Shown here: piece by piece, positions 1 through 64,000 of the stretch
How the letters are laid out: the number at the start of each line of letters is the position of its first letter
Numbering within the stretch: position 1 is the first letter of the stretch
Assembly: GCA_024397995.1 (NCBI GenBank)
Contig: CP073746.1
Coordinates: 558,001-622,000, forward strand
Source: a bacterium SCSIO 12827
GTDB taxonomy: Bacteria > Pseudomonadota > Alphaproteobacteria > Rhodospirillales > Casp-alpha2
DNA length: 64,000 nucleotides
Reading direction: 5' to 3'
The notes under the pieces: model-generated
Seen by the model: only the letters and a program-made list of their open reading frames with translations
What the model was told of the DNA's origin: nothing
Database searches by the model: none
Translations under genes and position numbers: made by a program

Positions 1-2
1 TT

Positions 3-926
3 CATGTCCGCCGCCGTGAAATGCTGGACGGCGCCGATCATGGGCGAACCACGTCGCCGGGGCCGATGACCGAGGCGCTGGCGACACTGGACAAATTGCT
101 AAAGGCAACGCCGGGCATTTATGCCGGGTCGATCAACGCGGGCTTTCCCTGGGTCGATATCCACGACACGGGGCCGACCTGCATCATCACCGGGGAGGGC
201 GACAATCCGGCCCATGGCAAAATCGCCGAACAGGTGATGGATCAGATCTGGCGCGACCGCAACAAGCTGACCATCAATCTGCTGCGCATCGACGAGGCGA
301 TGGCCCAGGTCAAGGCCGCCCTGGCCCAGGGTGTTTCAGCGCCCATCGTGCTCGCCGATTACGCGGACAATCCGGGCGGCGGCGGTTACGGCGACGCGAC
401 GAAGCTTCTGGGCGCGATGGTCGAGGCTGATCTGCCCGATGCGGCCTTCGGGACGATCTACGATCCCGAGGCGGCGCTTGCCTGCCGGAACGCGGGCCTC
501 GGCACGACGTTCAGGCTGGAACTCGGCGGCAAGGTCGATCCGGTCGTGCAGGGCGGGCCGCTGTCGCTGATGGGCACGGTGACGGCGATCACCGACGGCA
601 CCTTCGCCATGGAAGGGCCGATGACCCGGGGAACCCGTGTCGACATGGGGCCGGCGGCGGTGTTCAGCGTCGGTCACCTGGATATCGTGGTGGCCAGTGC
701 CCGATACCAGAACTACGACAAGATGTTCTTTAAATCCGTGGGCATCGACCCGGAGAAAAGGAAGGTTCTGGGCGTCAAATCGGCGCATCACTTTCGCGCC
801 GCCTACGGCCCCATCGCGTCACAGATCATCGTCGTCGACGACGGCGGCGGCGTGACCTCGCGCAACTACAAGGATCTGGATTACAAGAACGTCCGCCGGC
901 CGGTGTTCCCGCTGGATATGGACTGA
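3..926 (+). CDS. M81 family metallopeptidase (MlrC-like), 5' truncated by window edge
   Basis: The frame is open to the left edge of the window, so only the C-terminal part of the protein is present; family members are usually close to 490 residues. The visible part contains the family-typical stretch NAGFPWVDIHDTG near the start, the segment DYADNPGGGGYGD in the middle and a conserved C-terminal MlrC domain ending in RRPVFPLDMD. The family is named after microcystinase MlrC, a zinc-dependent hydrolase of linear peptides, but most members have no known substrate. The zinc ligands are expected in the missing N-terminal part. The gene converges on the AlkB-like gene. The internal ATG at 21 is not a credible start because homology-like sequence continues upstream of it. 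Confidence 0.8.
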   Translation, partial: HVRRREMLDGADHGRTTSPGPMTEALATLDKLLKATPGIYAGSINAGFPWVDIHDTGPTCIITGEGDNPAHGKIAEQVMDQIWRDRNKLTINLLRIDEAMAQVKAALAQGVSAPIVLADYADNPGGGGYGDATKLLGAMVEADLPDAAFGTIYDPEAALACRNAGLGTTFRLELGGKVDPVVQGGPLSLMGTVTAITDGTFAMEGPMTRGTRVDMGPAAVFSVGHLDIVVASARYQNYDKMFFKSVGIDPEKRKVLGVKSAHHFRAAYGPIASQIIVVDDGGGVTSRNYKDLDYKNVRRPVFPLDMD

Positions 927-938
927 TCCGGCGGCTGC

Positions 939-1535
939 CTACACGGGGCCGACGACGTTACGAAACGTCAGGTTGATGCGTGGGCCCACGGGTTTCTTCG
1001 TCTTGGGCACCCGGTGCAGCCAGTCGGCCTGACAGCGCCCGGACATCACCAGCACGTCGCCGTTGCCCAGTTCCGTGCAGACGGCGTCGCCTTGTTTGTC
1101 CTTGCGCCGCATCTGAAAGCGCCGGGCGGCGCCCAAGCTGATCGAGGCGATCACGGGGGCCGGGCCCAATGACGCTTCGTCATCTGAATGCCAATCCATG
1201 CTGTCGGCGCCGTCGCGGTACAGATTGGCGAGGACGGAATTGAAGGGGGCCCTGGCGATTTCTTCGCAGCGATTGCGCAGATCCGCCAGCACGGGCGGCC
1301 AGGGCCGTGGTTCCAGACGCAGCCCTGAATAGGCATAGGCCGCGTCACCGTACCAGGCACTCAGGCGCGGCTGCGGAATGCGCCGACCGTAGAGAGACAG
1401 TTCTTCCTGTTTCCAGTCGACGTCCGCCATCACCCGGTCGAACAGGGTGTCGGCGCCGTCCAGGGCAGCGGGGTAGAGCACCGCGTCCGCTGCCTCCAGG
1501 CGCACGGGCGGATAGCCGAGGGCGAGACCGGACAC
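939..1535 (-). CDS. AlkB-type 2-oxoglutarate/Fe(II) dioxygenase
   Basis: The protein carries the Fe(II)/2-oxoglutarate signature of AlkB enzymes: WHSDDE gives the HxD pair, WLHRVPK the distal His, and RINLTFR the two Arg residues that hold 2-oxoglutarate and the substrate. Known relatives remove alkyl groups from damaged DNA or RNA bases by oxidative demethylation. The longest frame starts at a GTG at 1574 that overlaps the upstream gene by 32 bases and lacks a Shine-Dalgarno sequence. The GTG at 1535 has AGGGCGG just upstream and avoids the overlap, so I prefer it (198 residues). It probably shares a transcript with the degenerate protease upstream of it. The fold assignment is firm; the exact substrate (DNA, RNA or protein) is unknown. 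Confidence 0.85.
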   Translation of the reverse strand: MSGLALGYPPVRLEAADAVLYPAALDGADTLFDRVMADVDWKQEELSLYGRRIPQPRLSAWYGDAAYAYSGLRLEPRPWPPVLADLRNRCEEIARAPFNSVLANLYRDGADSMDWHSDDEASLGPAPVIASISLGAARRFQMRRKDKQGDAVCTELGNGDVLVMSGRCQADWLHRVPKTKKPVGPRINLTFRNVVGPV

Positions 1536-1542
1536 GGCCGCC

Positions 1543-2520
1543 CTAGTGGACGTTAGGGGATTTGTAGAAGTCACCGCGCGAACAGGACCGCACGGTGATC
1601 GTCGTCAGGTCCCCGTCGCGGTAGATGTTCAGGGGCACGTCGATCCCGGCGTTGCCCAGCGACCACACGCCGCGAAAGAATTCGGCCATGCCTTCGACCG
1701 GTTTGTCGTCGACGCCGACCACCAGGTCGCCGGCCTTGAGGCCCGCATCCTCCGCCGGCCCGCCCTGCCAGGTGCCGACGATGACGACACGGCCCATGGT
1801 CTCGGCGGTGAAGGTGCCCAGCCAGGGGCGGGGCGGGCGCCCGGTCGTCCCCGTGGTGCGCAGGGTCGGCAGGATCGCCTTCACGATGTCGATGGGCACG
1901 ATCATGTTGCCCTCACTTTCGCCGCTTTCCTCACCCCGCACGTAAAGCGACCCGATGCCGCGCAGCGTGCCGTCCTCGCCGATCAGCGCCGCCCCGCCCC
2001 ACAGGGGATGGGCAGGCGCGGTGAAGATGGCATCGTCCAGAAGGTATTCCCAATAGCCCGCGAATTCCTTGCGCGCCGACACGCGGGTCTGCAGCGCATG
2101 CGCCCGTCCGCCGCAGCCGGCGACGATCACGTCGTCGCCTGGGATCAGGTCGGCGGAGGATCCCAGTTCGATGGCCGGGGCATCCAGGGGTTGCAGCGCC
2201 TGGACCAGGCCGAAGCCCGTTTCCTGATCATAGCCCATGACGTGGCCCTCGGCGGCACGGCCGTCGTTGGTGACCAGCCAGACCCGTTCGGCCTCGACCA
2301 CCAGATAGCCGATGGTCAGCACCAGGCCCTTGGGGTCGATGACCACGCCATGGCCGCTGCGCTGGGTGCCGAGGGTGCCGGCGGTAAACGCCGTTTCGGG
2401 AATTTCCGTGCGCAGGGAAACCACGCTGCGCAGTGCCTTGTCGATGTCGAAGGAAAACCGGTCGTCATCGGGCCGGTACGGCTCGGGGATTTCGGGGTAT
2501 TCCTGGCGCGGTTCGTCCAT
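1543..2520 (-). CDS. Trypsin-fold S1C/PDZ protein with all three catalytic residues lost
   Basis: The 325-residue protein has a DegP/HtrA-like layout: a chymotrypsin fold at about residues 45-215 followed by a PDZ domain around 225-310 (AEDAGLKAGDLVVGVDDKPV). No signal peptide is visible, so it may be cytoplasmic, unlike usual HtrA enzymes. The places where the catalytic triad should lie read LTIGYLVVE instead of LTNxHVV, QETGFGLVQ instead of xxxDLAVL, and HPLWGGAAL instead of NPGNSGGPL. His, Asp and Ser therefore all appear replaced. The frame is intact and the PDZ part is well preserved, which argues for a maintained non-catalytic function such as peptide binding rather than decay. It lies directly upstream of the AlkB-like gene on the same strand. 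Confidence 0.8.
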   Translation of the reverse strand: MDEPRQEYPEIPEPYRPDDDRFSFDIDKALRSVVSLRTEIPETAFTAGTLGTQRSGHGVVIDPKGLVLTIGYLVVEAERVWLVTNDGRAAEGHVMGYDQETGFGLVQALQPLDAPAIELGSSADLIPGDDVIVAGCGGRAHALQTRVSARKEFAGYWEYLLDDAIFTAPAHPLWGGAALIGEDGTLRGIGSLYVRGEESGESEGNMIVPIDIVKAILPTLRTTGTTGRPPRPWLGTFTAETMGRVVIVGTWQGGPAEDAGLKAGDLVVGVDDKPVEGMAEFFRGVWSLGNAGIDVPLNIYRDGDLTTITVRSCSRGDFYKSPNVH

Positions 2521-2609
2521 GGGGGAATGGTAGTGCAGTTCGCGCGGAAAGGAAATGCGCCGGGCGGAGGAATTTCATCATTTGCGCGATCGTGCGCCCG
2601 GGCGTTAGG

Positions 2610-2621
2610 ATTGTGCACAAT
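2610..2621. promoter_or_regulatory. 12-bp perfect palindrome in divergent promoter region
   Basis: ATTGTGCACAAT is a perfect 12-bp palindrome in the 135-base region between the divergent S1C-like and class II aldolase genes. It lies 35 bases before the aldolase start and resembles dimeric repressor sites of GntR- or LacI-type regulators. No regulator gene is adjacent. This is a motif observation only. Confidence 0.4.
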
Positions 2622-2655
2622 TTTACCGAGCGAACGGATTGGGAGGATTAGCCAC

Positions 2656-3432
2656 ATGGCCCAGGTAATTCAGTTGCACGAAGTTCCGAGCCTGCGAGAA
2701 AAAGTCTCGGAAGAAGAATGGGCGCTGCGCGTCGAACTGGCGGCGGTCTATCGCCTGGTCGCGCGGTTCGGCTGGGACGACGGCATCTTCACCCATTCCT
2801 CGGTGCGCCTGCCGGGCCGCGACCATCACTTCCTGATCAATCCCTACGGCCATCTGTTTTCCGAGGTCTGCGCCTCCAACCTGGTGAAGATCGATGTCGA
2901 CGGCAATGTCCTGGACGACAGCCCCTACGAGGTCATCAAGGCAGGGTTCGTGATCCATTCGGCGATTCACATGTCGCGCGGCGACGCCATGTGCGTGATC
3001 CATACCCATACCAACGCGGGCATGGCGGTCTCGGCGCAAAAGGACGGATTGCTGCCCCGGAACCAGAAGTCCATGGGGTTCTACAACCGTCTCGCCTATC
3101 ACGACTATCAGGGCATCTCCAACGATACGGAAGAGCGCGACAGCATCGTCCGCGATCTCGGCAATCATCATTCCATGATCCTGCGCAACCACGGCCTGCT
3201 GTGCACGGGGCGGACCATCGCCGAGGCGTTCCAGCACATCCGCTATCTGCAGCACGCCTGTGAGCTTCAATTGATGGCCCAGGCGTCCGGCGCCGAGTTG
3301 ATCATTCCGCCGAAGGAGGTCTGCGAACATGCGGCCAGCCAGTTCGATGGCGACGGCGGCCCCCGAGGCGGCGATCAGTTCGCGGCCTTCGTGCGCATGC
3401 TCGACCGGGAAGAGCCCGACTACAAACACTGA
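2656..3432 (+). CDS. Class II aldolase/adducin family protein
   Basis: This 258-residue protein has the class II aldolase fold. HTHTNAG around residue 115 supplies two zinc-binding histidines, and RNHGLLCTG further on supplies the third His region. The frame is open far upstream, but the ATG at 2656 has GGGAGG nine bases before it and starts the recognisable domain, so the longer reading is an artefact. Relatives include fuculose-1-phosphate aldolase, sugar-acid aldolases and decarboxylases, and many uncharacterised members; the exact substrate cannot be read from the sequence. It stands alone, transcribed away from the S1C-like gene, with a 12-bp palindrome in its leader as a possible operator. 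Confidence 0.85.
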   Translation: MAQVIQLHEVPSLREKVSEEEWALRVELAAVYRLVARFGWDDGIFTHSSVRLPGRDHHFLINPYGHLFSEVCASNLVKIDVDGNVLDDSPYEVIKAGFVIHSAIHMSRGDAMCVIHTHTNAGMAVSAQKDGLLPRNQKSMGFYNRLAYHDYQGISNDTEERDSIVRDLGNHHSMILRNHGLLCTGRTIAEAFQHIRYLQHACELQLMAQASGAELIIPPKEVCEHAASQFDGDGGPRGGDQFAAFVRMLDREEPDYKH

Positions 3433-3446
3433 TAAGAAACACCACT

Positions 3447-3535
3447 GAGGCGCGGGGTGCCTGAGAGGGGGGGCGGATTTACAAGTTGCCTCCTTTTTCC
3501 CCAATGTCTCCGCGCCTCGGCGGTTTTCTTTATTT
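3447..3535 (+). terminator. Possible terminator after class II aldolase
   Basis: GAGGCGCGG (3447-3455) and CCGCGCCTC (3510-3518) form a perfect 9-bp inverted repeat, and the right arm is followed by a T-rich stretch from 3522. The 54-base loop is long for an intrinsic terminator, and G-rich and C-rich parts inside it may add further pairing. The remainder of the 355-base gap up to 3787 holds the palindrome and promoter listed next; I see no gene in it. Confidence 0.35.
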
Positions 3536-3588
3536 TTGTCTGTCCGGATTTCGGTAATGACCTCAAGCGGTTCCGCTGGATCGGTGGA

Positions 3589-3635
3589 ATGTCAAAAGGG
3601 CGTCATTTGACATCCGAGGCCGTGACAACTACTTT
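3589..3635 (+). promoter_or_regulatory. Promoter of NAGGN operon with palindrome on the -35
   Basis: TTGACA (3607-3612), a perfect sigma-70 -35 box, is followed after 17 bases by TACTTT (3630-3635). The -35 lies inside the right arm of a perfect 8-bp inverted repeat, ATGTCAAA (3589-3596) and TTTGACAT (3606-3613), separated by 9 bases. A dimeric regulator bound here would cover the -35, which suits an osmotically controlled operon. The promoter is about 150 bases upstream of the first gene. The assignment is by eye. Confidence 0.45.
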
Positions 3636-3787
3636 AAATAAATCAACACCTTAAGACTGTAGCCATTTGGCCCGGCCAAAGATGACCGGGAACAGTGGTA
3701 TTTTGTCCGTGCCCAACGCTGGGCGACGGAGGCCCGTGATTTCGGCGGGCAGGACGCGCCAATAGCAATAAAGGAGCCGGATACGGC

Positions 3788-5563
3788 ATGTGTGGACTTA
3801 GCGGCGAAATCAGATTCGACGACGGCAATGCGGACGCCCGCGCGGTGGCGCGGATGACGGACGCCATGGCGCCCCGGGGTCCTGATGCCTCGGGCCTGTT
3901 CCAGCAAAGCCGCTGCGCCTTCGGCCATCGCCGGCTCAAGATCATCGATTTGACGGAAAAGGCGCAGCAGCCCCTGATTGATGCCGAACTGGGCCTGACC
4001 ATCGCCTTCAACGGCTGTATTTATAATTACAAGGCCCTGCGCGAGGAGCTGATCGCCAAGGGCTACCGTTTCTTTTCCACGGGCGACACCGAAGTGGTGC
4101 TCAAGGCCTTTGCCGCCTGGGGCCCCGATTGCGTAAAACGTCTTAACGGGATGTTCGCGTTCGCCATCTATGAGCGCGACACGGGCCGCCTGACCCTGGC
4201 CCGCGACCGTCTGGGCATCAAGCCGCTGTACCTTGCGGAAAGCGGCAAGCGGTTGCGCTTCGCCTCGACTTTGCCTGCCCTGCTGGCCGGCGGCGATACG
4301 GACACGGACATCGATCCCGTGGGTCTGCACCATTACATGTCGTTTCACGCCGTGGTTCCGGCGCCCTATACGGTCCTGAAGGGCGTGCGCAAACTGCCGC
4401 CCGCGACCTATGCGGTGTTCGAGGCCGATGGCACCCGCCGCGACACGACTTACTGGTCCGTCGATTTCACACGCTCCGCCGACGATATGAAATTGTCCGC
4501 CGAGGATTGGTGCGATCTGGTTTATGACGCCCTGGCGTTGTCCATCGACCGGCGGCTCGAGGCCGATGTGGACGTCGGCGTGTTGCTGTCGGGCGGGGTC
4601 GATTCCTCACTGATCGTCGGCATGTTGGCACGCGCCGGCAAGACGCCGCTGCGTACCTTTTCCGTGGGCTTCGAGGATGCCGGCGGCGAAGCCGGCAACG
4701 AATTCAAGTATTCTGACCTGATCGCCAAGGAGTTCGGGACCGAGCATTACAAGATCCACATCGGCGCCAAGCGCCTGATGGATCTTTTGCCGGATACCAT
4801 CAAGGCGATGTCGGAGCCCATGGTCAGCCATGACAACGTGGGTTTCTTCGCGCTGTCCCAGGAAGTCTCCCAGCATGTGAAGGTGGTGCAGTCGGGCCAG
4901 GGTGCGGATGAAATCTTCGGCGGCTATTCCTGGTATCCGCCCTTGATGGATTCCAACGATCCCGTTGGCGATTATGCCCGTGTGTTCCGCGATCGTGATT
5001 TCGCGGATTACAAAAAGGCCGTGTCGCCGCAATACCACACGGACCGCGATGAAAGCCTGGCCTTCATCGAACGGAACTTCGCCCAGCCCGGCGCCGACCG
5101 TGCCGTGGACAAGGCGCTGCGCATCGATTCAACCATCATGCTGGTCGACGATCCGGTCAAGCGGGTCGATAACATGACCATGGCCTGGGGGCTTGAGGCC
5201 CGCGTGCCTTTCCTCGATCACGAACTGGTCGAACTGGCCGGCCGGGTGCCGCCCGAACATAAGGTGCGCGACGGCGGCAAAGGAGTGCTGAAGGACGTCG
5301 CCCGCAGGGTCGTCCCGGCCGAGGTGATCGACCGGCCCAAGGGATATTTCCCCGTGCCGGCATTGAAATACATCGAGGGTCCCTACTTGGAAATGGTGCG
5401 GGACACATTGGCGTCAAAGCCGGCGCGCGAAAGGTCGCTGTTCGACCGTGGCTATCTCGACATGCTGCTCGACGCGCCCGCCGATCACATCACGCCGCTC
5501 AAGGGCTCGAAGCTGTGGCAGGTGGCGCTCATGGAAACCTGGCTGCAGACCCACGGGGTGTGA
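3788..5563 (+). CDS. asnO: N-acetylglutaminylglutamine amidotransferase (asparagine synthase-like)
   Basis: The protein begins MCGLSGEI, so Cys2 is the N-terminal nucleophile of a class II glutaminase domain (about residues 2-190). It is followed by an asparagine-synthase ATP-pyrophosphatase domain with the P-loop-like LSGGVDSS near residue 270. Its 591 residues and the two genes downstream match the NAGGN pathway, in which this enzyme amidates the C-terminal carboxylate of N-acetylglutaminylglutamine using glutamine and ATP. The product, NAGGN, is a compatible solute made under salt stress in rhizobia and pseudomonads. The gene is the first of a three-gene operon; the next start is about 30 bases downstream. 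Confidence 0.9.
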   Translation: MCGLSGEIRFDDGNADARAVARMTDAMAPRGPDASGLFQQSRCAFGHRRLKIIDLTEKAQQPLIDAELGLTIAFNGCIYNYKALREELIAKGYRFFSTGDTEVVLKAFAAWGPDCVKRLNGMFAFAIYERDTGRLTLARDRLGIKPLYLAESGKRLRFASTLPALLAGGDTDTDIDPVGLHHYMSFHAVVPAPYTVLKGVRKLPPATYAVFEADGTRRDTTYWSVDFTRSADDMKLSAEDWCDLVYDALALSIDRRLEADVDVGVLLSGGVDSSLIVGMLARAGKTPLRTFSVGFEDAGGEAGNEFKYSDLIAKEFGTEHYKIHIGAKRLMDLLPDTIKAMSEPMVSHDNVGFFALSQEVSQHVKVVQSGQGADEIFGGYSWYPPLMDSNDPVGDYARVFRDRDFADYKKAVSPQYHTDRDESLAFIERNFAQPGADRAVDKALRIDSTIMLVDDPVKRVDNMTMAWGLEARVPFLDHELVELAGRVPPEHKVRDGGKGVLKDVARRVVPAEVIDRPKGYFPVPALKYIEGPYLEMVRDTLASKPARERSLFDRGYLDMLLDAPADHITPLKGSKLWQVALMETWLQTHGV

Positions 5564-5594
5564 CGGCGTGAACCGGCGAAAGGAAAACCCGGTC

Positions 5595-7325
5595 ATGGAA
5601 GATGCGCTTTCCCTGAAGCATTGGGGGACCCCGCCCAAGAACGGCATCGGCACGGTCGGCAAATGCGTCGCCGTGCATTGCGGCTGGGGCCGCGTGCTGT
5701 TCGGGCAGACCTTCGACAAGCCGGAATTATTGGCCGGCCGCCTGATGGAGGAAGAGACCGGCGAGCGCGACCTTGCCATCTACGTGCGCGACCCGCATGT
5801 CATCCTGTCCATGGCGCCACAGACCCTGTTTATGGACCCGTCGCACAGTTTTCGCCTGAACCTGCGGGAACTGCCGGCCACCGCCCGCGTCGCCGACAGC
5901 AACATGATCATCTTCCGGCCTGCCGTGGCCGACGACGAAGCGGCGGTTAACCGCATCTATACCTCACGCGGGATGGTGTCGTTGAAGCCCGGTTATCTGG
6001 GGGAACTCGACCACCGGCAATGCGTCACGGTGCTGGTCGCAGAATCGGTCCAGGACGGTGAAATTTTGGGCGTCGTCATGGGGATCGATCACACGATTGC
6101 CTTCGATGATCCCGAGGAAGGGTCAAGCCTGTGGGCCCTGGCCGTTGACGGTCAGGCGGCGGTGCCCGCCGTAGGCATTGGCTTGGTGACTGCGCTGGCG
6201 GATCATTTCCGCGTCGCCGGGCGCGCATTCATGGATCTGTCCGTGATGCATGACAATACCGAAGCCATCAAGCTTTACGAAAAGACGGGGTTCGAGAGGG
6301 TGCCCGTCTATACGGTGAAGAAGAAAAACCCGATCAACGAATCCTTGTTCATCGGCCCGCAGCGGGCTGAAAACCTGAACATCTACGCCAAGATCATCGT
6401 CGACGAGGCGCGTCGGCGCGGCATTCACGTGGATATCGAGGATGCGGCGGCGGGCCTGTTTACTCTGACGCTTGGCGGACGGTCCATCGCCTGCCGCGAA
6501 AGTCTGAGCGAACTGACTTCCGCCGTCGCCATGAGCCGTTGCGACGACAAGGCGTTGACCCACCGGCTTCTGGCCAAGGCCAATCTGAAAATGCCGGGGC
6601 AGGTCAGCCTGCGCAGCCGGGATGACGTGCGGGCGTTTTTGGAGAAGTACGGACGCATCGTCATCAAGCCCGCCCGGGGCGAACAGGGGCAGGGCGTGTT
6701 CGTTGATTTGTGTTCCGAGGACGAGGCGATCACGGCCTTCGACGAGGTCCGAGACCAGGTCGACCATGTGATCGGCGAGGAATTCGTCAACGGCCGCGAT
6801 CTTCGCATCATCGTTATCGGTGACGAGGTCGCCGCCGCCGCCGTGCGTCGGCCGCCACGTATCACCGGCGACGGACAGCACAGCATCCAGGAACTGATTC
6901 AGCGCCTGTCGCGCCGCCGGGCCGCCGCCACGGGGGGTGAAAGCCGCATTCCCATCGACGACGAAACCCGGCGTTGTCTGCAGGCTCAGGGCCACGGCAT
7001 GAATTCCATCCTGGGTGACGGCGTGGTGTTGGAGGTCCGCAAGACCGCCAACCTGCATTGCGGCGGCACCATCCACGATGTGACTGACGAACTGCATCCC
7101 GCGCTGCGCGATGCGGCCCTGACGGCGCGTCAGGTTCTGGGCATTCCCGTCGTCGGGTTCGATTTCATGGTTCCCCGCGTGGACGGACCCGACTACCGTA
7201 TCATCGAAGCCAATGAGCGTCCTGGCCTGGCCAATCACGAGCCGCAGCCGACGGCGCAGAAATTCGTCGATTTCCTGTTCCCCGAAACGCGCCAGGAATT
7301 GGTGAAAAATCCCGCAAGCGGGTAA
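5595..7325 (+). CDS. ngg: N-acetylglutaminylglutamine synthetase (GNAT plus ATP-grasp)
   Basis: This 576-residue fusion has an N-terminal GNAT acetyltransferase region (about residues 110-240, with LYEKTGFERVPVYTVK at its end). A C-terminal ATP-grasp ligase follows, with KPARGEQGQGVFVD as the glycine-rich ATP loop and FDFMVPRVDGPDYRIIEANERPG split over the metal-binding part. It would acetylate glutamine and ligate a second glutamine to give N-acetylglutaminylglutamine, the substrate of the preceding amidotransferase. The ATG at 5595 follows AAAGGAAA and was chosen over a GTG at 5568 that has no such site. The GNAT/ATP-grasp combination next to an asparagine-synthase homologue and an M42 peptidase is diagnostic of the NAGGN trio. 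Confidence 0.88.
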   Translation: MEDALSLKHWGTPPKNGIGTVGKCVAVHCGWGRVLFGQTFDKPELLAGRLMEEETGERDLAIYVRDPHVILSMAPQTLFMDPSHSFRLNLRELPATARVADSNMIIFRPAVADDEAAVNRIYTSRGMVSLKPGYLGELDHRQCVTVLVAESVQDGEILGVVMGIDHTIAFDDPEEGSSLWALAVDGQAAVPAVGIGLVTALADHFRVAGRAFMDLSVMHDNTEAIKLYEKTGFERVPVYTVKKKNPINESLFIGPQRAENLNIYAKIIVDEARRRGIHVDIEDAAAGLFTLTLGGRSIACRESLSELTSAVAMSRCDDKALTHRLLAKANLKMPGQVSLRSRDDVRAFLEKYGRIVIKPARGEQGQGVFVDLCSEDEAITAFDEVRDQVDHVIGEEFVNGRDLRIIVIGDEVAAAAVRRPPRITGDGQHSIQELIQRLSRRRAAATGGESRIPIDDETRRCLQAQGHGMNSILGDGVVLEVRKTANLHCGGTIHDVTDELHPALRDAALTARQVLGIPVVGFDFMVPRVDGPDYRIIEANERPGLANHEPQPTAQKFVDFLFPETRQELVKNPASG

Positions 7326-7336
7326 GGAGTAATTGC

Positions 7337-8476
7337 GTGAAGTACGACCTTTTCATAGACCGCGACTACATGGTCGAAATCCTGGCCAAGCTTTTGGCCA
7401 CGCCCAGCCCGACCGGCATGACGGACGAAGTCGTCGGCTTGGTCTGCGCGGAACTGAAAGAGCTCGACATTCCGTTCGAGCTGACGCGCCGGGGTGCGAT
7501 CCGCGCCGACCTGAAAGGCGAGGAAGCCTCGCCCGACCGTGCCATCGCGGCCCATCTCGATACCCTGGGTGCCATGGTCAAGGGATTCCGCCTGGGTGGG
7601 CGGTTGGAAGTCGTGCCGATCGGCCATTGGTCGTCCCGTTTTGCCGAGGGCGCGCGCTGCACCGTCCATTCCGACGGTGGGCGGACCTTCCGCGGCACCA
7701 TCCTGCCGGCCAAGGCATCGGGTCATACCTATAACGAAGCGATCGACACCCAGCCCACGGAATGGTCGGAGGTTGAATTGCGCCTGGATGAACGGGTTGG
7801 CTACGAACACGAGGTACGGGCTCTCGGCATCAACGTGGGCGACACGATTTCCATCGACCCGATGACCGAATTCATGCCCAACGGTTTCGTGTTTTCGCGC
7901 CATCTGGACGATAAGGCCGGGGTTGCGGCGCTGTTGGCGGCGGCGCGGGCAGTCAAGCGTGCGGGCACGGTCCTGCCCATTGATTGCCATCTGCTGTTCA
8001 CCATCACGGAAGAAGTCGGCGTCGGTGCCTCCGCCGTGCTGCACGGCGACGTGGCGGAGCTTGTGTCCATCGACAACGGCACCATCGCGCCGGGCCAGCA
8101 CACGTCCGAATACGGCGTGACCATCGCCATGCAGGATTCCTCGGGGCCTTTCGACTGGCACTTGTCGCGCTCCCTGATCGACATGTGCGTCGGCCACGGG
8201 ATCGAACATTCCCGCGATGTGTTCCGTTTCTACCGCTCCGACGCGGCGGCGGCGTTGGAAGCCGGAAATGACATCCGTACGGCGCTGCTGTGCTTCGCCC
8301 TGGACGCGTCGCACGGATATGAGCGCACGCACCTTGATTCGGTCATGGCGCTGACGCGTCTCCTGACCCTCTACATGCAGTCCAAGCCGATGTTCCTGCG
8401 TGACAAGGACGCGCTCGGGCCGCTCGGTGATCTGCCGGCGACGGAACGGGACAAGCCCGCGAAGGCGGCCGAGTAG
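7337..8476 (+). CDS. M42 family peptidase of the NAGGN osmoprotectant operon
   Basis: This 379-residue protein has the metal-site motifs of the M42 aminopeptidase family: AAHLDTLGAMV (His-Asp), HLDDKAGVAAL (bridging Asp), ITEEVGVGAS (catalytic and binding Glu pair) and VSIDNGTIA (Asp). The start is a GTG with TAAGGAG eight bases upstream, 11 bases after the synthetase. This peptidase is the regular third member of the NAGGN cluster in many proteobacteria. Its role is unproven; turnover of the dipeptide amide after osmotic downshift is the natural guess. It ends the operon. Confidence 0.85.
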   Translation: MKYDLFIDRDYMVEILAKLLATPSPTGMTDEVVGLVCAELKELDIPFELTRRGAIRADLKGEEASPDRAIAAHLDTLGAMVKGFRLGGRLEVVPIGHWSSRFAEGARCTVHSDGGRTFRGTILPAKASGHTYNEAIDTQPTEWSEVELRLDERVGYEHEVRALGINVGDTISIDPMTEFMPNGFVFSRHLDDKAGVAALLAAARAVKRAGTVLPIDCHLLFTITEEVGVGASAVLHGDVAELVSIDNGTIAPGQHTSEYGVTIAMQDSSGPFDWHLSRSLIDMCVGHGIEHSRDVFRFYRSDAAAALEAGNDIRTALLCFALDASHGYERTHLDSVMALTRLLTLYMQSKPMFLRDKDALGPLGDLPATERDKPAKAAE

Positions 8477-8563
8477 GGGCTTGCCGGAATGGCCTGCCTG
8501 GGCGAGACTGATCCCCGAACATTTCTGGAATGGAAATTCCTAAATAATGAGGACGGGGGGAAC

Positions 8564-10171
8564 ATGGCGCAGGGCATGGTGGTCGCACCGCAGCCGGAAC
8601 CGGTCGAGGTCGGCGCGGAAATATTGAGATCGGGCGGTAATGCCGTGGATGCCGCCGTCGCGACGGCCCTGGCCCAGACGGTGGTCGACCCCTTCATGTG
8701 CGGCATCGCCGGCTTCGGTTCCATGCATCTTTACCTGCCGTCCGTCGGCCAGCACCTGTGCCTGGATTTCCACGCCCGTGCACCCGGCGCCGTTACCGAC
8801 ACCATGTGGGAAGCTCTTCTGGAGCAAGAGGCCGAAGACGGCTTCGGCTTCATTCTGAAAGGCCGTGTCAACGAGGTCGGCTATCAGGCCATCGCCACGC
8901 CGGAGACGCTCCGCGCCCTTGATACCGCGCTCACGCGGTTCGGCACGCGCTCGCTTTCCGATTTGTTGCAGCCGGCCATTGCCTTGGCGCGGGACGGCTA
9001 CATGATCCGCCCGCACATGCACCGTTTTTGGACGCAGGAAGAACCGGCGGGCCGGGTGCAGCACATCGAATATCTGCGCGCCAGCCCGGCCACGGCCAAG
9101 ACCTACCTGAACGCCGACGGCAGCCTGAAGACGCCGGGCATGACCATCACCAACCCGGACATGGCGCGGACCCTGATGCGCATCGCCGAACACGGCGCCG
9201 ATGATTTCTACAATGGGGAGATCGCGGGCAAAATCGCTTCCGACATGGCGGCCAATGGCGGGTTGATCTCGGCCGCCGACCTCGCCAACTGCGGGCCTGA
9301 GGAAACGCAACCCCTGTGGACCGAGTACCGGGGGCTCCGGATCTCGTCCTGCCCGCCGCCGGGCGGCGGAGTCATGGTCCTGCAGATGCTGAACATCCTG
9401 GAAAACTTCGACCTGGCGGCCATGGGCCACAATTCCCCCGATTATATCCGCACGGGCGCCGAGGCTATGAAGATTTCCACCGTCGACAAGGATCGTTGCG
9501 TCGGCGACCCACGGTTTGTCGACGTGCCGGTGGCGCACCTGCTGGACAAGGGATATGCAGCGGAATGCGCGGCGCGCATCAAGGCGGGCGAGGTCACCCA
9601 TGTGCCGCGCGTCGGCCGCGACAAGGAAAGCAAGGACACGACGCATCTGTGTGTCATCGACAGCGCGGGCGACTGCGTCAGCCTGACCCATTCGTTGGGC
9701 ATGCCGTCGGGCGTGACCACGGATGGTCTCGGCTTCATCTATAACGGCTGTATGGGTGTGTTCGACCCCCGGCCTGGGCAGGTCGGCTCCCTCGCTCCCG
9801 GAAAGGCGCGGTTTACTTCCATGGCGCCGAGCATCGTGTTCGAGGGCGATCGGCCCCGCTTCATCGTCGGCGCGCCCGGCGGCACCTACATCGCCATGGG
9901 TGTGCTGCAGGCGGTCCTCAACCACGTGGATTTCGGCATGGACGCGCAGCAGGCCGTATCGGCCCCCCGGTTCTCGGCGACCAGCGACATCATCGAAATC
10001 GTCAACCGCATCCCCCGTGGGGTCGAGGCCGGCCTCAACGGGCAGGGCTATCGCACCCGGCGCTATCCCATCAATTTCCACTTCGCGGGCGTGCATGCCA
10101 TCCGTCTACAGGACGGCCGGGTCGACGGCGGCGCCGACCCGGGCCGCGACGGCATGGCGATGGCGGTCTAG
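8564..10171 (+). CDS. Gamma-glutamyltransferase family protein
   Basis: The protein belongs to the Ntn-hydrolase gamma-glutamyltranspeptidase family. The N-terminal GAEILRSGGNAVDAAVATAL is the family signature, and KDTTHLCVID near residue 355 supplies the Thr that becomes the N-terminal nucleophile after self-cleavage, followed by the glycine-rich GAPGGTYIAMG. The ATG at 8564 follows GAGGACGGGGGG and starts at the domain; an ATG at 8489 would add 25 unlikely residues. No signal peptide is seen, so a cytoplasmic role is likely, in contrast to periplasmic GGT. It follows the NAGGN operon by 87 bases on the same strand, and a link to gamma-glutamyl or glutamine-dipeptide turnover is possible but unproven. 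Confidence 0.85.
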   Translation: MAQGMVVAPQPEPVEVGAEILRSGGNAVDAAVATALAQTVVDPFMCGIAGFGSMHLYLPSVGQHLCLDFHARAPGAVTDTMWEALLEQEAEDGFGFILKGRVNEVGYQAIATPETLRALDTALTRFGTRSLSDLLQPAIALARDGYMIRPHMHRFWTQEEPAGRVQHIEYLRASPATAKTYLNADGSLKTPGMTITNPDMARTLMRIAEHGADDFYNGEIAGKIASDMAANGGLISAADLANCGPEETQPLWTEYRGLRISSCPPPGGGVMVLQMLNILENFDLAAMGHNSPDYIRTGAEAMKISTVDKDRCVGDPRFVDVPVAHLLDKGYAAECAARIKAGEVTHVPRVGRDKESKDTTHLCVIDSAGDCVSLTHSLGMPSGVTTDGLGFIYNGCMGVFDPRPGQVGSLAPGKARFTSMAPSIVFEGDRPRFIVGAPGGTYIAMGVLQAVLNHVDFGMDAQQAVSAPRFSATSDIIEIVNRIPRGVEAGLNGQGYRTRRYPINFHFAGVHAIRLQDGRVDGGADPGRDGMAMAV

Positions 10172-10259
10172 GGCGTCTCTGCATTCTCCGTGCCCGGCGG
10201 TTTCGCCAGGGCGGCATCTCCTCACGATATCTTGAGAACGGCCAAGGGCCTTGGGTTTC

Positions 10260-10390
10260 TGCCGTTTAATAAATACATAAAAAATATGTATGAAAAATAT
10301 GAATTACATTTCAGTTGACGAGATTATGAATTTGAACCACATTTCATTTGTGGATACTTAAAAAATCCACAACAAATTTTTGTTAAATAT
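10260..10390 (+). promoter_or_regulatory. AT-rich, palindrome-rich leader of the sulfite reductase operon
   Basis: This stretch is strikingly AT-rich against its surroundings and holds four inverted repeats. They are ATACATA/TATGTAT (10273-10291), CCACA/TGTGG (10337-10353), TTGTGGAT/ATCCACAA (10348-10372, 8-bp arms) and AACAAA/TTTGTT (10371-10384). The second and third share the TGTGG sequence, so as RNA they could not form together. A weak promoter (TTGAAC at 10332-10337 and GATACT at 10353-10358) could overlap them. The region probably controls cysG and the genes after it, either by protein binding or by alternative RNA folding. Confidence 0.45.
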
Positions 10391-10455
10391 GTGCCGGCTC
10401 GGAATTCCCCTGGATTTCCGCCCCGGCCATGCGCAGGACAAGGCGAAGACGACCC

Positions 10456-11859
10456 ATGCGGCAGTTTCCCATCTTCTTGACGGTGCAAGACCGGCCCGTG
10501 CTGATCGCCGGCGGCGGCGAGGCGGCGGCGCGCAAGCTGCGCCTGCTGCTGAAGGCGGATGCATGGGTCACCGTCGTTGCCCCTGACGCCAATGACGAAA
10601 TCCTCGATCTTTTCGAAGCGGGCGACATCGACTGGCAGGCCCGGGCCTTCCAGCCCGAAGATCTTGCCGGTGTGGTTCTGGCCTACGGCGCCACGGGTAT
10701 TGACGCCGTCGATCGCCAGGTTGCCGCCGCCGGCCGCAAGGCCGGCGTGCCCGTCAACGTGGTCGACCGGCCGGAATTGTCCAGTTTCATCACCCCGGCG
10801 ATCATCGAACGGGACGCCATCACCGTGGCCGTGTCATCTGGCGGCACCGCGCCCGTGCTGGCGCGGGGGATCAAGGCGGCCATCGAACGCCTGCTGCATC
10901 CCAACCTGGGTGCCCTGGCCCTGTTCACCGAACGGTTCCGGGGGGCGGTGAAGGCCGTGGTGCCCGCAGGCCGGGCGCGTCTGCGCTTCTGGGACGCCTT
11001 CTTCGACGGGCCCATCGCCGCCCGCGTGCTGGCCGGGGACGAAACCGGGGCGGCGGAAGACATGCTGTCCTACGTCAACAGACGGGGCCGCGAACAGGAC
11101 GGCATCGTCCATATCGTCGGCGCCGGGCCGGGGGCGGCGGACCTCATCACCCTGCGCGGTCAGCGGCTGTTGGAACAGGCCGACGTCATCGTCCATGACC
11201 GTCTGGTGGGCGACGGCGTGCTTGATCTTGCGCGCCGTGACGCGGCACGCATCGACGTGGGCAAGGCACCAGGCCGACACCCGGTGCCCCAGGATAAAAT
11301 CAACGACATCCTCATCGCCGAGGCGCGCCTGGGCAAACGGGTGGTTCGCCTGAAGGGCGGCGACCCCTTCGTGTTCGGGCGCGGCGGGGAGGAGCTTCAG
11401 GTCCTCAACGCCGCCGGCATCCGGGCAGAGATCGTGCCCGGCATCACCGCCGCCACGGCCTGCGCCGCGGCCACCGGCATTCCCCTGACCCATCGGGGCC
11501 ATGCCTCGGCCGTCACCTTCGTGACCGGCCATAAGGGCGACGGCGAGGCGCCGGACGTCGACTGGGCGGCGCTTGCCCGTTCGGGCGCCACGCTGGCGAT
11601 CTATATGGGCATCGGCGGAGCCGGCGTCATCGCGAATGATCTGTCCCGCCATGGCTTGGCCGATACACCGGTCGCGGTGATCGAAAACGGCACCCGCCCG
11701 GACCAGCGGGTTTTCATCGGCCAAGTCCATGGCCTCGATGCCCTGGTGCGGGCGAACGGAATCACCGGGCCGGCCTTGATCGTCATCGGCGATGTCGCAG
11801 CCTTGACCGATGTGTCCACCGTAACCGGGGGGCAGGTGCCCCTCGCCGCTGCAATGTGA
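10456..11859 (+). CDS. cysG: Siroheme synthase (fused dehydrogenase/ferrochelatase and uroporphyrinogen methyltransferase)
   Basis: This 467-residue protein has the two-part CysG architecture. The N-terminal NAD-binding precorrin-2 dehydrogenase/ferrochelatase part contains LIAGGGEAAARKLRLLL and extends to about residue 210. The C-terminal SAM-dependent uroporphyrinogen-III methyltransferase starts at VGAGPGAADLITLRG and includes VRLKGGDPFVFGRGGEE and VPGITAATACAAATGIPLTH. It makes the siroheme needed by the sulfite/nitrite reductase two genes downstream. The ATG at 10456 has GGCGAAG upstream and starts the domain; an ATG at 10429 is less likely. It opens a four-gene operon behind an AT-rich regulatory leader. 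Confidence 0.93.
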   Translation: MRQFPIFLTVQDRPVLIAGGGEAAARKLRLLLKADAWVTVVAPDANDEILDLFEAGDIDWQARAFQPEDLAGVVLAYGATGIDAVDRQVAAAGRKAGVPVNVVDRPELSSFITPAIIERDAITVAVSSGGTAPVLARGIKAAIERLLHPNLGALALFTERFRGAVKAVVPAGRARLRFWDAFFDGPIAARVLAGDETGAAEDMLSYVNRRGREQDGIVHIVGAGPGAADLITLRGQRLLEQADVIVHDRLVGDGVLDLARRDAARIDVGKAPGRHPVPQDKINDILIAEARLGKRVVRLKGGDPFVFGRGGEELQVLNAAGIRAEIVPGITAATACAAATGIPLTHRGHASAVTFVTGHKGDGEAPDVDWAALARSGATLAIYMGIGGAGVIANDLSRHGLADTPVAVIENGTRPDQRVFIGQVHGLDALVRANGITGPALIVIGDVAALTDVSTVTGGQVPLAAAM

Positions 11860-11881
11860 TTTGGAAATTAGGAACGGAACA

Positions 11882-12235
11882 ATGGTGCAACAGGTTGTCA
11901 CGGGTAACCGTCTTGCCGATGGCGTCGTCATCTACCTTGGCCAGGACGGGGGGTGGACGCCCAAGATCGACGCGGCCCGCGTTGCCGTGGACGAGGACGA
12001 GGCCAAGCTTTTGGAGGATATCGCCAAGGCGGCGGAGAAAGCCCGCATGGTGGTCGGCCCCTATCTGGTCGAGGTCACGGATGCGGAGGGCGCGGTGACG
12101 CCCGTGCGCTACCGCGAACGTCTGCGTGCCTACGGTCCTTCCGTTCATCCCGAATTCGGCCGTGCCGATGTGCCGGACCACCTTCGCATGGGCTCGGAAG
12201 CTGAATACGTGCACATGAACGGCGTCGCCGGCTGA
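11882..12235 (+). CDS. DUF2849 domain-containing protein
   Basis: This 117-residue protein lies between cysG and the sulfite reductase gene, the usual place of DUF2849 members in alphaproteobacteria. The ATG at 11882 follows AGGAACGGAAC. The protein has a short beta-rich start (VVTGNRLADGVVIYLG) and a conserved tail (VHPEFGRADVPDHLRMG). No catalytic motif is obvious. Context implies a supporting role in sulfite or nitrite reduction, but the biochemical function is unknown. Confidence 0.85.
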   Translation: MVQQVVTGNRLADGVVIYLGQDGGWTPKIDAARVAVDEDEAKLLEDIAKAAEKARMVVGPYLVEVTDAEGAVTPVRYRERLRAYGPSVHPEFGRADVPDHLRMGSEAEYVHMNGVAG

Positions 12236-12277
12236 AGTGCTGCCGGCAACCGTATTCGCAAGGAAAGAAGAAACGAC

Positions 12278-13939
12278 ATGTACCGCTACGATGAATTCGA
12301 CCATGCCATGGTCAAGGACCGGGTCGAGCAGTTCCGTGGTCAGATCGCCCGCCGCATGGCCGGTGAGATGACCGAAGAACAGTTCCGCCCGCTGCGCCTG
12401 CAGAACGGGCTCTACCTGCAGCTTCACGCCTATATGCTGCGGGTCGCCATCCCGTATGGCCAGCTCAATGCCGTTCAGATGCGCAAGCTGGCCCATATCG
12501 CGCGGACATACGACAAGGGCTACGGCCATTTCACGACGCGCCAGAACATCCAGTACAACTGGCCCAAGCTGAGCCAGGTCGCCGACATCCTGGACGAGTT
12601 GGCGAGCGTCGAGATGCACGCGATCCAGACGTCCGGCAACTGCATCCGCAACACCACCGCAGACCAGTACGCGGGCGTGACGGCGGACGAGATCGAAGAT
12701 CCCCGCATCTATGCCGAGATCATCCGCCAGTGGTCGACCTTCCACCCGGAATTCACCTTCCTGCCGCGCAAGTTCAAGATCGCCGTGTCGGGTGCCGTGG
12801 GCGCGGACCGCGCCGCCGTGCGTTTCCACGATATCGGCCTGTTCATCGTGAAGAACGACGCGGGCGAGGTCGGGTTCGAAGTTTGGGTCGGCGGCGGCTT
12901 GGGCCGCACGCCCATGATCGGCAAGAAAATCCGCGGCTTCGTCGCCAAGGCCGACCTGCTCGCCTATCTGGAAGCGGTGCTTCGCGTCTACAACATGCTT
13001 GGCCGGCGCGACAACATGTACAAGGCGCGGGTGAAGATTTTGGTTCATGAAACGGGAACCGAGGAATTCACCCGTCTGGTCGAAAAGGAATTCGAGGACA
13101 CCCAAGGCGGTGCGCTTGATTTGCCGGCTGCGGAAATTGATCGCATCGCCGATTATTTCCAGCCACCGGCCTATGAGGCGCTGTCGGACGATCCGCCGGC
13201 CCTGACCGCCCGCCGGTTCGAGGACAAGGGTTTCAACAACTGGGTGCGCGTCAACGTCGCCCGTCACAAGGTGGCGGGTTACGCCATCGCCAACATTTCG
13301 TTAAAGCCCGTGGGCGTGCCGCCGGGCGATGTGACGGCGGATCAGATGGACGCCGTGGCGGATATCGCCGAGACCTTTTCGTTGGGCGGCATCCGGGTAA
13401 CCCACGAACAGAATCTGGTGCTGCCCGATGTCCGCCAAGACCAGCTGTACGACCTGTGGCTGGCGCTGCGCGAGCAGGGCCTGGCCGACGCCAACCTGGA
13501 CCATATCGGCGATATGATCTGCTGCCCGGGGCTGGATTATTGCTCGCTCGCCAATGCGCGCTCCATCCCCATCGCCGAGCGGATCAGCCAGCGGTTCGCC
13601 GATCTGGACCGCCAGTACGACATCGGCGAATTGCGTTTGAAAATTTCCGGCTGCATCAATGCCTGCGGTCATCACCACGTCGGCCATATCGGCATCCTGG
13701 GCGTCGACCGCAAGGATCAGGAGTACTACCAGATCACCCTGGGCGGTGCGCCCGGCGAGGATGCGGCCATCGGCACCAAGGTGGGTGCCGCCTTTTCCGC
13801 CGCCGAAATCGTCGATGCGGTCGAAACCGTGGTGAATACCTATCTCGCCCTCCGACAGCCGAAGGAACGGTTCATCGATACCTTCCGCCGGGTCGGTGAC
13901 GCCCCCTTCAAGGAGAGCCTCTATGACAAAGCTGCTTAA
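12278..13939 (+). CDS. cysI: Assimilatory nitrite/sulfite reductase, siroheme and 4Fe-4S protein
   Basis: This 553-residue protein has the two-fold repeated sulfite/nitrite reductase architecture. The cofactor-binding cysteines are visible near residues 410-465: ICCPGLDYCSLANA gives the C-x5-C pair and SGCINACGHHHVGHIG the C-x3-C pair that holds the 4Fe-4S cluster bridged to siroheme. The N-terminal half has GHFTTRQNIQYNW and TSGNCIRNTTAD. It reduces sulfite to sulfide, or nitrite to ammonia, with six electrons. The neighbours cysG, DUF2849 and DUF934 favour sulfite. The usual downstream cysH is not present in this operon. Sulfite set free by sulfonate cleavage could be an additional substrate source. 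Confidence 0.9.
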   Translation: MYRYDEFDHAMVKDRVEQFRGQIARRMAGEMTEEQFRPLRLQNGLYLQLHAYMLRVAIPYGQLNAVQMRKLAHIARTYDKGYGHFTTRQNIQYNWPKLSQVADILDELASVEMHAIQTSGNCIRNTTADQYAGVTADEIEDPRIYAEIIRQWSTFHPEFTFLPRKFKIAVSGAVGADRAAVRFHDIGLFIVKNDAGEVGFEVWVGGGLGRTPMIGKKIRGFVAKADLLAYLEAVLRVYNMLGRRDNMYKARVKILVHETGTEEFTRLVEKEFEDTQGGALDLPAAEIDRIADYFQPPAYEALSDDPPALTARRFEDKGFNNWVRVNVARHKVAGYAIANISLKPVGVPPGDVTADQMDAVADIAETFSLGGIRVTHEQNLVLPDVRQDQLYDLWLALREQGLADANLDHIGDMICCPGLDYCSLANARSIPIAERISQRFADLDRQYDIGELRLKISGCINACGHHHVGHIGILGVDRKDQEYYQITLGGAPGEDAAIGTKVGAAFSAAEIVDAVETVVNTYLALRQPKERFIDTFRRVGDAPFKESLYDKAA

Positions 13940-14438
13940 GGACGGGACCGTTACCAACGATCCCTGGATTCACGTCGCCGACGGGGATGCGGTTCCGGAA
14001 TCGGGTCCCGTGATCGTCACCCTGGCCCGTTGGCAGGCGGAACACAACTCGCTCGCCGGGCGCGCGGACGGTCTGGGCATTCGCCTGGAAAGCGGCCAGT
14101 CGCCTGAAGTGATCAAGGACGACCTTGCTCACTTCGCCGTGGTGGCGTTGGCGTTTCCCAAGTTCGCCGACGGCAGGGCCTATTCCCATGCCCGCATGCT
14201 GAAGGATCGGTTGGATTACACGGGCGAGGTGCGGGCCGTGGGTGACGTGCTGCGCGACCAATACCGGGCCATGCACCGCTGCGGGTTCGACGCCCTGGAA
14301 ATTTCAGGTAACCATCCGGCGGACAAACTAGAAGCCGATTGGCGGGCGGCCCTTGGTGAGTTGCGGCACGCCTATCAGCCGGCACTGCGCGGCCCGGAGC
14401 CGGTCCTGCATCAGCGCCACCGGGCCGTCGCGGCATAA
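13923..14438 (+). CDS. DUF934 domain-containing protein of the sulfite reductase operon
   Basis: This 171-residue protein starts at an ATG inside the end of the reductase gene (17-base overlap), preceded by AAGGAGAG, so translation is probably coupled. DUF934 proteins regularly accompany alphaproteobacterial CysI-type reductases; the family segment is seen in FPKFADGRAYSHARML and VLRDQYRAMHRCGFD. A role as electron-delivery or assembly partner of the reductase has been suggested from context; no cofactor motif is visible. It is the last gene of the operon and converges on the cyclase gene. Confidence 0.87.
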   Translation: MTKLLKDGTVTNDPWIHVADGDAVPESGPVIVTLARWQAEHNSLAGRADGLGIRLESGQSPEVIKDDLAHFAVVALAFPKFADGRAYSHARMLKDRLDYTGEVRAVGDVLRDQYRAMHRCGFDALEISGNHPADKLEADWRAALGELRHAYQPALRGPEPVLHQRHRAVAA

Positions 14439-14463
14439 CGGATGTCGCTTTAGGGGAAGTGGG

Positions 14464-16392
14464 TCAGCCCACGGCCTGAAGTTCGGCGCGCCAGACGACT
14501 TCATATACCGGCACGGGCTTCTCGATGCCCTTCATATCGAAGTTGCCGGCATCGCGGAACTGAATCGCATGGCCGGTCACCAGGTCGCGAACCGATTGGG
14601 TGATGAAGATCTGTTCGGCGTCTGCCTTGTCGCACACGCGGGCGGACAGCTGCACCGTGGTGCCGAAGAAATCGTCTTCTTCCTGAACCGCGGCACCGGC
14701 GTTGAGCCCGATGCGCACCTTGACCGGCACATTGCCTTGCGTACCGTTGTGTTTGGCCAGTTCCTGCTGAATCACCATGGTCGAGGCGACGGCGTTGGCG
14801 GCGTTTGAGAACACGGCCATGATGCCGTCGCCGGTGTGTTTGACCTCGCGCCCATGATAGGCGGCAAGGGCGTTGCGCACGATGGCGTTATGGGTGCGCA
14901 CGACCTGCTGGGCGCCCAGGTCGCCCAGTTCCTGGGTCATTTTGGTCGATCCCACCAAATCCGTGAACATGACCACGACGACGCCCTGGGCCGTGGCCTT
15001 CGCCGCTTTGTTGGAGATAAAGCTTTCAAGAACCGACGGCAGTTCGCCGAAGGCCTTGACGTCGCCATCGATGAAGCGCTGCATGGCCGAACGGCCGGCG
15101 TCGATCATGGCGCGGCTTTTCGAATCCTTCTCGTACTCGGCGAACTTGTCGCAGAACGGTCCGGCCATGGCCTTCTTGGTGCCGATGGCGACAATGGCCT
15201 CGGTAATCATGCCGTTGCGTTGTGCGCCTTCAAGGCCGCTGTGCTTGGCAAGCTGGTCACCAGCTCCGGCGAGGTACAGGTTCAGCCCGAACTTGCCCAG
15301 CTTGTCGAGCTTGGCCAATTGGCTGCGGATCGCCCCCAAGGCAAGCTCCAGGAATTTGAGCATGGCCTTACGCGGCTCCGTCGGCACGTTTTCCGGGGGA
15401 TAATCCAGACCGGATGACATCGTCGCGGCACTGCTATCGGCGGCGGCAGCCTCGTCTTCCAGGGCCCCCATGGGATCTTCGTCAAGGGCGTCCTCGCGCC
15501 AGCTGCCGAGACCGGAATCGTAGGCATCGAACTCGTCATCGTCCTGTCCGCTGTTTCGCGCGTCCTGGAAATACTGGGTCAGGGTTTCGATATCGCCTTC
15601 CTTAAGGAGAATTTTGCCCAGGATCAGGGCGGCGATGGCAAAGCCAAGGACATATCCCGCGATCATGAAGCCCGGAATGTCGAAGCCGGAGGCCACCAGC
15701 TTCCTGTGCAGGATATCGAGCGGAATTTTCCCGGCGAACGTGATGACCGCCGTGATGATGAAGACCGTGACCAGGCGCGTGCCGACGGCAATCAGGGGCG
15801 TTTTCGGGGGTTTTCCGGCTTCTGCCTCGCGTAGGGCGGCTTCTTCGGCGGCTTTCTTGACCGAATGGCTCCCACCGATGGCGCCCGTCGCTTCAAGATG
15901 CTGTTTGGCGATTTTTTTATAGGCTTCGCCCGCACTTTCGGCGCCGCCCTTGCGCTTTTTCCGGCGTTTCTTCCCGGAGGCCTCGTTGCTGTCGGCGCCG
16001 CTAGCCCGGCCGCCGCTAGCTCGGCCGCCGCTTTCGCGGCCATTCTCACTGCCGCCACCATCACTACCGCCGTTGCTTCCGCCACCGCTTCCGCGTGGCT
16101 TGCTTTTTCCGGCCCGGGGAATTCCGGTCATCCAGGCAATCGTTTCTTGCGGCGGGCGGCCGTCGGGGTAGGTGCGCCGGTTCATCAGGCGCACGGCTTG
16201 CCATTTCGCTTGGTCGTCAGCGTCGTGCGCGGCGGTCAGGGCCTCGAACTCATCCGTTTCGGCCCACTCGCCCTGGTGCACCCAATCACCCTCGGGCGCG
16301 CGGCAATAAAGCACGAACGTCGTCGTGTATACGACCCTAGCGGCAGCCAACGATGCAGCTCCTGTTCCGTACAAACACCACAAAACCCCCAC
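14464..16392 (-). CDS. Class III adenylate/guanylate cyclase with two membrane segments
   Basis: The C-terminal domain (about residues 470-635) is a class III nucleotidyl cyclase. MFTDLVGSTKM carries the first metal-binding Asp, VKHTGDGIMAVF the second, and FFGTTVQLSARVCDKADAEQIF the late catalytic segment, in which the usual Asn appears as Gln. Two hydrophobic segments lie near residues 200-222 and 240-264. Before them is a low-complexity Gly/Ser/Arg tract (about 100-140) followed by the basic run KKRRKKRKGG. The acidic stretch around residues 280-325 looks disordered. The start is uncertain: the longest frame begins at a GTG at 16392 with no ribosome-binding site, and the first in-frame ATG is at about residue 69. 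It probably makes cAMP as a membrane-tethered signal enzyme. Confidence 0.8.
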   Translation of the reverse strand: MGVLWCLYGTGAASLAAARVVYTTTFVLYCRAPEGDWVHQGEWAETDEFEALTAAHDADDQAKWQAVRLMNRRTYPDGRPPQETIAWMTGIPRAGKSKPRGSGGGSNGGSDGGGSENGRESGGRASGGRASGADSNEASGKKRRKKRKGGAESAGEAYKKIAKQHLEATGAIGGSHSVKKAAEEAALREAEAGKPPKTPLIAVGTRLVTVFIITAVITFAGKIPLDILHRKLVASGFDIPGFMIAGYVLGFAIAALILGKILLKEGDIETLTQYFQDARNSGQDDDEFDAYDSGLGSWREDALDEDPMGALEDEAAAADSSAATMSSGLDYPPENVPTEPRKAMLKFLELALGAIRSQLAKLDKLGKFGLNLYLAGAGDQLAKHSGLEGAQRNGMITEAIVAIGTKKAMAGPFCDKFAEYEKDSKSRAMIDAGRSAMQRFIDGDVKAFGELPSVLESFISNKAAKATAQGVVVVMFTDLVGSTKMTQELGDLGAQQVVRTHNAIVRNALAAYHGREVKHTGDGIMAVFSNAANAVASTMVIQQELAKHNGTQGNVPVKVRIGLNAGAAVQEEDDFFGTTVQLSARVCDKADAEQIFITQSVRDLVTGHAIQFRDAGNFDMKGIEKPVPVYEVVWRAELQAVG

Positions 16393-16555
16393 GGCGCCGC
16401 AGCGACATTCGCGCGCCGAAACTGTATTCTAGGCAAGTTGACGCCAAGTATGGCATTCAACACCTTGGATTTGTACAGATTATCAACGGTGAACCAATGA
16501 TTTGTTCGCTGTTGGTCCAATGCCCGGTATGAGGGTGTCCGTGCAAGGGGGGGCG

Positions 16556-17869
16556 ATGAACAGGCATGCGGCGGATTTATCCTTAATTGTACCCATCGCC
16601 GTGGGGCTTTGGGGCCTGGGCCAGTTATGTCACCCCGCGGTTGCCGCACCGGCGCCGGATGCCGTGGGGGTACTTGCCGCCGTTTGCCCCTTGAAACTCA
16701 CCGATACGGCCGGCCTGCGCCGCGTGTTGACGGGTGGTCGCCTGCTTGAGGCGCGCCTGGATGGGCCCGTGGGTAAACCCTTCAGGGCTGTGCATCGCAT
16801 CCTCATGCCGGAGGGCGGGGAATGGGTGGTCAACCGACTGTCGCCCGGCGGCCGCCTGCGCCGCATCAGCCTGGAATGGCACGCCCCGGCACCGGGCGGC
16901 ACCCGTCCCGTCATCGCCGTCAACGCCTCGGGCGATTGTCGGGTGACCGAGGGCCGCCGCCTGATCTACGATTCCGATGGCCACGCGGAAACACTTGAAG
17001 TCCTGTCCGCCGGTTTGGCCGAGGTGGTGTTCCGCGAAGCCCTGAACCCGCCCGTCCCGTCCGGTCGGCCGACAGCGCAAGAGGCCGTGCGCGTCGCCGT
17101 CATCGACACGGGCGTCAATTACACCCTGCCGCTGTTTCGGGGGCGCTTGGCGCGGGATGATGCCGGGAACTTTCTGGGATACGATTTTTGGGACATGGAC
17201 GCGCGTCCGTTCGATCTGGATACCGCGCGTTCGCCGTTCTTTCCCCTGCACCACGGTACGGCGGTGACCTCGATCATTCTGCGTGAAGCGCCCGAGGCGG
17301 TGATCCTGCCCTACCGCTACCCGCGCCCGGATATGACCCGGTTCGGGGACCTGGTCGCCCGTGCCGATGCGGCGGGGGCGGTGATCGTCAATATGGCCAT
17401 GGGTTCCAACGCCGAAGCGGACTGGCGGGCGTTCGCCGAGGCGGCGAAGGCGCGGCTCCATATGCTGTTCATCGTGTCCGCCGGCAACGACGGCCGCGAT
17501 CTGGACAAGGTGCCGGTTTTCCCTGCCGCCCTCGGCCTCGATAATATCCTGACCGTGACCTCCGCCGATGCCGATGGCCGCCTGGCCCGGGGGTCCAATT
17601 GGGGGGGCATGCACGTCGATGTCATGGTGCCGGGCGAACAGGTTGCGGTGACGGACCACCGGGGGGCGGCGGGCAAGGCGTCCGGATCGTCCTTCGCCGT
17701 GCCCCGGGTCACCGCCCTGGCGGCGCGGCTACTGGCCAAGCATCCCGACTGGCGGGGGCCCGAGTTGAAGGCGGCGATCCTCAAGCGCGCGCGCAAGCCG
17801 TTCGGCGGCGATGCCCCCTTGCTGCGCCATGGCTGGATCCCCGACCCGACGGACGATTACGAAGGCTGA
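16556..17869 (+). CDS. Secreted subtilisin-like (S8) serine peptidase
   Basis: This 437-residue protein has an N-terminal signal peptide (hydrophobic IVPIAVGLWGLGQL, likely cleavage near AVAAPAPDA) and a subtilase domain. The triad is complete: Asp in VAVIDTGVNYTLP, His in LHHGTAVTSII and Ser in ASGSSFAVPRVTALAARLL; VSAGNDGRD provides the oxyanion-hole Asn. About 150 residues precede the catalytic domain and may act as a propeptide. The ATG at 16556 follows AAGGGGGGGCG and was chosen over an upstream non-ATG start at 16502. It is transcribed towards another exported serine protease, and the two are separated by a 22-base palindrome. Confidence 0.88.
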   Translation: MNRHAADLSLIVPIAVGLWGLGQLCHPAVAAPAPDAVGVLAAVCPLKLTDTAGLRRVLTGGRLLEARLDGPVGKPFRAVHRILMPEGGEWVVNRLSPGGRLRRISLEWHAPAPGGTRPVIAVNASGDCRVTEGRRLIYDSDGHAETLEVLSAGLAEVVFREALNPPVPSGRPTAQEAVRVAVIDTGVNYTLPLFRGRLARDDAGNFLGYDFWDMDARPFDLDTARSPFFPLHHGTAVTSIILREAPEAVILPYRYPRPDMTRFGDLVARADAAGAVIVNMAMGSNAEADWRAFAEAAKARLHMLFIVSAGNDGRDLDKVPVFPAALGLDNILTVTSADADGRLARGSNWGGMHVDVMVPGEQVAVTDHRGAAGKASGSSFAVPRVTALAARLLAKHPDWRGPELKAAILKRARKPFGGDAPLLRHGWIPDPTDDYEG

Positions 17870-17870
17870 C

Positions 17871-17892
17871 GTAAACCCCGCACGGGGTTTAC
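17871..17892. terminator. Palindrome between convergent protease genes
   Basis: GTAAACCCCG (17871-17880) and CGGGGTTTAC (17883-17892) are perfect 10-base arms separated by CA. The element begins just after the stop codon of the S8 protease and overlaps the stop of the opposing S1 protease. It probably acts as a shared transcript end in both directions, although no T-tract follows. Confidence 0.5.
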
Positions 17893-19022
17893 TTCGTCGG
17901 CCCACTTCCGCGCCGGGGCGGTGGCGGTTGCTGCATGAAACGTTCCGCCACGGGTTTCAGTTGCGGATGATGTTCCAGCAGAAGCGCATAGGCCTTTTGC
18001 GCCAGGACGTCGTCCCCACCCCATTTCCCCGCCTGGATCGCCAGGCGCAACACCTGGGGGTCCGTCGGGAGGGCCTTTATCAACGCTCTCAGGTGGGGAA
18101 TTTCATCCTCATAACGTTGCGCCACATGCAGGGAAATGGCCATGGACAGCCGCGTGTTCAGGCCGTTGGGGTCCTGCTCCAGGGACTTGCTGAACAGGTC
18201 GAGGGCTTGGTCGAGGAATTGCTGGCGGCCGAGCGTGCGGCCCGCGTCGTCGTATAGCTGGCGGTTTCCCGTGGCGAGACATTGCGTATAGAGAAAATCC
18301 ACGTTGCTGGGCGCCATGTGCTGGTCGCCGCCGCGCACGGCGTCAAGGGCCTCGGAACATTTGCGGTAGGCGAGACCGATGCGGGCACTGGGCAGTGCCT
18401 GATCAGGGCTGGACTGGGTCTTCAGTTTGGCGATCTCAGCGATCGGGATGGCCTCGTTGCGGCCCTCGCCGCCCGACGTGATGATCGCCACCAATGAACC
18501 GTCACGGGCGAACAGGGCGCCGCCGGAATTGCCCGGCTGGCTGCGTGCCGAATGGTGGACGCGGGCCAACGGCTTGTCGGCTGGCGGCACGGCGACCACA
18601 CGGCCAGGCAGATAGGCGCGAATGGTTCCCCGGCCCACGTCGGCGCCGACCGCGTAGACCTGCTGATCAATCTCGGCGGCGCCGATGGTCAGAGGTTGCT
18701 GCACCACCAAGCCCTCCAGACGAAGCAGGATCAGATCACCGGGATAGGTTGTCGGCACCACGTCGGCGATGCGCTGACTGCCGTCGGACATGAAGACCTG
18801 GGCCCGGGGGTTGTCGGCAACGACATGCCGGTTGGTGACGAGAAGCCCCGGTTCGATCAGCACGGCGCTGCCGACCGGGTCGTAGGACGAAATGGCGAAT
18901 ACCCGCGCCGATGCCTGGCATACAGCCGTTGGTGCCTTGCACCCCGGCGCCGGGCGCTGGGCCTGGGCAGGGGGCCAGGCGAACGCCAGAACGGTCAGGA
19001 AAATCAATACGAAGCGGATCAT
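17889..19022 (-). CDS. Exported trypsin-like serine protease with C-terminal TPR region
   Basis: A signal peptide (MIRFVLIFLTVLAFAWPPAQA) precedes an S1C-type protease domain with a complete triad: His in VTNRHVVADN, Asp in YPGDLILLRLEG and Ser in QPGNSGGALF. The C-terminal third contains helical repeats resembling TPRs (DQALDLFSKSLEQDPNGL and the segment after it), which may bind protein partners. Three starts are possible; I chose the ATG at 19022 because it begins the signal peptide. An ATG at 19079 has a better GAAGG site but would add 19 polar residues. It probably acts in the periplasm as a quality-control or processing protease. Confidence 0.85.
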   Translation of the reverse strand: MIRFVLIFLTVLAFAWPPAQAQRPAPGCKAPTAVCQASARVFAISSYDPVGSAVLIEPGLLVTNRHVVADNPRAQVFMSDGSQRIADVVPTTYPGDLILLRLEGLVVQQPLTIGAAEIDQQVYAVGADVGRGTIRAYLPGRVVAVPPADKPLARVHHSARSQPGNSGGALFARDGSLVAIITSGGEGRNEAIPIAEIAKLKTQSSPDQALPSARIGLAYRKCSEALDAVRGGDQHMAPSNVDFLYTQCLATGNRQLYDDAGRTLGRQQFLDQALDLFSKSLEQDPNGLNTRLSMAISLHVAQRYEDEIPHLRALIKALPTDPQVLRLAIQAGKWGGDDVLAQKAYALLLEHHPQLKPVAERFMQQPPPPRRGSGPTK

Positions 19023-19146
19023 TTGGAAGCCCTGGGACATGCGAATGCGATGCCGGATTCCGGCGGACCTGTCAATCATACGGGGCCTTCGGCTTTTATT
19101 GTAATGCAAAATATTAAAAATTGAGACGATATTCTATTGATTTATG

Positions 19147-19174
19147 TTGAAATGATGCCTGCATTGCGTATGAT
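19147..19174 (+). promoter_or_regulatory. Putative sigma-70 promoter of the IclR/sulfonate cluster
   Basis: TTGAAA (19147-19152) and TATGAT (19169-19174) are separated by 16 bases, each matching the consensus at five of six positions. The stretch lies in an AT-rich block about 120 bases before the iclR start. The rest of the gap between 19023 and 19297 holds no gene that I can support. Confidence 0.45.
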
Positions 19175-19297
19175 CAGGGCGACGGTGCGAAGACGCCGCG
19201 CGCAAGTGCAAGTGGGAGCAGAAACAGATGACGACGCCCCGATCAGCAGTGACCCGAAGCCCCCTCTTCCGGCATTTGGATGGGAAGGGTGTGTCCC

Positions 19298-20146
19298 ATG
19301 CCTGATTCGGCGCAGAACGGAACCGGCAGCGCCCTCGGCAAGGCCCTTGCGGTGCTTGAGGTTCTGTTGGACGAACCGTCGGCCCTGTCCCTGGGTGATA
19401 TCGCCGCGCGCACGGATCTGCCGCGCCAAACCGTTCACCGCATGGTCAAGCAGCTTGAGGAAAATGCCCTGTTGCGCCGCGATCCCGGCGGCGACAGCTA
19501 TTCCGTCGGACCGCGCATGATCGAACTGGGGTTGCAGGCGTTGACCGCCAGCACCCGCGCCGCACCCGTGCGCCGGGTGCTGCAGAACCTGGTCACGGGC
19601 CTGGGTGAAACCTGCAACCTTGGCGTCTTGGCCCGCGACGAAGTGGTTTACGTGGAGCGTGTGGAATGCGATTGGCCGCTGCGCATCCAGTACGGCGTCG
19701 GATCGCGTGTGCCGCTTCACGCCACCGGCATCGGCAAACTTCTGTTGGCTCATCTGCCGGCCCGCGAACGGCGCCGGCTTCTACGTGTGCTACCGATGAC
19801 CCAATTGACCGACCGCACGATTACGGATCCTGACCGGCTGGAAGACGAACTGGCCGCCATCCGGCGCCGGGGCTATGCCGCCAACGATCAGGAAAACACC
19901 CCTGGCCTGATCGGTGTGGCCGTACCAATCCGCAATCCCAAGGGCCGGGTCATCGCCGGATTGGCCGTGCATGCGCCCGAGGCCCGTCTGCCCATGGCGC
20001 GCGCCCTTGAGCATCTGGCGCTTCTGAACGAAGCGGCGGCGGAACTGGAATCTTTTTTTGCCGAAGACCTGGAAGGTCTTCAGTCCCTTACAGCCGAGGC
20101 CCTTGACGGCACGCGGCAGAACAACACAGGAAGGATGCAAAGATGA
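19298..20146 (+). CDS. IclR family transcriptional regulator
   Basis: This 282-residue protein has an N-terminal winged helix-turn-helix (LSLGDIAARTDLPRQTVHRM) and the C-terminal IclR effector-binding domain (HATGIGKLLLAHLP, then TPGLIGVAVPIRNPKG and GLAVHAPEARL). The ATG at 19298 is preceded by GGGAAGGG; the ATG at 19280 lies upstream of that site. Its stop codon overlaps the start of the TauD-type gene (ATGA), so regulator and enzyme are translated together. It probably controls the downstream cluster in response to a pathway metabolite. Confidence 0.9.
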   Translation: MPDSAQNGTGSALGKALAVLEVLLDEPSALSLGDIAARTDLPRQTVHRMVKQLEENALLRRDPGGDSYSVGPRMIELGLQALTASTRAAPVRRVLQNLVTGLGETCNLGVLARDEVVYVERVECDWPLRIQYGVGSRVPLHATGIGKLLLAHLPARERRRLLRVLPMTQLTDRTITDPDRLEDELAAIRRRGYAANDQENTPGLIGVAVPIRNPKGRVIAGLAVHAPEARLPMARALEHLALLNEAAAELESFFAEDLEGLQSLTAEALDGTRQNNTGRMQR

Positions 20147-21036
20147 CATCGCTTGAACAATCAATCTCCCGTGGTGGTCAGGACGACGGCATTCGGCTGC
20201 GCCCCGTGTCGGACGCCATCGGCGCCGAGGTCTTGGACGTCGATTTGTCGGCCATGGATGATGCCCTGTTTGACAAGGTTCATGCCGCCTGGATGGACCA
20301 TTGCGTGCTGCTGTTCCGCAATCAGGTGAACATGACCGACGACGCCCTGGTTTCCTTTTCCCGCCGTGTCGGGACGCTGGACCAGGCGCCGCCCAACGAA
20401 AACGGCAAGCGTTTCGTCGCGGGTTACCCGGAAATCCTGGTGATCTCCAACGTCGTTGAAAATGGGGTCGCCCTGGGGTCCCTCGGTGCCGGGGAATCCG
20501 TGTGGCACACGGACATGAACTATATCGCGGAACCGCCGACGGCGAGCCTGCTAGGGGGCATGGAAGTGCCGGAAACCGGCGGCAACACGGGTTTTCTCAA
20601 CATGTACAAGGCGCTCGACGATCTGCCGGCGGACCTGCGCGCGCGCATCAAGGACCGCCAGATCAAGCATGACAGTTCGACCAATTCGGCGGGCTACCTG
20701 CGCGAAGGGGCGAAAGAGGTCACGGACGTGACGACCTGTCCCGGCGCGGTGCACCCCATCATCCGCACCCATCCGGTGACCGGGCGCAAGGCGCTTTATC
20801 TGGGCCGCCGCCGCAACGCCTATGTCGTCGGTCTGCCGCTGGAAGAATCCGAAGAACTGTTGGATGCGCTGTGGGCCCATACGGCCCAGGAAAAGTATTA
20901 CTGGCATCATAAATGGCAGGTCGGTGACGTGGTGATGTGGGACAACCGCTGCGCCATGCACCGCCGCGATCCCTTTGATGCCTCAGCCCGCCGCGTCATG
21001 CACCGGACCCAGATCAAGGGCACCAAGCCTGTTTGA
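20143..21036 (+). CDS. TauD/TfdA family 2-oxoglutarate-dependent dioxygenase
   Basis: This 297-residue protein has the Fe(II) triad of the TauD/TfdA family: WHTDMNY (HxD) near residue 124 and AMHRRDPFD for the distal His, with RRVMHRTQI supplying the 2-oxoglutarate Arg. Family members hydroxylate the carbon next to a sulfonate, ether, carboxylate or amine, and TauD itself frees sulfite from taurine. Its position before a sulfoacetaldehyde-dehydrogenase-like gene suggests a C2-sulfonate substrate, but the substrate residues cannot be read with certainty. It overlaps iclR by four bases and is followed after 54 bases by the dehydrogenase gene. Confidence 0.88.
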   Translation: MTSLEQSISRGGQDDGIRLRPVSDAIGAEVLDVDLSAMDDALFDKVHAAWMDHCVLLFRNQVNMTDDALVSFSRRVGTLDQAPPNENGKRFVAGYPEILVISNVVENGVALGSLGAGESVWHTDMNYIAEPPTASLLGGMEVPETGGNTGFLNMYKALDDLPADLRARIKDRQIKHDSSTNSAGYLREGAKEVTDVTTCPGAVHPIIRTHPVTGRKALYLGRRRNAYVVGLPLEESEELLDALWAHTAQEKYYWHHKWQVGDVVMWDNRCAMHRRDPFDASARRVMHRTQIKGTKPV

Positions 21037-21090
21037 TTCCGCGCTTCGCCGGCCCGTTGGCCGGACTGCCAAGACCCTAGGAGAACATGA

Positions 21091-22521
21091 ATGACTGCCA
21101 CCGCAGAAAAAGTGGCCGATACCGGCCCTGAACAGGTTATCGCCGGGCTGATGACCCGCGCCCGCGCCGCCATGGAGGCCTTTGCGGATGCCGACCAGGC
21201 CCAGGTGGACGAGGCCGTGACCGCCCTTGCCTGGTCGATCTACGAGCCCGGCCGGGCTGAGGAACTGGCGAGGATCGCCGTCGAAGACACGGGCCTCGGC
21301 AACGTCAAATCCAAGATCATCAAGAACCAGCGCAAGACATTCGGCTGCCTGCGTGACCTGATGCGGGTGAAGACCGTCGGCGTGATCGAGGAAAACAAGG
21401 CCAAGGGCCTGATCAAATACGCCAAGCCGGTCGGCGTCGTGGGCGCCGTCAGCCCCTCGACCAACCCGGCGGCGACCCCGGTCAACAAGGCCATGTTCGC
21501 GATCAAGGGCAAGAACGCGGTGATCGTCGCGCCGTCGCCGGCGGGCATGAAGACCACGACCATGACCGTCGATTACATGCGGGCTGAATTGAAAAAGGTC
21601 GGGGCCCCGGAAGACCTGGTGCAGGTTCTTCCCGCCCCGGTGAACAAGGAACTGACCCAGCGCCTGATGGAGGCCGTCGATCTGGTCGTCATCACCGGAT
21701 CGCAGAACAACGTGCGCCGGGGCTATTCCTCGGGCACGCCCTGCATCGGCGTGGGGGCCGGGAACGTGCCGGTCATCATCGACGACACGGCGGACTTCAA
21801 GGACGCGGCGGAAAAAATCCGCATGTCCAAGATCTTCGACAACTCGACCTCCTGCTCGTCGGAAAACTCCGTCGTTATTCTCGATAGCGTCTACGACGAA
21901 GCGATCGCGGCGCTGAAATCCGTCGGCGCCTATGTCTGTTCGGCCGAGGAAAAAGCCAAAGTCAAAGACACCCTGTGGCAGGACGGGCACCTTAACCGCC
22001 GGGTCATCGCCAAGGATCCGGACATCTTCGCCAAGGAAGCGGGCCTGCCGGAAGAAGCCACCAAGGCCGATTTCTTCATCGTTGAGGAACCGGCGGAAAA
22101 CGTCGGTAAAGAACACCCGTTCTCCGACGAAAAGCTGTCCCTGGTTCTCACCGTCTACCGTGTGCCCGATTTCAAGGCGGCCAAGGCGCAGGTGCAGAAG
22201 ATTCTCGACTTCGTCGGCATGGGCCATTCCGTCGGCATCCATACCAAGACCCAGGAACACGCCGACGAACTGGCCGCGGACCTGAAGGTCGTGCGCGTGT
22301 TGGTCAATCAAGCCCATACCTTCGGCAACGGCGGCAGTTTCACCAACGGGCTGGAATTCACGCTGACCATGGGCTGCGGCACCTGGGCCGGGAATTCCAT
22401 TTCGGAAAACCTGAACTACAAGCACTTCATCAACATCACCCACCTGGTTCGGGAAATTCCCGAGGACAAGCCGTCGGAAGACGAACTTTTCGGCGCCTAC
22501 TGGACGAAATACGGCAAATGA
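21091..22521 (+). CDS. Acylating aldehyde dehydrogenase, sulfoacetaldehyde dehydrogenase (SauS)-like
   Basis: This 476-residue protein is a CoA-acylating aldehyde dehydrogenase of the AdhE/EutE type. The catalytic Cys lies in KIFDNSTSCSSENSVVIL, and the cofactor region is visible in SPSTNPAATPVNKAMFAIKG. The TSCSSEN form of the active site, the C-terminal LTMGCGTWAGNSISENLNY and the overall length match the acylating sulfoacetaldehyde dehydrogenase SauS of Cupriavidus as I remember it. It would interconvert sulfoacetyl-CoA and sulfoacetaldehyde with NAD(P)H. Its stop codon overlaps the start of the ligase beta subunit (ATGA), which ties it to CoA-thioester chemistry. Other short-chain acyl-CoA substrates remain possible. 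Confidence 0.75.
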   Translation: MTATAEKVADTGPEQVIAGLMTRARAAMEAFADADQAQVDEAVTALAWSIYEPGRAEELARIAVEDTGLGNVKSKIIKNQRKTFGCLRDLMRVKTVGVIEENKAKGLIKYAKPVGVVGAVSPSTNPAATPVNKAMFAIKGKNAVIVAPSPAGMKTTTMTVDYMRAELKKVGAPEDLVQVLPAPVNKELTQRLMEAVDLVVITGSQNNVRRGYSSGTPCIGVGAGNVPVIIDDTADFKDAAEKIRMSKIFDNSTSCSSENSVVILDSVYDEAIAALKSVGAYVCSAEEKAKVKDTLWQDGHLNRRVIAKDPDIFAKEAGLPEEATKADFFIVEEPAENVGKEHPFSDEKLSLVLTVYRVPDFKAAKAQVQKILDFVGMGHSVGIHTKTQEHADELAADLKVVRVLVNQAHTFGNGGSFTNGLEFTLTMGCGTWAGNSISENLNYKHFINITHLVREIPEDKPSEDELFGAYWTKYGK

Positions 22522-23660
22522 ACTTCGAGGAACATGCAGGTAAGCCGCTCCTGAAAGCGGCTGGAATTCCCGTGCCTTCGGGCGGGGTCGCGACAACGGC
22601 GGATGAGGCGGCGGACATCGCCGCGCCGCTTGGCAAAGTGGCCGTGAAGGCCCAGGTGCCCACGGGCAAGCGCGGCAAGGCCGGCGGCATCAAGATCGCC
22701 GACGACGCGGCGGCGGCCAAGGCCGCCGCCAGCGCGATCCTCGGCATGACCATCGGCGAACACGTGGTGGAAAAGGTCCTGATAGAACAGGCGACCGCCT
22801 TCACCCGCGAATTCTACGCCGCCGTCATCAACGATCCGGAAACCAAGGGTCCGAAGATTCTGTTCTCGACCCTGGGCGGCATGGATGTCGAGGAAGCGGC
22901 GGAGCAGGACCCGAACGCCATGCGCGGCCTCGCCGTCGACATTCGCAAGGGCCCGGCCCTGGCCGACGTCAAGGCCATGCTGGCGGGCGCGGACCTGGGC
23001 GGCGTCCAGGATGCCGTCGCCGACCTGCTGATGAAGCTTTATGACGCCTATGCGGCCAACGATGCGGAGCTGATGGAAATCAACCCGCTGGCCGTCACCG
23101 AAGCGGGTGGGCTCATCGCGTTGGATTGCAAGTTCACCATGGACGACAGCGCGATCCCGCGCCATGCGGAAACGGCTAAGTCCGGCACGCCCGACAAGCT
23201 GACGGGCTTGGAAGCCAAGGGCAAGGAACTGGACCTCAAGTACATCGAACTGGAAGGTGACGTTGGCGTCATCGCCAACGGCGCCGGCCTGACCATGACC
23301 ACCATGGACGTGGTCCGCCATCACGGCGGCACGCCCGCCAACTTCCTGGAGATCGGTGGCGAGAGCTATACCAAGGGCACGGAAGCCCTGTCCCTGGTGC
23401 TCGACAATCCCAAGGTGAAGTCGTTGGTCATCAATTTCTGCGGTGCCTTCGCGCGCACGGACGTCATGACCGACGGCATTCTCAAGGCCTGGGAAGAACT
23501 GAAACCGACCCTGCCGACCTTCTGGTCCGTGCACGGCACGGGCGATGTCGAGGCCGTGGCCATGTTGAAGGAACGGATTGGGGTCGACCCCCTGCCGGAT
23601 ATGAGCGCCGCCTGCAAGGCGGCCGTCGAGGCGGCGAAGAACGCAGGAGATGCCAAATGA
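22518..23660 (+). CDS. ADP-forming acyl-CoA ligase beta subunit (SucC-like)
   Basis: This 380-residue protein has the SucC layout: an N-terminal ATP-grasp domain beginning MNFEEHAGKPLLKAAGIPVP with KAQVPTGKRGKAGG as the nucleotide-binding stretch, and a C-terminal flavodoxin-like ligase domain. Together with the alpha subunit it would form or cleave an acyl-CoA with ATP. Its overlaps with the SauS-like gene and with the alpha-subunit gene indicate strict co-expression. It is therefore likely a dedicated enzyme, for example a sulfoacetate-CoA ligase, rather than the citric-acid-cycle succinyl-CoA synthetase, which is normally encoded elsewhere with sucAB. Confidence 0.85.
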   Translation: MNFEEHAGKPLLKAAGIPVPSGGVATTADEAADIAAPLGKVAVKAQVPTGKRGKAGGIKIADDAAAAKAAASAILGMTIGEHVVEKVLIEQATAFTREFYAAVINDPETKGPKILFSTLGGMDVEEAAEQDPNAMRGLAVDIRKGPALADVKAMLAGADLGGVQDAVADLLMKLYDAYAANDAELMEINPLAVTEAGGLIALDCKFTMDDSAIPRHAETAKSGTPDKLTGLEAKGKELDLKYIELEGDVGVIANGAGLTMTTMDVVRHHGGTPANFLEIGGESYTKGTEALSLVLDNPKVKSLVINFCGAFARTDVMTDGILKAWEELKPTLPTFWSVHGTGDVEAVAMLKERIGVDPLPDMSAACKAAVEAAKNAGDAK

Positions 23661-24532
23661 TCATTCGCGGAACACATCGGGTGATCGTCCAGGGCATCAC
23701 CGGCAAGCAGGGGACCTTCTGGTCCGAACGCATGATGGAATACGGCACCAAGATCGTCGGTGGCGTGAACCCGAAAAAGGCCGGGACCGAACATATCGGC
23801 GTGCCCGTGTTCGGCTCCGCCGTGGACGCCATGAAAGGTTTGGACGGCGGTTTCGACGTCTCCATCCTGTTCATCCCGCCCATGGGCGCCAAGGCGGCGG
23901 CGTTGGACGCCATCGAGGCCGGGGCCAAGGCCGTGGTCTGCCTGACCGAACACATCCCCGTGCAGGACGTGATGTACATGATGGCGGCGGCCAAGGAACG
24001 CGGCGTCAAGATCATCGGCCCCAACACGGCCGGCGGCGTGACGCCGGGCGAATGCTTCACCGGTTTCATGCCGGCCTTCAACGAAAAGATCTTTCGGCCC
24101 GGCAATGTGGGCATCATTTCCCGCTCCGGCTCGCTCGGCACCCTGATGTGCCTGAACGTGGTGCAGGCCGGGTTCGGCATTTCCGCCTTCATCGGCATCG
24201 GCGGTGACCCGATCATCGGCACCACCACCCGCGACGCCCTGGAAGCCTTGGATGCGTTCGAGAAAACCGACGCCGTGGTGATGGTCGGTGAAATCGGCGG
24301 CGCCATGGAAGAACACGCGGCCGAATATGCCGCGACCATGAACAAGCCCATGGCCGCCTTCATCGCGGGCGGGGCTGCCCCCGCGGGCAAGAAGATGGGC
24401 CATGCCGGCGCCATCGTCATGGGCAACAAGGGCACGTACCAGTCCAAGGCAGACGCGTTGTCGGCGGCGGGCGTGGCGATCCTGGACACACCCATGGATG
24501 TGGGCCCGGTCTTGAAGGAACGCATGGGTTAA
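23657..24532 (+). CDS. ADP-forming acyl-CoA ligase alpha subunit (SucD-like)
   Basis: This 291-residue protein has the SucD pattern: an N-terminal CoA-binding Rossmann domain (VQGITGKQGTFWSERMMEYG) and the phosphohistidine loop KKMGHAGAIVMGNKGTYQ near residue 245. It overlaps the beta subunit by four bases. In other sulfoacetate degraders a two-subunit, ADP-forming ligase has been described as the activating enzyme for sulfoacetate, and this pair beside a SauS-like gene fits that role. Succinate or another small acid cannot be excluded from sequence alone. Confidence 0.85.
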   Translation: MIIRGTHRVIVQGITGKQGTFWSERMMEYGTKIVGGVNPKKAGTEHIGVPVFGSAVDAMKGLDGGFDVSILFIPPMGAKAAALDAIEAGAKAVVCLTEHIPVQDVMYMMAAAKERGVKIIGPNTAGGVTPGECFTGFMPAFNEKIFRPGNVGIISRSGSLGTLMCLNVVQAGFGISAFIGIGGDPIIGTTTRDALEALDAFEKTDAVVMVGEIGGAMEEHAAEYAATMNKPMAAFIAGGAAPAGKKMGHAGAIVMGNKGTYQSKADALSAAGVAILDTPMDVGPVLKERMG

Positions 24533-24539
24533 GGGTAAA

Positions 24540-24583
24540 CATCGGGGCGCGACCCGAAAAATATAAAGGAAGACGCCCCGATG
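24540..24583 (+). promoter_or_regulatory. Hairpin enclosing the RBS and covering the start codon of the nitroreductase
   Basis: CATCGGGGCG (24540-24549) and CGCCCCGATG (24574-24583) are perfect 10-base arms around a 24-base loop. The loop contains the ribosome-binding site TAAAGGA, and the right arm ends in the ATG start codon. In RNA the start codon would be paired. There is no T-tract, so translational control is more likely than termination. Confidence 0.5.
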
Positions 24584-25363
24584 ACCCCGCCCGACGGCCC
24601 CGGCCAGATGACCGACCACCCGATTTCCTCCGACACCATCCGCGTTCTGGGGGACCGGCGCTCCATCCGTTCCTAGTCGGAGAAGGAAGTGACCGACGCC
24701 CAGGTCACGGCGATCCTGGAGGCCGCGCGCCGGGCGCCGACCTCGGGCAATCTGCAGGCCTATTCCGTGGTCGTCGTGCGCGACCCGGAGACCAAGGAAA
24801 AGCTGGCCAAGATCTCCGGCGGTCAGAAGCATATCGAGACCTGCCCGGTCTTCCTCGCCTTCGTCGCCGACCTGACGCGGATTGAGACGGCGTTTCAACG
24901 CCACGACGGTGACCTGGATGACAACAACCTGGAAATGGGTCTGATGGCCTCCATCGACGCCTCCCTGGTCGGCATGGCTGCCTACGTGGTGGCGGACAGT
25001 TTGGGCATTCAGGGCGTGATGATCGGCGCCATGCGCAACGATCCCGAAGCGGTCGCCGAACTTCTCGGCCTGCCTTTCCGCACCTATGTGGTGTTCGGCA
25101 TGTGCCTGGGCTATCCGGCGGAAGCACCGAAGCAGAAACCCCGCATGGCCGCCGAGGGCATCATCCATTACGAACGTTACGACGCGGACAAGGCGCTTGC
25201 CGTGGTCGATACCTACAATGCCGAATTGAAGGCCCATTACGAATCCGTGGGCAAGCCGACGGCGGACGACTCCTGGTCCGCCGATGTCGACAAGAAATAC
25301 GCCCAGCGCCCCCGCGACCATCTGCGGGATGCCTTGAAGAAACGCGGTTTCGATTTCCGCTAG
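24581..25363 (+). pseudogene. Nitroreductase family protein with in-frame amber codon
   Basis: The frame from the ATG at 24581 reads into a nitroreductase start (DRRSIRS, the flavin-phosphate-binding arginines) and is then stopped by TAG at 24674-24676, exactly where relatives often have an aromatic residue such as Tyr. The rest of the protein continues in the same frame to 25363 with EAARRAPTSGNLQAYSVVVV and VVFGMCLGYPAEAPKQKPRM. A GTG at 24689 preceded by GGAGAAGGA could restart translation and give 224 residues, but without the RRSIR flavin contacts. A single base change or a sequencing error would explain it. It follows the ligase genes and would be an FMN-dependent NAD(P)H oxidoreductase if intact. 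Confidence 0.75.
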
Positions 25364-25425
25364 GCGCTGTAAATAATCGCGAGTCCAATCCTGGAAACGC
25401 GGGCAATGCGTGGGTTCATTTAGAT

Positions 25426-25842
25426 ATGCCCTACGATATCAACGAGGAAGAAAATGGTCTTCTGATTGAGGTCACGGGCTTTGCCGTGCCTTTTGAGTTC
25501 GCGGATTGTGCGGCCCAGCTTGCTGCACATCCCTGCAGACAGTCGCATCATTATCACCTGTTTGATTTTTCGGGCATCGACCAGGACAGCCAGTTCGCCC
25601 TTACCGATGCCATCGGCGCAGACTATGCAAAGAGGTCGCGTGCCATCCACGGTGACACATTGATGCCGTATATGACGGCGCTTGTATCGCCCCACTCTAA
25701 AATCCAGCTCGTTTTCCAGGCATTCATGGACGCAGCCCCCCGCCCCCCCGGCCACGAACTCCGGCGGTTTACCACCTTGAAGCAGGCGCGGACTTGGATC
25801 AGGGAACGGCTTGCCGGAGATGGTTCCGAAAACGCGGGTTGA
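25426..25842 (+). CDS. Conserved hypothetical protein, possible SpoIIAA/STAS-like fold
   Basis: The protein of 138 residues starts at the ATG at 25426; the frame is open further upstream inside the nitroreductase but without coding similarity. The pattern of an N-terminal beta strand (NGLLIEVTGFAVPFEF), a middle strand HYHLFDFSGI and a final helix QARTWIRERLAG resembles SpoIIAA-like STAS proteins. I do not recognise a specific family. It is followed after 63 bases by the antiporter gene. Confidence 0.6.
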   Translation: MPYDINEEENGLLIEVTGFAVPFEFADCAAQLAAHPCRQSHHYHLFDFSGIDQDSQFALTDAIGADYAKRSRAIHGDTLMPYMTALVSPHSKIQLVFQAFMDAAPRPPGHELRRFTTLKQARTWIRERLAGDGSENAG

Positions 25843-25905
25843 ATTTCCCGCCCCGTGGGCCATGTTTGATCCTTCGCGCAGGCCATCATCATCCCGGGGC
25901 ATGCC

Positions 25906-27717
25906 ATGACCGCAAATTTTCTCGTCCAGGCCGCGGTCTTCCTTGCCGCCGCCGCCATCGCCGCCCCCATCGCCAAGAAGCTGAACATTTCGTCGGTGCT
26001 GGGCTATCTCGCCGCCGGGGTGCTGATCGGGCCTTACGGGCTGGGTTTCGTCTATTCCGTCTATCAGGTTGAAAGCATCCTCCACATCGCCGAATACGGC
26101 GTGGCGCTGCTGCTGTTCCTGATCGGCCTGGAACTTCGGCCCAAGCGTTTGTGGACCATGCGGCAATCCATCTTCGGTCTGGGTGCCGGGCAGGTCGCCG
26201 TTTGCGCCCTGTGCCTGACCCCTCTGGCCACCCTGTTCGGCATTTCCTGGGACAAGGCCGTGTTCGTCGCGCTGGCGCTGTCCCTGTCGTCGACCGCCTT
26301 CGTCCTTCAGGTGCTGGAGGAAAAGGGCGAACTGACCACCCGCCACGGCCGCGCCGCGTTCTCCATCCTGTTGTTCCAGGATCTGGCCGCCATTCCGCTG
26401 ATCGCCATGATCCCGTTGTGGGGGGCGGGCGCACCCGGATCGAGCCTGTCGCTGATTGATGCAACCTTTGCCATCGGTGCGATCCTGACCGTTGTGGTGG
26501 TTGGGCGTTATCTCCTGTCGCGGCTGTATAAGCTGGTCGCCATGACCGGCGTGCGCGAAGCCCTGACGGCAAGCGCGCTTCTGACCGTGGTCGGCGTGGC
26601 CCTGCTGATGGAAGCGGTCGGCCTGTCGGCGGCCCTGGGGGCCTTCCTGGCCGGGGCCTTGCTTGCCGATTCCCCCTACCGCCATCAGATCGAAGCCGAC
26701 ATCGCGCCTTTCGAGGGCCTGCTGCTCGGCCTGTTCTTCACGGCCATCGGCATGGCGCTCAACCTCAACCTGTTGGCCGACCAGACGTTGGTGATCCTGG
26801 CCGGCGTGGCGGGTCTGGTCGCCGTGAAGGCGAGCGTGATCTTTGTTTTGGGCCGCATGCGCGGGCTCGACACCCCGGCCGCGCGGCGGCTCGCCATGGC
26901 CGTGTCGCAGGGCGGGGAATTCGCCTTCGTGCTGTTCTCCACGGCGCTGGGCGCCAATGTGATCGAACGCGATCTGGCCGAACTGCTGTCGGTCATCGTG
27001 ACGCTCTCCATGCTGTCGACGCCGCTGCTGCTGGTCGCCGACGGCCTGATCGCCCGCCGCACCGAGCAGTCATCGGATGCCCATGACGACATGCCCGAGG
27101 AAATAGGCCATGTGGTGATCGCCGGGTTCGGGCGGTTCGGCCAGATCACCGCCCGCGTGCTGAGCGCCCGGGGAATTCCCTTCATCGCCCTCGATAATTC
27201 CCCGGAACAGGTCGATCTGGTCGCCCGTTTCGGTAGCCGGGCCTATTTCGGCGACGCCAGCCGCCTGCATATTCTGGAGGCGGCGCAGACGCGCAAGGCG
27301 CGGGCCTTCGTGTTGGCGATCGACGATGTGGAGGCCTCCGTCCGCACGGCGGAAATCGTGCGCCGCCATTTCCCCGATGTGCCGGTGTTCGCCCGTGCCC
27401 GCAACCGACAGCACGCCCACCGGTTGATGGATTTAGGGATCAAGCACATCCGCCGCGAAACGTTCCTCTCGGCCCTCGACCTGACGCGGGAGGTTTTGGG
27501 CGGGCTCGGCTTCTCGAATGCCGAAATCACGAGCATGACCGAGGCATTCCGTCAGCACGACGAACAGCGCCTGTTCGAGGATTACGCCGATTACACGGAC
27601 CAGCAAAAGCTGCAGGTCAAGGCGCGCAAGTACCATGAGGAATTGGTCGACCTGTTCCGCCAAGCCGAAGCGGGCCTGGGGGCGGAGACGCCCGAAGACG
27701 GCAAGGACAAAGCCTGA
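25906..27717 (+). CDS. CPA2-type monovalent cation:proton antiporter with TrkA-N domain (KefB/KefC-like)
   Basis: This 603-residue protein has about a dozen hydrophobic segments in its first 380 residues, beginning LVQAAVFLAAAAIAAPIAKKL, and the CPA2 signature LLLFLIGLELRPKRLW. A cytoplasmic TrkA-N Rossmann domain follows, with HVVIAGFGRFGQITARVL. This is the layout of Kef potassium-efflux antiporters gated by NAD(H) or glutathione adducts. Such systems protect against electrophiles by acidifying the cytoplasm. No KefF/KefG-type ancillary gene is adjacent. It converges on the GMC oxidoreductase gene. Confidence 0.88.
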   Translation: MTANFLVQAAVFLAAAAIAAPIAKKLNISSVLGYLAAGVLIGPYGLGFVYSVYQVESILHIAEYGVALLLFLIGLELRPKRLWTMRQSIFGLGAGQVAVCALCLTPLATLFGISWDKAVFVALALSLSSTAFVLQVLEEKGELTTRHGRAAFSILLFQDLAAIPLIAMIPLWGAGAPGSSLSLIDATFAIGAILTVVVVGRYLLSRLYKLVAMTGVREALTASALLTVVGVALLMEAVGLSAALGAFLAGALLADSPYRHQIEADIAPFEGLLLGLFFTAIGMALNLNLLADQTLVILAGVAGLVAVKASVIFVLGRMRGLDTPAARRLAMAVSQGGEFAFVLFSTALGANVIERDLAELLSVIVTLSMLSTPLLLVADGLIARRTEQSSDAHDDMPEEIGHVVIAGFGRFGQITARVLSARGIPFIALDNSPEQVDLVARFGSRAYFGDASRLHILEAAQTRKARAFVLAIDDVEASVRTAEIVRRHFPDVPVFARARNRQHAHRLMDLGIKHIRRETFLSALDLTREVLGGLGFSNAEITSMTEAFRQHDEQRLFEDYADYTDQQKLQVKARKYHEELVDLFRQAEAGLGAETPEDGKDKA

Positions 27718-27730
27718 TCAGTCCTGGGGC

Positions 27731-29365
27731 TTAGTCGGGGAATTCCGGTTCCGGCGGCGTCTTTCCCAGAATGATGTCCGACGCTTTTTCCGCGATCATG
27801 ATGGTCGCGGCGTTCAGGTTGGCGGACGGCATGTTGGGCATGATCGAGGCGTCGACCACGCGCAGCCCCTCCAGCCCGTGCAGGCGCAGCTGATCGTCCA
27901 CCACCGTCGATTTGTCCGTGGCCGGGCCCATGCGGCAGGTCCCCATGGGGTGGAAGGTGGTGGTGGCGCGGATCTTCGCCGCTTCCATCAATTCGTCGTC
28001 GGACTGCACATGGTCGCCGGGGAATTCCTCGCCGTCGAAATACTTGGCCATGGGGGCCGAGCGCAGGATGCGGCGGACCAGTTTCATGCCTGCCAGCAAA
28101 ACCTGGCGATCGGTCTCATGTTCCAGATAGCGGGGGTTGATGACGGGCTTGTCGAAGGGATCGGTGCTGACGGCCTTCACATATCCGGTGCTTTCCGGGC
28201 GCTGCTGCCAGGAGGCGACGGTCATGCCGGGAAATTTGTCGAGCACGGTCTGGCGGCCGGATACGTAGCTTGCCGGGGTGAAGGTCAATTGCAGGTCCGA
28301 ATTGGCGATGGCCGGGTCTGAGCGCCAGAAGGCATAGACCATGGTCGCCTGCAGGCCAAGCACGCTGGGCTTGCCCAGCAGCCATTTCGCCACCTCGGGC
28401 ACCAAGCCAAGGCCTTGGGCGCGCTGGTTGAGGCTACCCACGTTCTTGACCCGGGCCGTGAAGCGCGGCGCGTAATGGTCGCGCAGGCCCTGGCCCACGG
28501 CGGGCAGGGCATGGTGGACCTTAATGCCGAGTTCGCCCAGATGGGCCGGGTCGCCGATCCCGGACAGTTGCAGAAGTTGCGGCGAGTTGATGACCCCGCC
28601 GGACAGGATGACTTCTTTGCGCGCGGCAATCTCATGCGGCCGGCCGCCGCGTCCGCCCTTCAGGTAGCGCACGCCGGTGACCCGTGTGCCGTCCATCACC
28701 AAGCCCGTGGCATGGGCGCTGGTGATGACGTTCAGGCGGCCCTCCTTCATGGCGGGGTGGAGGAAGGCCCGGGCGGCGCTCATGCGTCGGCGGTTGTGGA
28801 TGGTGCGTTGGGTATAGGCCACGCCTTCCTGATTGGCGCCGTTGTAATCGGGGTTGCGCGGAATGCCGCAGGCTTCCGCACCGTCCATGAAGGCTTCGCA
28901 GAGCTCATGGGTCAGGTCCGTGTCGGTGACGATCAGCGAGCCGTCGCGGCTGCGGAATCGCTCGTCGGCCTCGCCGATGCGTTTTTCCGAGCGCTTGAAA
29001 TAGGGCAGCACATCCGCATAGCCCCAGCCCCGGTTGCCCATCTGGGCCCAGGAATTGTAATCCTCGCGGTTGCCGCGGTTGTAGACGTTGCCGTTGATGG
29101 ACGACGATCCGCCCAAAGTCTTGCCGCGCGGCACGGGAATGGCGCGGCCTGCGGTCCATTCCGTCGGCTCCGTCTGATAGCGCCAGTTCAGGGTCTTGTG
29201 GTCCAGCAGCTTCATGAAGCCCGCTGGGATATGGATCAGGGGGTTCCAGTCCGGCGGCCCGGCTTCCAGCACGCAGATCGAATTCTTGCCGTCCGCCGAA
29301 AGCCGGTTGGCCAGCACGCAGCCCGCCGATCCGGCGCCGATAATGATGTAGTCGTATGTGTCCAT
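27731..29365 (-). CDS. GMC family FAD-dependent oxidoreductase (choline/alcohol dehydrogenase-like)
   Basis: This 544-residue protein starts with the dinucleotide-binding DYIIIGAGSAGCVLANRLS. It has the GMC signatures GKTLGGSSSINGNVYNRG and SGGVINSPQLLQLSGIG, and the catalytic His in TFHPMGTCRMG near the C-terminus. Relatives oxidise choline, polyethylene glycol or long-chain alcohols. No betaine aldehyde dehydrogenase or BetI-type regulator is adjacent, so a choline role is not supported by context. It is divergent from the DadA-like gene, with 158 bases between them that show no strong motif. Confidence 0.87.
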   Translation of the reverse strand: MDTYDYIIIGAGSAGCVLANRLSADGKNSICVLEAGPPDWNPLIHIPAGFMKLLDHKTLNWRYQTEPTEWTAGRAIPVPRGKTLGGSSSINGNVYNRGNREDYNSWAQMGNRGWGYADVLPYFKRSEKRIGEADERFRSRDGSLIVTDTDLTHELCEAFMDGAEACGIPRNPDYNGANQEGVAYTQRTIHNRRRMSAARAFLHPAMKEGRLNVITSAHATGLVMDGTRVTGVRYLKGGRGGRPHEIAARKEVILSGGVINSPQLLQLSGIGDPAHLGELGIKVHHALPAVGQGLRDHYAPRFTARVKNVGSLNQRAQGLGLVPEVAKWLLGKPSVLGLQATMVYAFWRSDPAIANSDLQLTFTPASYVSGRQTVLDKFPGMTVASWQQRPESTGYVKAVSTDPFDKPVINPRYLEHETDRQVLLAGMKLVRRILRSAPMAKYFDGEEFPGDHVQSDDELMEAAKIRATTTFHPMGTCRMGPATDKSTVVDDQLRLHGLEGLRVVDASIMPNMPSANLNAATIMIAEKASDIILGKTPPEPEFPD

Positions 29366-29523
29366 AAGGGGTCTTCAACTTGGATGGGAAACGGATGCGG
29401 GCTTTGCGCCGCTTGAAGCCCCTAGAAAACCCCATCACGGCGGGGCGCGGCAAGGGGCAATTCAGCATATAGGCGTCCAGAATTTTCCGTGCCAATATCG
29501 CGGGACCACTTGGGGCTTCCGCC

Positions 29524-30885
29524 GTGCCGCCGATTTCCGATAAGAACACGCCCGTCCGTTTTGCCGATCCGCTGCCCGACGCGGCGGACGTCGTCGTCAT
29601 CGGCGCCGGGGTGGCGGGCACGGCGACGGCCTATTTCCTGGCCCAGCGCGGACAAAAGGTCGTGCTGTGCGAAAAGGGCCGGGTCGCGGGCGAGCAGTCG
29701 TCGCGCAACTGGGGCTGGATCCGCCAGCAGGCCCGCGACCTCGCCGAACTGCCGATCATGATCGAAGCCAACCGCATCTGGCAGGGCCTGGCGGCGGAAA
29801 CGGGGGAGGCGGACCTGACCTTCACCCAGGGCGGCTGTCTTTACCTTGCGACCACCCAGGCCGAAATGGCGCGCTACGAGGGCTGGCTGGACCGGGCCAA
29901 GGTTTATCAGCTGGATACCAAGCTGCTGTCGCCGGATGACCTTCGAAATCTCTACCCTGGGCTTCCCGGCAAATATACGGGCGGCATGTATACGGCCAGC
30001 GACGGCCGGGGCGAGCCCTTCGCCGCCGTCCCCGCCCTGGCGCGGGCGGCGCAGCGGTTGGGCGTCGCGGTGGTCGAGGATTGCGCCGTGCGGACCCTGG
30101 ACGTCACCGGCGGGCGGGTTTCCGGCGTGGTCACGGAGAAGGGCCGGGTGGCCTGCGGTGCCGTGGTGCTGGCTGCGGGTGCCTGGACGACCCATTTTGC
30201 ATCCAACGTCGGGGTCGACGTGCCGCAGCTGGCCGTGCGCTGCACCGTGGCGCGGACCGAGGCCGCGCCTAAGCTGTTCGACAACCAGCCCGACGTGCCC
30301 AATATCCGTGACGTGGGATTTTGCCTGCGGCGGCGAGCCGACGGCGGCTACACTTTGGCCACCGGCACCCATGCGGATCATTACCTGTCGCGTAAGTCGT
30401 TCAAGTACGCGAGCAAGTTCATCAAGGCCATGGGAGCGTCGTGGCGGGATATCCGCCTGCATGTGGGAGCACCCGCGGGCTATCCCGGCGCCTGGGGCAT
30501 GCCGACCCGGTGGTCCGGCGATGAGGTCAGCCCGTTCGAGAAGACCCGCGTGTTGAACCCGGAGCCGACCCCGGCGGAGGTCCGCCGCCTGGAGGACCGC
30601 ATGGCCAAACGTTATCCCGCCCTGGCGGGTGTCAAACTGGCCGAGGCCTGGGCCGGGATGATCGACGTCACCCCCGACGTGGTGCCGACCCTGGGTGAGG
30701 ATCCGGCGCTGCCCGGCATGTTCATCTGCACGGGCCTGTCGGGCCATGGCTTCGGCATCGGCCCGGCGATCGGCCGGGTCATGGCCGACATGGTGGTCGG
30801 GCGCGACCCGGGCCATGATGTGACGCGGTTCCGCGCGGACCGCTTCCGCGACGGCAGCCCCATCGTGCCCGGGCCGTACCTGTAA
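29524..30885 (+). CDS. DadA-family FAD-dependent oxidoreductase
   Basis: This 453-residue protein has an N-terminal FAD-binding fold (DVVVIGAGVAGTATAYFLAQ), the segment SSRNWGWIRQQARD typical of the DAO/DadA group, and a C-terminal GLSGHGFGIGPAIGRVMAD motif. It begins at a GTG at 29524. Such enzymes oxidise amino acids or N-methylated amines such as sarcosine and pass electrons to quinone or oxygen. The substrate is not evident. Beginning opposite the GMC gene suggests a shared control region. Confidence 0.85.
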   Translation: MPPISDKNTPVRFADPLPDAADVVVIGAGVAGTATAYFLAQRGQKVVLCEKGRVAGEQSSRNWGWIRQQARDLAELPIMIEANRIWQGLAAETGEADLTFTQGGCLYLATTQAEMARYEGWLDRAKVYQLDTKLLSPDDLRNLYPGLPGKYTGGMYTASDGRGEPFAAVPALARAAQRLGVAVVEDCAVRTLDVTGGRVSGVVTEKGRVACGAVVLAAGAWTTHFASNVGVDVPQLAVRCTVARTEAAPKLFDNQPDVPNIRDVGFCLRRRADGGYTLATGTHADHYLSRKSFKYASKFIKAMGASWRDIRLHVGAPAGYPGAWGMPTRWSGDEVSPFEKTRVLNPEPTPAEVRRLEDRMAKRYPALAGVKLAEAWAGMIDVTPDVVPTLGEDPALPGMFICTGLSGHGFGIGPAIGRVMADMVVGRDPGHDVTRFRADRFRDGSPIVPGPYL

Positions 30886-30888
30886 GGG

Positions 30889-31962
30889 CTAACCCCGCGC
30901 CTTTATATCCGCCCGCGCCTTGGCGATCACGCCCGGATACTTCTTGCCCGGATAACGCGGCGCCTTGTCCAGATCGGCGAAGCCGGGGATGGTTTCCATA
31001 TGCTTGACCATGCGGTCGCGCATCTTCTGGTCGGGCAGGGGGCCTTTCAGCGCACCGATGTTTTCCGACGCATGGTCCGGATTGGCCGTGGCCGGAATGG
31101 CCGCCGTGATCGCCGGATGGGAGACGATCCATTTCAGGAAAAACTCGGCCCAGTTGGTGGCGAACTCCTTGGCGAAATCGGGCACCGAATGGCCCTCGAC
31201 CAGCTTGAACAGGCGGGCCTTTTCGAACGGCATGTTGACCAGCACGGCGGCGCCCACATCGGCGGCGGCGGGCAGGATCTTCTGTTCGGCCAGGCGGTTG
31301 AAGATGGAATAGTGGACCTGAACGAAGTCGGGCTTACCCTTGCGGATCCAGTCATGGAGAAGGTCGAAATAGGGCGGTTCGTGATGGGTGATGCCGACGT
31401 GCTTGATGTGGCCTTCCTTTTGCCAGACCTTGAGGATCGGCAGGATCACCGCGATGTTGGTCAGGCTGTGGACCTGCATCACGTCGAACTGCTTGCGCCA
31501 CAGGCGACGGCGGGATTCGTCCAGGCTGCGCTGGGCGTGGCTGTCGTCGAACAGGAACTCTCCGGTCGACCAGATTTTGTTGGCGATGAACAGCTTGTCG
31601 TTGATGTCGAGGGCCGAGGCGGAATCGCCAAGGGTCAGTTCGCCCGTGCCGTACAGCGGCGAGGTATCGACCACCCGTCCGCCGCCGTCGTAGAACCGTT
31701 TGAGAACCTCGCGCAGATGATTGCGCGGCTCACCCGGGATGGTGTCGTAGACAAGATAGGTACCCATGCCGATGGCAGGCACTTGCTGCCCGGTCTTGCC
31801 GATGGTCTTCATGATCGCGTCGGCGGGGACGGTGGCGCGTGCCGGGGTACCGCCGATCGCCAGGCCGGTAGGCAGGGCGGCCGCCGCCAGGCCCAGGCCC
31901 ACGGCTTTCATTACGTCGCGGCGCGAGGCCACGGGCTTCAGGGAAATGTCGGAATTGGTCAT
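30889..31962 (-). CDS. Tat-exported aldo/keto reductase
   Basis: This 357-residue protein carries a twin-arginine signal (ASRRDVMKAVGLGLAAAALP) followed by an aldo/keto reductase barrel. The tetrad is visible: Asp and Tyr in VVDTSPLYGTGE, Lys in LFIANKIW and His in DVMQVHSL. Periplasmic AKRs exist but are a minority, and folding with NADPH before Tat export would explain the signal. The substrate is unknown. The 172 bases upstream hold GC-rich inverted segments but no gene. Confidence 0.85.
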   Translation of the reverse strand: MTNSDISLKPVASRRDVMKAVGLGLAAAALPTGLAIGGTPARATVPADAIMKTIGKTGQQVPAIGMGTYLVYDTIPGEPRNHLREVLKRFYDGGGRVVDTSPLYGTGELTLGDSASALDINDKLFIANKIWSTGEFLFDDSHAQRSLDESRRRLWRKQFDVMQVHSLTNIAVILPILKVWQKEGHIKHVGITHHEPPYFDLLHDWIRKGKPDFVQVHYSIFNRLAEQKILPAAADVGAAVLVNMPFEKARLFKLVEGHSVPDFAKEFATNWAEFFLKWIVSHPAITAAIPATANPDHASENIGALKGPLPDQKMRDRMVKHMETIPGFADLDKAPRYPGKKYPGVIAKARADIKARG

Positions 31963-32134
31963 CGTTGGCTACTCCCATAGGTGGCTGATCGCGGCAATCG
32001 GATGCCGCGTTGTGCAGAATTCGACAGTGCAAAAACTGCTTAACCCCACCGGGAATACCCGCCGACTTTCGGGGCAAAAGCGGGGGTTCGCAAGACACAA
32101 AATTGTGACGGCGCGGGCCCGTGACCGGCGCTGT

Positions 32135-33388
32135 TTACGGGACTGTGCAGCCTGCTTCCATGCAGGCCGCGACCGCCTGCAACAAGGCACGACTGAGTCT
32201 GCCGTCGGCGGCCCCGGCATAGTGGCCCGTTTCACGCAGCCGCACTTGATAACGCACGATGGTAGCAGGGTCCGCGGCGCGCAGGGTGTTTTCCATGGCG
32301 AGGAAACGGTCCAGCAGGGATGGGCCTGGTGGCGCCATGGCGGGCGGCGGAGATGCGGGAGATGGCGGCGATGGCGGGGGTGGTGCGGCCGCCACCGGCA
32401 TGCGGGGGGCAGGCGTCGGTGCAGGGGCTGTGGGCACTTGCGCCACGGTTGCCGCCGTCGCGGCGGTAGGGGGTGGGGACGTCCGCGCCGGTTCGGGATC
32501 GGCTTGCGGGGCCGCGACCGGATCGGGGGCGCCGGTCAGGAGGGCGGGCACCTGTTCCATGGCGGGTTCCGGCGGCGGCAGGTCCAGGGTTTCGGCCGGG
32601 GCTTGGCGCTGCCGGCGTTCCGCCTTCTTGCGGTTTTCGCGCGCCTTGGCGTAGTCGGGGCGCAGCGCCAGGGCGCGGTCGTAATCCCGGATGGCGGTGG
32701 CGAAGTCGCCCAGGCCCGCCCGGGCGATGCCCCGGTTGTTGTAGGCCACGGCATACCTGGGATCGAGGGCGACGGCGCGGTCCAGGTCCCGGACCGCCGC
32801 GTCATGGCGGCCCAGCATCATCAGGGCGCCGGCCCGGTTGTTGAGGGCGCGGGGATCGTCGGGATTGAGGGCGATGGCCTGGTCCAGGTCGGCCACGGCG
32901 GCGGCATAGTCCTTCTTGCCGTGATGGGCGCGGGCGCGGTTAATACGGAAGGCCGCGCGCCCGGGTTCAAGGGCGATGGCGCGGCTGAAATCGCTGATTG
33001 CCGCGTCGAAGCGGCCCTGACGATTCAGGATGATGCCTCGGTTGTTGACGGCAGCCGCATCTTCGGGGGCAAGATCGATGGCACGGCCATAATCGGCGGC
33101 GGCGGCATCAAGTGCGCCCTTGCGGGCATGGGCGTCGCCCCGGTTCTTGAATGCCTTGGACAGGGTTCCGGAATCCCGCAGGCCGCCGTCGATCAGCAGC
33201 GTGCAGGCATCGATGCAGCGGTCGGGATTTTCATCGCAGGCGCTGCACGACCCGCCTTGGGCGTTGGCGAGAGATGGCGCTAGGGCCAGGACGGCACAGA
33301 ACAACAGGGCCGCCAGGTCCGTTTTCGGGAATTGCGTTTGCGAATGATTTTCAAAATTATCAAGCAAAATCAATGTTCTTGCGATCAT
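32135..33388 (-). CDS. TPR-repeat protein with Pro/Ala-rich linker and peptidoglycan-binding-like tail
   Basis: The protein has an apparent export signal (LAALLFCAVLALAPSLANA) and a small cysteine cluster (SCSACDENPDRCIDAC). Five or more TPR repeats follow (for example AYNNRGIARAGLGDFATAI), then a Pro/Ala/Thr-rich linker and a terminal segment VRYQVRLRETGHYAGAADG that resembles a peptidoglycan-binding repeat. It is probably a periplasmic or cell-wall scaffold. The start is uncertain: I used the ATG at 33388, and a GTG at 33418 is possible. It is divergent from the bacterioferritin pair. Confidence 0.75.
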   Translation of the reverse strand: MIARTLILLDNFENHSQTQFPKTDLAALLFCAVLALAPSLANAQGGSCSACDENPDRCIDACTLLIDGGLRDSGTLSKAFKNRGDAHARKGALDAAAADYGRAIDLAPEDAAAVNNRGIILNRQGRFDAAISDFSRAIALEPGRAAFRINRARAHHGKKDYAAAVADLDQAIALNPDDPRALNNRAGALMMLGRHDAAVRDLDRAVALDPRYAVAYNNRGIARAGLGDFATAIRDYDRALALRPDYAKARENRKKAERRQRQAPAETLDLPPPEPAMEQVPALLTGAPDPVAAPQADPEPARTSPPPTAATAATVAQVPTAPAPTPAPRMPVAAAPPPPSPPSPASPPPAMAPPGPSLLDRFLAMENTLRAADPATIVRYQVRLRETGHYAGAADGRLSRALLQAVAACMEAGCTVP

Positions 33389-33455
33389 TTTGGAACTGTG
33401 TAAATGTGAGGACAACACGGGCCTGACCCTTAATTCGCATCAATGGAGACAGCAC

Positions 33456-33920
33456 ATGAAGGGCGATGCGGAGGTGCTCAAGCGCCTCAATCTGATCCTC
33501 AAGAACGAACTGACCGCCATCAACCAATATTTTCTCCATTCCCGCATCTTCAACGATTGGGGCTTGGATGACATTGGCGAACACGAATACAAAAAATCCA
33601 TCAAGGACATGAAGCAGGCGGACAAGCTGATCGCCCGCATTCTGTTCCTCGACGGCCTGCCCAACCTGCAGGACCTGGGCAAACTGCGCATCGGCGAGAA
33701 CACCGAGGAAATCGTGAAATGCGACCTGGCGCTCGAGGAGCAGTCGATCGCCGACCTGCGCGACGCCATCGCGCTGTGCGAAAAGAAGGGCGACTTCATT
33801 TCGCGCGAACTCCTCGACGGCATTCTCGAGAATGAAGAGGAATACCTGGACTGGCTGGAAACCCAGATCAGCCTGATCAAGGACATGGGCCTTCCCAATT
33901 ACATCCAGTCCCAAGCGTAA
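33456..33920 (+). CDS. bfr: Bacterioferritin subunit, haem-binding type lacking ferroxidase ligands
   Basis: This 154-residue four-helix subunit begins MKGDAEVLKRLNLILKNEL at the ATG at 33456. Counted from Met1, it keeps the haem-ligating Met52 but has Asp51, Gln54 and Tyr130 where ferroxidase-active bacterioferritins have Glu51, His54 and His130; Glu18, Glu94 and Glu127 are retained. It should therefore bind haem between subunits and assemble the 24-mer but be poor in iron oxidation. The second bacterioferritin gene starts 13 bases downstream and has the opposite set, so the two probably form mixed shells that store iron. Confidence 0.92.
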   Translation: MKGDAEVLKRLNLILKNELTAINQYFLHSRIFNDWGLDDIGEHEYKKSIKDMKQADKLIARILFLDGLPNLQDLGKLRIGENTEEIVKCDLALEEQSIADLRDAIALCEKKGDFISRELLDGILENEEEYLDWLETQISLIKDMGLPNYIQSQA

Positions 33921-33933
33921 GGAGCGCCGCGTT

Positions 33934-34413
33934 ATGAAAGGCAAGAAAACAGTTATCACTGCCCTCAACGGCCTGCTGACCCATGAGATGTCCGCCGCCG
34001 ACCAGTATTTCATCCATTCGCGCATGTATCAGGACTGGGGCCTGGAAGAACTGTACGAGCGCATGAAGCACGAACAGGAAGAAGAGCTGGACCACGCGGC
34101 CAAGATCATCGAACGCGTCCTGTTCCTGGAAGGCACGCCCGACGTGGCCGCCCGGGCCAAGCTGAAGATCGGCAAAGACGTGCCGTCCATGATCAAGAAC
34201 GATTTGGCTTATGAGATCTTCGTGCAGAAGGAATTGGTGAAGGTTATCGCTCTTTGCGAAAAGGAAGGCGACTACGTCACCCGCCAGATGCTGACCGGCC
34301 TGCTTGAAGATACCGAGGAAGACCACCTGTATTGGTGCGAAAAGCAGCTTGGCCTGATCGAGAAAATGGGTCTGCCCAACTACATCCAATCCAAGACCTC
34401 CGCCGGAAGCTAA
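33934..34413 (+). CDS. bfr: Bacterioferritin subunit, ferroxidase type without haem Met
   Basis: This 159-residue protein has the full di-iron ferroxidase set: Glu18, Glu51, His54, Glu94, and the Glu and His of the late EEDHLYW segment. Position 52 is Leu, so the axial Met haem ligand is missing. It directly follows the haem-type subunit, and the two are complementary. Paired bacterioferritins of this kind are known in Magnetospirillum and Neisseria. The product would supply iron oxidation in a heteropolymeric store. It converges on the di-haem peroxidase gene. Confidence 0.92.
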   Translation: MKGKKTVITALNGLLTHEMSAADQYFIHSRMYQDWGLEELYERMKHEQEEELDHAAKIIERVLFLEGTPDVAARAKLKIGKDVPSMIKNDLAYEIFVQKELVKVIALCEKEGDYVTRQMLTGLLEDTEEDHLYWCEKQLGLIEKMGLPNYIQSKTSAGS

Positions 34414-34432
34414 GGAACGGGCTTAGGGGCGC

Positions 34433-35599
34433 TTATTTCTCCAGCAGTGCCTCATACCGCCGGTCTGTCAGTGTCTTCAGGAACGCGACCAGGGCGTCGA
34501 TGCGTTTGTCGTCGAGCGCCGGGCCGTGGGTCAATTCCTTCACCGACAAGGTCGCCGGGACCTCGGGCGCGCGAAATGGCTTGCCCGTTTCCGGGTTGAT
34601 CAGGCGCTCCGGATCCTTGGTGTTGTACCTGTTGTAAAACAACACGGTCGTCCGCAAATCCTTGAACACGCCATTGTGCATATAGGGGCCGGTCACCGCC
34701 ACGTTGCGCAGGGTCGGCACCTTGAACTTGCCGTCCTGGGCCGTGTCCGTCACCGCCGGATTATCCAACAGTCCGTGGTCGATATGGCCGGGCTTCGATC
34801 CGTTGGCCTGACGCACGGCGGTGTTCACGGGAATTCCGATGTTGTGGAACTGGTAGTTGGTGAAGGTCTCGCCCTTGGCCGGTTGTACCGCGTGCAATTG
34901 ATGGCACTGGTTGCAGTTGGTGAACTGCTGGGAAAAGAACAGCAGGCGCCCCAGTTCTTCCTGATCCGTCAGCTTGGCTTCACCCTTCAGGAAACGGTCG
35001 TACTTGGAATCGAAGGGCGCGAATTCTTCCGTCTGCTCGAAGGCGGCGATGGCCTGGGTCATGGCTGCATAGGCGGCGTCCGTATCGTCCATGACCTTAG
35101 GCCCGAACAGCTTGGCGAAGGCCGTCACATAGGGCGGGTATTCCCACAGCCGTTTCACGACGCCGGCCTTGTCCGGCATGCCCATTTCAACCGGATTGAG
35201 CGGCGGGCCGCCGGCCTGGCCTGCCAAATCAGGCTCCCGCCCGTCCAGGAACTGGCCGCCGACATAACGCCCGTCCTTCAGGCGCTGAAACCTGGGCGCG
35301 AACTTGGCATAGGCCGCCGTCGGCGTGTTGCGGTCGCCCAGCGATGTGCCGTCGTCGCCTAAGGACACCGCGCGCCCCACGTCGGTTTCCCGCGGGTCGG
35401 TGAAGGCATGGGCCGGGTTGTGGCAAGTGGCGCAGGCCTGGGTGCGATTTTTCGACAGGTTGGGGTCAAAGAACAGGGCTTTGCCAAGCTCTGCAGCGGT
35501 GGCGTAATCGGTTGCCCGGGCGGGTGCCGCCGCAAATGACAGGCCTAGGATAAGCGCTGTGAGAATAAGGCGGCGGGAGAAAGAAGCATGGTGCTGCAT
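34433..35599 (-). CDS. Di-haem cytochrome c peroxidase (CcpA/MauG family)
   Basis: The protein has a signal peptide (ILTALILGLSFAAAPARA) and two c-type haem motifs, CATCH near the N-terminus and CNQCH in the middle. The family pattern GPYMHNGVFKDLRTTVLFYN lies towards the end. It reduces hydrogen peroxide in the periplasm with electrons from cytochrome c, though related MauG-type enzymes modify proteins. The longest frame starts at 35638, but the FNR-type box at 35653-35666 would place the transcript start near 35617. I therefore chose the ATG at 35599 (the ATG at 35611 is the alternative), giving about 388 residues. Confidence 0.85.
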   Translation of the reverse strand: MQHHASFSRRLILTALILGLSFAAAPARATDYATAAELGKALFFDPNLSKNRTQACATCHNPAHAFTDPRETDVGRAVSLGDDGTSLGDRNTPTAAYAKFAPRFQRLKDGRYVGGQFLDGREPDLAGQAGGPPLNPVEMGMPDKAGVVKRLWEYPPYVTAFAKLFGPKVMDDTDAAYAAMTQAIAAFEQTEEFAPFDSKYDRFLKGEAKLTDQEELGRLLFFSQQFTNCNQCHQLHAVQPAKGETFTNYQFHNIGIPVNTAVRQANGSKPGHIDHGLLDNPAVTDTAQDGKFKVPTLRNVAVTGPYMHNGVFKDLRTTVLFYNRYNTKDPERLINPETGKPFRAPEVPATLSVKELTHGPALDDKRIDALVAFLKTLTDRRYEALLEK

Positions 35600-35652
35600 T
35601 TGATGACTCATGTTGCGAATGCGACTTGTTATCATCATTTTGCAAAGCTGTG

Positions 35653-35666
35653 TTGATCAAAATCAA
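35653..35666 (-). promoter_or_regulatory. Perfect FNR/FixK/Anr-type box upstream of cytochrome c peroxidase
   Basis: TTGATCAAAATCAA matches the TTGAT-N4-ATCAA consensus exactly. At a class II activator position (centre near -41.5) the transcript would start around 35617, with GATAAC on the minus strand near the -10 position. Cytochrome c peroxidase genes are known FNR/Anr targets in several proteobacteria. This indicates induction at low oxygen. Confidence 0.75.
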
Positions 35667-35694
35667 AGGCTTGCCATTTTTGACGGGGATGGGA

Positions 35695-37023
35695 TCACAG
35701 GCCGCTGATCATCACCCAGGCCACCGCTGCCGGGGCGACGAAGCGGCAGATGAAAATCCAAACCCGGGCCAGGGCGAAGGGATGGTCACCACCGGACTGT
35801 GCCTCGTCGACGGCGCGGGCGGCGACGGACCAGCCGACGAACAGTGCGATCAAAATCCCGCCAAGCGGCAGCATGATGTTGGACGCCAGGTAATCGACCG
35901 CATCGAGGATGACCTTGCCGCCGATCGTGATGTCTTTCCACGGGCCCAGCGACAGGGCCGAGGGCACGCCCAAGGCCCAGGTCACGGCCCCGGCCCCCCA
36001 AGTCGCGATTCGGCGGGACAGTTTCCGTTCGTCGATCAGGTAGGACACCACGGGTTCGATGATCGACACCGCCGAGGTCAGGGCGGCGATGGCCAGGAGG
36101 GTGAAGAATAGGAAAGAGAACAGTGCCCCCGCCGGCATCTGCGCGAATACGGCGGGCAGGGTGATGAAGGTCAGTCCGGGGCCGGCCGCCGGGTCGAAGC
36201 CGAAGGCGAACACGGCGGGCAGGATCATCAACCCGGCGATCACGGCGAAGCCCGTATCCAGAAGCGTCACCTGGGCGGCGGTCTTGGGCAGATTGACCTG
36301 CCGGTTCAGGTAGCTGGCATAGGTGATCATGGTCCCCATGCCCAATGACAGGGAAAAGAACGCCTGCCCCAATGCGGCGTTCACCGTGTTCCAGGTCACC
36401 TTGGAAAAATCGGGGGTCAGGAAAAACGCGATGCCTTTGGCGGCGCCGTCGAGGGTCACGGCGCGGACGGCCAGGACGATGACCAGCAGCGCCAGGATCG
36501 GCATCAGGATGCGTGCCGCCCGCTCGATCCCATGGCGCACGCCACCGGCGACGATCACCAGGGTCAGCACCATGAAGGCGGTGTGGAAACCGATCACGTC
36601 CAGAGGGTTGGCGATGAAGGTGCCGAAGGCCGCGCCCAGGACCTTGGGATCGTTGGACACAAGCGCCCCCGTTACGGACTTGAGGGCGTAGGCCAGGGTC
36701 CAGCCGCCGACCACGGAATAGAACGACAGGATGACGAAGCCGGCGATGACGCCGAGCCCGCCCGCGGCAAGCCAGGCCCCGCCTTTCAGCACCCGGAAGG
36801 AGCCCACGGGATTGCGCTGCCCGGCGCGGCCGATGGCGAATTCGGCCAGCATCACGCTGAGCCCGATGGTCAGAACGAAGACGATGTAGAGCACCAGGAA
36901 CGCGCCGCCGCCGTTCTGTCCGGTCATAAAGGGGAATTTCCAGATATTGCCGAGCCCCACGGCCGATCCGGCGGCGGCCAGGACAAACCCCAGCCGCGTG
37001 GCGAAATGATCGCGCTGTGCCAT
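35695..37023 (-). CDS. Sodium-dependent transporter of the NSS/SNF family
   Basis: This 442-residue membrane protein begins with RLGFVLAAAGSAVGLGNIWKFP, the hallmark first helix of neurotransmitter:sodium symporters, and has about 11 membrane segments. Bacterial members import amino acids such as tryptophan, tyrosine or alanine with sodium. The substrate is not evident. It follows the AEC transporter gene on the same strand; a strong 12-bp stem lies between them. Confidence 0.88.
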   Translation of the reverse strand: MAQRDHFATRLGFVLAAAGSAVGLGNIWKFPFMTGQNGGGAFLVLYIVFVLTIGLSVMLAEFAIGRAGQRNPVGSFRVLKGGAWLAAGGLGVIAGFVILSFYSVVGGWTLAYALKSVTGALVSNDPKVLGAAFGTFIANPLDVIGFHTAFMVLTLVIVAGGVRHGIERAARILMPILALLVIVLAVRAVTLDGAAKGIAFFLTPDFSKVTWNTVNAALGQAFFSLSLGMGTMITYASYLNRQVNLPKTAAQVTLLDTGFAVIAGLMILPAVFAFGFDPAAGPGLTFITLPAVFAQMPAGALFSFLFFTLLAIAALTSAVSIIEPVVSYLIDERKLSRRIATWGAGAVTWALGVPSALSLGPWKDITIGGKVILDAVDYLASNIMLPLGGILIALFVGWSVAARAVDEAQSGGDHPFALARVWIFICRFVAPAAVAWVMISGL

Positions 37024-37044
37024 GCGCTGCCTCCCCGTCGGTTT

Positions 37045-37074
37045 TTTGATGCCGGGCAGTGTCCCGGCATCAAA
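37045..37074. repeat. Perfect 12-bp stem-loop between AEC and NSS transporter genes
   Basis: TTTGATGCCGGG (37045-37056) and CCCGGCATCAAA (37063-37074) pair perfectly around a 6-base loop. On the minus strand it follows the AEC stop codon by 3 bases, but it is followed by A residues rather than T, so it is not a standard terminator there. It may be a processing or stabilising hairpin. On the plus strand no gene needs it. Confidence 0.5.
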
Positions 37075-37077
37075 CGA

Positions 37078-38007
37078 TTAGAATAGCTTTTGCGCGATCA
37101 CAAGACTGACGGGGACGGTGATCAGGCTCAACAGCGTTTGTAGGGTGATCATGCTGGCGGCCAATGGCGCGTCGCCGCCCATCTCGCGGGCGATGGTGAA
37201 GGATGACGGCGGCATCGGCATCACTGCGAAGATGGTGATGACATAGGCGGGCACACCTGTGATGCCCAACTGCCAGCACATGGCCCAGGCGGCCGCCGGG
37301 AAGACCAGGAACTTGACCGCCGTGGCAAGCGCGATGGGAGCTACAGAGGCCTTCATCTCGTGCAGGCGAATGTTGGCGCCGACGGCCAGAAGCACGATGG
37401 GCAGGGCCGCGCGGCCGAGCATGCCCGTTGCTTCGTGAACCACCGGAATTTCCCCGACGCCGATGTACTGAACGCCCATGCCCAAGGCCACGGACAGGAT
37501 CAGGGGATTGCGCGCCAGATCCCTGGCCACGGGGGCCCACAGGCTGCCGGCGCCGCCCTGGTGCAGTATGATGTTCATCAGGCTGATGATCAGGACATTG
37601 GTCGGCGGAATCAGCACCGCCGTGCACAGCGCGGCCACGGCCAATCCATCCGCACCGAACAGGCGTTCGGCAATGGCGAGCGCGATGAACGTGTTGTGGC
37701 GGGCGGAGCCCTGCAGGATGCTGGTCGCCTGGGGCCGGTTGAAGCCGAGCGCCAGACCCAGGATCAACGACACGATGACCGCCGCGACAAGCCCTGTCAG
37801 AATGATCGCCGCAAGTGGGCCGATGAATCCGCCGGCCAGTTCTGTGGTCGAGGTCTTGTAGAACAAGAGGCTCGGGAACAGCACCCAGTAGACCAGCTTG
37901 TCGTTCAGGTTCCAGAACTCGATCGACGGAATGCCGTTCCGGCGCAGAAGATTGCCCAGAAGGATCAGCACGAAGATCGGCAGGATCGCCCATAGGATGT
38001 TCAGCAT
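37078..38007 (-). CDS. AEC family transporter (auxin efflux carrier type permease)
   Basis: This 309-residue protein has ten hydrophobic segments, beginning LNILWAILPIFVLILLGNLL. It has the two-lobed AEC pattern with GSARHNTFIALAIAERLFG in the first lobe and MPMPPSSFTIAREMGGD in the second. Bacterial AEC proteins move malate, malonate or related organic acids. It is separated by 15 bases from the TerC gene upstream on the same strand and may be co-transcribed with it. Confidence 0.85.
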   Translation of the reverse strand: MLNILWAILPIFVLILLGNLLRRNGIPSIEFWNLNDKLVYWVLFPSLLFYKTSTTELAGGFIGPLAAIILTGLVAAVIVSLILGLALGFNRPQATSILQGSARHNTFIALAIAERLFGADGLAVAALCTAVLIPPTNVLIISLMNIILHQGGAGSLWAPVARDLARNPLILSVALGMGVQYIGVGEIPVVHEATGMLGRAALPIVLLAVGANIRLHEMKASVAPIALATAVKFLVFPAAAWAMCWQLGITGVPAYVITIFAVMPMPPSSFTIAREMGGDAPLAASMITLQTLLSLITVPVSLVIAQKLF

Positions 38008-38022
38008 CGCCGGTTCCCGCCG

Positions 38023-38757
38023 TCAGCCGGCTTTGCCCGCGCGCAGGCGGTTCCGCCGCCGCTGGGCCGCCAGGTTCAATATCTCGACAAGCATCGAGAA
38101 GGCGATGGCGAAGTACAGATATCCACGCGGAATGTGGAAATGCATGCCGTCGGCGACCAGGGCCATGCCGACCAGCAGTAGGAACGCCAGGGCCAGCATC
38201 TTGGTTGTCGGGTGATCCTGGATGAACCGCGCCACCGGACCCGCCGACCATATCATGATCACCATGGCGATCACGACGGCGGTGATCATCACCGGCAACT
38301 GATCGGACATGCCGACGGCGGTGACCACGCTGTCGATGGAAAACACGATGTCGAGCACGATGATCTGGCCGATCACCGCGCCGAAGGCGGCGGCCTTGGT
38401 GACGGGGGCTTCTTCCGCGTCGCCTTCGATGGTGTTGTGGATTTCATGGGTGCCCTTGGCCAAAAGGAACACGCCGCCGGCCAGCAGGATCACGTCGCGC
38501 CAGGACACGACATGGTCAATGAAGGGAATGGTGAAGATGGGTGCCGTCAGACCGATGATCCAGGCGATGGAGGCAAGCAGGACAATGCGCATGCCGAGCG
38601 CGGCCATCAGGCCCAGCTTGCGCGCCTTTTCCTGCTGTGCGGCCGGTAGTTTGGCGGCGATCACGGAGATGAACACAAGGTTGTCGATGCCGAGAACGAT
38701 CTCAAGCGCCGTCAGGGTGAACAGGCTGAGCCAGAGGTTCGGATCTGCGAAGTCCAT
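38023..38757 (-). CDS. TerC family integral membrane protein
   Basis: This 244-residue protein has about seven membrane segments with the TerC-type acidic motifs LEIVLGIDNLVFISV near residue 18 and IVLDIVFSIDSVVTAVGM near residue 140. Members are linked to manganese or calcium export, metal loading of exported proteins, or tellurite resistance. The C-terminus ends in a basic tail (RRRNRLRAGKAG). It lies between the TSUP and AEC genes on the same strand. Confidence 0.87.
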   Translation of the reverse strand: MDFADPNLWLSLFTLTALEIVLGIDNLVFISVIAAKLPAAQQEKARKLGLMAALGMRIVLLASIAWIIGLTAPIFTIPFIDHVVSWRDVILLAGGVFLLAKGTHEIHNTIEGDAEEAPVTKAAAFGAVIGQIIVLDIVFSIDSVVTAVGMSDQLPVMITAVVIAMVIMIWSAGPVARFIQDHPTTKMLALAFLLLVGMALVADGMHFHIPRGYLYFAIAFSMLVEILNLAAQRRRNRLRAGKAG

Positions 38758-38792
38758 GGACGTCTCCTTCGGAAACGGGGTGGATCAGCGTA

Positions 38793-39560
38793 TCAGAAAA
38801 CGGCGCGGCGGATCAGGTTCAGGCCGATCAGGAACAGCAGGACCAGCATGGCGCGGCGAAAGGCTTCTTCATTGATGTGCCGGCGAATGCGTTCGCCGGT
38901 CAGAATGCCCGCCATGCCGGGAACGCAGGCCGCCGTCGACAGCCAGACGTTTGAGGGGTTCAGCACGCCGTTGGACCAGTAGAACGCGGCCAGCGGCACG
39001 GCGCCGGTGACGTAGACCAAGGCGACGGCACGCACCCAGACGTCCTTCGGCAGCCGCAACATGACCAGATACATGATGATCGGCGGGCCCCAGACGGTGG
39101 ACAGGCCGCCCAGCAGGCCGCCGGTAACGCCGGCCAGCGGCCCAGCCCAAAGCCGGGTGCGCGGCGTCAGGGGGTCCAGATGTGGCTTCCACATGTTCGA
39201 CGCGGCAAAGGCCGCGACGATGCAACCGAGCACCAGGAACACGCCCTTGGTGTCCATGCCGGCCAGCATCCGCGAGCCCAGGAACAGGCAGGGCAGGAAT
39301 ACGGCGATCAATAGCCAGTGTTCCTTCAGCGTTTCTATCCAGCCGCTGGAGCGGATCGCCTGCCACAGGTTGGTGATCAGGATCGGCATGACGACGAAGG
39401 CGATGGTGTCCTTGGCCGGTAGTAGGTCGAACGTGAAGATGATCGACATGGTGATGATCGGCAGGCCGATCCCGGAAATACCCTTCATGGTGCCGCCAAG
39501 AAATATGGCGAGTGCCAGCAAGGCCAGCGTCACCGGCGGTTGCCCGAGAATATCCAGCAT
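38793..39560 (-). CDS. TauE/SafE (TSUP) family transporter
   Basis: This 255-residue protein has the TSUP double repeat of four helices; the hallmark GGTMKGISGIGLPIITM starts the first and AGVTGGLLGGLSTVWGPP the second. The ATG at 39560 lies two bases from the stop of the preceding enolase-superfamily gene; the longer frame overlaps that gene without similarity. TSUP proteins export sulfite, sulfoacetate or other small anions. With xsc and TauD-type genes in the same window a sulfur-anion role is possible, but its direct neighbours do not prove it. Confidence 0.87.
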   Translation of the reverse strand: MLDILGQPPVTLALLALAIFLGGTMKGISGIGLPIITMSIIFTFDLLPAKDTIAFVVMPILITNLWQAIRSSGWIETLKEHWLLIAVFLPCLFLGSRMLAGMDTKGVFLVLGCIVAAFAASNMWKPHLDPLTPRTRLWAGPLAGVTGGLLGGLSTVWGPPIIMYLVMLRLPKDVWVRAVALVYVTGAVPLAAFYWSNGVLNPSNVWLSTAACVPGMAGILTGERIRRHINEEAFRRAMLVLLFLIGLNLIRRAVF

Positions 39561-39562
39561 GC

Positions 39563-40648
39563 CTAGACCGTCATCCGAACGGTTTCCGCCGCCAGCGCGT
39601 CCAGCGCCGCGTCGTCGATCAGCGCGGGGGGCTTGGGCGTCAGGATCACGGCGCCGCGGTCCATGCGGATGGGATCGGCGAACAGGGTCTGGTGCGGCTT
39701 CAGAAAGCCGTTCATTTCCCCGGCATTTGAAATGTGGGTGCGGGCGATGCAGGTTTCCATCCAGCATCCCGGGTCGGCGGCCACGCCGTTGCCGAGAACC
39801 GGCTCCATCCCCAGTTCGCGGATGCGGGTCAGCTGCTCGGCCAGGGCGGCGAGCGAGCCTGCCTTCATCAGTTTCAGCTTCACGAACCGGGCACTGCCGC
39901 TTTCCGCCGCGCGCTCGATCTCAGCCGGCCCGTAGATGCTTTCGTCCAGCATCATGGGCACGGACGAGATGTCGGAAACCGCCTTGGCCGCGTCCCAGTC
40001 GTCCATGTGGCAGGGCTGTTCGAACAGTTCGATATGATCGGGGGCGAGAATGCGGGTGAAGGCCAGGGCGTCGGCCTGGGAAAATCCCTGGTTGCCGTCG
40101 ATGCGCAGTTTCAGGGTTCCGGCGGGCAGGCGGCCGACTTCGGCCTGGATGAATTTCAGGCGCTTGGCGTCGGATTCCCATTCGAACCCGACCTTGACCT
40201 TCACCGTGCCGTAACCGGCCTGGCGGTGACGTTCCAGTTCAGCCACGATTCCGGCCTCGTCGGAGGCACTGAGGATCGCCAGAAGCGGCACGGGGATATC
40301 CTGGGTGATGTTCAGGAAAGGGCTGCCTTCCGCCATCTCAATGGCGGTCACAACGGAAGACACGGCAAAAGGCGCCTTCTTGAGATGAGTGAGGGCCAAC
40401 TCCTTGGCCGACGCGGCGTCCCGTCCCTTTATCGCCGTCGCCAATTCCCGGACCTTGGCCCAGGCGCTGTCGATGGTTTCGGCCGTATAGCCGGTCAGGA
40501 TCGTCGCTTCGCCGAAGCCGTGCTCGCCACCGTCGCCATGGACGGTGACCAGGATGGTGTCGAAGGCGGTGACGGCGCCGAAGGCAAGCTTGTAAGGCAC
40601 CTTCAGGGGCAGCGACAGTCGGCGCAGGGTAATTTTGGAAATGATCAT
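39563..40648 (-). CDS. Mandelate racemase/muconate lactonizing enzyme family protein (enolase superfamily)
   Basis: This 361-residue protein has the enolase-superfamily barrel with KxK in TVKVKVGF, metal ligands in LRIDGNQGF (Asp), ELFEQP (Glu) and MLDESIY (Asp-Glu), and a final Lys in RFVKLKLMKAG. The KxK-plus-Lys arrangement fits the MLE subgroup, which includes dipeptide epimerases and o-succinylbenzoate synthases. The precise substrate is not evident. Its stop codon is 2 bases from the start of the TSUP gene, so the two are almost certainly co-transcribed, which hints that the exporter handles a related anion. Confidence 0.87.
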   Translation of the reverse strand: MIISKITLRRLSLPLKVPYKLAFGAVTAFDTILVTVHGDGGEHGFGEATILTGYTAETIDSAWAKVRELATAIKGRDAASAKELALTHLKKAPFAVSSVVTAIEMAEGSPFLNITQDIPVPLLAILSASDEAGIVAELERHRQAGYGTVKVKVGFEWESDAKRLKFIQAEVGRLPAGTLKLRIDGNQGFSQADALAFTRILAPDHIELFEQPCHMDDWDAAKAVSDISSVPMMLDESIYGPAEIERAAESGSARFVKLKLMKAGSLAALAEQLTRIRELGMEPVLGNGVAADPGCWMETCIARTHISNAGEMNGFLKPHQTLFADPIRMDRGAVILTPKPPALIDDAALDALAAETVRMTV

Positions 40649-40808
40649 GGTGGGCGGTCTTGTGGATGGTGTGGGCGGTATCGAAGGCGGCCATCATAAC
40701 GGTTTCGCCCCGTGCCGCCAGCCATCTTGCTGGCATGTCGTTTCGGCAGGCTTGAAAACCGGCCATTTTCAGCCGTTCCTGCCCTCTGGCCCTGGGGCTG
40801 GGGTGCTC

Positions 40809-40826
40809 TATAATGATCTATAGATC
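40809..40826 (+). promoter_or_regulatory. Promoter -10 with adjacent 12-bp palindrome
   Basis: A consensus TATAAT (40809-40814) is directly followed by the perfect palindrome GATCTATAGATC (40815-40826), at the expected transcript start, about 40 bases before the coiled-coil membrane protein. The -35 is poor. A repressor site over the start point is plausible. The rest of the 219-base divergent region shows nothing else clear. Confidence 0.4.
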
Positions 40827-40867
40827 GGGGCGGGAGGCCTTCACATCCATTGCGAGGACCGAAATCC

Positions 40868-41563
40868 ATGAGCGAACAGAACGGCAAGAACAGCACAGCC
40901 AAACCGGCGGCCAAACCGGCGCCGAAGGCAGGGAGCAAGACGGCGGCGGCCCCGGACCCGGCAGCCAAGACGGCCACTGACGGCACCGCCAAGAAGTCCG
41001 CCTTGGGCGGACTTAGCAGCGCCATCGGCATGGACGGGTCGGCGGCCACCTGGAAGCGGGTCGCCCTGGCGTTGTTCGTGGTGGCCGGTCTGGCCATCGT
41101 CGCGGCGGTCGACTACGCATCGGACGTGTCCCAGGCCCAAAATGACATGTCTCGTCTGCGCGCCCAGGTCGCCGAGGAACGGATCGCCATGAAAGCGGCG
41201 CAGGACAAGTTCATGAAGGAATCCGCGGACATTGCGGAAGCCGTGGCGAACAAGAAGGAAGAGCTGGCGGCGACCCAGGCCGATATCGACAAGCGCCGGG
41301 CCGAGGCCCAGGAGCTGGAGGCCAAGCTGTCGAGCCTTTATACGGAAACCAAGACGGCTCTGGAGGCCGCCTCGGAAGCGGCCCGCAAGCAGGCCGACGC
41401 CCAGACCGCCCTCGACAAGCTGAATGCCGAGCGCGCCAAACTGGCGGCCCAGATCAAGTCCGGGCGCGAGAACCTGGGAGCCTTGGAAAAGGACGCCGAC
41501 AGCATGATGAAGGGGCTTAAGGACACGATCGCCCGCATCAAGGGCGCCCTCGACAAACTCTGA
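40868..41563 (+). CDS. Single-pass membrane protein with long coiled coil, function unknown
   Basis: This 231-residue protein starts at the ATG at 40868. It has a disordered Lys/Ala-rich N-terminus (about residues 1-50), one membrane helix (VALALFVVAGLAIVAAV, about 62-80) and a long alpha-helical coiled coil rich in Ala, Glu and Lys to the end. It is likely a cytoplasm-to-periplasm tethered structural protein. I do not recognise a family, and similarity to other coiled coils would be compositional. The next gene starts 32 bases downstream. Confidence 0.75.
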   Translation: MSEQNGKNSTAKPAAKPAPKAGSKTAAAPDPAAKTATDGTAKKSALGGLSSAIGMDGSAATWKRVALALFVVAGLAIVAAVDYASDVSQAQNDMSRLRAQVAEERIAMKAAQDKFMKESADIAEAVANKKEELAATQADIDKRRAEAQELEAKLSSLYTETKTALEAASEAARKQADAQTALDKLNAERAKLAAQIKSGRENLGALEKDADSMMKGLKDTIARIKGALDKL

Positions 41564-41595
41564 CCAACCACCTGATCGACTAAGGACTTTACGAC

Positions 41596-42510
41596 ATGAC
41601 GGCATACCGCGCGGCGGTGATCGGCCTCGGCGCCATGGGCATGGGCATGGCGAAATCCCTGGTGACGGCGGGCATCGACACCGCCGGCTGCGACATCTCC
41701 GAGGATGCCCGCGCCGCCTTCGCCGCCGCCGGCGGCAGGGCGGCCGGAACCCCGGCCGAGGCGGCCCGGGGGGCGGACGCCGTCGCCGTGGTCGTCGTCA
41801 ACGCCCAGCAGGTGGAGGCGGTCCTGACCGGCCCGGACGGGGTGCTGGAAGCGCTTGCCCCGGGGGTGGTGGTTCTCGGCTGCGCCACCATGCCGCCGGA
41901 CACGGCCATTTCCCTGGCCAAGATGGTCGAAGCCAAGGGGGCGCTCTATCTGGACGCGCCGATTTCTGGCGGCCCCGTCAAGTCGGCGGCGGGCAAACTG
42001 TCGGTCATGGCCTCGGGTTCCGCCGATGCCTTCGCCAAGGCCCGTCCGTTGCTCGACGCCGTGGCGGAAAAGGTGTTCGAACTGGGCGACGGCCCCGGCC
42101 CCGGGTCGACCATGAAGATGGTCAACCAGCTGCTGGCCGGTGTGCATATCGCAACGGCCATGGAGGCTATGGCGCTGGCGATCAAAAGCGGCCTGGACGC
42201 CAAGACGGTGTTCGAAGTCATCACCGCCTCGGCGGGCAATTCCTGGATGTTCGAAAACCGCGTACCCCATGTGCTGGACGGTGACTACAGCCCGAAAAGT
42301 GCCGTCGATATCTTCATCAAGGATCTGGGCATCGTGCTGGCGCAGGGTGAAAAACTGGACTTCCCCCTGCCGATTTCCGAAACCGCGTTCGGCCGGTATC
42401 AGCAGGCCAAAGACATGGGCCTGGGCCGGCAGGATGATGCCTCGCTTATCAAAGTCTATCAACGGGACGGCGGGTTCCCGTTGCCCGGAGAGCCCGGGGA
42501 CGAGGGCTGA
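41596..42510 (+). CDS. NAD-dependent 3-hydroxyacid dehydrogenase (HIBADH family, LtnD-like)
   Basis: This 304-residue protein has the N-terminal Rossmann motif VIGLGAMGMGMAKSLV, the substrate-binding DAPISGGPVKSAAG, and the catalytic Lys in MKMVNQLLAGVHIA. The stretch GCATMPPDTA resembles L-threonate dehydrogenase LtnD rather than classical hydroxyisobutyrate dehydrogenase. In threonate catabolism LtnD works with a kinase and a class II aldolase. A class II aldolase exists at 2656 but is far away, and no kinase is present, so this role is tentative. Confidence 0.85.
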   Translation: MTAYRAAVIGLGAMGMGMAKSLVTAGIDTAGCDISEDARAAFAAAGGRAAGTPAEAARGADAVAVVVVNAQQVEAVLTGPDGVLEALAPGVVVLGCATMPPDTAISLAKMVEAKGALYLDAPISGGPVKSAAGKLSVMASGSADAFAKARPLLDAVAEKVFELGDGPGPGSTMKMVNQLLAGVHIATAMEAMALAIKSGLDAKTVFEVITASAGNSWMFENRVPHVLDGDYSPKSAVDIFIKDLGIVLAQGEKLDFPLPISETAFGRYQQAKDMGLGRQDDASLIKVYQRDGGFPLPGEPGDEG

Positions 42511-42617
42511 GCCTCCGGCTGCTTCTTGCCTCTTGCCATCCTATGGATGAATATTAACCGATCCGGGGATCGTCACGATCCCTGAACCGATTGAGGCAAC
42601 AGGGGACTTTGGGGGGC

Positions 42618-44861
42618 ATGCCGCTTTCGACCTATCTGCCGGAAGAAATGGGCTCCGTCGCCATCGCCCCCCTGGGACCGGTGGAGGCGGGCAGCTTCCA
42701 ATCCTTCTTCATCATCTACACGGCGGGCAAGTTCGGGATCGACGATTCCGGCTCGCTCAAGATCGTGCATCGCTTCGCTTCGGACCTGGGCAGGTTGCAG
42801 ATGGACGACCCGGAGGGCGCCAATTACGTTTCGGCCCAGGCGTCGAACGGTGCCGTCCTGCACATGGAATACGACCTCAAGCGCAACTTCCGGCCCTGGG
42901 ATAAGACGCTCTACATCAAGGTCGTGCGCGGGTTCCTGTCGGAAGGCGACCGCATCGTGATCCGCATCGGCGACCGCCGGTATGGCGGGCCGGGTGTGCG
43001 CATGCAGACCTTTCAGGAAAAGGAATTCCAGTTCCGGGTCTTGGTCGATGCCTTTGCGACCTATGACTATGTGGAATTGCCGAACACACCGTCGATCGAG
43101 GTCACCTCCGGCCCGCCCGTGATCTACAAGGCCGTGTTGCCGACCCTGAAGCGGGTGGGGGAGACCTTTCTGCTGGGCCTCAAGGGCGAGGACCGTTGGG
43201 GCAATCCGTCTGCCAAATGCGAGGATACCTTTCGCGTGACTTCGACCCGTCCGGTCGAAAACCTGCCGGACGAAATTTCCTTTTATCCCGGCCAGGCCTC
43301 GGTGCAGATCGACGGCCTGCGCGCGGAAGAGGAAGGCGACCTGTGCATCGATCTGGTCGACATGGACGGCAATGTGACGGCGCGCTCCAACCCGCTTCGC
43401 ATCGTGGCGAAGACCGGCGGCGTCAGCTTCTGGGCCGACCTGCATGGTCAGTCTCAGGAAACCATCGGCACCAACAATGCGCGCTCCTACTTCTCGTTCG
43501 CCCGCGACAGGGCGTTCCTTGACGCCACGGTGCATCAAGGCAACGATTTTCAGATCACGTCGGAATTCTGGGATGAACTGAATAGCCTGAGCCGTGAGTT
43601 CACCCAGGACAGCCGCTTCATCGTCATCCCCGGTTATGAATGGTCGGCCAATACCTGCCTGGGCGGCGACCGCAATATTCTGTATGCGGAGGAAGGGCGG
43701 CCCATCTATCGCTCGTCCCACGCCTTGGTCGAGGACACCCGTGACCTGGATCAGGACGCCAACAGCGTCGAGGAACTGTTCGACAAGTTGCAAGGCGAGG
43801 ACGTGACCGTGTTCGCCCATGTGGGCGGGCGTTATGCCGACATTCGGCGCGGCCATGACCGGAAATTGGAACGCTCGGTCGAGGTCCATTCCGCCTGGGG
43901 CACCTTCGAATGGCTGGTCGAGGACGCCTTCGAAATGGGCTACCGCACGGGTATTCTCGCGACCTCGGACGGGCACAAGGGCCGGCCGGGTGCCTCGCAC
44001 CCCGGGGCCACCCGGTTCGGTGCCTATGGTGGGCTGACCTGCCTGTTCGCCGATGACCTGACCCGCGCCAATCTGATGACGGCGCTGAAACGCCGCCACC
44101 ATTACTGCACCACGGGCTGCCGGGCGGTGTTGTCGACCAAAGTGACGCTCGACCGGCCCGCCGACCGCTTTGACGATGATCCGGCCTTGGGCGGTCCGCC
44201 GGATGAACAGGTCAGCGAGGCCGTCATGGGCGACATCCTGCGCACCGATGCAGAGATCGCGACCTTCGAGATCGACATTCATGCCGCCGCGCCGATTGAA
44301 CGCATCGACATCCGCGATGGCTTGCGCCTGCTGGAAACCTGGCGCCCGTCCGAGGCCGAGGACATGGGCCGGCGCATCCGGGTCATTTGGGAAGGCTCCG
44401 AATACCGGGGGCGCGGCCGGGAAACGATCTGGGACGGTTTCGCCGAATTGTCGGGCAACACCTTTGCTCGGGTCTCGCCCATCAACTGGTACAACATCGA
44501 GAAGCGCCTGGATCTGGTGTCGCCCCAACGCGTTGAATGGTCGTCCCTGACCACGGGCGGCTTCATTGGTTTCGACGCCTGGCTGGATGACATGGTCATG
44601 GGCTGGCTTCGCATCGACACGCCACTGGTCAAGAAAACCATCGCTGTCCAAGACATCGGGCGCGAGGATATCCGCTTGGAGGCCGGCGGCCTTGGCCGCC
44701 GCGTGCGCGTCTACCGCCTGCCGGAGGAAAACCCCCATAAGCGGCTCAAGCTGGCGCGCAAGATTCCCCTCAGCCCCGACCGCGACAACGCCCTTTACGT
44801 GCGCATCACGCTGGAAGACGGCCATGTCATCTGGTCGTCACCGATTTATCTCGTTCCATGA
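42618..44861 (+). CDS. DUF3604 domain-containing protein (PHP-like metal-dependent hydrolase)
   Basis: This large protein of 747 residues has a central DUF3604 region that reads like a PHP-type metal site: FWADLHGQSQ, ATVHQGNDFQ, VIPGYEWSAN, FAHVGGRYAD, EVHSAWGTFEW and ATSDGHKGRPGA. About 270 N-terminal residues and a C-terminal beta-rich region flank it. The ATG at 42618 follows TTGGGGGGC. No signal peptide is visible. The family is widespread in environmental proteobacteria and its substrate is unknown. Ten bases separate it from the VOC protein, so the two likely work together. Confidence 0.85.
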   Translation: MPLSTYLPEEMGSVAIAPLGPVEAGSFQSFFIIYTAGKFGIDDSGSLKIVHRFASDLGRLQMDDPEGANYVSAQASNGAVLHMEYDLKRNFRPWDKTLYIKVVRGFLSEGDRIVIRIGDRRYGGPGVRMQTFQEKEFQFRVLVDAFATYDYVELPNTPSIEVTSGPPVIYKAVLPTLKRVGETFLLGLKGEDRWGNPSAKCEDTFRVTSTRPVENLPDEISFYPGQASVQIDGLRAEEEGDLCIDLVDMDGNVTARSNPLRIVAKTGGVSFWADLHGQSQETIGTNNARSYFSFARDRAFLDATVHQGNDFQITSEFWDELNSLSREFTQDSRFIVIPGYEWSANTCLGGDRNILYAEEGRPIYRSSHALVEDTRDLDQDANSVEELFDKLQGEDVTVFAHVGGRYADIRRGHDRKLERSVEVHSAWGTFEWLVEDAFEMGYRTGILATSDGHKGRPGASHPGATRFGAYGGLTCLFADDLTRANLMTALKRRHHYCTTGCRAVLSTKVTLDRPADRFDDDPALGGPPDEQVSEAVMGDILRTDAEIATFEIDIHAAAPIERIDIRDGLRLLETWRPSEAEDMGRRIRVIWEGSEYRGRGRETIWDGFAELSGNTFARVSPINWYNIEKRLDLVSPQRVEWSSLTTGGFIGFDAWLDDMVMGWLRIDTPLVKKTIAVQDIGREDIRLEAGGLGRRVRVYRLPEENPHKRLKLARKIPLSPDRDNALYVRITLEDGHVIWSSPIYLVP

Positions 44862-44871
44862 CAGGTCATCC

Positions 44872-45738
44872 ATGACAGGCATCGATCACGTCGTTCTCAC
44901 CGCCCGCGATCTGGCCGGGATCTCGGAGTTTTATGAACGCCTCGGCTTTACGCTGACACCCCAGGCGCAGCATCCTTTCGGTACGGGCAACCGGCTGGCT
45001 CAGCTTCAGGGAAGCTTTATCGAGCTTCTGTCCGTGACCAAGCCCGATGATGTGCCGGAAGCAGGGCCGGGCGAATATTCCTTCGGCGCCTATAACCGGG
45101 ATTACCTGAAGACGGGTGACGGCATGTCCATGCTGGCCCTGACGTCGGATGGCTGGGAGGTTGACCGCGCCCGGTTCGAACGGGCCGGGTTCAAACTGCC
45201 CGCCCCCTTCGCCTTCGGGCGCAAGGCGCGCCAACCCGACGGCAGCGAGGTCAAACTGGATTTCCGCCTGACCTTCCTGACCGACCCCGCCCTGCCGCGT
45301 GCACCCTTCTTCACGTGCGATCACCGGCATCCGGGGGAAATTTTCTGGAAACCCCATTACCAGACCCATGCCAATGGGGCGCAGCGTATTGTCGAAGTGC
45401 AGATGGTCGCGGAAAATCCGGAAGTCCACATGGGGCTGATTAAGCGCCTGTTCGGGGCCGTGGTGCCCATCTACGGCGGCATCTGCGCGGGGCTAATGGG
45501 CGCCGGGTTCTGCGTTCTGGAGCCCGAGGCCTTTGCCGAGACCTATCCCGGGGTGGCGATTCCGACGGTGCCGGAAGGCGAAGCGCGGTTCGCCGGGTTC
45601 CGCGTCGCCGTCGCCGATCTGGACGCGGCCGAGGCCCTATGGCGGGAAAACGGCGTCGCATTCCGGCGTGTCGGCGACCGTCTTTACGTCCCCGGCGAAA
45701 ACGCCTTCGGCTGCCTCATTGCCCTTTCGGAGAGCTGA
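44872..45738 (+). CDS. VOC family protein (glyoxalase-like)
   Basis: This 288-residue protein starts at the ATG at 44872 and has an N-terminal VOC module with metal-ligand candidates His5 (GIDHVVLTARDL) and a Glu in SFIELLS. A second, more divergent module lies near the C-terminus (GFRVAVADLDAAEALWREN). Similar long VOC proteins are annotated as glyoxalase-like without a known substrate. It is transcribed just after the DUF3604 gene and ends before the palindromic operator of the next operon. Confidence 0.83.
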   Translation: MTGIDHVVLTARDLAGISEFYERLGFTLTPQAQHPFGTGNRLAQLQGSFIELLSVTKPDDVPEAGPGEYSFGAYNRDYLKTGDGMSMLALTSDGWEVDRARFERAGFKLPAPFAFGRKARQPDGSEVKLDFRLTFLTDPALPRAPFFTCDHRHPGEIFWKPHYQTHANGAQRIVEVQMVAENPEVHMGLIKRLFGAVVPIYGGICAGLMGAGFCVLEPEAFAETYPGVAIPTVPEGEARFAGFRVAVADLDAAEALWRENGVAFRRVGDRLYVPGENAFGCLIALSES

Positions 45739-45754
45739 TTCAGCCGTCTAAATA

Positions 45755-45772
45755 CCTATATAGCTATATAGG
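45755..45772. promoter_or_regulatory. 18-bp perfect palindromic operator before the GntR/Frd/fumarase operon
   Basis: CCTATATAGCTATATAGG is a perfect 18-bp palindrome, 78 bases before the gntR start and 17 bases after the VOC gene. Its size and symmetry fit an operator for a GntR/HutC dimer, and the adjacent regulator gene makes autoregulation likely. It is distinctly AT-rich against the local DNA. Confidence 0.65.
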
Positions 45773-45849
45773 ACTTGAAAATCCTTGATCCTCGGGTGTA
45801 GGAATCAAGAAAAGGCCGCAACGAACCGGCCACATCAGGGAACGCATCC

Positions 45850-46617
45850 ATGGTTTTCTCCGCCTTGGCGACAGTGCTTGAGGACGGCGCGCATTCAGGT
45901 ATGCAGCGCTTGCCCAAGTACCTGCAACTGTCCGACGCCATCGCCCGCGCGATCCTGCAGGGGCGGCTGAAGACCGGTGAGAAACTGCCGCCGGAAAGCG
46001 AACTGGCGCGGGTGTTGCCGGCCAGTCTGGGCACCATCCAGCGCGCGCTCAACAATCTGGCCGAACGGGGCCTGCTGGTCCGCCGTCACGGCCACGGCAC
46101 CTTCGTCGCGGAACCGGCCATGGCGCCCAAGGATCTGTGGCATTTCCGCTTTCTCGCCGACGACGGGCGGTCGCTGCTGCCGGTCTATACTCAGGTCGGC
46201 TCCATCGACGCCGTGCGCCGCCCCGGCCCATGGTCCGACTTTCTGGGCACCAAGGATCTGATCGTCGTGACCCGGCGCATCGACGTGAACCATGCCCATA
46301 CGGGGATCAGCGAACTGTATTTGCCCGAAGCCCGCGTGCCGGGCCTGTTGAAGGTCGCGCCCAAAACGCTGGAAAACGTGAACATCCGCGCCTTCATGGC
46401 CGATCGCTTCGGGATCGCCACGGAACGGGTGCGCGAAATGGCGGCCTGTGGGCCGCTGCCGGAAACGGTCACGGGGGCGCTCGGCCTGGCGCCTGGCCTG
46501 GCGGGCCTGGCCTATCACATGGAAGGGTTCGCGCATCGCGACCGGCCCATCAGCTATCAGATCGCCTGGTTCCCGCCGGGCGGCCCGCGCCTGGTTCTCG
46601 GCGAGAAACACGAATAG
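45850..46617 (+). CDS. GntR family transcriptional regulator (HutC/UTRA type)
   Basis: This 255-residue protein has an N-terminal GntR winged helix (QLSDAIARAILQGRLKTGEK, then LPPESELARVLPASLGTIQRAL in sequence) and a C-terminal UTRA effector domain. The UTRA domain usually binds a small metabolite. The gene heads a compact same-strand series of eight genes; the next start is 25 bases downstream. The perfect palindrome at 45755-45772 is its probable target. Confidence 0.9.
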   Translation: MVFSALATVLEDGAHSGMQRLPKYLQLSDAIARAILQGRLKTGEKLPPESELARVLPASLGTIQRALNNLAERGLLVRRHGHGTFVAEPAMAPKDLWHFRFLADDGRSLLPVYTQVGSIDAVRRPGPWSDFLGTKDLIVVTRRIDVNHAHTGISELYLPEARVPGLLKVAPKTLENVNIRAFMADRFGIATERVREMAACGPLPETVTGALGLAPGLAGLAYHMEGFAHRDRPISYQIAWFPPGGPRLVLGEKHE

Positions 46618-46642
46618 GAAGACCCATACGGATGGAACGCAT

Positions 46643-47362
46643 ATGAGCAACGATACCCTTACCGTGGAAATCTGGCGCGGCCGCGAAGACGGGCGGTTCG
46701 ACACCTTCGAAGTGCCGCGCATGGCGAGCCAGACCGTGCTCGACATCGTCACCTACGTGCAGCGCAACCTGGACCCGGGCCTGTCCTACCGCTTTGCCTG
46801 CCGGGTCGGGGTCTGCGGGTCCTGCGCCATGACTGTGAACGGCAAGCCGCGCTGGACCTGCCGCACCCATGTCGACAAGGTCGCCGATGAAGGCGTCCTG
46901 CGCATCCAGCCGCTGAAGAACATGCCGGTGATCCGCGATCTGGCCGTCGACATGACGGAATTCTTTGAAAAATGGACAAAGGCCAAGGCCCATTTCGTGC
47001 CGACGGCGACCCGCCATGACGACTTCGCCCAGGTGTCGCCCAGCGACCCCAAGCGCAAGGAAGCCACAGCGGGGATCGAATGCATCAACTGCGGCGTCTG
47101 CTATTCGGCCTGCGACACAGTGGCCTGGCTGGGTGAATATCTCGGCCCGGCGGCCCTCAACCGGGCCTGGACCCTGCACAATGATGTGCGCGACGGCGGC
47201 CAGTCGGACCGCATCAAGGCCATCGCTGGGACCGGCGGCTGTCAGGCCTGTCATTCGCACCAAAGCTGTTTTGAGCTGTGTCCCAAGCATTTGAACCCGA
47301 CGGCGTCGATCGCCGGGCTCAAGCGGGCGACCGCCAAGGCGGCGCTGAAGGGGGAGATCTGA
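46643..47362 (+). CDS. Succinate dehydrogenase/fumarate reductase iron-sulfur subunit-like protein
   Basis: This 239-residue protein has the plant-type ferredoxin site CRVGVCGSCAMTVNGKPRWTC (split 2Fe-2S ligands), the first 4Fe-4S ligand set CINCGVCYSAC, and a second set CQACHSHQSCFELCPKHLNP that can hold the 3Fe-4S and the last ligand of the 4Fe cluster. CINCGVCYSAC and the PKHLNP region resemble FrdB more than SdhB. It would pass electrons between the flavoprotein encoded at the end of the operon and the two membrane anchors that follow. Confidence 0.88.
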   Translation: MSNDTLTVEIWRGREDGRFDTFEVPRMASQTVLDIVTYVQRNLDPGLSYRFACRVGVCGSCAMTVNGKPRWTCRTHVDKVADEGVLRIQPLKNMPVIRDLAVDMTEFFEKWTKAKAHFVPTATRHDDFAQVSPSDPKRKEATAGIECINCGVCYSACDTVAWLGEYLGPAALNRAWTLHNDVRDGGQSDRIKAIAGTGGCQACHSHQSCFELCPKHLNPTASIAGLKRATAKAALKGEI

Positions 47363-47365
47363 TCC

Positions 47366-47716
47366 ATGACTCCCGAACGCGCCGAAACTCTGGAATGGCT
47401 GATGCAGCGGGTCTCCGCCATGGTGCTGGCGGTCTGCGTCATCGTGCATCTGGCCGTCATCGTCATCGCCGTGCAGGGCGGGGTCACGTCCAAGGAAATC
47501 GTCGCCCGGGTCGGCGGCTCCGTACCTTGGTTGATGTTCTATTCCTTATTCGTGATCGCCGTGGCGCTGCATGCGCCGACGGGGCTGCGCAACATCCTGC
47601 GGGAATATACATCCCTCGGGCGCCGACAGACCCATTGGATCATGGCTGCCGTCTGTGTCCTGATCCTGGTCATGGGGTTCCGTGCCGTGATCGGGCTTTA
47701 CGGATTGGGGGCATAA
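47366..47716 (+). CDS. Cytochrome b-type membrane anchor of Sdh/Frd-like complex, first subunit
   Basis: This 116-residue protein has three hydrophobic helices (VLAVCVIVHLAVIVIAV, WLMFYSLFVIAVAL, and IMAAVCVLILVMGF). The motif HAPTGLRNIL matches the H-x3-G-[IL]-R pattern of haem- and quinone-site regions in SdhC-type anchors. It begins three bases after the iron-sulfur gene. With the next gene it forms a two-subunit membrane anchor. Confidence 0.8.
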   Translation: MTPERAETLEWLMQRVSAMVLAVCVIVHLAVIVIAVQGGVTSKEIVARVGGSVPWLMFYSLFVIAVALHAPTGLRNILREYTSLGRRQTHWIMAAVCVLILVMGFRAVIGLYGLGA

Positions 47717-47720
47717 CGCC

Positions 47721-48059
47721 ATGAAGACGCATCGCAATCACGCCAACTACTGGGCCTTCGTCCTGCACCGGGTTTCCGGACTTGCCCTGTTGCTGTTCCT
47801 GCCGGCGCATTTTTATGTCCTGGCCCTGGCCGTTGAACAGGCCGCGACCCTCGACATGTTCCTCAGCTGGACCGAGGCGCCCTTGGTTAAGCTTCTGGAA
47901 ACCGGGCTGGTGGTCCTGCTGGCGGCCCATATGACCGGCGGTCTCCGCATCCTGGCCATTGAATTCCTGGCCTGGCGTAATTGGCAGAAATCCGTGGTCG
48001 CCATCACCGGCGGGCTGTCGCTCGCGGCCGGGCTGCTGTTCTTTCTCAATGCGGGATGA
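47721..48059 (+). CDS. Cytochrome b-type membrane anchor of Sdh/Frd-like complex, second subunit
   Basis: This 112-residue protein has three hydrophobic segments, an N-terminal HRVSGLALLLFLPAHFYVL that resembles the SdhC start, and a second HMTGGLRILA copy of the H-x3-G-L-R pattern. It begins four bases after the preceding anchor gene. Histidines in both anchors make one or two b-type haems possible. Confidence 0.8.
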   Translation: MKTHRNHANYWAFVLHRVSGLALLLFLPAHFYVLALAVEQAATLDMFLSWTEAPLVKLLETGLVVLLAAHMTGGLRILAIEFLAWRNWQKSVVAITGGLSLAAGLLFFLNAG

Positions 48060-48069
48060 TCGGATCACC

Positions 48070-48798
48070 ATGACCGAGCTGTCGCCCGAACTGATCGTGG
48101 TGCTCGGGGCGTTCCTGGCGGCCTTTGTCGCGGGATCGTCCGGGTTCGGCGACGCCTTGGTGTCGGCGGCGTTCTGGCTGCATGTCCTGCCGCCGGTCGA
48201 GGCGGCCCCCCTGATCATCCTGACCGGCATCACCCTGCATGTGTTCCTGTTGATCCGCCTGCGCAGCCGGTTGGATTTCTCGCGGCTGCTGCCGTTCCTG
48301 TCCCTGGGCGTGATCGGCGTGCCGATCGGCACCTGGCTGCTGCAACATCTGCCGGCGGAACCATTCAAGATCGCGGTCGGTGCCTTGCTTGTGCTTTACG
48401 GCGGTGGCTTGCTGGTTTTCGCCAACCCGCCGACCATCACCCGCGGCGGGCGCGGGATGGACGCGGCGGCGGGGGGCATCGGCGGGGTGCTGGGCGGTAT
48501 GGCGGGCTTGTCCGGCATCGTGCCCGCGGTGTGGAGCGGCCTGCGCGGCTGGCCCCGCGACCAGGCCCGCGGCGTGACCCAGCCGTTTATCCTGATCATG
48601 CACAGCCTGTCCCTGGCCGCCATGGCCTATGCGGGCCTGATCACGCCGCAGCTGGCGCATAACTACCTTTGGGCCCTTCCGGCCATGGCCCTGGGCGGCC
48701 TGATCGGCATCGGCTGCTACACCCGTTTGAACGAAGAACGCTTCCGGTGCATCGTCCTGGCCATCCTGGCCGGCGCCGGGGTGACGTTGATTGTCTAG
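48070..48798 (+). CDS. TauE/SafE (TSUP) family transporter within the Frd/fumarase operon
   Basis: This 242-residue membrane protein starts at the ATG at 48070. It has TSUP hallmarks in FVAGSSGFGDALVSAAFW and, in the second half, GGVLGGMAGLSGIVPAVWSG. It sits between the membrane anchors and the fumarase genes with gaps of 10 and 12 bases, so it belongs to the operon. TSUP proteins export sulfite or organic sulfonates and a few import small acids. Its presence here is unusual and suggests that the operon substrate carries, or releases, a sulfur oxyanion or a small organic acid. Confidence 0.85.
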   Translation: MTELSPELIVVLGAFLAAFVAGSSGFGDALVSAAFWLHVLPPVEAAPLIILTGITLHVFLLIRLRSRLDFSRLLPFLSLGVIGVPIGTWLLQHLPAEPFKIAVGALLVLYGGGLLVFANPPTITRGGRGMDAAAGGIGGVLGGMAGLSGIVPAVWSGLRGWPRDQARGVTQPFILIMHSLSLAAMAYAGLITPQLAHNYLWALPAMALGGLIGIGCYTRLNEERFRCIVLAILAGAGVTLIV

Positions 48799-48810
48799 GA
48801 GGCAACTAAC

Positions 48811-49686
48811 ATGAAACTCGATCTCGCCGCCGTCGAGGAAACGGCCAAACACCTCTATATCCAGGCGCTGAAGATTCTGCCGCCGGACATCAAGGACGGC
48901 TTCAAGCGCCTGGACGCGACGGAGACGGATCCGACGGCCAAGTCGATCCTGGCGACCATGATTAAGAACATCGACGTGGCCGAGGACACGACCAACCTTT
49001 TGTGTCAGGACACCGGCATCCCGATCTACAACATCCTGATCGGGCGCGGGGTCGAGGTCGACGGCCACGCCTTGAAGGAGGCGATCCGCAAAGGCTGTGA
49101 GCGGGCCACCACCGAACACCCGCTGCGCTCTTCCGTCGTCCATCCGATCACCCGGGTCAACGAACAGACCTCCTGCGGCATCAAGGTGCCGGTCATTACC
49201 ATCGACTTTTCCGACAAGGACGAGTTCTTCGAGATGGAAATGATCCCCAAGGGGTCCGGCTCGGAGAACGGCAGTTTCCTGAAGATGTGCATTCCGGCCG
49301 AGGGCGTGGCCGGCATCAAGACCTTCGTCGTCGACAAGGTGATGGAAGTGGGCGGGCGCGTCTGCCCACCGACCATCGTCGGCGTCGGCGTCGGCGGCAC
49401 GTCGGACCTCTGCACCAAGCTGGCCAAGAAAGCCGGGGCCCGGCCCTTGGGTTCCGTCTGCGAGGACCCGGAAGGGGCGAAGTTGGAAAAGGAACTGAGC
49501 GCCGCCGTCAACATGCTGGGCATCGGCCCGCAGGGCTTGGGCGGTGATTCCACTGCCTTCGCCGTGCATGTCGAAACCGCCGCCACCCACATCACCATGA
49601 ACCCGGTCGCCGTCAACATCATGTGCCATTCGGCGCGCCGCGCCCGGGCGACCTTTACGCCCAAGGGCGTCGAGATCGGCTTCTAG
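48811..49686 (+). CDS. Class I fumarase / L-tartrate dehydratase alpha-type subunit
   Basis: This 291-residue protein matches the N-terminal half of class I fumarases. LLCQDTGIPIYNI carries the first cluster Cys, TSCGIKVPVI is adjacent to the substrate site, and VGVGVGGTSDLCTKLAKKA and IGPQGLGGDSTAFAVHVE are family signatures with further Cys ligands. The oxygen-sensitive 4Fe-4S cluster hydrates fumarate to malate or dehydrates tartrate. The beta-type gene follows after 15 bases. Confidence 0.88.
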   Translation: MKLDLAAVEETAKHLYIQALKILPPDIKDGFKRLDATETDPTAKSILATMIKNIDVAEDTTNLLCQDTGIPIYNILIGRGVEVDGHALKEAIRKGCERATTEHPLRSSVVHPITRVNEQTSCGIKVPVITIDFSDKDEFFEMEMIPKGSGSENGSFLKMCIPAEGVAGIKTFVVDKVMEVGGRVCPPTIVGVGVGGTSDLCTKLAKKAGARPLGSVCEDPEGAKLEKELSAAVNMLGIGPQGLGGDSTAFAVHVETAATHITMNPVAVNIMCHSARRARATFTPKGVEIGF

Positions 49687-49701
49687 GGGAGGATTGAGAC
49701 C

Positions 49702-50313
49702 ATGACCGAACACACGATCCACATGCCCTGCACCGAGGAACAGATCGGCGAATTGAAAGCGGGTGATACGGTGATCCTGGAGGACTGGCTGTACGGCATC
49801 CGCGATGCGACGCAGATCCACATGTTCGATAAGGGCCGCAAGTCCCGGTTCGATCTGAACGGCCATGCGGTGATTCACACGGCCCCCAACGTGAAGAAGG
49901 TGCCGAAATCCAATTTCTGCCCGGCGGGTTATGAGAGTGTGTGCATCGGCACCACGACGTCGCAGCGCATGGAGCGGTTCACCCGGCCGCTGATGCAGGA
50001 ATACGGCGTGCGCATGGTGATCGGCAAGGGCGGTCTGGGTGAGGACAGCCGCGCCGCGTTCAAGGAATTCGGCGGCGTGTACCTGGCCATCATCGGCGGC
50101 ACGGCGGCGCTGGAGACCACCTGGATCGAGCAGATCACGGATGTGGACCTGGAAGACCTCAATCCCGAATGTCTGTGGGAATTCAAGATCAATCACTTCG
50201 GCCCGCTGCTGGTCGCCATGGATGCCCACGGCGGCTCGCTCTATGACGGGGTCAAGAAAACCGCCGAAGACCGCCGCGCCGAAGCGCTGGCCAGCATGGG
50301 AGTTTCCTCGTGA
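49702..50313 (+). CDS. Class I fumarase / L-tartrate dehydratase beta-type subunit
   Basis: This 203-residue protein matches the C-terminal half of class I fumarases, with LKAGDTVILEDWLYGIRDA at the start, PAGYESVCIGTTTSQRM and MVIGKGGLGEDSRAAFKE in the middle. With the alpha subunit it completes the active site. Its stop codon overlaps the start of the flavoprotein gene by four bases, coupling fumarase and flavoprotein production. Confidence 0.88.
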   Translation: MTEHTIHMPCTEEQIGELKAGDTVILEDWLYGIRDATQIHMFDKGRKSRFDLNGHAVIHTAPNVKKVPKSNFCPAGYESVCIGTTTSQRMERFTRPLMQEYGVRMVIGKGGLGEDSRAAFKEFGGVYLAIIGGTAALETTWIEQITDVDLEDLNPECLWEFKINHFGPLLVAMDAHGGSLYDGVKKTAEDRRAEALASMGVSS

Positions 50314-52061
50314 AGCCCGACATCGACACACAGCAGACCGACGTTCTGATTCTGGGCTCCGGCGGGGCCGGGCTGTTCGCGGCCCTGCACGCCAAGGACC
50401 TGGCGCCGCAGTTGAAGGTAACCGTGGCGGTCAAGGGCCTGCTCGGCAAGACCGGCTGCACCCGCATGGTTCAGGGCGGCTACAACGTGGCCCTGGCCCC
50501 CGGCGACAGCGCAGAACGCCATTTCATGGACACGGTCGAAGGCGGCAAATGGCTCAACAACCAGGAGCTTGCCTGGACCCTGGTGACCCAGGCCCAGGTC
50601 CGCATCCGCGAACTGGAAAACGAACTCGGCTGTTATTTCGACCGCAACCCGGACGGCAGCATCCACCAAAAAGCCTTCGCCGGGCAGACCTTCGACCGCA
50701 CGGTCCACAAGGGCGATCTGACCGGGATCGAGATCATCAACCGCCTGATGGAACAGACCTGGGCGCGCGATGTCGACAAGCTGGAAGACCACCGCGCCAT
50801 CGAGCTGATCAAGTCGGCGGACGGATCACGCATTTCCGGCGTGCTGTTCATCGACATGCGCACGGGCCAGTTCCGCTTCGTCCAGGCCAAGGCCGTGCTG
50901 CTGGCCACCGGCGGCGGGCCGACCATGTACAAGTACCACACGCCGTCGGGCGACAAATCCTGCGACGGCATGGCCATGGCCCTGCGCGCAGGCCTCGGCA
51001 TGCGCGACATGGAAATGGTGCAGTTCCACCCCACGGGCCTGATCGCCGGGTCGGACACGCGCATGACCGGCACGATCATCGAGGAAGGCCTGCGCGGTTT
51101 CGGCGGCTACCTTCTGGGCGGCGACGAACAGCGCTTCATGCACAAGTATGATGAGCGCAAGGAACGCGCGACCCGCGACATCGTGTCTCGCGCCATGTTC
51201 ACGGAAATGCGCGCGGGTAATGTGGCGGCCAACGGCGGGCTCTACATCACCATGAAGCATCTGGATACGGCCCAGGTGCGCAAGAACTTCAAGGGCATGG
51301 TGGAACGCTGCGCCGATTGCGGCTTCGATCTTGCCGCCGGGCTGGTCGAGGTCGTGCCGACGGCCCATTACATGATGGGCGGGGCCGAGTTCGAGGCCGA
51401 TTGCTCCACCGCCATCCCCGGTCTGTTCGCCGCCGGTGAGGATACGGGCGGCGTGCACGGCGCCAACCGCCTGGGCGGCAACGGGGTCGCCAATTCCACG
51501 GTGTTCGGCGGCATCGCCGGCGACACCATCGCCCAGTGGACGCCGGACCACGGCCGGCTTGCCGAACCGGATCCGGCTGCACTGGAAGACGCGGTGATGC
51601 GCGCCGGACGGCCGCTGACCCAGCCCGCCGACAATTCGGCCGGCGGCATCGACGGCATCCGCAAGCGGCTCTACGACCTGATGTGGGAAGACGCCGGCAT
51701 CATCCGTGATCTCGACTCATTGAAGCGGGCCGAATCCGGATTGGAAACCCTGGAGGCTGACCTGGACCGCACCGGCGTCACCGGCACGGACCTGGCCTAT
51801 AACCTGACCTGGCATGACTGGCTGAACCTGAAGAACCTGATCCTGGTGTCCAAGGCGATCACGGCGGCGGCCACGGCGCGCGACGACTCGCGCGGCGCAC
51901 ATTACCGTGCCGACTATCCGGACGTGCGTGATGTGGAAAATTCCCGCTTCACCCGCGTCACCCTGGACGGCCACGGCGAGATCAACATGACGACGGAGCC
52001 TGTGAAATTCACCCGCGTGAAACCGGGGGAGACGTTGTTGGACGAGACGGCGGCGGAGTAG
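50310..52061 (+). CDS. Fumarate reductase/succinate dehydrogenase-type flavoprotein without the FAD-linking His
   Basis: This 583-residue protein has the FAD-binding LILGSGGAGLFAALHAKDL and the dicarboxylate-site residues of the family: MVQFHPTGLI, EGLRGFGGYLLG, VVPTAHYMMGGAEF and GANRLGGNGVANSTVFGG. At the usual covalent-FAD site (SHTVxxQGG in SdhA/FrdA) it reads GCTRMVQGG, so the His is replaced by Cys and FAD is probably bound non-covalently. Work on E. coli FrdA variants at this His indicates that fumarate reduction can survive while succinate oxidation is lost. The enzyme may therefore run as a reductase or on another dicarboxylate. It is the last gene of the operon. Confidence 0.87.
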   Translation: MKPDIDTQQTDVLILGSGGAGLFAALHAKDLAPQLKVTVAVKGLLGKTGCTRMVQGGYNVALAPGDSAERHFMDTVEGGKWLNNQELAWTLVTQAQVRIRELENELGCYFDRNPDGSIHQKAFAGQTFDRTVHKGDLTGIEIINRLMEQTWARDVDKLEDHRAIELIKSADGSRISGVLFIDMRTGQFRFVQAKAVLLATGGGPTMYKYHTPSGDKSCDGMAMALRAGLGMRDMEMVQFHPTGLIAGSDTRMTGTIIEEGLRGFGGYLLGGDEQRFMHKYDERKERATRDIVSRAMFTEMRAGNVAANGGLYITMKHLDTAQVRKNFKGMVERCADCGFDLAAGLVEVVPTAHYMMGGAEFEADCSTAIPGLFAAGEDTGGVHGANRLGGNGVANSTVFGGIAGDTIAQWTPDHGRLAEPDPAALEDAVMRAGRPLTQPADNSAGGIDGIRKRLYDLMWEDAGIIRDLDSLKRAESGLETLEADLDRTGVTGTDLAYNLTWHDWLNLKNLILVSKAITAAATARDDSRGAHYRADYPDVRDVENSRFTRVTLDGHGEINMTTEPVKFTRVKPGETLLDETAAE

Positions 52062-52065
52062 GGGG

Positions 52066-53331
52066 CTAACGTTTCATAAAAGGAAACACGGTTTGGCGTT
52101 TGCGGCGGAGAATGTCACCATCAGATATACGGCCAGCAGCCTCCCTTTGATTTCCGTTCGGCGTGATGATTTCTAACTCGCCTTCGGATTGAAGAAATCC
52201 AAGTTGCTCCTTGATCAGGTCTTGCCATGCAACCGTATTGTTTGAGATCGAATTGGCTAAATTTTTAAAAGTGGTGCCTTCTTCTTGACTATATATTAGA
52301 TCGGGCAATTCGGCCTGTAAGGCCTTAATGCATTCATTTTTGTCTATGTCGTCAAACCCAAAGTCCAATATTCCTGAAAGACCGGGATCGTTTCTCGCGT
52401 TGTAGCCCCACATATGCATTTTAGTGCCGGGTCCACCGTAGTGTCTGAACAGATTTCCAACATCCCAGTGCGTCTTAATCATTTCGTCGTGTGCCTTTGG
52501 ATGCATGCAAAGGTGCACTAACCAATAGGCTCGGTGGCTTTCTTCAGAGACAATATAAAAAGGTGTGTAGAATTTAGAGCCGGTGGCGTGTTTGATCGCG
52601 GCTGACAGTTCTCGTTCAGCGAGGAAGCGCCACCCCTTTTGCTTCCCCACGATTTGATCGTCTTCAAGGATAGATTCTGAAATTCCCGCTTTGTGAAGTG
52701 CCTGTCTGAACTCTGTGGAGTCATTCAAGTATGCCAAAAGTGAGTCTGTGGCGAAGTTCAGAATTATCTCTGACCGAGGTAGCTTCCGAAGAATGTTCGC
52801 AATCGAATCTAATGGAACATCCGAGTATCCAAATTGATCGAGAAGGAAAATGGCTTTCGCACGGCCGCTTCGAGCAGAAATTTGACCGACGATCTTTTCG
52901 TAAACCGATGAAAATTCCGCGTTGATCAAATAAATCGATACCCCGATCGCGTCTTTAAATCCTTGATCGATCAAGGTTTGTCTTAGGTATTCGATGGCGT
53001 GTTTGTCGGAGTCTACAAAGAAATAACGAGCTTCAATATCTAGGGGCCTGCCGCGCTTTTCCCCGACCGCAATCCGTGCAGCTTCAATCGAACGTAGAAA
53101 CGTAAGAGGGGATCCAAAGCGGACATTTCCTTGTTTGTCCGTGAATTGTCCGCCTCCAGCAAAACCGTCGACAACATCGAGCCGCAATACTGGCATCTTC
53201 ACCAAGATGCCAAGAGTTTCGATGTATCGAGAGAGGTACCCGTGAAGAACGTCGAGTTTAGCAAGACTGTGAGGCTCGATGAGAGGTGGTGGATCACCAG
53301 GCGTCCAGAGAAAATTCTTCGGCTTTGCCAT
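52066..53331 (-). CDS. tcmP: Three-Cys-motif partner protein TcmP
   Basis: This 421-residue protein matches my memory of the TcmP family: SLAKLDVLHGYLSRYIETLG near the start, VVDGFAGGGQFTDKQGN as a methyltransferase-like nucleotide loop, RYFFVDSDKHAIEYL as the following acidic strand, and KAIFLLDQFGYSDVPL in place of a catalytic motif. TcmP genes occur next to genes for proteins with a CxxxxxxCxxC motif, as here. The gene is visibly AT-rich, with many AT-ending codons, against its GC-rich neighbours, which indicates acquisition by transfer. Its biochemical role is unknown; a nucleic-acid-modifying or defence function is a guess. Confidence 0.8.
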   Translation of the reverse strand: MAKPKNFLWTPGDPPPLIEPHSLAKLDVLHGYLSRYIETLGILVKMPVLRLDVVDGFAGGGQFTDKQGNVRFGSPLTFLRSIEAARIAVGEKRGRPLDIEARYFFVDSDKHAIEYLRQTLIDQGFKDAIGVSIYLINAEFSSVYEKIVGQISARSGRAKAIFLLDQFGYSDVPLDSIANILRKLPRSEIILNFATDSLLAYLNDSTEFRQALHKAGISESILEDDQIVGKQKGWRFLAERELSAAIKHATGSKFYTPFYIVSEESHRAYWLVHLCMHPKAHDEMIKTHWDVGNLFRHYGGPGTKMHMWGYNARNDPGLSGILDFGFDDIDKNECIKALQAELPDLIYSQEEGTTFKNLANSISNNTVAWQDLIKEQLGFLQSEGELEIITPNGNQREAAGRISDGDILRRKRQTVFPFMKR

Positions 53332-53351
53332 TCGATCGATCGCTCTCTATC

Positions 53352-53370
53352 AGTTCTAAATTAGTTCTAA
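53352..53370 (-). repeat. Period-11 direct repeat upstream of tcmP
   Basis: AGTTCTAA occurs at 53352-53359 and 53363-53370, an exact 8-base repeat with an 11-base period, about 20 bases upstream of the tcmP start. Repeats in phase with one helical turn suit tandem binding of a regulator. The 83-base gap is otherwise AT-rich and without a gene. Confidence 0.4.
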
Positions 53371-53414
53371 TTAAATCCTATAGTAGTTTTTGGGGGCAAA
53401 ATTTTTTAGTGAAA

Positions 53415-54170
53415 TTATTCTGCGGCGACACCTGCCGTTTGTGCCGCTCTACTAGCAGGAAACCCGTCCCACAACTGTCCTTCTAATTCGCGCCCGCCAG
53501 TCTTGGGCCGGAAGCCGCCCCATTGTTTGAAGAAGAACGGAATTTTCTGGGCGATGCATTGGTCGCGGACTTCGGTCGCCCATTCTTCCTTCATCTCGCG
53601 GAAACCGGGGCCGCTTTCGCCGCCGACGATCACCCAATGGATGCCGGTAAGGTCGACCTTGCCGATGGGGCCGATCAAGGGTTCGACGGAAAGGAAACGC
53701 GTGCCGGCCTGCATGTCACGGATATGCTTGATGCGGGATTTCTTGGACCCGTCCTCGACCGAGGTGCCGAGCCAAATGTGCAAGGGAGCCGCGCCGTCGC
53801 CGTAGCGCCGATTCACGTAATCGCGCATGCGCGACGACCGTTTGGTCAGCACCTGGAAGGTGTGCCAGCGGGCCTGCTCCATGGTGTCGAAGACCTTGTC
53901 CACATAGGCGAACGGCACGTTCTTGTGGAACAGGTCGCTCATGGAGTTCACGAAGATCATCTTCGGGGTGCGGATGGTGAGGGGTTGGTTCAGGCGATGC
54001 GGGCGCAGGGTCAGGTCGAAGCCTTCCTCATACGGATGGCCCGGCACGCCCCGGAACCGCTCCGCGAAACGCTCTGCATAGCAGTTGTCGCAGCCCGCAC
54101 TGATCTTCGTGCAGCCCGTCACCGGGTTCCACGTCAGGTTGGTCCATTCGATCTGCGATTCCTGAGTCAT
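53415..54170 (-). CDS. Three-Cys-motif protein, DUF5131 / phage Gp37-Gp68 family
   Basis: The 251-residue protein begins with SQIEWTNLTWNPVTGCTKIS and the Cys motif GCTKISAGCDNCYAE (CxxxxxxCxxC), which suggests a 4Fe-4S cluster as in radical SAM-like proteins. The conserved MIFVNSMSDLFH, FQVLTKRSSRM and HWVIVGGESGPGFR segments match the phage Gp37/Gp68 family. It precedes tcmP on the same strand, the usual pairing. Base composition is closer to the host than that of tcmP. A TTGAAA-N17-TATCTT promoter places the transcript start almost at the ATG at 54170. The function is unknown. Confidence 0.83.
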   Translation of the reverse strand: MTQESQIEWTNLTWNPVTGCTKISAGCDNCYAERFAERFRGVPGHPYEEGFDLTLRPHRLNQPLTIRTPKMIFVNSMSDLFHKNVPFAYVDKVFDTMEQARWHTFQVLTKRSSRMRDYVNRRYGDGAAPLHIWLGTSVEDGSKKSRIKHIRDMQAGTRFLSVEPLIGPIGKVDLTGIHWVIVGGESGPGFREMKEEWATEVRDQCIAQKIPFFFKQWGGFRPKTGGRELEGQLWDGFPASRAAQTAGVAAE

Positions 54171-54179
54171 GATGCATCC

Positions 54180-54208
54180 AAGATAGAACAAAATAGGAAC
54201 AATTTCAA
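54180..54208 (-). promoter_or_regulatory. Putative promoter of the three-Cys/tcmP cassette
   Basis: On the minus strand TTGAAA (plus 54203-54208) and TATCTT (plus 54180-54185) are separated by exactly 17 bases. The expected transcript start is two to four bases before the start codon at 54170, so the mRNA would be nearly leaderless. The surrounding 130 bases are AT-rich and hold no gene. Confidence 0.5.
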
Positions 54209-54304
54209 GATTACTCTCTATCGTAGAAATTAATCCCCAAGACCTAAGAGTTAGTTACTCACGAAAGCCTTTCCGAGGTTCTTTTAACCCCCTAGGATTC
54301 CGTC

Positions 54305-55093
54305 ATGATTCGAACCCGCACCATCTTGGCGCTCGCCGCCGTGGTCTTGCTCGCCGGCTGTCTGCAGCTGACGGAAGCGCGGCGCGTGACCGATCCGTTC
54401 GTCAAGGCGGCGGCCGATCCGCTCGACGTCTATACCTTCCAGATCGACAAGGCGCGGGAAACGGGTCAGTGGTCCGAAGGCGAACGCTGGATAGCCCAGG
54501 TTCCGCCCAAGCTGATCGACGATTACCGCCGCTGGTTCGAGCCGCAGGCCCATTATTTCCCGCCGCTGTGGATTTACGCCTCGGCGCGCAAGCTGGAGCA
54601 GGGCGGAAACGAGCTGAAGGCCGCCTATTGGTACATCGCCGCCCGTGAACGCCAGATCCGCCAACTGCGCCGCTGCCGCGACGACAGCGCCAAGGAACAG
54701 CTGATCTGGGCCGATGGCGCCTTCGCCGACCTGCGCCGGGAAATGGGCCGGCACGAGGAACTGACCCGCTATGCCGCCAAGCATGCCTTCACCTGGCTTG
54801 ATCGGCACGAGGACACGGACGATGGCCTGCTTGCTGCCTGCCTGCGCGGCAAGGCGGGGGCGGAACGGGCCCGGGATGGAAAGCTGATCCCCGTCGAGGG
54901 CACGGGCGGCCCCGGCAAGACCTTTCGTTTGCTCCCGCCGCCGGTGGAAAACCCCGCCGACTGGATCATCCCGGCGGCCGAAATTCACGACATCCGCACC
55001 TGGTCGCGCATCCTGATGAAGCAAGACGTTGCGAAGATACTGGGCGAGCCCGAGACCGAGCCGCCGACGCCGACGATCACGCCCCTGCGCTAG
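54305..55093 (+). CDS. Putative lipoprotein of unknown function
   Basis: This 262-residue protein has a signal sequence ending in the lipobox LLAGC (residues 15-19), so Cys19 should be lipidated. The mature part is largely helical with basic stretches (YWYIAARERQIRQLRRCRDD) and a Pro-rich C-terminus. It does not resemble a family I can name. It lies between the AT-rich TcmP cassette and a membrane protein gene on the same strand. Confidence 0.72.
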   Translation: MIRTRTILALAAVVLLAGCLQLTEARRVTDPFVKAAADPLDVYTFQIDKARETGQWSEGERWIAQVPPKLIDDYRRWFEPQAHYFPPLWIYASARKLEQGGNELKAAYWYIAARERQIRQLRRCRDDSAKEQLIWADGAFADLRREMGRHEELTRYAAKHAFTWLDRHEDTDDGLLAACLRGKAGAERARDGKLIPVEGTGGPGKTFRLLPPPVENPADWIIPAAEIHDIRTWSRILMKQDVAKILGEPETEPPTPTITPLR

Positions 55094-55199
55094 GGCACGG
55101 ATGCTGCCGGGCGGTTGTCCGGAAATTTATCTGCACTTTTTTATATATATTGTGATGACGGGCACAGCCCCGCGCCCCGCAACAGGGCATGGATCAGGC

Positions 55200-56276
55200 A
55201 TGAGTAAACCCGCGTTTCCGCAAACGCCGTCGGGCGTGACCGATTGGGAAAAGGTGTTCGAGGACCCGAACGAGGGCCTGATCGCCGTGATCGCCAGCGC
55301 GCCCAACGCGACGGCGCTGAAAAGCTGCCTGGAGGCCGTGACCCGTCAGCTGTTCACCCGCAAGGGGGACGAGTTGGAAATCACCCGGGTCGAAGGCGAG
55401 ATCGAACGTATGTTCGCCAACGCCGGCGGCGGTACCCCAACGGACGACGCCGTGGCATTGCTGCGCTCCATCAAGGACCTGCGCATTCGCAAGGCGCAGG
55501 AGTTCCTGGCGCGCAAACACGCCGACGACGCCGACCGCCGCGCCAAGGAATCCGGCAGCGGTGTGAAGCGTCTGGCCTATCTGGCGTTCAAGGACCCCAA
55601 GTATCTGATCGGGGCCACGGTCGCGATGCTGGCCCTGGCAGGCTATCTGTACATCTCCCTGAACGACCTCAGCACGGAACCCGCGGAAAACGCCGACATC
55701 TCTCCTGAGCCCGAAGCCGCCGCCGCGGTCGCGGTCGCGGACGCCCCGCCCCCGCAAGAGGGCGTCGTCGTCATTCCCCCGGTGGGCGCGCCGGTCGACA
55801 CTGTTCACAAGGCCGCAGAGCCTAAGTCCGGTCCGATGTCCGGCATTGCCGCCGCCCTGCCGACGCAGCGACGGGCCGCTCCTCCGGTGGAAGACACGCC
55901 GCCGCCGACGATCCTGTTCAAGCACGTGCCGATCCCTCGGCCGTTCGTCGGCAAGCGGGGGACAGCGGCGACCGTCCTGCCCGTTGCCATCATGGCCGAA
56001 CGGAACGTGGTGGAGGATATCTGCGACATCGCGCCGGTGATCTATCACCTGGTCAATATCGCGTTGTCCGACGCGGGCCTGGCCGGATCGGACTACAGCG
56101 ATTTCGATTTGGAACGGATGGCCCGGACACTGACCGGCAAGGTTAATCGTGAATTGGGGCGGCCTTTGGTGGAACGCATGATCCTGATCCGCGATCCCGG
56201 CCGCAATGTCTTTGCCCGCCACGATTGCGCCCAGGCGCCGAAGGCCATGGTGCGCCGCCTCAAGCTGGACCGTTAG
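55200..56276 (+). CDS. Single-pass membrane protein of unknown function
   Basis: This 358-residue protein has a helical cytoplasmic N-terminal half (about residues 1-135), one membrane helix (YLIGATVAMLALAGYLYISL, about 137-156) and a Pro/Ala-rich linker. The C-terminal region of about 100 residues contains VEDICDIAPVIYHLVNIALS and the late VERMILIRDPGRNVFARHD. I chose the ATG at 55200 because it starts the evenly composed domain; an in-frame ATG at 55155 is possible. No recognised domain was identified. Confidence 0.68.
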   Translation: MSKPAFPQTPSGVTDWEKVFEDPNEGLIAVIASAPNATALKSCLEAVTRQLFTRKGDELEITRVEGEIERMFANAGGGTPTDDAVALLRSIKDLRIRKAQEFLARKHADDADRRAKESGSGVKRLAYLAFKDPKYLIGATVAMLALAGYLYISLNDLSTEPAENADISPEPEAAAAVAVADAPPPQEGVVVIPPVGAPVDTVHKAAEPKSGPMSGIAAALPTQRRAAPPVEDTPPPTILFKHVPIPRPFVGKRGTAATVLPVAIMAERNVVEDICDIAPVIYHLVNIALSDAGLAGSDYSDFDLERMARTLTGKVNRELGRPLVERMILIRDPGRNVFARHDCAQAPKAMVRRLKLDR

Positions 56277-57201
56277 TCCCCCGGGCGGCCGCGATGGCGG
56301 CGATGGCGGTGGCGGCGAAGCGGGCTTCGGGCGGATCGGCGCGCGACGTCAGCACGATCGGCACCTTGGCGCCCAGCACGACGCCCGCAGCCAGGCCGCT
56401 CATGAAATAGACCATCATCTTGAACAGCCCGTTGCCCGTTTCGATATTGGGCACGACCAGGATGTCGGCATTGCCGGCGACGGGGCTGTCGATGCCCTTG
56501 AACTTCGCCGCCTCGGGCGAAATGGCGTTGTCGAAGGCGAAGGGCCCGTCGACGATGGCGCCCAAAACCTCGCCGGCGCGGGCGCGCTCGACAATGGCCT
56601 TGGCCTGCATGCTCGACGGCATGGCCGGCAGCGCACTTTCCGTGCCGGACAGGATGGCGACCTTGGGTTCCGCATTTCCGAGCGCATGGGCCAGGCTGAC
56701 CGCGTTGTTGACGATATCCATCAGGGTATTTTCGCTGGGCGCGACGTTGACGGCCCCGTCGGTGATCATCAACACGCGGTCCGACCCCGGGACGGTCATG
56801 TGGAACACGTGGCTGAGACGCCGTCCCGTGCGCAGCCCGGTTTCCCGCGCGACCACGGCGGCCATCAGGGCGTCGGTATGGACATGGCCTTTCATCAGGG
56901 CCTGAACCTCACCGTCGCGGGCCAGGGCCACGGCCATGCGCGCGGCGGCGGTCTCGTCCTCTTCCCCGGTTTCGACGATGCGGAAACCGGATATGTCCCA
57001 GGCCATGGTCTCGGCCAGGCTTTCGATCTCGTCCCGGTCACCGACCAGAACCGGCGTGATCAGGCCGGCATCCGTCGCCTGACGCGCACTTTCCATGACC
57101 ACCATGTTGTCGGCCCCGGCCACGGCCATGGGCACGCGGGGAAGACCACGGGCGCGGTCAAGCAGGTATTGGGGAACTTCGAACGGCGTGGTGCTCAGCA
57201 T
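56260..57201 (-). CDS. pta: Phosphate acetyltransferase of the sulfoacetaldehyde pathway
   Basis: This 313-residue protein has the short phosphotransacetylase fold with PRVPMAVAGADNMVVMESAR, LMKGHVHTDALMAAVV, VLMITDGAVNVAPSENTLM and the C-terminal VPNIETGNGLFKMMVYF. It would convert acetyl phosphate plus CoA to acetyl-CoA. Its position directly downstream of xsc, as in other taurine degraders, links it to the acetyl phosphate that Xsc produces. Two terminator-like hairpins lie between xsc and this gene, so its transcript level may be reduced or separately controlled. Its 3' end overlaps the membrane protein gene on the opposite strand by 17 bases. Confidence 0.88.
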   Translation of the reverse strand: MLSTTPFEVPQYLLDRARGLPRVPMAVAGADNMVVMESARQATDAGLITPVLVGDRDEIESLAETMAWDISGFRIVETGEEDETAAARMAVALARDGEVQALMKGHVHTDALMAAVVARETGLRTGRRLSHVFHMTVPGSDRVLMITDGAVNVAPSENTLMDIVNNAVSLAHALGNAEPKVAILSGTESALPAMPSSMQAKAIVERARAGEVLGAIVDGPFAFDNAISPEAAKFKGIDSPVAGNADILVVPNIETGNGLFKMMVYFMSGLAAGVVLGAKVPIVLTSRADPPEARFAATAIAAIAAARGTNGPA

Positions 57202-57217
57202 GGTTCAGCATACACCT

Positions 57218-57250
57218 AAAAAAAGGGGCGCCCGCAACAGAGGGGCGCCC
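57218..57250 (-). terminator. Intrinsic terminator between xsc and pta
   Basis: On the minus strand two copies of the self-complementary GGGCGCCC (plus 57243-57250 and 57226-57233) with a 9-base loop form a stem followed by seven T residues (plus 57218-57224). This is a classic rho-independent terminator. It ends 17 bases before the pta start codon. Confidence 0.7.
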
Positions 57251-57253
57251 GTG

Positions 57254-57303
57254 AAAAAGGGGAGGGCCGGGAGACGGGCGGTGGTTGCCGCGGCCTCCCG
57301 GCC
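57254..57303 (-). terminator. Second intrinsic terminator after xsc
   Basis: On the minus strand GGCCGGGAG (plus 57295-57303) and CTCCCGGCC (plus 57265-57273) pair over 9 bases around a 21-base loop, followed by CTCCCC and five T residues (plus 57254-57258). It lies 14 bases after the xsc stop codon and precedes the other terminator, giving a tandem pair. Confidence 0.65.
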
Positions 57304-57317
57304 TCTTGCAAGGGCGC

Positions 57318-59099
57318 TTAGGCCCCTTTCTGCGGGCGCATGTCGCCGGGATTGATCCCCGCGACCTCGACCGGCGCCTTCATGGCGTCGCGGCGGAAGG
57401 GCTCGCCCAGTTCCTGGTTCAGGATGACCTCGATGAATGTCGTTTGCTTGTTTTCCATCTGCGCCTTGACGGCGGCGTCCAGGGCCTCGGTCAGTTCCTG
57501 CATGGTCGTGACTTGCACGCCCTTGAGGCCGCAGGCATCGGCGATCTTGGCGTACTGGACGTCGAGGTCCAGTTCCGTGCCGACGAAGTTGTCCTGATAC
57601 CACAGGGTCGTGTTGCGCTTTTCGGCACCCCACTGGTAGTTGCGGAAGATGACCATGGTGATGGCCGGCCATTCGTCGCGACCGACGGCGGTCATCTCGT
57701 TGGCGGAGATGCCGAAGGCGCCGTCACCGGCGAAGCCTACGACGGGCGTGTCCGGGCAGGCGATCTTGGCGCCCATGATCGACGGGAAACCGTAACCGCA
57801 GGGGCCGAACAGGCCCGGGGCCAGGTACTTGCGGCCCTGCTCGAAGGTCGGATAGGCGTTGCCGATGGCGCAGTTGTTGCCGATGTCGGACGAGATGATG
57901 GCGTCCCGCGGCAGGGCGGCCTGAATGGCGCGCCAGGCCATGCGCGGCGACATGCGCTCCGGATGCTTGTTGCGGGCGCGCTCGTTCCAGGTCGTGCCCG
58001 GATCATCGTCTTCGTGGTCCATGGACGACAGGGTCTGCAGCCAGCGCGACTTGGTGGTCGAGATCAGGTCTTCGCGCTCCTTGCGGCCGGCGTCGCCGGC
58101 GGTCGGGGCCAGCCCGGCCAGGATCTGTTCGGCGACCTGCTTGGCATCGCCCTGGATGGCCACGTCGACCTTCTTGGTCAGGCCGATGCGTTCGGCCTTG
58201 ATGTCGACCTGGATGATCTTGGCGTTCTTCGGCCAGTAATCCATGCCGTAGCCGGGCAGGGTCGAGAACGGGTTCAACCGGGTGCCCAGCGCCAGCACCA
58301 CGTCGGCCTTGGAGATCAGTTCCATGCCGGCCTTGGAGCCGTTGTAGCCCAAGGGGCCGGCGAACAGCGGATGCGAGCCCGGGAAGGCGTCGTTGTGCTG
58401 ATAGCCGCAGCACACCGGCGCGGACAGGCGTTCGGCCAGGGCCTTCGATGCCTCGATGCCGCCCGACAGCACCACGCCGGCACCGTTCAGGATGACCGGG
58501 AATTTGGCGGTCGACAGCATCTTGGCGGCGTCGGCGATGGCCTGCTTGCCGCCCGACGGGCGTTCGATGTTGATGACCTGCGGCAGGTCGATGTCGACGA
58601 TCTGGGTCCAGAAATCACGCGGCACGTTGATCTGCGCCGGGCCGGAGCCGCGCCAGGCTTCGGTGATCACGCGGTTCAGGACCTCGGCGATGCGGGTCGG
58701 GTCGCGGACTTCTTCCTGGTAGCAGACCATGTCTTCGAACAGGGCCATCTGCGGGATTTCCTGGAACCCGCCCTGGCCGATGGTCTTGTTGGCCGCCTGC
58801 GGCGTGACCAGCAGCATCGGGGTGTGGTTCCAGTAGGCGGTCTTGACCGGCGTCACGAAGTTGGTGATGCCGGGGCCGTTCTGGGCCACGCACATGGCCA
58901 TCTTGCCGGAAGAGCGCGTGAAGCCGTCGGCCATCATGCCGGCGTTGCATTCATGGGCACAGTCCCAGAAGGTGATCCCCGCCTTGGGGAACAGGTCCGA
59001 GATCGGCATCATGGCCGACCCGATGATGCCGAAGGCATGTTCGATGCCGTGCATCTGGAGGACCTTAACGAAGGCCTCTTCCGTGTTCATTTTGGTCAT
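57318..59099 (-). CDS. xsc: Sulfoacetaldehyde acetyltransferase
   Basis: This 593-residue thiamine-diphosphate enzyme starts MTKMNTEEAFVKVLQMHGIE at the ATG at 59099, preceded by GGGAGGAT. The N-terminal part contains GIIGSAMMPISDLFP and AQNGPGITNFVTPVKTAYWN, which match Xsc. The thiamine-binding motif is GDGAFGISANEM followed by VIFRNYQWGAEKRN. Xsc converts sulfoacetaldehyde and phosphate to acetyl phosphate and sulfite, the desulfonation step of taurine and sulfoacetate breakdown. Pta follows, and TauR and Tpa genes lie upstream. It has its own promoter candidate at about 59330. Confidence 0.94.
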   Translation of the reverse strand: MTKMNTEEAFVKVLQMHGIEHAFGIIGSAMMPISDLFPKAGITFWDCAHECNAGMMADGFTRSSGKMAMCVAQNGPGITNFVTPVKTAYWNHTPMLLVTPQAANKTIGQGGFQEIPQMALFEDMVCYQEEVRDPTRIAEVLNRVITEAWRGSGPAQINVPRDFWTQIVDIDLPQVINIERPSGGKQAIADAAKMLSTAKFPVILNGAGVVLSGGIEASKALAERLSAPVCCGYQHNDAFPGSHPLFAGPLGYNGSKAGMELISKADVVLALGTRLNPFSTLPGYGMDYWPKNAKIIQVDIKAERIGLTKKVDVAIQGDAKQVAEQILAGLAPTAGDAGRKEREDLISTTKSRWLQTLSSMDHEDDDPGTTWNERARNKHPERMSPRMAWRAIQAALPRDAIISSDIGNNCAIGNAYPTFEQGRKYLAPGLFGPCGYGFPSIMGAKIACPDTPVVGFAGDGAFGISANEMTAVGRDEWPAITMVIFRNYQWGAEKRNTTLWYQDNFVGTELDLDVQYAKIADACGLKGVQVTTMQELTEALDAAVKAQMENKQTTFIEVILNQELGEPFRRDAMKAPVEVAGINPGDMRPQKGA

Positions 59100-59327
59100 G
59101 CTTGGGATCCTCCCGTAAGCAGTTTGGCCGACCGCCGCTTGGGGCCGGCATGGAGTGTTGTTCCGTACGTTATAGCACCCTTGACGCGGTTGGCGCGCAG
59201 CGCCGGGCACGTCCATTGGCCCATATTCGGCGCGGCGGTCATCACCGCATTCCATGCTGTTGTAGGTAGGCCTTCGGAAGGCCAGAGGATAGGGCCAGAT
59301 GGGGGATTTTTCACGCGCCAGAACGTC

Positions 59328-59347
59328 ATTATAGACACTTAATTGTC
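59328..59347 (-). promoter_or_regulatory. xsc promoter -10 with adjoining inverted repeat
   Basis: On the minus strand a perfect TATAAT (plus 59328-59333) is directly preceded by GACAATTAAGTGTC (plus 59334-59347), which has GACA/TGTC arms and could be an activator or repressor site between -35 and -10. No good -35 is visible, which fits an activator-dependent promoter. The 301-base gap between xsc and tauR shows nothing else clear. Confidence 0.45.
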
Positions 59348-59400
59348 CCGATTTTTTATTTAATGCCTTTTTTGAGGTGAATCTGGTTGGTGCTCTTGGC

Positions 59401-60879
59401 TCAAAAATCCCGCTTCACGATATCGGCCAAAAGGCGGATGCCCGGCTCGATCCGTTCCGCCGCGATTGACGAAAATCCCAGGCGGAAATGATTCCGGGGC
59501 GGGCTGGGTTGGGCGAAGGTGACGCGGCCCGGTTCGATGATGACACCGTCGTCGAGGGCGCGGTCGGCCAGCTTTCCGGCGTCGAAGCCGGTTGGCCCGC
59601 TGACCCAGTAGCTGGTGCCCCCGAAGGTCGGCGCCTTGGACCAGCCGGGCAGGTGGTCGGCGAGTGCCCGGCCCATGATCTTCCAGCGTTCGCGGTAAGC
59701 CTTCTGCAGCTTGTGGACCAAGCTGTCGTGATGGCCGAGGGCGAGGAACAATGCCGCCGTGCGCTGGTTGTTGTTGGGCGCGTGGCGCAGCATCAGCCGG
59801 CGCAAGGCGCGGGCTTCCTTGATCAGCGGCGCCGGGCCGACCAGATAGCCCAGGCGTAGGCCGGGGAACAGGGTCTTGGACAGCGATCCCACGTAGATCA
59901 CCCGACCGGCCGTATCCATGGATTTCAGGGCCGGCGTCGGCTCGGACACGTAATTGGTTTCCCATTCGTAATCGTCTTCGATGATCACGAAGTCCTTTTC
60001 TCCGGCGCGGGTCAGCAGGCCCTGACGCCGGGCCTTGGGCATGGTGACCGTGGTCGGGGCCTGATGCGACGGCGTCACGAACACGATGTCGGCGCCGTCC
60101 AACTGTTTGTCCACGGGCAGGCCGTGGGCGTCGACCGGGACCGGCAGGATGTGGTCGGTCTTCAGCCCGAAGATGTTTCGCACGTCGGGATACCCCGGAT
60201 CTTCGATGGCGACGCGGGTGTCTTCGCGGACCAAAAGGGCGGCCAGGATATAGAGCGCGTTTTGCGCGCCCAACGTCACCAGGATTTCATCGTCGCGGGC
60301 CAGAATGCCCCGGCGCGGCAGCAGGCGCGTCTGAATCTGTTCCACCAGCATGGGATCGTCGGCGGCGAGGGCGTCGCCGGTCCACACGTCCATGCCCTTG
60401 CGGCCGAGCGCCTGGCGCGAGCATTCCCGCCACTGCGCGATGGGAAACAGGGATTGGTCCACCTGGCCGTAAATGAACGGATAGGGATAGGTCAGCCAGT
60501 TGCCCGGCTTTTCGATATTGGCTTGATCGGATGGATGGACCTGGAACCGCGCGGCCCAATCGGGGCCATTGCTGGGCCGTGGGTCAGGCGTGGGCGGCAG
60601 GGCCGCGGGTTCGTCGGCGCGACCCTCCATGATGTCGTCGGTGACGTAGAAGCCGGACCGTTCGCGGGATTCCAGATAACCGTCGTCGACCAGTCCCTGA
60701 TAGGCCAGGACCACCGTATTGCGCGATACGCCCAGGCTTTTCGCCAATTTACGTGACGACGGCAGAGGGTCGCCGGCCGGCAACTGGCGGCCGAGGATGG
60801 CCGAGACCAGCATCTCGCGGATCTGGCCTTGGATCGAAATGTTGGGCCGCCGGTCCAGGTGAAATATGCCGTCGCGCAT
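59401..60879 (-). CDS. tauR: MocR/GabR-type regulator of taurine metabolism
   Basis: This 492-residue protein fuses an N-terminal GntR winged helix (LPSSRKLAKSLGVSRNTVVLA) to an aminotransferase-like domain. The domain has the PLP Lys in YVGSLSKTLFPGLRLGY and the Asp region IIEDDYEWETNY. The ATG at 60879 follows GGAGC; the longer frame has no similarity upstream. TauR of Rhodobacter capsulatus is a MocR-type activator of taurine genes, and the position divergent from tpa and upstream of xsc supports the same role. The effector would be sensed in the PLP domain. Confidence 0.85.
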   Translation of the reverse strand: MRDGIFHLDRRPNISIQGQIREMLVSAILGRQLPAGDPLPSSRKLAKSLGVSRNTVVLAYQGLVDDGYLESRERSGFYVTDDIMEGRADEPAALPPTPDPRPSNGPDWAARFQVHPSDQANIEKPGNWLTYPYPFIYGQVDQSLFPIAQWRECSRQALGRKGMDVWTGDALAADDPMLVEQIQTRLLPRRGILARDDEILVTLGAQNALYILAALLVREDTRVAIEDPGYPDVRNIFGLKTDHILPVPVDAHGLPVDKQLDGADIVFVTPSHQAPTTVTMPKARRQGLLTRAGEKDFVIIEDDYEWETNYVSEPTPALKSMDTAGRVIYVGSLSKTLFPGLRLGYLVGPAPLIKEARALRRLMLRHAPNNNQRTAALFLALGHHDSLVHKLQKAYRERWKIMGRALADHLPGWSKAPTFGGTSYWVSGPTGFDAGKLADRALDDGVIIEPGRVTFAQPSPPRNHFRLGFSSIAAERIEPGIRLLADIVKRDF

Positions 60880-60910
60880 GTTGCTCCGTTGGTCTGCACA
60901 AGTGCGAAAA

Positions 60911-61022
60911 GTGGTCCAGGGAATCGCCGAGTCTGGCTCTAACATGGTGCCAGAGGCGCAGATTACGATGGCGCCAATCAACTGACAACCCCGACGGTTC
61001 AGAGAATTCCCGAAGAATTCCG
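60911..61022. promoter_or_regulatory. tauR-tpa divergent control region with repeats
   Basis: The 206-base gap holds the inverted repeat TCTGGC/GCCAGA (60932-60937 and 60949-60954). It also holds a CTGGAC element on the minus strand (plus GTGGTCCAG, 60911-60919) and a related CTGGCTCTAA (60933-60942). AGAATTCC is repeated with an 11-base period (61003-61010 and 61014-61021). From memory, R. capsulatus TauR binds repeated CTGGAC-type sequences, so these are candidate TauR sites between the two genes. Confidence 0.45.
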
Positions 61023-61085
61023 ATGGGCCGCACGGCATTTCCGCCGCCAGGAACCGACCTGCGGCGCCCCCGAGGAGGATCGACC

Positions 61086-62396
61086 ATGGAATACAATACC
61101 AATTCCCTTGAAGAGAACTGGATGCCCTTCACCGGCAATCGGGACTTCAAGAAAAGTCCGCGCATCGTCGTGCGCGGCGAAGGGGTGCATTACTACGATC
61201 ACAAGGGGGGTAAGATTCTCGACGGCTCGTCGGGTCTGTTCTGCTGCCCGCTCGGCCATGGCCGCAAGGAAATCGCCCAGGCGGTTTACGAGCAGCTGTT
61301 GGAAAACGACTACACCCCGCCGTTCCAGCTTGGCCATCCGGGGGCTTTCGATCTGGCCCAGCGGGTCGCCCGCATCACGCCCGAGCCCATGAACCATATC
61401 TTCTTCGCCAACTCGGGCTCGGAAGCCATCGACACGGCGCTGAAGATCGCCATGGCCTATCACCGCGTCAAAGGCCAGGGCCACCGCACCCGTTTCGTCA
61501 GCCGCGAGCGCGCCTACCACGGCGTCAACATCGGCGGCACGTCCTTGTCGGGTATGGTCAAGAACCGCGAGACGTTTTCCGGCACCATGCCGGGCGTCGT
61601 GCACATGCGCCATACCTGGGACCCCAAGCAGGCCTTCACCCGGGGCCAGCCGGAAACCGGCGCCGACCTTGCCGACGACCTGCAGCGCATCTGCGAAAAC
61701 GTCGGTGGGTCGACCATCGCCGCCTGCTTCGTTGAACCCATCGCCGGGTCCACGGGCTGCCTGGTGCCGCCCAAGGGATACCTGGAACGGCTGCGCGAAA
61801 TCTGCGACGCCCACGGCATCCTGCTGGTGTTCGACGAGGTCATCACCGGTTTCGGCCGCACGGGTGCGCCCTTCGCGGCCCAGGCCTTCGGCGTCACGCC
61901 GGACCTGATGACCATGGCCAAAGCGATCACCAACGGCTGTCAGCCCATGGGCGCCATCGCCGTGAAGGACGAGATCTACGAGACCATCATCAACGCGGCG
62001 CCCGAGAACGCGATCGAGCTGTTCCACGGCTATACTTATTCGTCGCATCCGGCAGCCTGCGCCGCCGGCGTCGCCGTGCAGAAGATCTACGAAGCCGACA
62101 ACACCTTCGAGAAGGCGGCCGGCATGGTCGATTATTTCCAGAACGCGCTGTATTCCCTCGAAGGGCTTGACTGTCTGGCCGACATCCGCGGCTACGGCAT
62201 GATGGGCGCCATCGAACTGAAGCCCAAGGGCAATCCGGGGGCGCTCGGCACCCAATTCCAGAAAGACCTGTTCTGGCGCGGTCTGCACGTGAAATTCACG
62301 GGCGACTGCGGCGTCGTGGCGCCGGCCTTCGTCGCGAGTGAGGCGGACATCGACGCGATGATCGGCCTGCTTCGGGAAGCGCTCGAAGAAATCTGA
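61086..62396 (+). CDS. tpa: Taurine:pyruvate aminotransferase
   Basis: This 436-residue class III aminotransferase begins at the ATG at 61086 behind GAGGAGGAT. It has WMPFTGNRDFKKSPR at the start, FANSGSEAIDTALKIAMAYH, the cofactor Asp in LVFDEVITGFGRTG and the PLP Lys in MAKAITNGCQPMG. The sequence alone fits several omega-amino-acid:pyruvate transaminases. The divergent tauR and nearby xsc and pta genes point to taurine, giving sulfoacetaldehyde and alanine. A clear terminator follows the gene. Beta-alanine or hypotaurine are alternative substrates. Confidence 0.85.
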   Translation: MEYNTNSLEENWMPFTGNRDFKKSPRIVVRGEGVHYYDHKGGKILDGSSGLFCCPLGHGRKEIAQAVYEQLLENDYTPPFQLGHPGAFDLAQRVARITPEPMNHIFFANSGSEAIDTALKIAMAYHRVKGQGHRTRFVSRERAYHGVNIGGTSLSGMVKNRETFSGTMPGVVHMRHTWDPKQAFTRGQPETGADLADDLQRICENVGGSTIAACFVEPIAGSTGCLVPPKGYLERLREICDAHGILLVFDEVITGFGRTGAPFAAQAFGVTPDLMTMAKAITNGCQPMGAIAVKDEIYETIINAAPENAIELFHGYTYSSHPAACAAGVAVQKIYEADNTFEKAAGMVDYFQNALYSLEGLDCLADIRGYGMMGAIELKPKGNPGALGTQFQKDLFWRGLHVKFTGDCGVVAPAFVASEADIDAMIGLLREALEEI

Positions 62397-62421
62397 TTAG
62401 GGTCGGGTTGGTGAATTAAAG

Positions 62422-62456
62422 GCCGGGGCCGCTGGGCGGTCCCGGCTTTATTATTT
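62422..62456. terminator. Bidirectional intrinsic terminator between tpa and solute-binding protein gene
   Basis: GCCGGGGCCGC (62422-62432) and GCGGTCCCGGC (62436-62446) form an 11-bp stem with one G-T pair and a three-base loop, followed by TTTATTATTT. The A-rich sequence on the left supports use on the minus strand as well, for the converging gene that ends at 62451. Confidence 0.75.
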
Positions 62457-63647
62457 CGCCGCCAGGTAGCGGTCGCGGTAGGCGTTGCGCAGGCCCGCGA
62501 ACCACACGGGTTCGTCCGGCCACCACCACAACTTCTCCAGCGCGTCCCCAGGGTAGGCGTCCTGAAACGCCTGACGGGCCTTCTTGGTCAGCAGGCCTTC
62601 GACCCCCTGGACCACGGAGTTGTAGCCCGAGGCATTGCTCATCTGCGCGCCGGCGCGGGCGGTGTAGAGTGCGTCGACAAAGGCATGGGCGGCGTCGACG
62701 TTCTTGGCCGCCGCCGTCAGCGACAGCCCGTCCATCCAGGCAAAGGCCCCTTCCTTCGGCGCCATGTAGGCGATCGGCTGGCCGGCCTTGGTCAGTTCGA
62801 TGGCCGGGCCGTCCCAGGTCTGGCCGATCACCACGCCGTTGCGGGTGAAGTTGGTCTTCTGGCTTTCGTGATCATGCCACAGGGCGCGTAGCCAGGGCTT
62901 GTGCGCGATGGCGAATTTAAGGATGTCGCCCCAGATGCTGCGCATGGTGCCTTCGTCCTTGTAGGCGTCCTGCAGCGGGGGCAGTTTCCCCTGTTCGGCC
63001 AGCATGCGCCCGATCCCGGACATCAGCGAATGGGCTCGACCTTGGATCAGCCCCTTCATTTCCGGCAGCCACAGGTCGGCCAGGGACAGGTTGCCGTAGA
63101 CGCCCATGAAGCGGTCCGTGCGCCAAGCGATGCCTTCCGTCCCCCAGATATGGGGCAGATGATGCTGGCCCTTGTTCCAGGACCAGCTTTCGGAAATTTT
63201 CAGGAACGCAGGCTGCACGTTGGCCAGGTTCGGGATCTTCTTCATGTCCCAGGCCTGGGTCATGTTGAGGGCCAGCCACTGGCTCTTGCGATGGGCGGAG
63301 GGGGAAATCACGTCCCAGGCGCGGCCATGGGTCGCGGTGACCTGGGTCAGCATTTCCTCGTTGGAGCCGACGGTGGTGATGTTGGCGGTGATGCCCGTTT
63401 TCTTCTTGAAGGTCTTGGCGAAGCGGGCGGGGACGTAGCCGGTCCAGGTCAGAACGTTGACCGTTTCGCCCTTGGCGTTGGCGGGCCGGATCAGCATCGG
63501 CGCCAACGCCATGCCAATGCCCCCGGCGGCAAGCGCCGCGCCATTGCCCAGCAACGTACGTCGCGTGAAGGCGCGCGCCAGGCGCGCGGTCTCTCCGGCA
63601 AAGGTGCCAGCGGAATCGGATGTTTTTTGTTGGGGCTTACGGCCCAT
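62451..63647 (-). CDS. Tat-exported extracellular solute-binding protein (PotD-like)
   Basis: This 398-residue protein has a twin-arginine signal (FTRRTLLGNGAALAAGGIG) and a periplasmic binding-protein fold resembling the spermidine/putrescine group: VNVLTWTGYVPARFAKTFKK, YAWDV-type WDVISPSAHRK and the hinge region WGTEGIAWRTD. No permease or ATPase genes follow within the window on this strand, so the rest of the ABC system would lie elsewhere. Being next to tpa, taurine or another amine is a possible ligand, but sequence does not show it. A CTGGCA-N17-GATAAT promoter precedes it. Confidence 0.82.
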   Translation of the reverse strand: MGRKPQQKTSDSAGTFAGETARLARAFTRRTLLGNGAALAAGGIGMALAPMLIRPANAKGETVNVLTWTGYVPARFAKTFKKKTGITANITTVGSNEEMLTQVTATHGRAWDVISPSAHRKSQWLALNMTQAWDMKKIPNLANVQPAFLKISESWSWNKGQHHLPHIWGTEGIAWRTDRFMGVYGNLSLADLWLPEMKGLIQGRAHSLMSGIGRMLAEQGKLPPLQDAYKDEGTMRSIWGDILKFAIAHKPWLRALWHDHESQKTNFTRNGVVIGQTWDGPAIELTKAGQPIAYMAPKEGAFAWMDGLSLTAAAKNVDAAHAFVDALYTARAGAQMSNASGYNSVVQGVEGLLTKKARQAFQDAYPGDALEKLWWWPDEPVWFAGLRNAYRDRYLAAK

Positions 63648-63682
63648 GGACGGCGATCTCAATACTGATGGATCAATGTTCC

Positions 63683-63711
63683 ATTATCCCCGCCTATGAA
63701 GTCATTGCCAG
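63683..63711 (-). promoter_or_regulatory. Putative promoter of the solute-binding protein gene
   Basis: On the minus strand CTGGCA (plus 63706-63711) and GATAAT (plus 63683-63688) are separated by 17 bases, about 35 bases before the ATG at 63647. The region up to 63818 also shows the twin CATATG motif (63782-63787, 63790-63795), of unknown meaning, near the next gene. Confidence 0.45.
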
Positions 63712-63818
63712 CACCAGTTTTTATTATTCACGGTGCCAGTCGTCAGGGGCCTGCAAGGCAGGGCGGGTAGTATGAGATCATCATATGGGCATATGCGTGC
63801 GTTTGAGGCCGAAATACC

Positions 63819-64000
63819 GTGGATGATTCTTTGGCAGACGGGGAAAGTGTTTTCGCCGTGGTCGAGCCGCAAGACGTGCGGTCGGCCAAATCGGTGGCGT
63901 TCCTTAATCATTGCCGTGCCCTGCAGGCCGGCCGGGCGTTGCCCCGTTGGTCGGATTTCAAGCTCCACGTATTGCCGACCGACGTCATTCCCTACATGGC
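63819..64000 (+). CDS. PAS-domain (PAS_5-like) protein, 3' truncated by window edge
   Basis: The open frame from a GTG at 63819 runs to the end of the window and gives 60 residues. The stretch VAFLNHCRALQAGRALPRW followed by SDFKLHVLPTDVIPYM resembles the start of PAS_5 domains, in which a YW..LRGGR-P.R.D..P..IP pattern is typical. GAGG at 63804-63807 is a weak ribosome-binding site. These proteins are common in Rhodospirillales and mostly uncharacterised sensors. Only the start is visible, so the assignment is tentative. Confidence 0.5.
   Translation, partial: MDDSLADGESVFAVVEPQDVRSAKSVAFLNHCRALQAGRALPRWSDFKLHVLPTDVIPYM

What the first reader, a model, noticed from the sequence alone, without database searches (positions are those of the whole stretch)
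52066..54208. AT-rich TcmP/three-Cys cassette of unknown function
Seen: tcmP is clearly poorer in GC than its surroundings, with AT-rich gaps on both sides, next to a DUF5131/Gp37-type gene with a CxxxxxxCxxC motif. Known: the two families occur together with patchy distribution. Inference: a recently gained two-gene system, possibly defence or nucleic-acid modification, inserted between the dicarboxylate operon and a lipoprotein gene. The base composition differs between the two partners, so they may have been joined rather than moved as one piece.
Basis: partly seen in the sequence, partly recalled or inferred. Interest (0 to 1): 0.62.

Follow-up and report, generated by a model that had tools for sequence, protein, structure and literature searches.

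The report
DNA-damage-controlled two-enzyme gene cassette
A recently gained two-gene bacterial cassette pairs a conserved radical enzyme with an exchangeable methyltransferase, and its promoter carries what looks like the cell's own DNA-damage (SOS) switch, a testable clue to a widespread gene pair of unknown function.

Summary
tcmP (52066-53331, -) and a DUF5131 gene (53415-54170, -) form an operon-like cassette between a fumarase/flavoprotein operon and a lipoprotein gene. Two of seven genus-mates have only 52 bp there. tcmP is AT-rich, but this is a family trait: TcmP is poorer in GC than its DUF5131 partner in 81 of 88 pairs.

New evidence: (1) DUF5131 models as a radical-SAM enzyme nearest spore photoproduct lyase; TcmP as a methyltransferase nearest RlmJ, plus a winged helix. 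(2) Promoter plus DUF5131 is conserved and TcmP is swapped: the window and genus-mate G003 share DUF5131 (about 80%) beside the same gene, but their TcmPs are 17% identical. (3) The DUF5131 promoter holds GTTC-N7-GTTC, the alphaproteobacterial LexA box, as near this genome's recA and lexA. It is in 31 of 39 alphaproteobacterial loci with DUF5131 at least 60% identical, 0 of 30 with less, and 3 of 967 other ORFs.

Best reading: a mobile, SOS-induced, nucleic-acid-acting two-enzyme module. Defence is possible but unproven; known defence genes were not enriched around 19 pairs. The pair is a known kind (NCBIfam, PADLOC candidate); SOS control and partner exchange were not found in the papers searched.

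The parts
52066..53331 (-). tcmP: RlmJ-like SAM-dependent methyltransferase domain (residues 20-291) plus C-terminal GMT-like winged helix (residues 309-393)
   Evidence: TIGR04474 173.2 bits vs cut-off 53; PF22560 47 bits vs 27; model pLDDT 83.6; nearest fold RlmJ Z 16.2, 209 residues, 3.0 A
53415..54170 (-). DUF5131 gene (ATG start; a TTG at 54191 is an alternative that would overlap the operator); radical-SAM-like, C20-x6-C27-x2-C30
   Evidence: PF07505 322.5 bits vs 28.9; model pLDDT 92.5; nearest fold spore photoproduct lyase Z 13.6, 196 residues, 3.0 A
54186..54200 (-). GTTCCTATTTTGTTC: LexA-type operator (GTTC-N7-GTTC)
   Evidence: motif for alphaproteobacteria in PMC3323433 (passage)
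54180..54208 (-). sigma-70-like promoter TTGAAA-17-TATCTT whose spacer holds the operator
   Evidence: 2 promoter-like sites found against 1.8 expected, so the scan alone is not significant
53353..53367 (+). second GTTC-N7-GTTC in the DUF5131/tcmP gap; the window holds three in all (31693, 53353, 54186)
   Evidence: not a general feature: 1 of 19 such gaps of 15 bp or more has one
53456..54208 (-). block of DNA similarity shared with G003, G440, G010 and L082: promoter plus most of DUF5131; none in tcmP against G003 and G440
   Evidence: 72-77% identity; G010 is cut at a contig end and L082 has no tcmP, so tcmP cannot be compared there
52062..54287 (.). inserted segment relative to the empty site (right edge uncertain by about 20 bp)
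   Evidence: 52 bp between the flanking genes in G004 and G001
50310..52061 (+). left flank: FAD flavoprotein (FAD_binding_2 / Succ_DH_flav_C), after two fumarase genes
54305..55093 (+). right flank: lipoprotein-like gene, present in 8 of 8 genus genomes
   Evidence: no Pfam match

Best explanation
A small horizontally acquired conflict or repair module. SHOWN by sequence: two genes inserted together; DUF5131 first, tcmP second; a GTTC-N7-GTTC operator inside the DUF5131 promoter, of the same form as sites upstream of this genome's recA and lexA; DUF5131 conserved and TcmP exchanged between loci. INFERRED: LexA represses the operon and DNA damage (which infecting phages and incoming plasmids can also cause) switches it on. 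DUF5131 is a radical-SAM enzyme of fixed chemistry acting on a nucleic acid or nucleotide. TcmP is a methyltransferase for an exocyclic amine of a purine in RNA or DNA, whose fast-changing, exchangeable sequence sets the target. The two act on the same pathway (one natural fusion). Net role: a damage-induced nucleic-acid-modifying system, more likely directed against mobile elements than housekeeping.
For: Operator upstream of DUF5131: 31 of 39 alphaproteobacterial loci whose DUF5131 is at least 60% identical, against 0 of 30 with under 60%, 3 of 967 other mechanical ORFs of 150 aa or more in the same loci, and 0.2% of shuffles (recounted with a second anchor, same numbers). The same motif stands upstream of recA in 8 of 8 and of lexA in 7 of 7 loci of the genus, in either orientation. 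TGTTCN6TGTTC occurs 18 times in the whole genome against 5 for the reversed control; one site is at a UmuD/UmuC-like pair. It is in 0 of 7 non-alphaproteobacterial loci with DUF5131 at 60% or more. Folds. Partner exchange: 15 changes of TcmP clade on the DUF5131 tree against 3 on its own tree; AU p 5e-86 against one clade for the TcmPs of window, G003 and G440. Fusion L107. 30 of 31 TcmPs over cut-off have DUF5131 within 1 kb. Prophage-type context: Gordonia phage Easley carries the pair between integrase and repressor genes.
Against: Known defence genes are not enriched beside 19 pairs: 8 PADLOC models matched by one protein each among 149 neighbours, against 12 models (14 matches) among 148 control proteins. 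The operator is absent in DUF5131 under 60% identity (0 of 30), in all non-alphaproteobacterial loci tested, in 77 of 80 viral contigs and in 8 of 8 annotated plasmid/phage loci checked, so SOS control cannot be the core of the family's function. In 3 alphaproteobacterial loci (L043, L058, L068) a match lies 158-200 bp from the anchor and was counted as absent. About half of DUF5131 genes have no TcmP beside them (30 of 59 over cut-off, some of them contig-edge fragments). The motif IV of TcmP is mostly D-[PQ]-x-G and never DPPY (0 of 88), so adenine-N6 chemistry is not assured. No expression, binding or activity data.
Confidence: 0.45

Rival explanations
1. Toxin and antidote: TcmP is a growth-inhibiting nucleic-acid methyltransferase and DUF5131, with its repair-enzyme fold, prevents or reverses the damage. 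Stand-alone DUF5131 in phages would then be a counter-defence.
For: TcmP is found beside DUF5131 in 30 of 31 places (the exception lies at a contig end), while 30 of 59 DUF5131 places have no TcmP beside them, and 70 of 80 viral contigs with DUF5131 have no detected TcmP in the stretch held. DUF5131 comes first in 63 of 88 pairs. Nearest fold is a DNA-lesion-reversing enzyme. In viral contigs L172/L173 tcmP is broken by a transposase gene while DUF5131 is open.
Against: One DUF5131 would have to neutralise TcmPs only about 15-20% identical. No demethylating radical-SAM enzyme of this type is known to me (recalled). Loci were mostly gathered by DUF5131 similarity, which biases towards intact DUF5131.
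Confidence: 0.2
2. DNA repair: an SOS-induced lesion-repair enzyme (a spore-photoproduct-lyase cousin) with an accessory methyltransferase, with no role in conflict.
For: SPL is the best PDB fold, ahead of other radical-SAM enzymes (Z 13.6 vs 11.1). LexA-type operator. SplB-like radical-SAM photolyases are tied to SOS repair operons in PMC3765255 (passages, abstract included).
Against: Patchy distribution. An exchangeable hypervariable partner is unlike a repair gene. It occurs beside prophage repressors and integrases.
Confidence: 0.2
3. The GTTC-N7-GTTC is the cassette's own operator, bound by the TcmP winged helix rather than by LexA.
For: It sits at a nearly fixed place next to the DUF5131 start and travels with one DUF5131 subfamily.
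Against: Same motif at recA, lexA and a umuDC-like locus of the host. Present at L082, which has DUF5131 but no TcmP detected. Present with TcmPs of unrelated clades. Absent in 7 of 7 non-alphaproteobacterial hosts with DUF5131 of at least 60% identity.
Confidence: 0.08

Closest known systems
PADLOC candidate systems PDC-M30 and PDC-M41 (DUF5131 + TcmP)
   Same: Both window proteins match their models: DUF5131 at 2e-101 (M30B) and 5e-102 (M41B); TcmP at 3e-29 (M30A) and 2e-8 (M41A).
   Different: Those are predictions by 'guilt by embedding', not validated (PMC10855318, passages). This cassette sits alone among housekeeping genes.
Radical SAM mobile pair A/B (NCBIfam TIGR04471 and its partner)
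   Same: DUF5131 is homologous over profile positions 11-196 of 220 (79.6 bits); also a two-gene unit on a plasmid.
   Different: Far below the cut-off (355); the partner in that pair is annotated 'pair protein B', not TcmP.
RlmJ, 23S rRNA A2030-N6 methyltransferase
   Same: Best structural neighbour of TcmP (Z 16.2; Foldseek 6e-7) and best profile match in the PDB (E 0.005).
   Different: About 10-12% identity; motif IV mostly D-[PQ]-x-G instead of DPPY (recalled for RlmJ); extra helical part and winged helix; hypervariable and patchy.
Spore photoproduct lyase
   Same: Best structural neighbour of DUF5131 (Z 13.6, 196 residues).
   Different: About 11% identity; cluster motif C-x6-C-x2-C instead of the C-x3-C-x2-C of SPL (recalled).
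LexA (SOS) regulons of Alphaproteobacteria
   Same: Operator GTTC-N7-GTTC within the promoter spacer; same motif upstream of recA/lexA of the genus; motif in print (PMC3323433, PMC12907096; passages).
   Different: A DUF5131/TcmP member was not found in the papers searched.

Membership tests
TcmP (TIGR04474) | score over the curated cut-off | tested here: met
   173.2 vs 53 bits
DUF5131 (PF07505) | score over the gathering cut-off, whole domain | tested here: met
   322.5 vs 28.9 bits, positions 1-243 of 243
Radical SAM mobile pair A (TIGR04471) | score over the curated cut-off | tested here: not met
   79.6 vs 355 bits
Radical SAM superfamily | radical-SAM-type fold | tested here: met
   Nearly all of the top 34 VIA rows are radical-SAM enzymes by title or to my knowledge, Z 8.0-13.6; Foldseek E 6.9e-4
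Radical SAM superfamily | three cluster cysteines | tested here: met
   C-x6-C-x2-C in 199 of 206 DUF5131 ORFs of 220 aa or more; C20, C27, C30 invariant in 57
Radical SAM superfamily | [4Fe-4S] cluster and SAM cleavage | not testable with these tools
   needs protein chemistry
Spore photoproduct lyase | C-x3-C-x2-C motif (recalled) | tested here: not met
   C-x6-C-x2-C in the window protein
RlmJ | DPPY-type motif IV (recalled) | tested here: not met
   0 of 88; DPFG 23, DPTG 19, DPYG 7 and others; DQFG in the window
Class I SAM-dependent methyltransferase | fold plus motif I and motif IV Asp | tested here: met
   D55 88/88, G59 87/88, D165 88/88
LexA regulon | host-type LexA box in the promoter | tested here: met
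LexA regulon | LexA binding and damage induction | not testable with these tools
   needs EMSA and RT-qPCR
PADLOC PDC-M30/M41 | both proteins match the models | tested here: met
Anti-phage defence system | sits among defence genes | tested here: not met
   no enrichment near 19 pairs against 19 control regions of the same genomes; small sample
Anti-phage defence system | reduces phage plating | not testable with these tools
   needs phage challenge
Toxin-antitoxin system | one gene toxic without the other | not testable with these tools
   only the pairing pattern was seen

The most novel reading that the evidence does not exclude
A new regulatory and evolutionary type of conflict system: a conserved platform made of an SOS-controlled promoter and a radical-SAM enzyme, onto which unrelated RlmJ-like methyltransferases are plugged and swapped at the same chromosomal site. 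DNA damage by an invader would trigger a two-step nucleic-acid modification whose target is set by the swapped partner, through chemistry not described, as far as I know, for any defence system.
Probability: 0.3. Interest if true: 0.82.

Novelty: new member of a known kind. Interest (0 to 1): 0.6.

Why it matters
The DUF5131/TcmP pair is widespread: DUF5131 is over cut-off in 55 and TcmP in 30 of 387 genomes sampled in one class, and both occur on plasmids and phages. Its function is unknown. A host-type SOS operator at a nearly fixed place, a conserved platform with exchanged partners, two specific fold assignments and a natural fusion turn 'function unknown' into a handful of cheap tests. 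If SOS control is real, it links DNA-damage signalling to a mobile radical-SAM/methyltransferase module.

Tried and rejected
Base composition as proof of separate origin: rejected as sufficient, because the TcmP/DUF5131 GC offset is family-wide (81 of 88). Defence-island embedding: tested against matched control regions, not seen. I scanned 149 of 170 neighbour ORFs and 148 of 169 control ORFs; 4 control ORFs over 900 aa were dropped, one more to fit the residue limit, the rest left out at random. Pfam on the same sets gave no recurrent family beyond 3 members among the 25 listed for each set.

Vertical inheritance of DUF5131 at one ancestral site: considered because DUF5131 identity tracks that of the flanking flavoprotein (both about 80% for G003). 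Weakened by G440, whose pair lies about 1 kb away between a DUF6279 gene and a dehydrogenase, with an empty site in its sister G439. Repeats marking the insertion ends: no direct repeat at both ends, and no integrase or transposase recognised beside the cassette. A second LexA-type site in the DUF5131/tcmP gap as a general feature: rejected, 1 of 19. LexA boxes of other phyla upstream of DUF5131: only scattered hits. Exact RlmJ or SPL membership: rejected on motifs. Trm1 came next after RlmJ in the fold list (Z 14.6); its DPFG-like motif is recalled and was not tested. The name 'GMT' of PF22560 was not explained by any search.

Selection notes: L080-L159 and L160-L239 are the best 80 of 392 and of 112 relatives by DUF5131 similarity, so counts on them are not random samples; the 387-genome class survey is drawn evenly. 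In tree and operator counts four duplicate loci (L081, L088, L098, L104) were dropped. The trees hold 37 and 35 chosen rows, and the TcmP tree carries a long-branch warning. The AU-test groups were named after the trees were seen, and the clade-change count was not compared with shuffled labels.

Papers: PMC12445080, PMC12429752, PMC10855318, PMC10853773, PMC3765255, PMC3323433 and PMC12907096 were seen as passages only; all others as search listings.
Full report
WHAT IS THERE. The window is G000:C1:558001-622000 of a 3.93-Mb single-contig genome. Between a fumarase/flavoprotein operon (fumarase genes 48811-49686 and 49702-50313, flavoprotein 50310-52061) and a lipoprotein-like gene (54305-55093) lie two genes on the minus strand. 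DUF5131 (53415-54170) is read first and tcmP (52066-53331) second, with 83 bp between them. DUF5131 matches PF07505 over its full length; TcmP matches TIGR04474 and ends in a GMT-like winged helix, PF22560. PADLOC knows both only as candidate-system proteins PDC-M30 and PDC-M41. In print I found PDC-M30 as an unvalidated prediction in 32 P. aeruginosa strains of a panel of 100, 68.8% of the 32 being phage-resistant (PMC10855318, passages). 'DUF5131' occurs in no paper of the library, and 'three-Cys-motif partner protein' in three, of which the two I looked into name it in passing in tables.

COMPOSITION. tcmP has GC 0.469 in a window of 0.634. This is a habit of the family: in 88 adjacent pairs TcmP is poorer in GC than DUF5131 in 81, TcmP is below its flanks in 81 of 86 and DUF5131 in 79 of 86. 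Both genes therefore look foreign in most loci, TcmP more so. The window's GC3 contrast (0.48 against 0.79, with four host genes at 0.83-0.89) is at the strong end.

INSERTION. All 8 genus genomes keep the flavoprotein/lipoprotein neighbourhood. In G004 and G001 the two genes are 52 bp apart. In G006, G005, G002 and G007 the gap holds a DUF1847 gene. G003, the most distant, has flavoprotein - TcmP - DUF5131 - DUF1847 - lipoprotein. DUF1847 is in 5 of 8 genus genomes and was not found in G000, G004 or G001. Of 48 family genomes searched, 39 have the flavoprotein. I looked at the stretch after it in these 39; in 9 of the 31 outside the genus the contig ended within 0.7-4.6 kb. Besides G000 and G003 only G440 showed the pair, about 1 kb off, between a DUF6279 gene and a dehydrogenase that are about 0.14 kb apart in its sister G439. 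So the pair arrives as a two-gene insert with no integrase or transposase recognised beside it, twice with a demonstrable empty site.

PARTNER EXCHANGE. G000 and G003 have DUF5131 79-82% identical in the same place, but their TcmPs share 17% of residues, about the level of unrelated family members. DNA similarity between G000 and G003, G440, G010 or L082 starts at or near the -35 of the DUF5131 promoter (window 54201-54211) and ends about 40 bp before the end of DUF5131 (53456-53462). Against G003 and G440 there is none in tcmP; G010 is cut by a contig end and L082 has no TcmP. On trees, DUF5131 of G000, G003, G440, G010 and L082 form a clade (support 100/97), while the TcmPs of G000, G003 and G440 fall in three supported clades; forcing them into one is rejected. 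TcmP clade changes at least 15 times on the DUF5131 tree of the same rows against 3 on its own tree. DUF5131 pairs at 70-80% identity (168 pairs of loci) have TcmPs at a median of 23%. The conserved unit is promoter plus DUF5131; TcmP is the exchanged part. G003 also carries a second copy of a 23-bp flavoprotein 3' end (2 mismatches to the window's) directly beside its tcmP stop, 57 bp past its own flavoprotein stop, which looks like a scar of transfer between equivalent sites.

OPERATOR. Upstream of DUF5131 lies GTTCCTATTTTGTTC (54186-54200, minus strand), inside the 17-bp spacer of TTGAAA/TATCTT. GTTC-N7-GTTC is the LexA motif of Alphaproteobacteria (PMC3323433, passage; for Caulobacter PMC12907096, passage). 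In this genus it stands upstream of recA in 8 of 8 and of lexA in 7 of 7 loci (the lexA of G007 was not found over cut-off), and one genomic site is at a UmuD/UmuC-like pair. The stricter TGTTCN6TGTTC occurs 18 times in the genome against 5 for the pattern read backwards. Across alphaproteobacterial loci whose DUF5131 is at least 60% identical, 31 of 39 have the motif close upstream; with under 60% identity 0 of 30; three further matches lie 158-200 bp away and were not counted. Other mechanical ORFs in the same loci: 3 of 967; TcmP genes 2 of 57; shuffled sequence 0.2%. Fisher p is 2e-12 and 4e-48, treating loci as independent, which related loci are not. Outside the motif and its immediate T flanks the upstream DNA has little conservation (34 rows; the eight core positions are fixed by how the rows were chosen). 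Seven non-alphaproteobacterial loci with DUF5131 of at least 60% lack it. Against a general rule: 8 of 8 annotated plasmid and phage loci lack it, as do 77 of 80 viral contigs.

FOLDS AND MOTIFS. DUF5131 (pLDDT 92.5): best PDB fold spore photoproduct lyase (Foldseek 6.9e-4; Z 13.6 over 196 residues, 3.0 A), then SuiB, viperin and RlmN near Z 11. C-x6-C-x2-C is present in 199 of 206 ORFs. TcmP (pLDDT 83.6): RlmJ (Foldseek 5.8e-7; Z 16.2 over 209 residues), then Trm1 at 14.6; RlmJ is also the best sequence-profile match in the PDB (E 0.005). K25, D55 and D165 are invariant in 88 of 88; motif IV is mostly D-[PQ]-x-G and never DPPY. The folds point to nucleic acids as substrate but do not show it.

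PAIRING. In 387 class genomes 31 TcmP places are over cut-off; 30 have DUF5131 within 1 kb (one of them a contig-edge fragment under the cut-off) and the other lies at a contig end. Of 59 DUF5131 places over cut-off, 29 have TcmP beside them. Among 80 viral contigs with DUF5131, 10 hold a TcmP in the stretch fetched. L107 (a Binatota MAG) is one 662-aa ORF with both parts. Gordonia phage Easley carries the pair between integrase and immunity-repressor genes; an Acidovorax plasmid has DUF5131 with two TcmPs beside a helicase, a GIY-YIG nuclease and a DNA methyltransferase; a P. aeruginosa plasmid has the pair after a site-specific integrase.

READING. The best-supported description is a mobile two-enzyme module with a host-type SOS switch, a conserved radical-SAM component and an exchangeable methyltransferase that is seldom or never found without it. 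What it does to which nucleic acid is open. Defence is attractive because of mobility, rapid partner turnover and prophage contexts, but the direct neighbourhood test did not support it. Toxin/antidote and plain repair remain as rivals, and the same experiments separate all three.

Noticed in passing
L107:5001-6986: Natural fusion of DUF5131 and TcmP in one 662-aa ORF of a Candidatus Binatota MAG; its TcmP half resembles the window's subtype.
   Followed up: yes
L027:6699-6721 (G003): A second copy of a flavoprotein 3' end (23 bp, 2 mismatches to the window's) beside the tcmP stop, after the native flavoprotein stop at 6641: a possible transfer scar.
   Followed up: partly
L172:3394-5992 and L173: tcmP in viral contigs interrupted by a Mutator-family transposase gene (PF00872, scanned in L172), DUF5131 open; L174 has an uninterrupted tcmP.
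   Followed up: partly
L082:5001-8333: DUF5131 of the window's clade with the operator but no TcmP; it faces a D12-class DNA adenine methyltransferase gene and a 489-aa protein without Pfam match.
   Followed up: partly
L243 (Acidovorax plasmid) 5083-8102: One DUF5131 followed by two TcmP genes, next to helicase, GIY-YIG nuclease and DNA methyltransferase genes.
   Followed up: no
L112:4902-9148: Stand-alone DUF5131 in a planctomycete facing a large ORF that reads like an error-prone DNA polymerase (DnaE2 type, recalled, not scanned).
   Followed up: no
window 52062-54304 and genus loci L027-L033: The flavoprotein/lipoprotein gap is variable in the genus: a DUF1847 gene in five of eight genomes (with the pair in G003), empty in two, DUF5131/TcmP without DUF1847 in the window's genome.
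   Followed up: yes
window 31693-31707: A third GTTC-N7-GTTC (read as GAAC-N7-GAAC on +), inside an ORF whose start reads like an aldo/keto reductase with a Tat-type leader (recalled); significance unknown.
   Followed up: no
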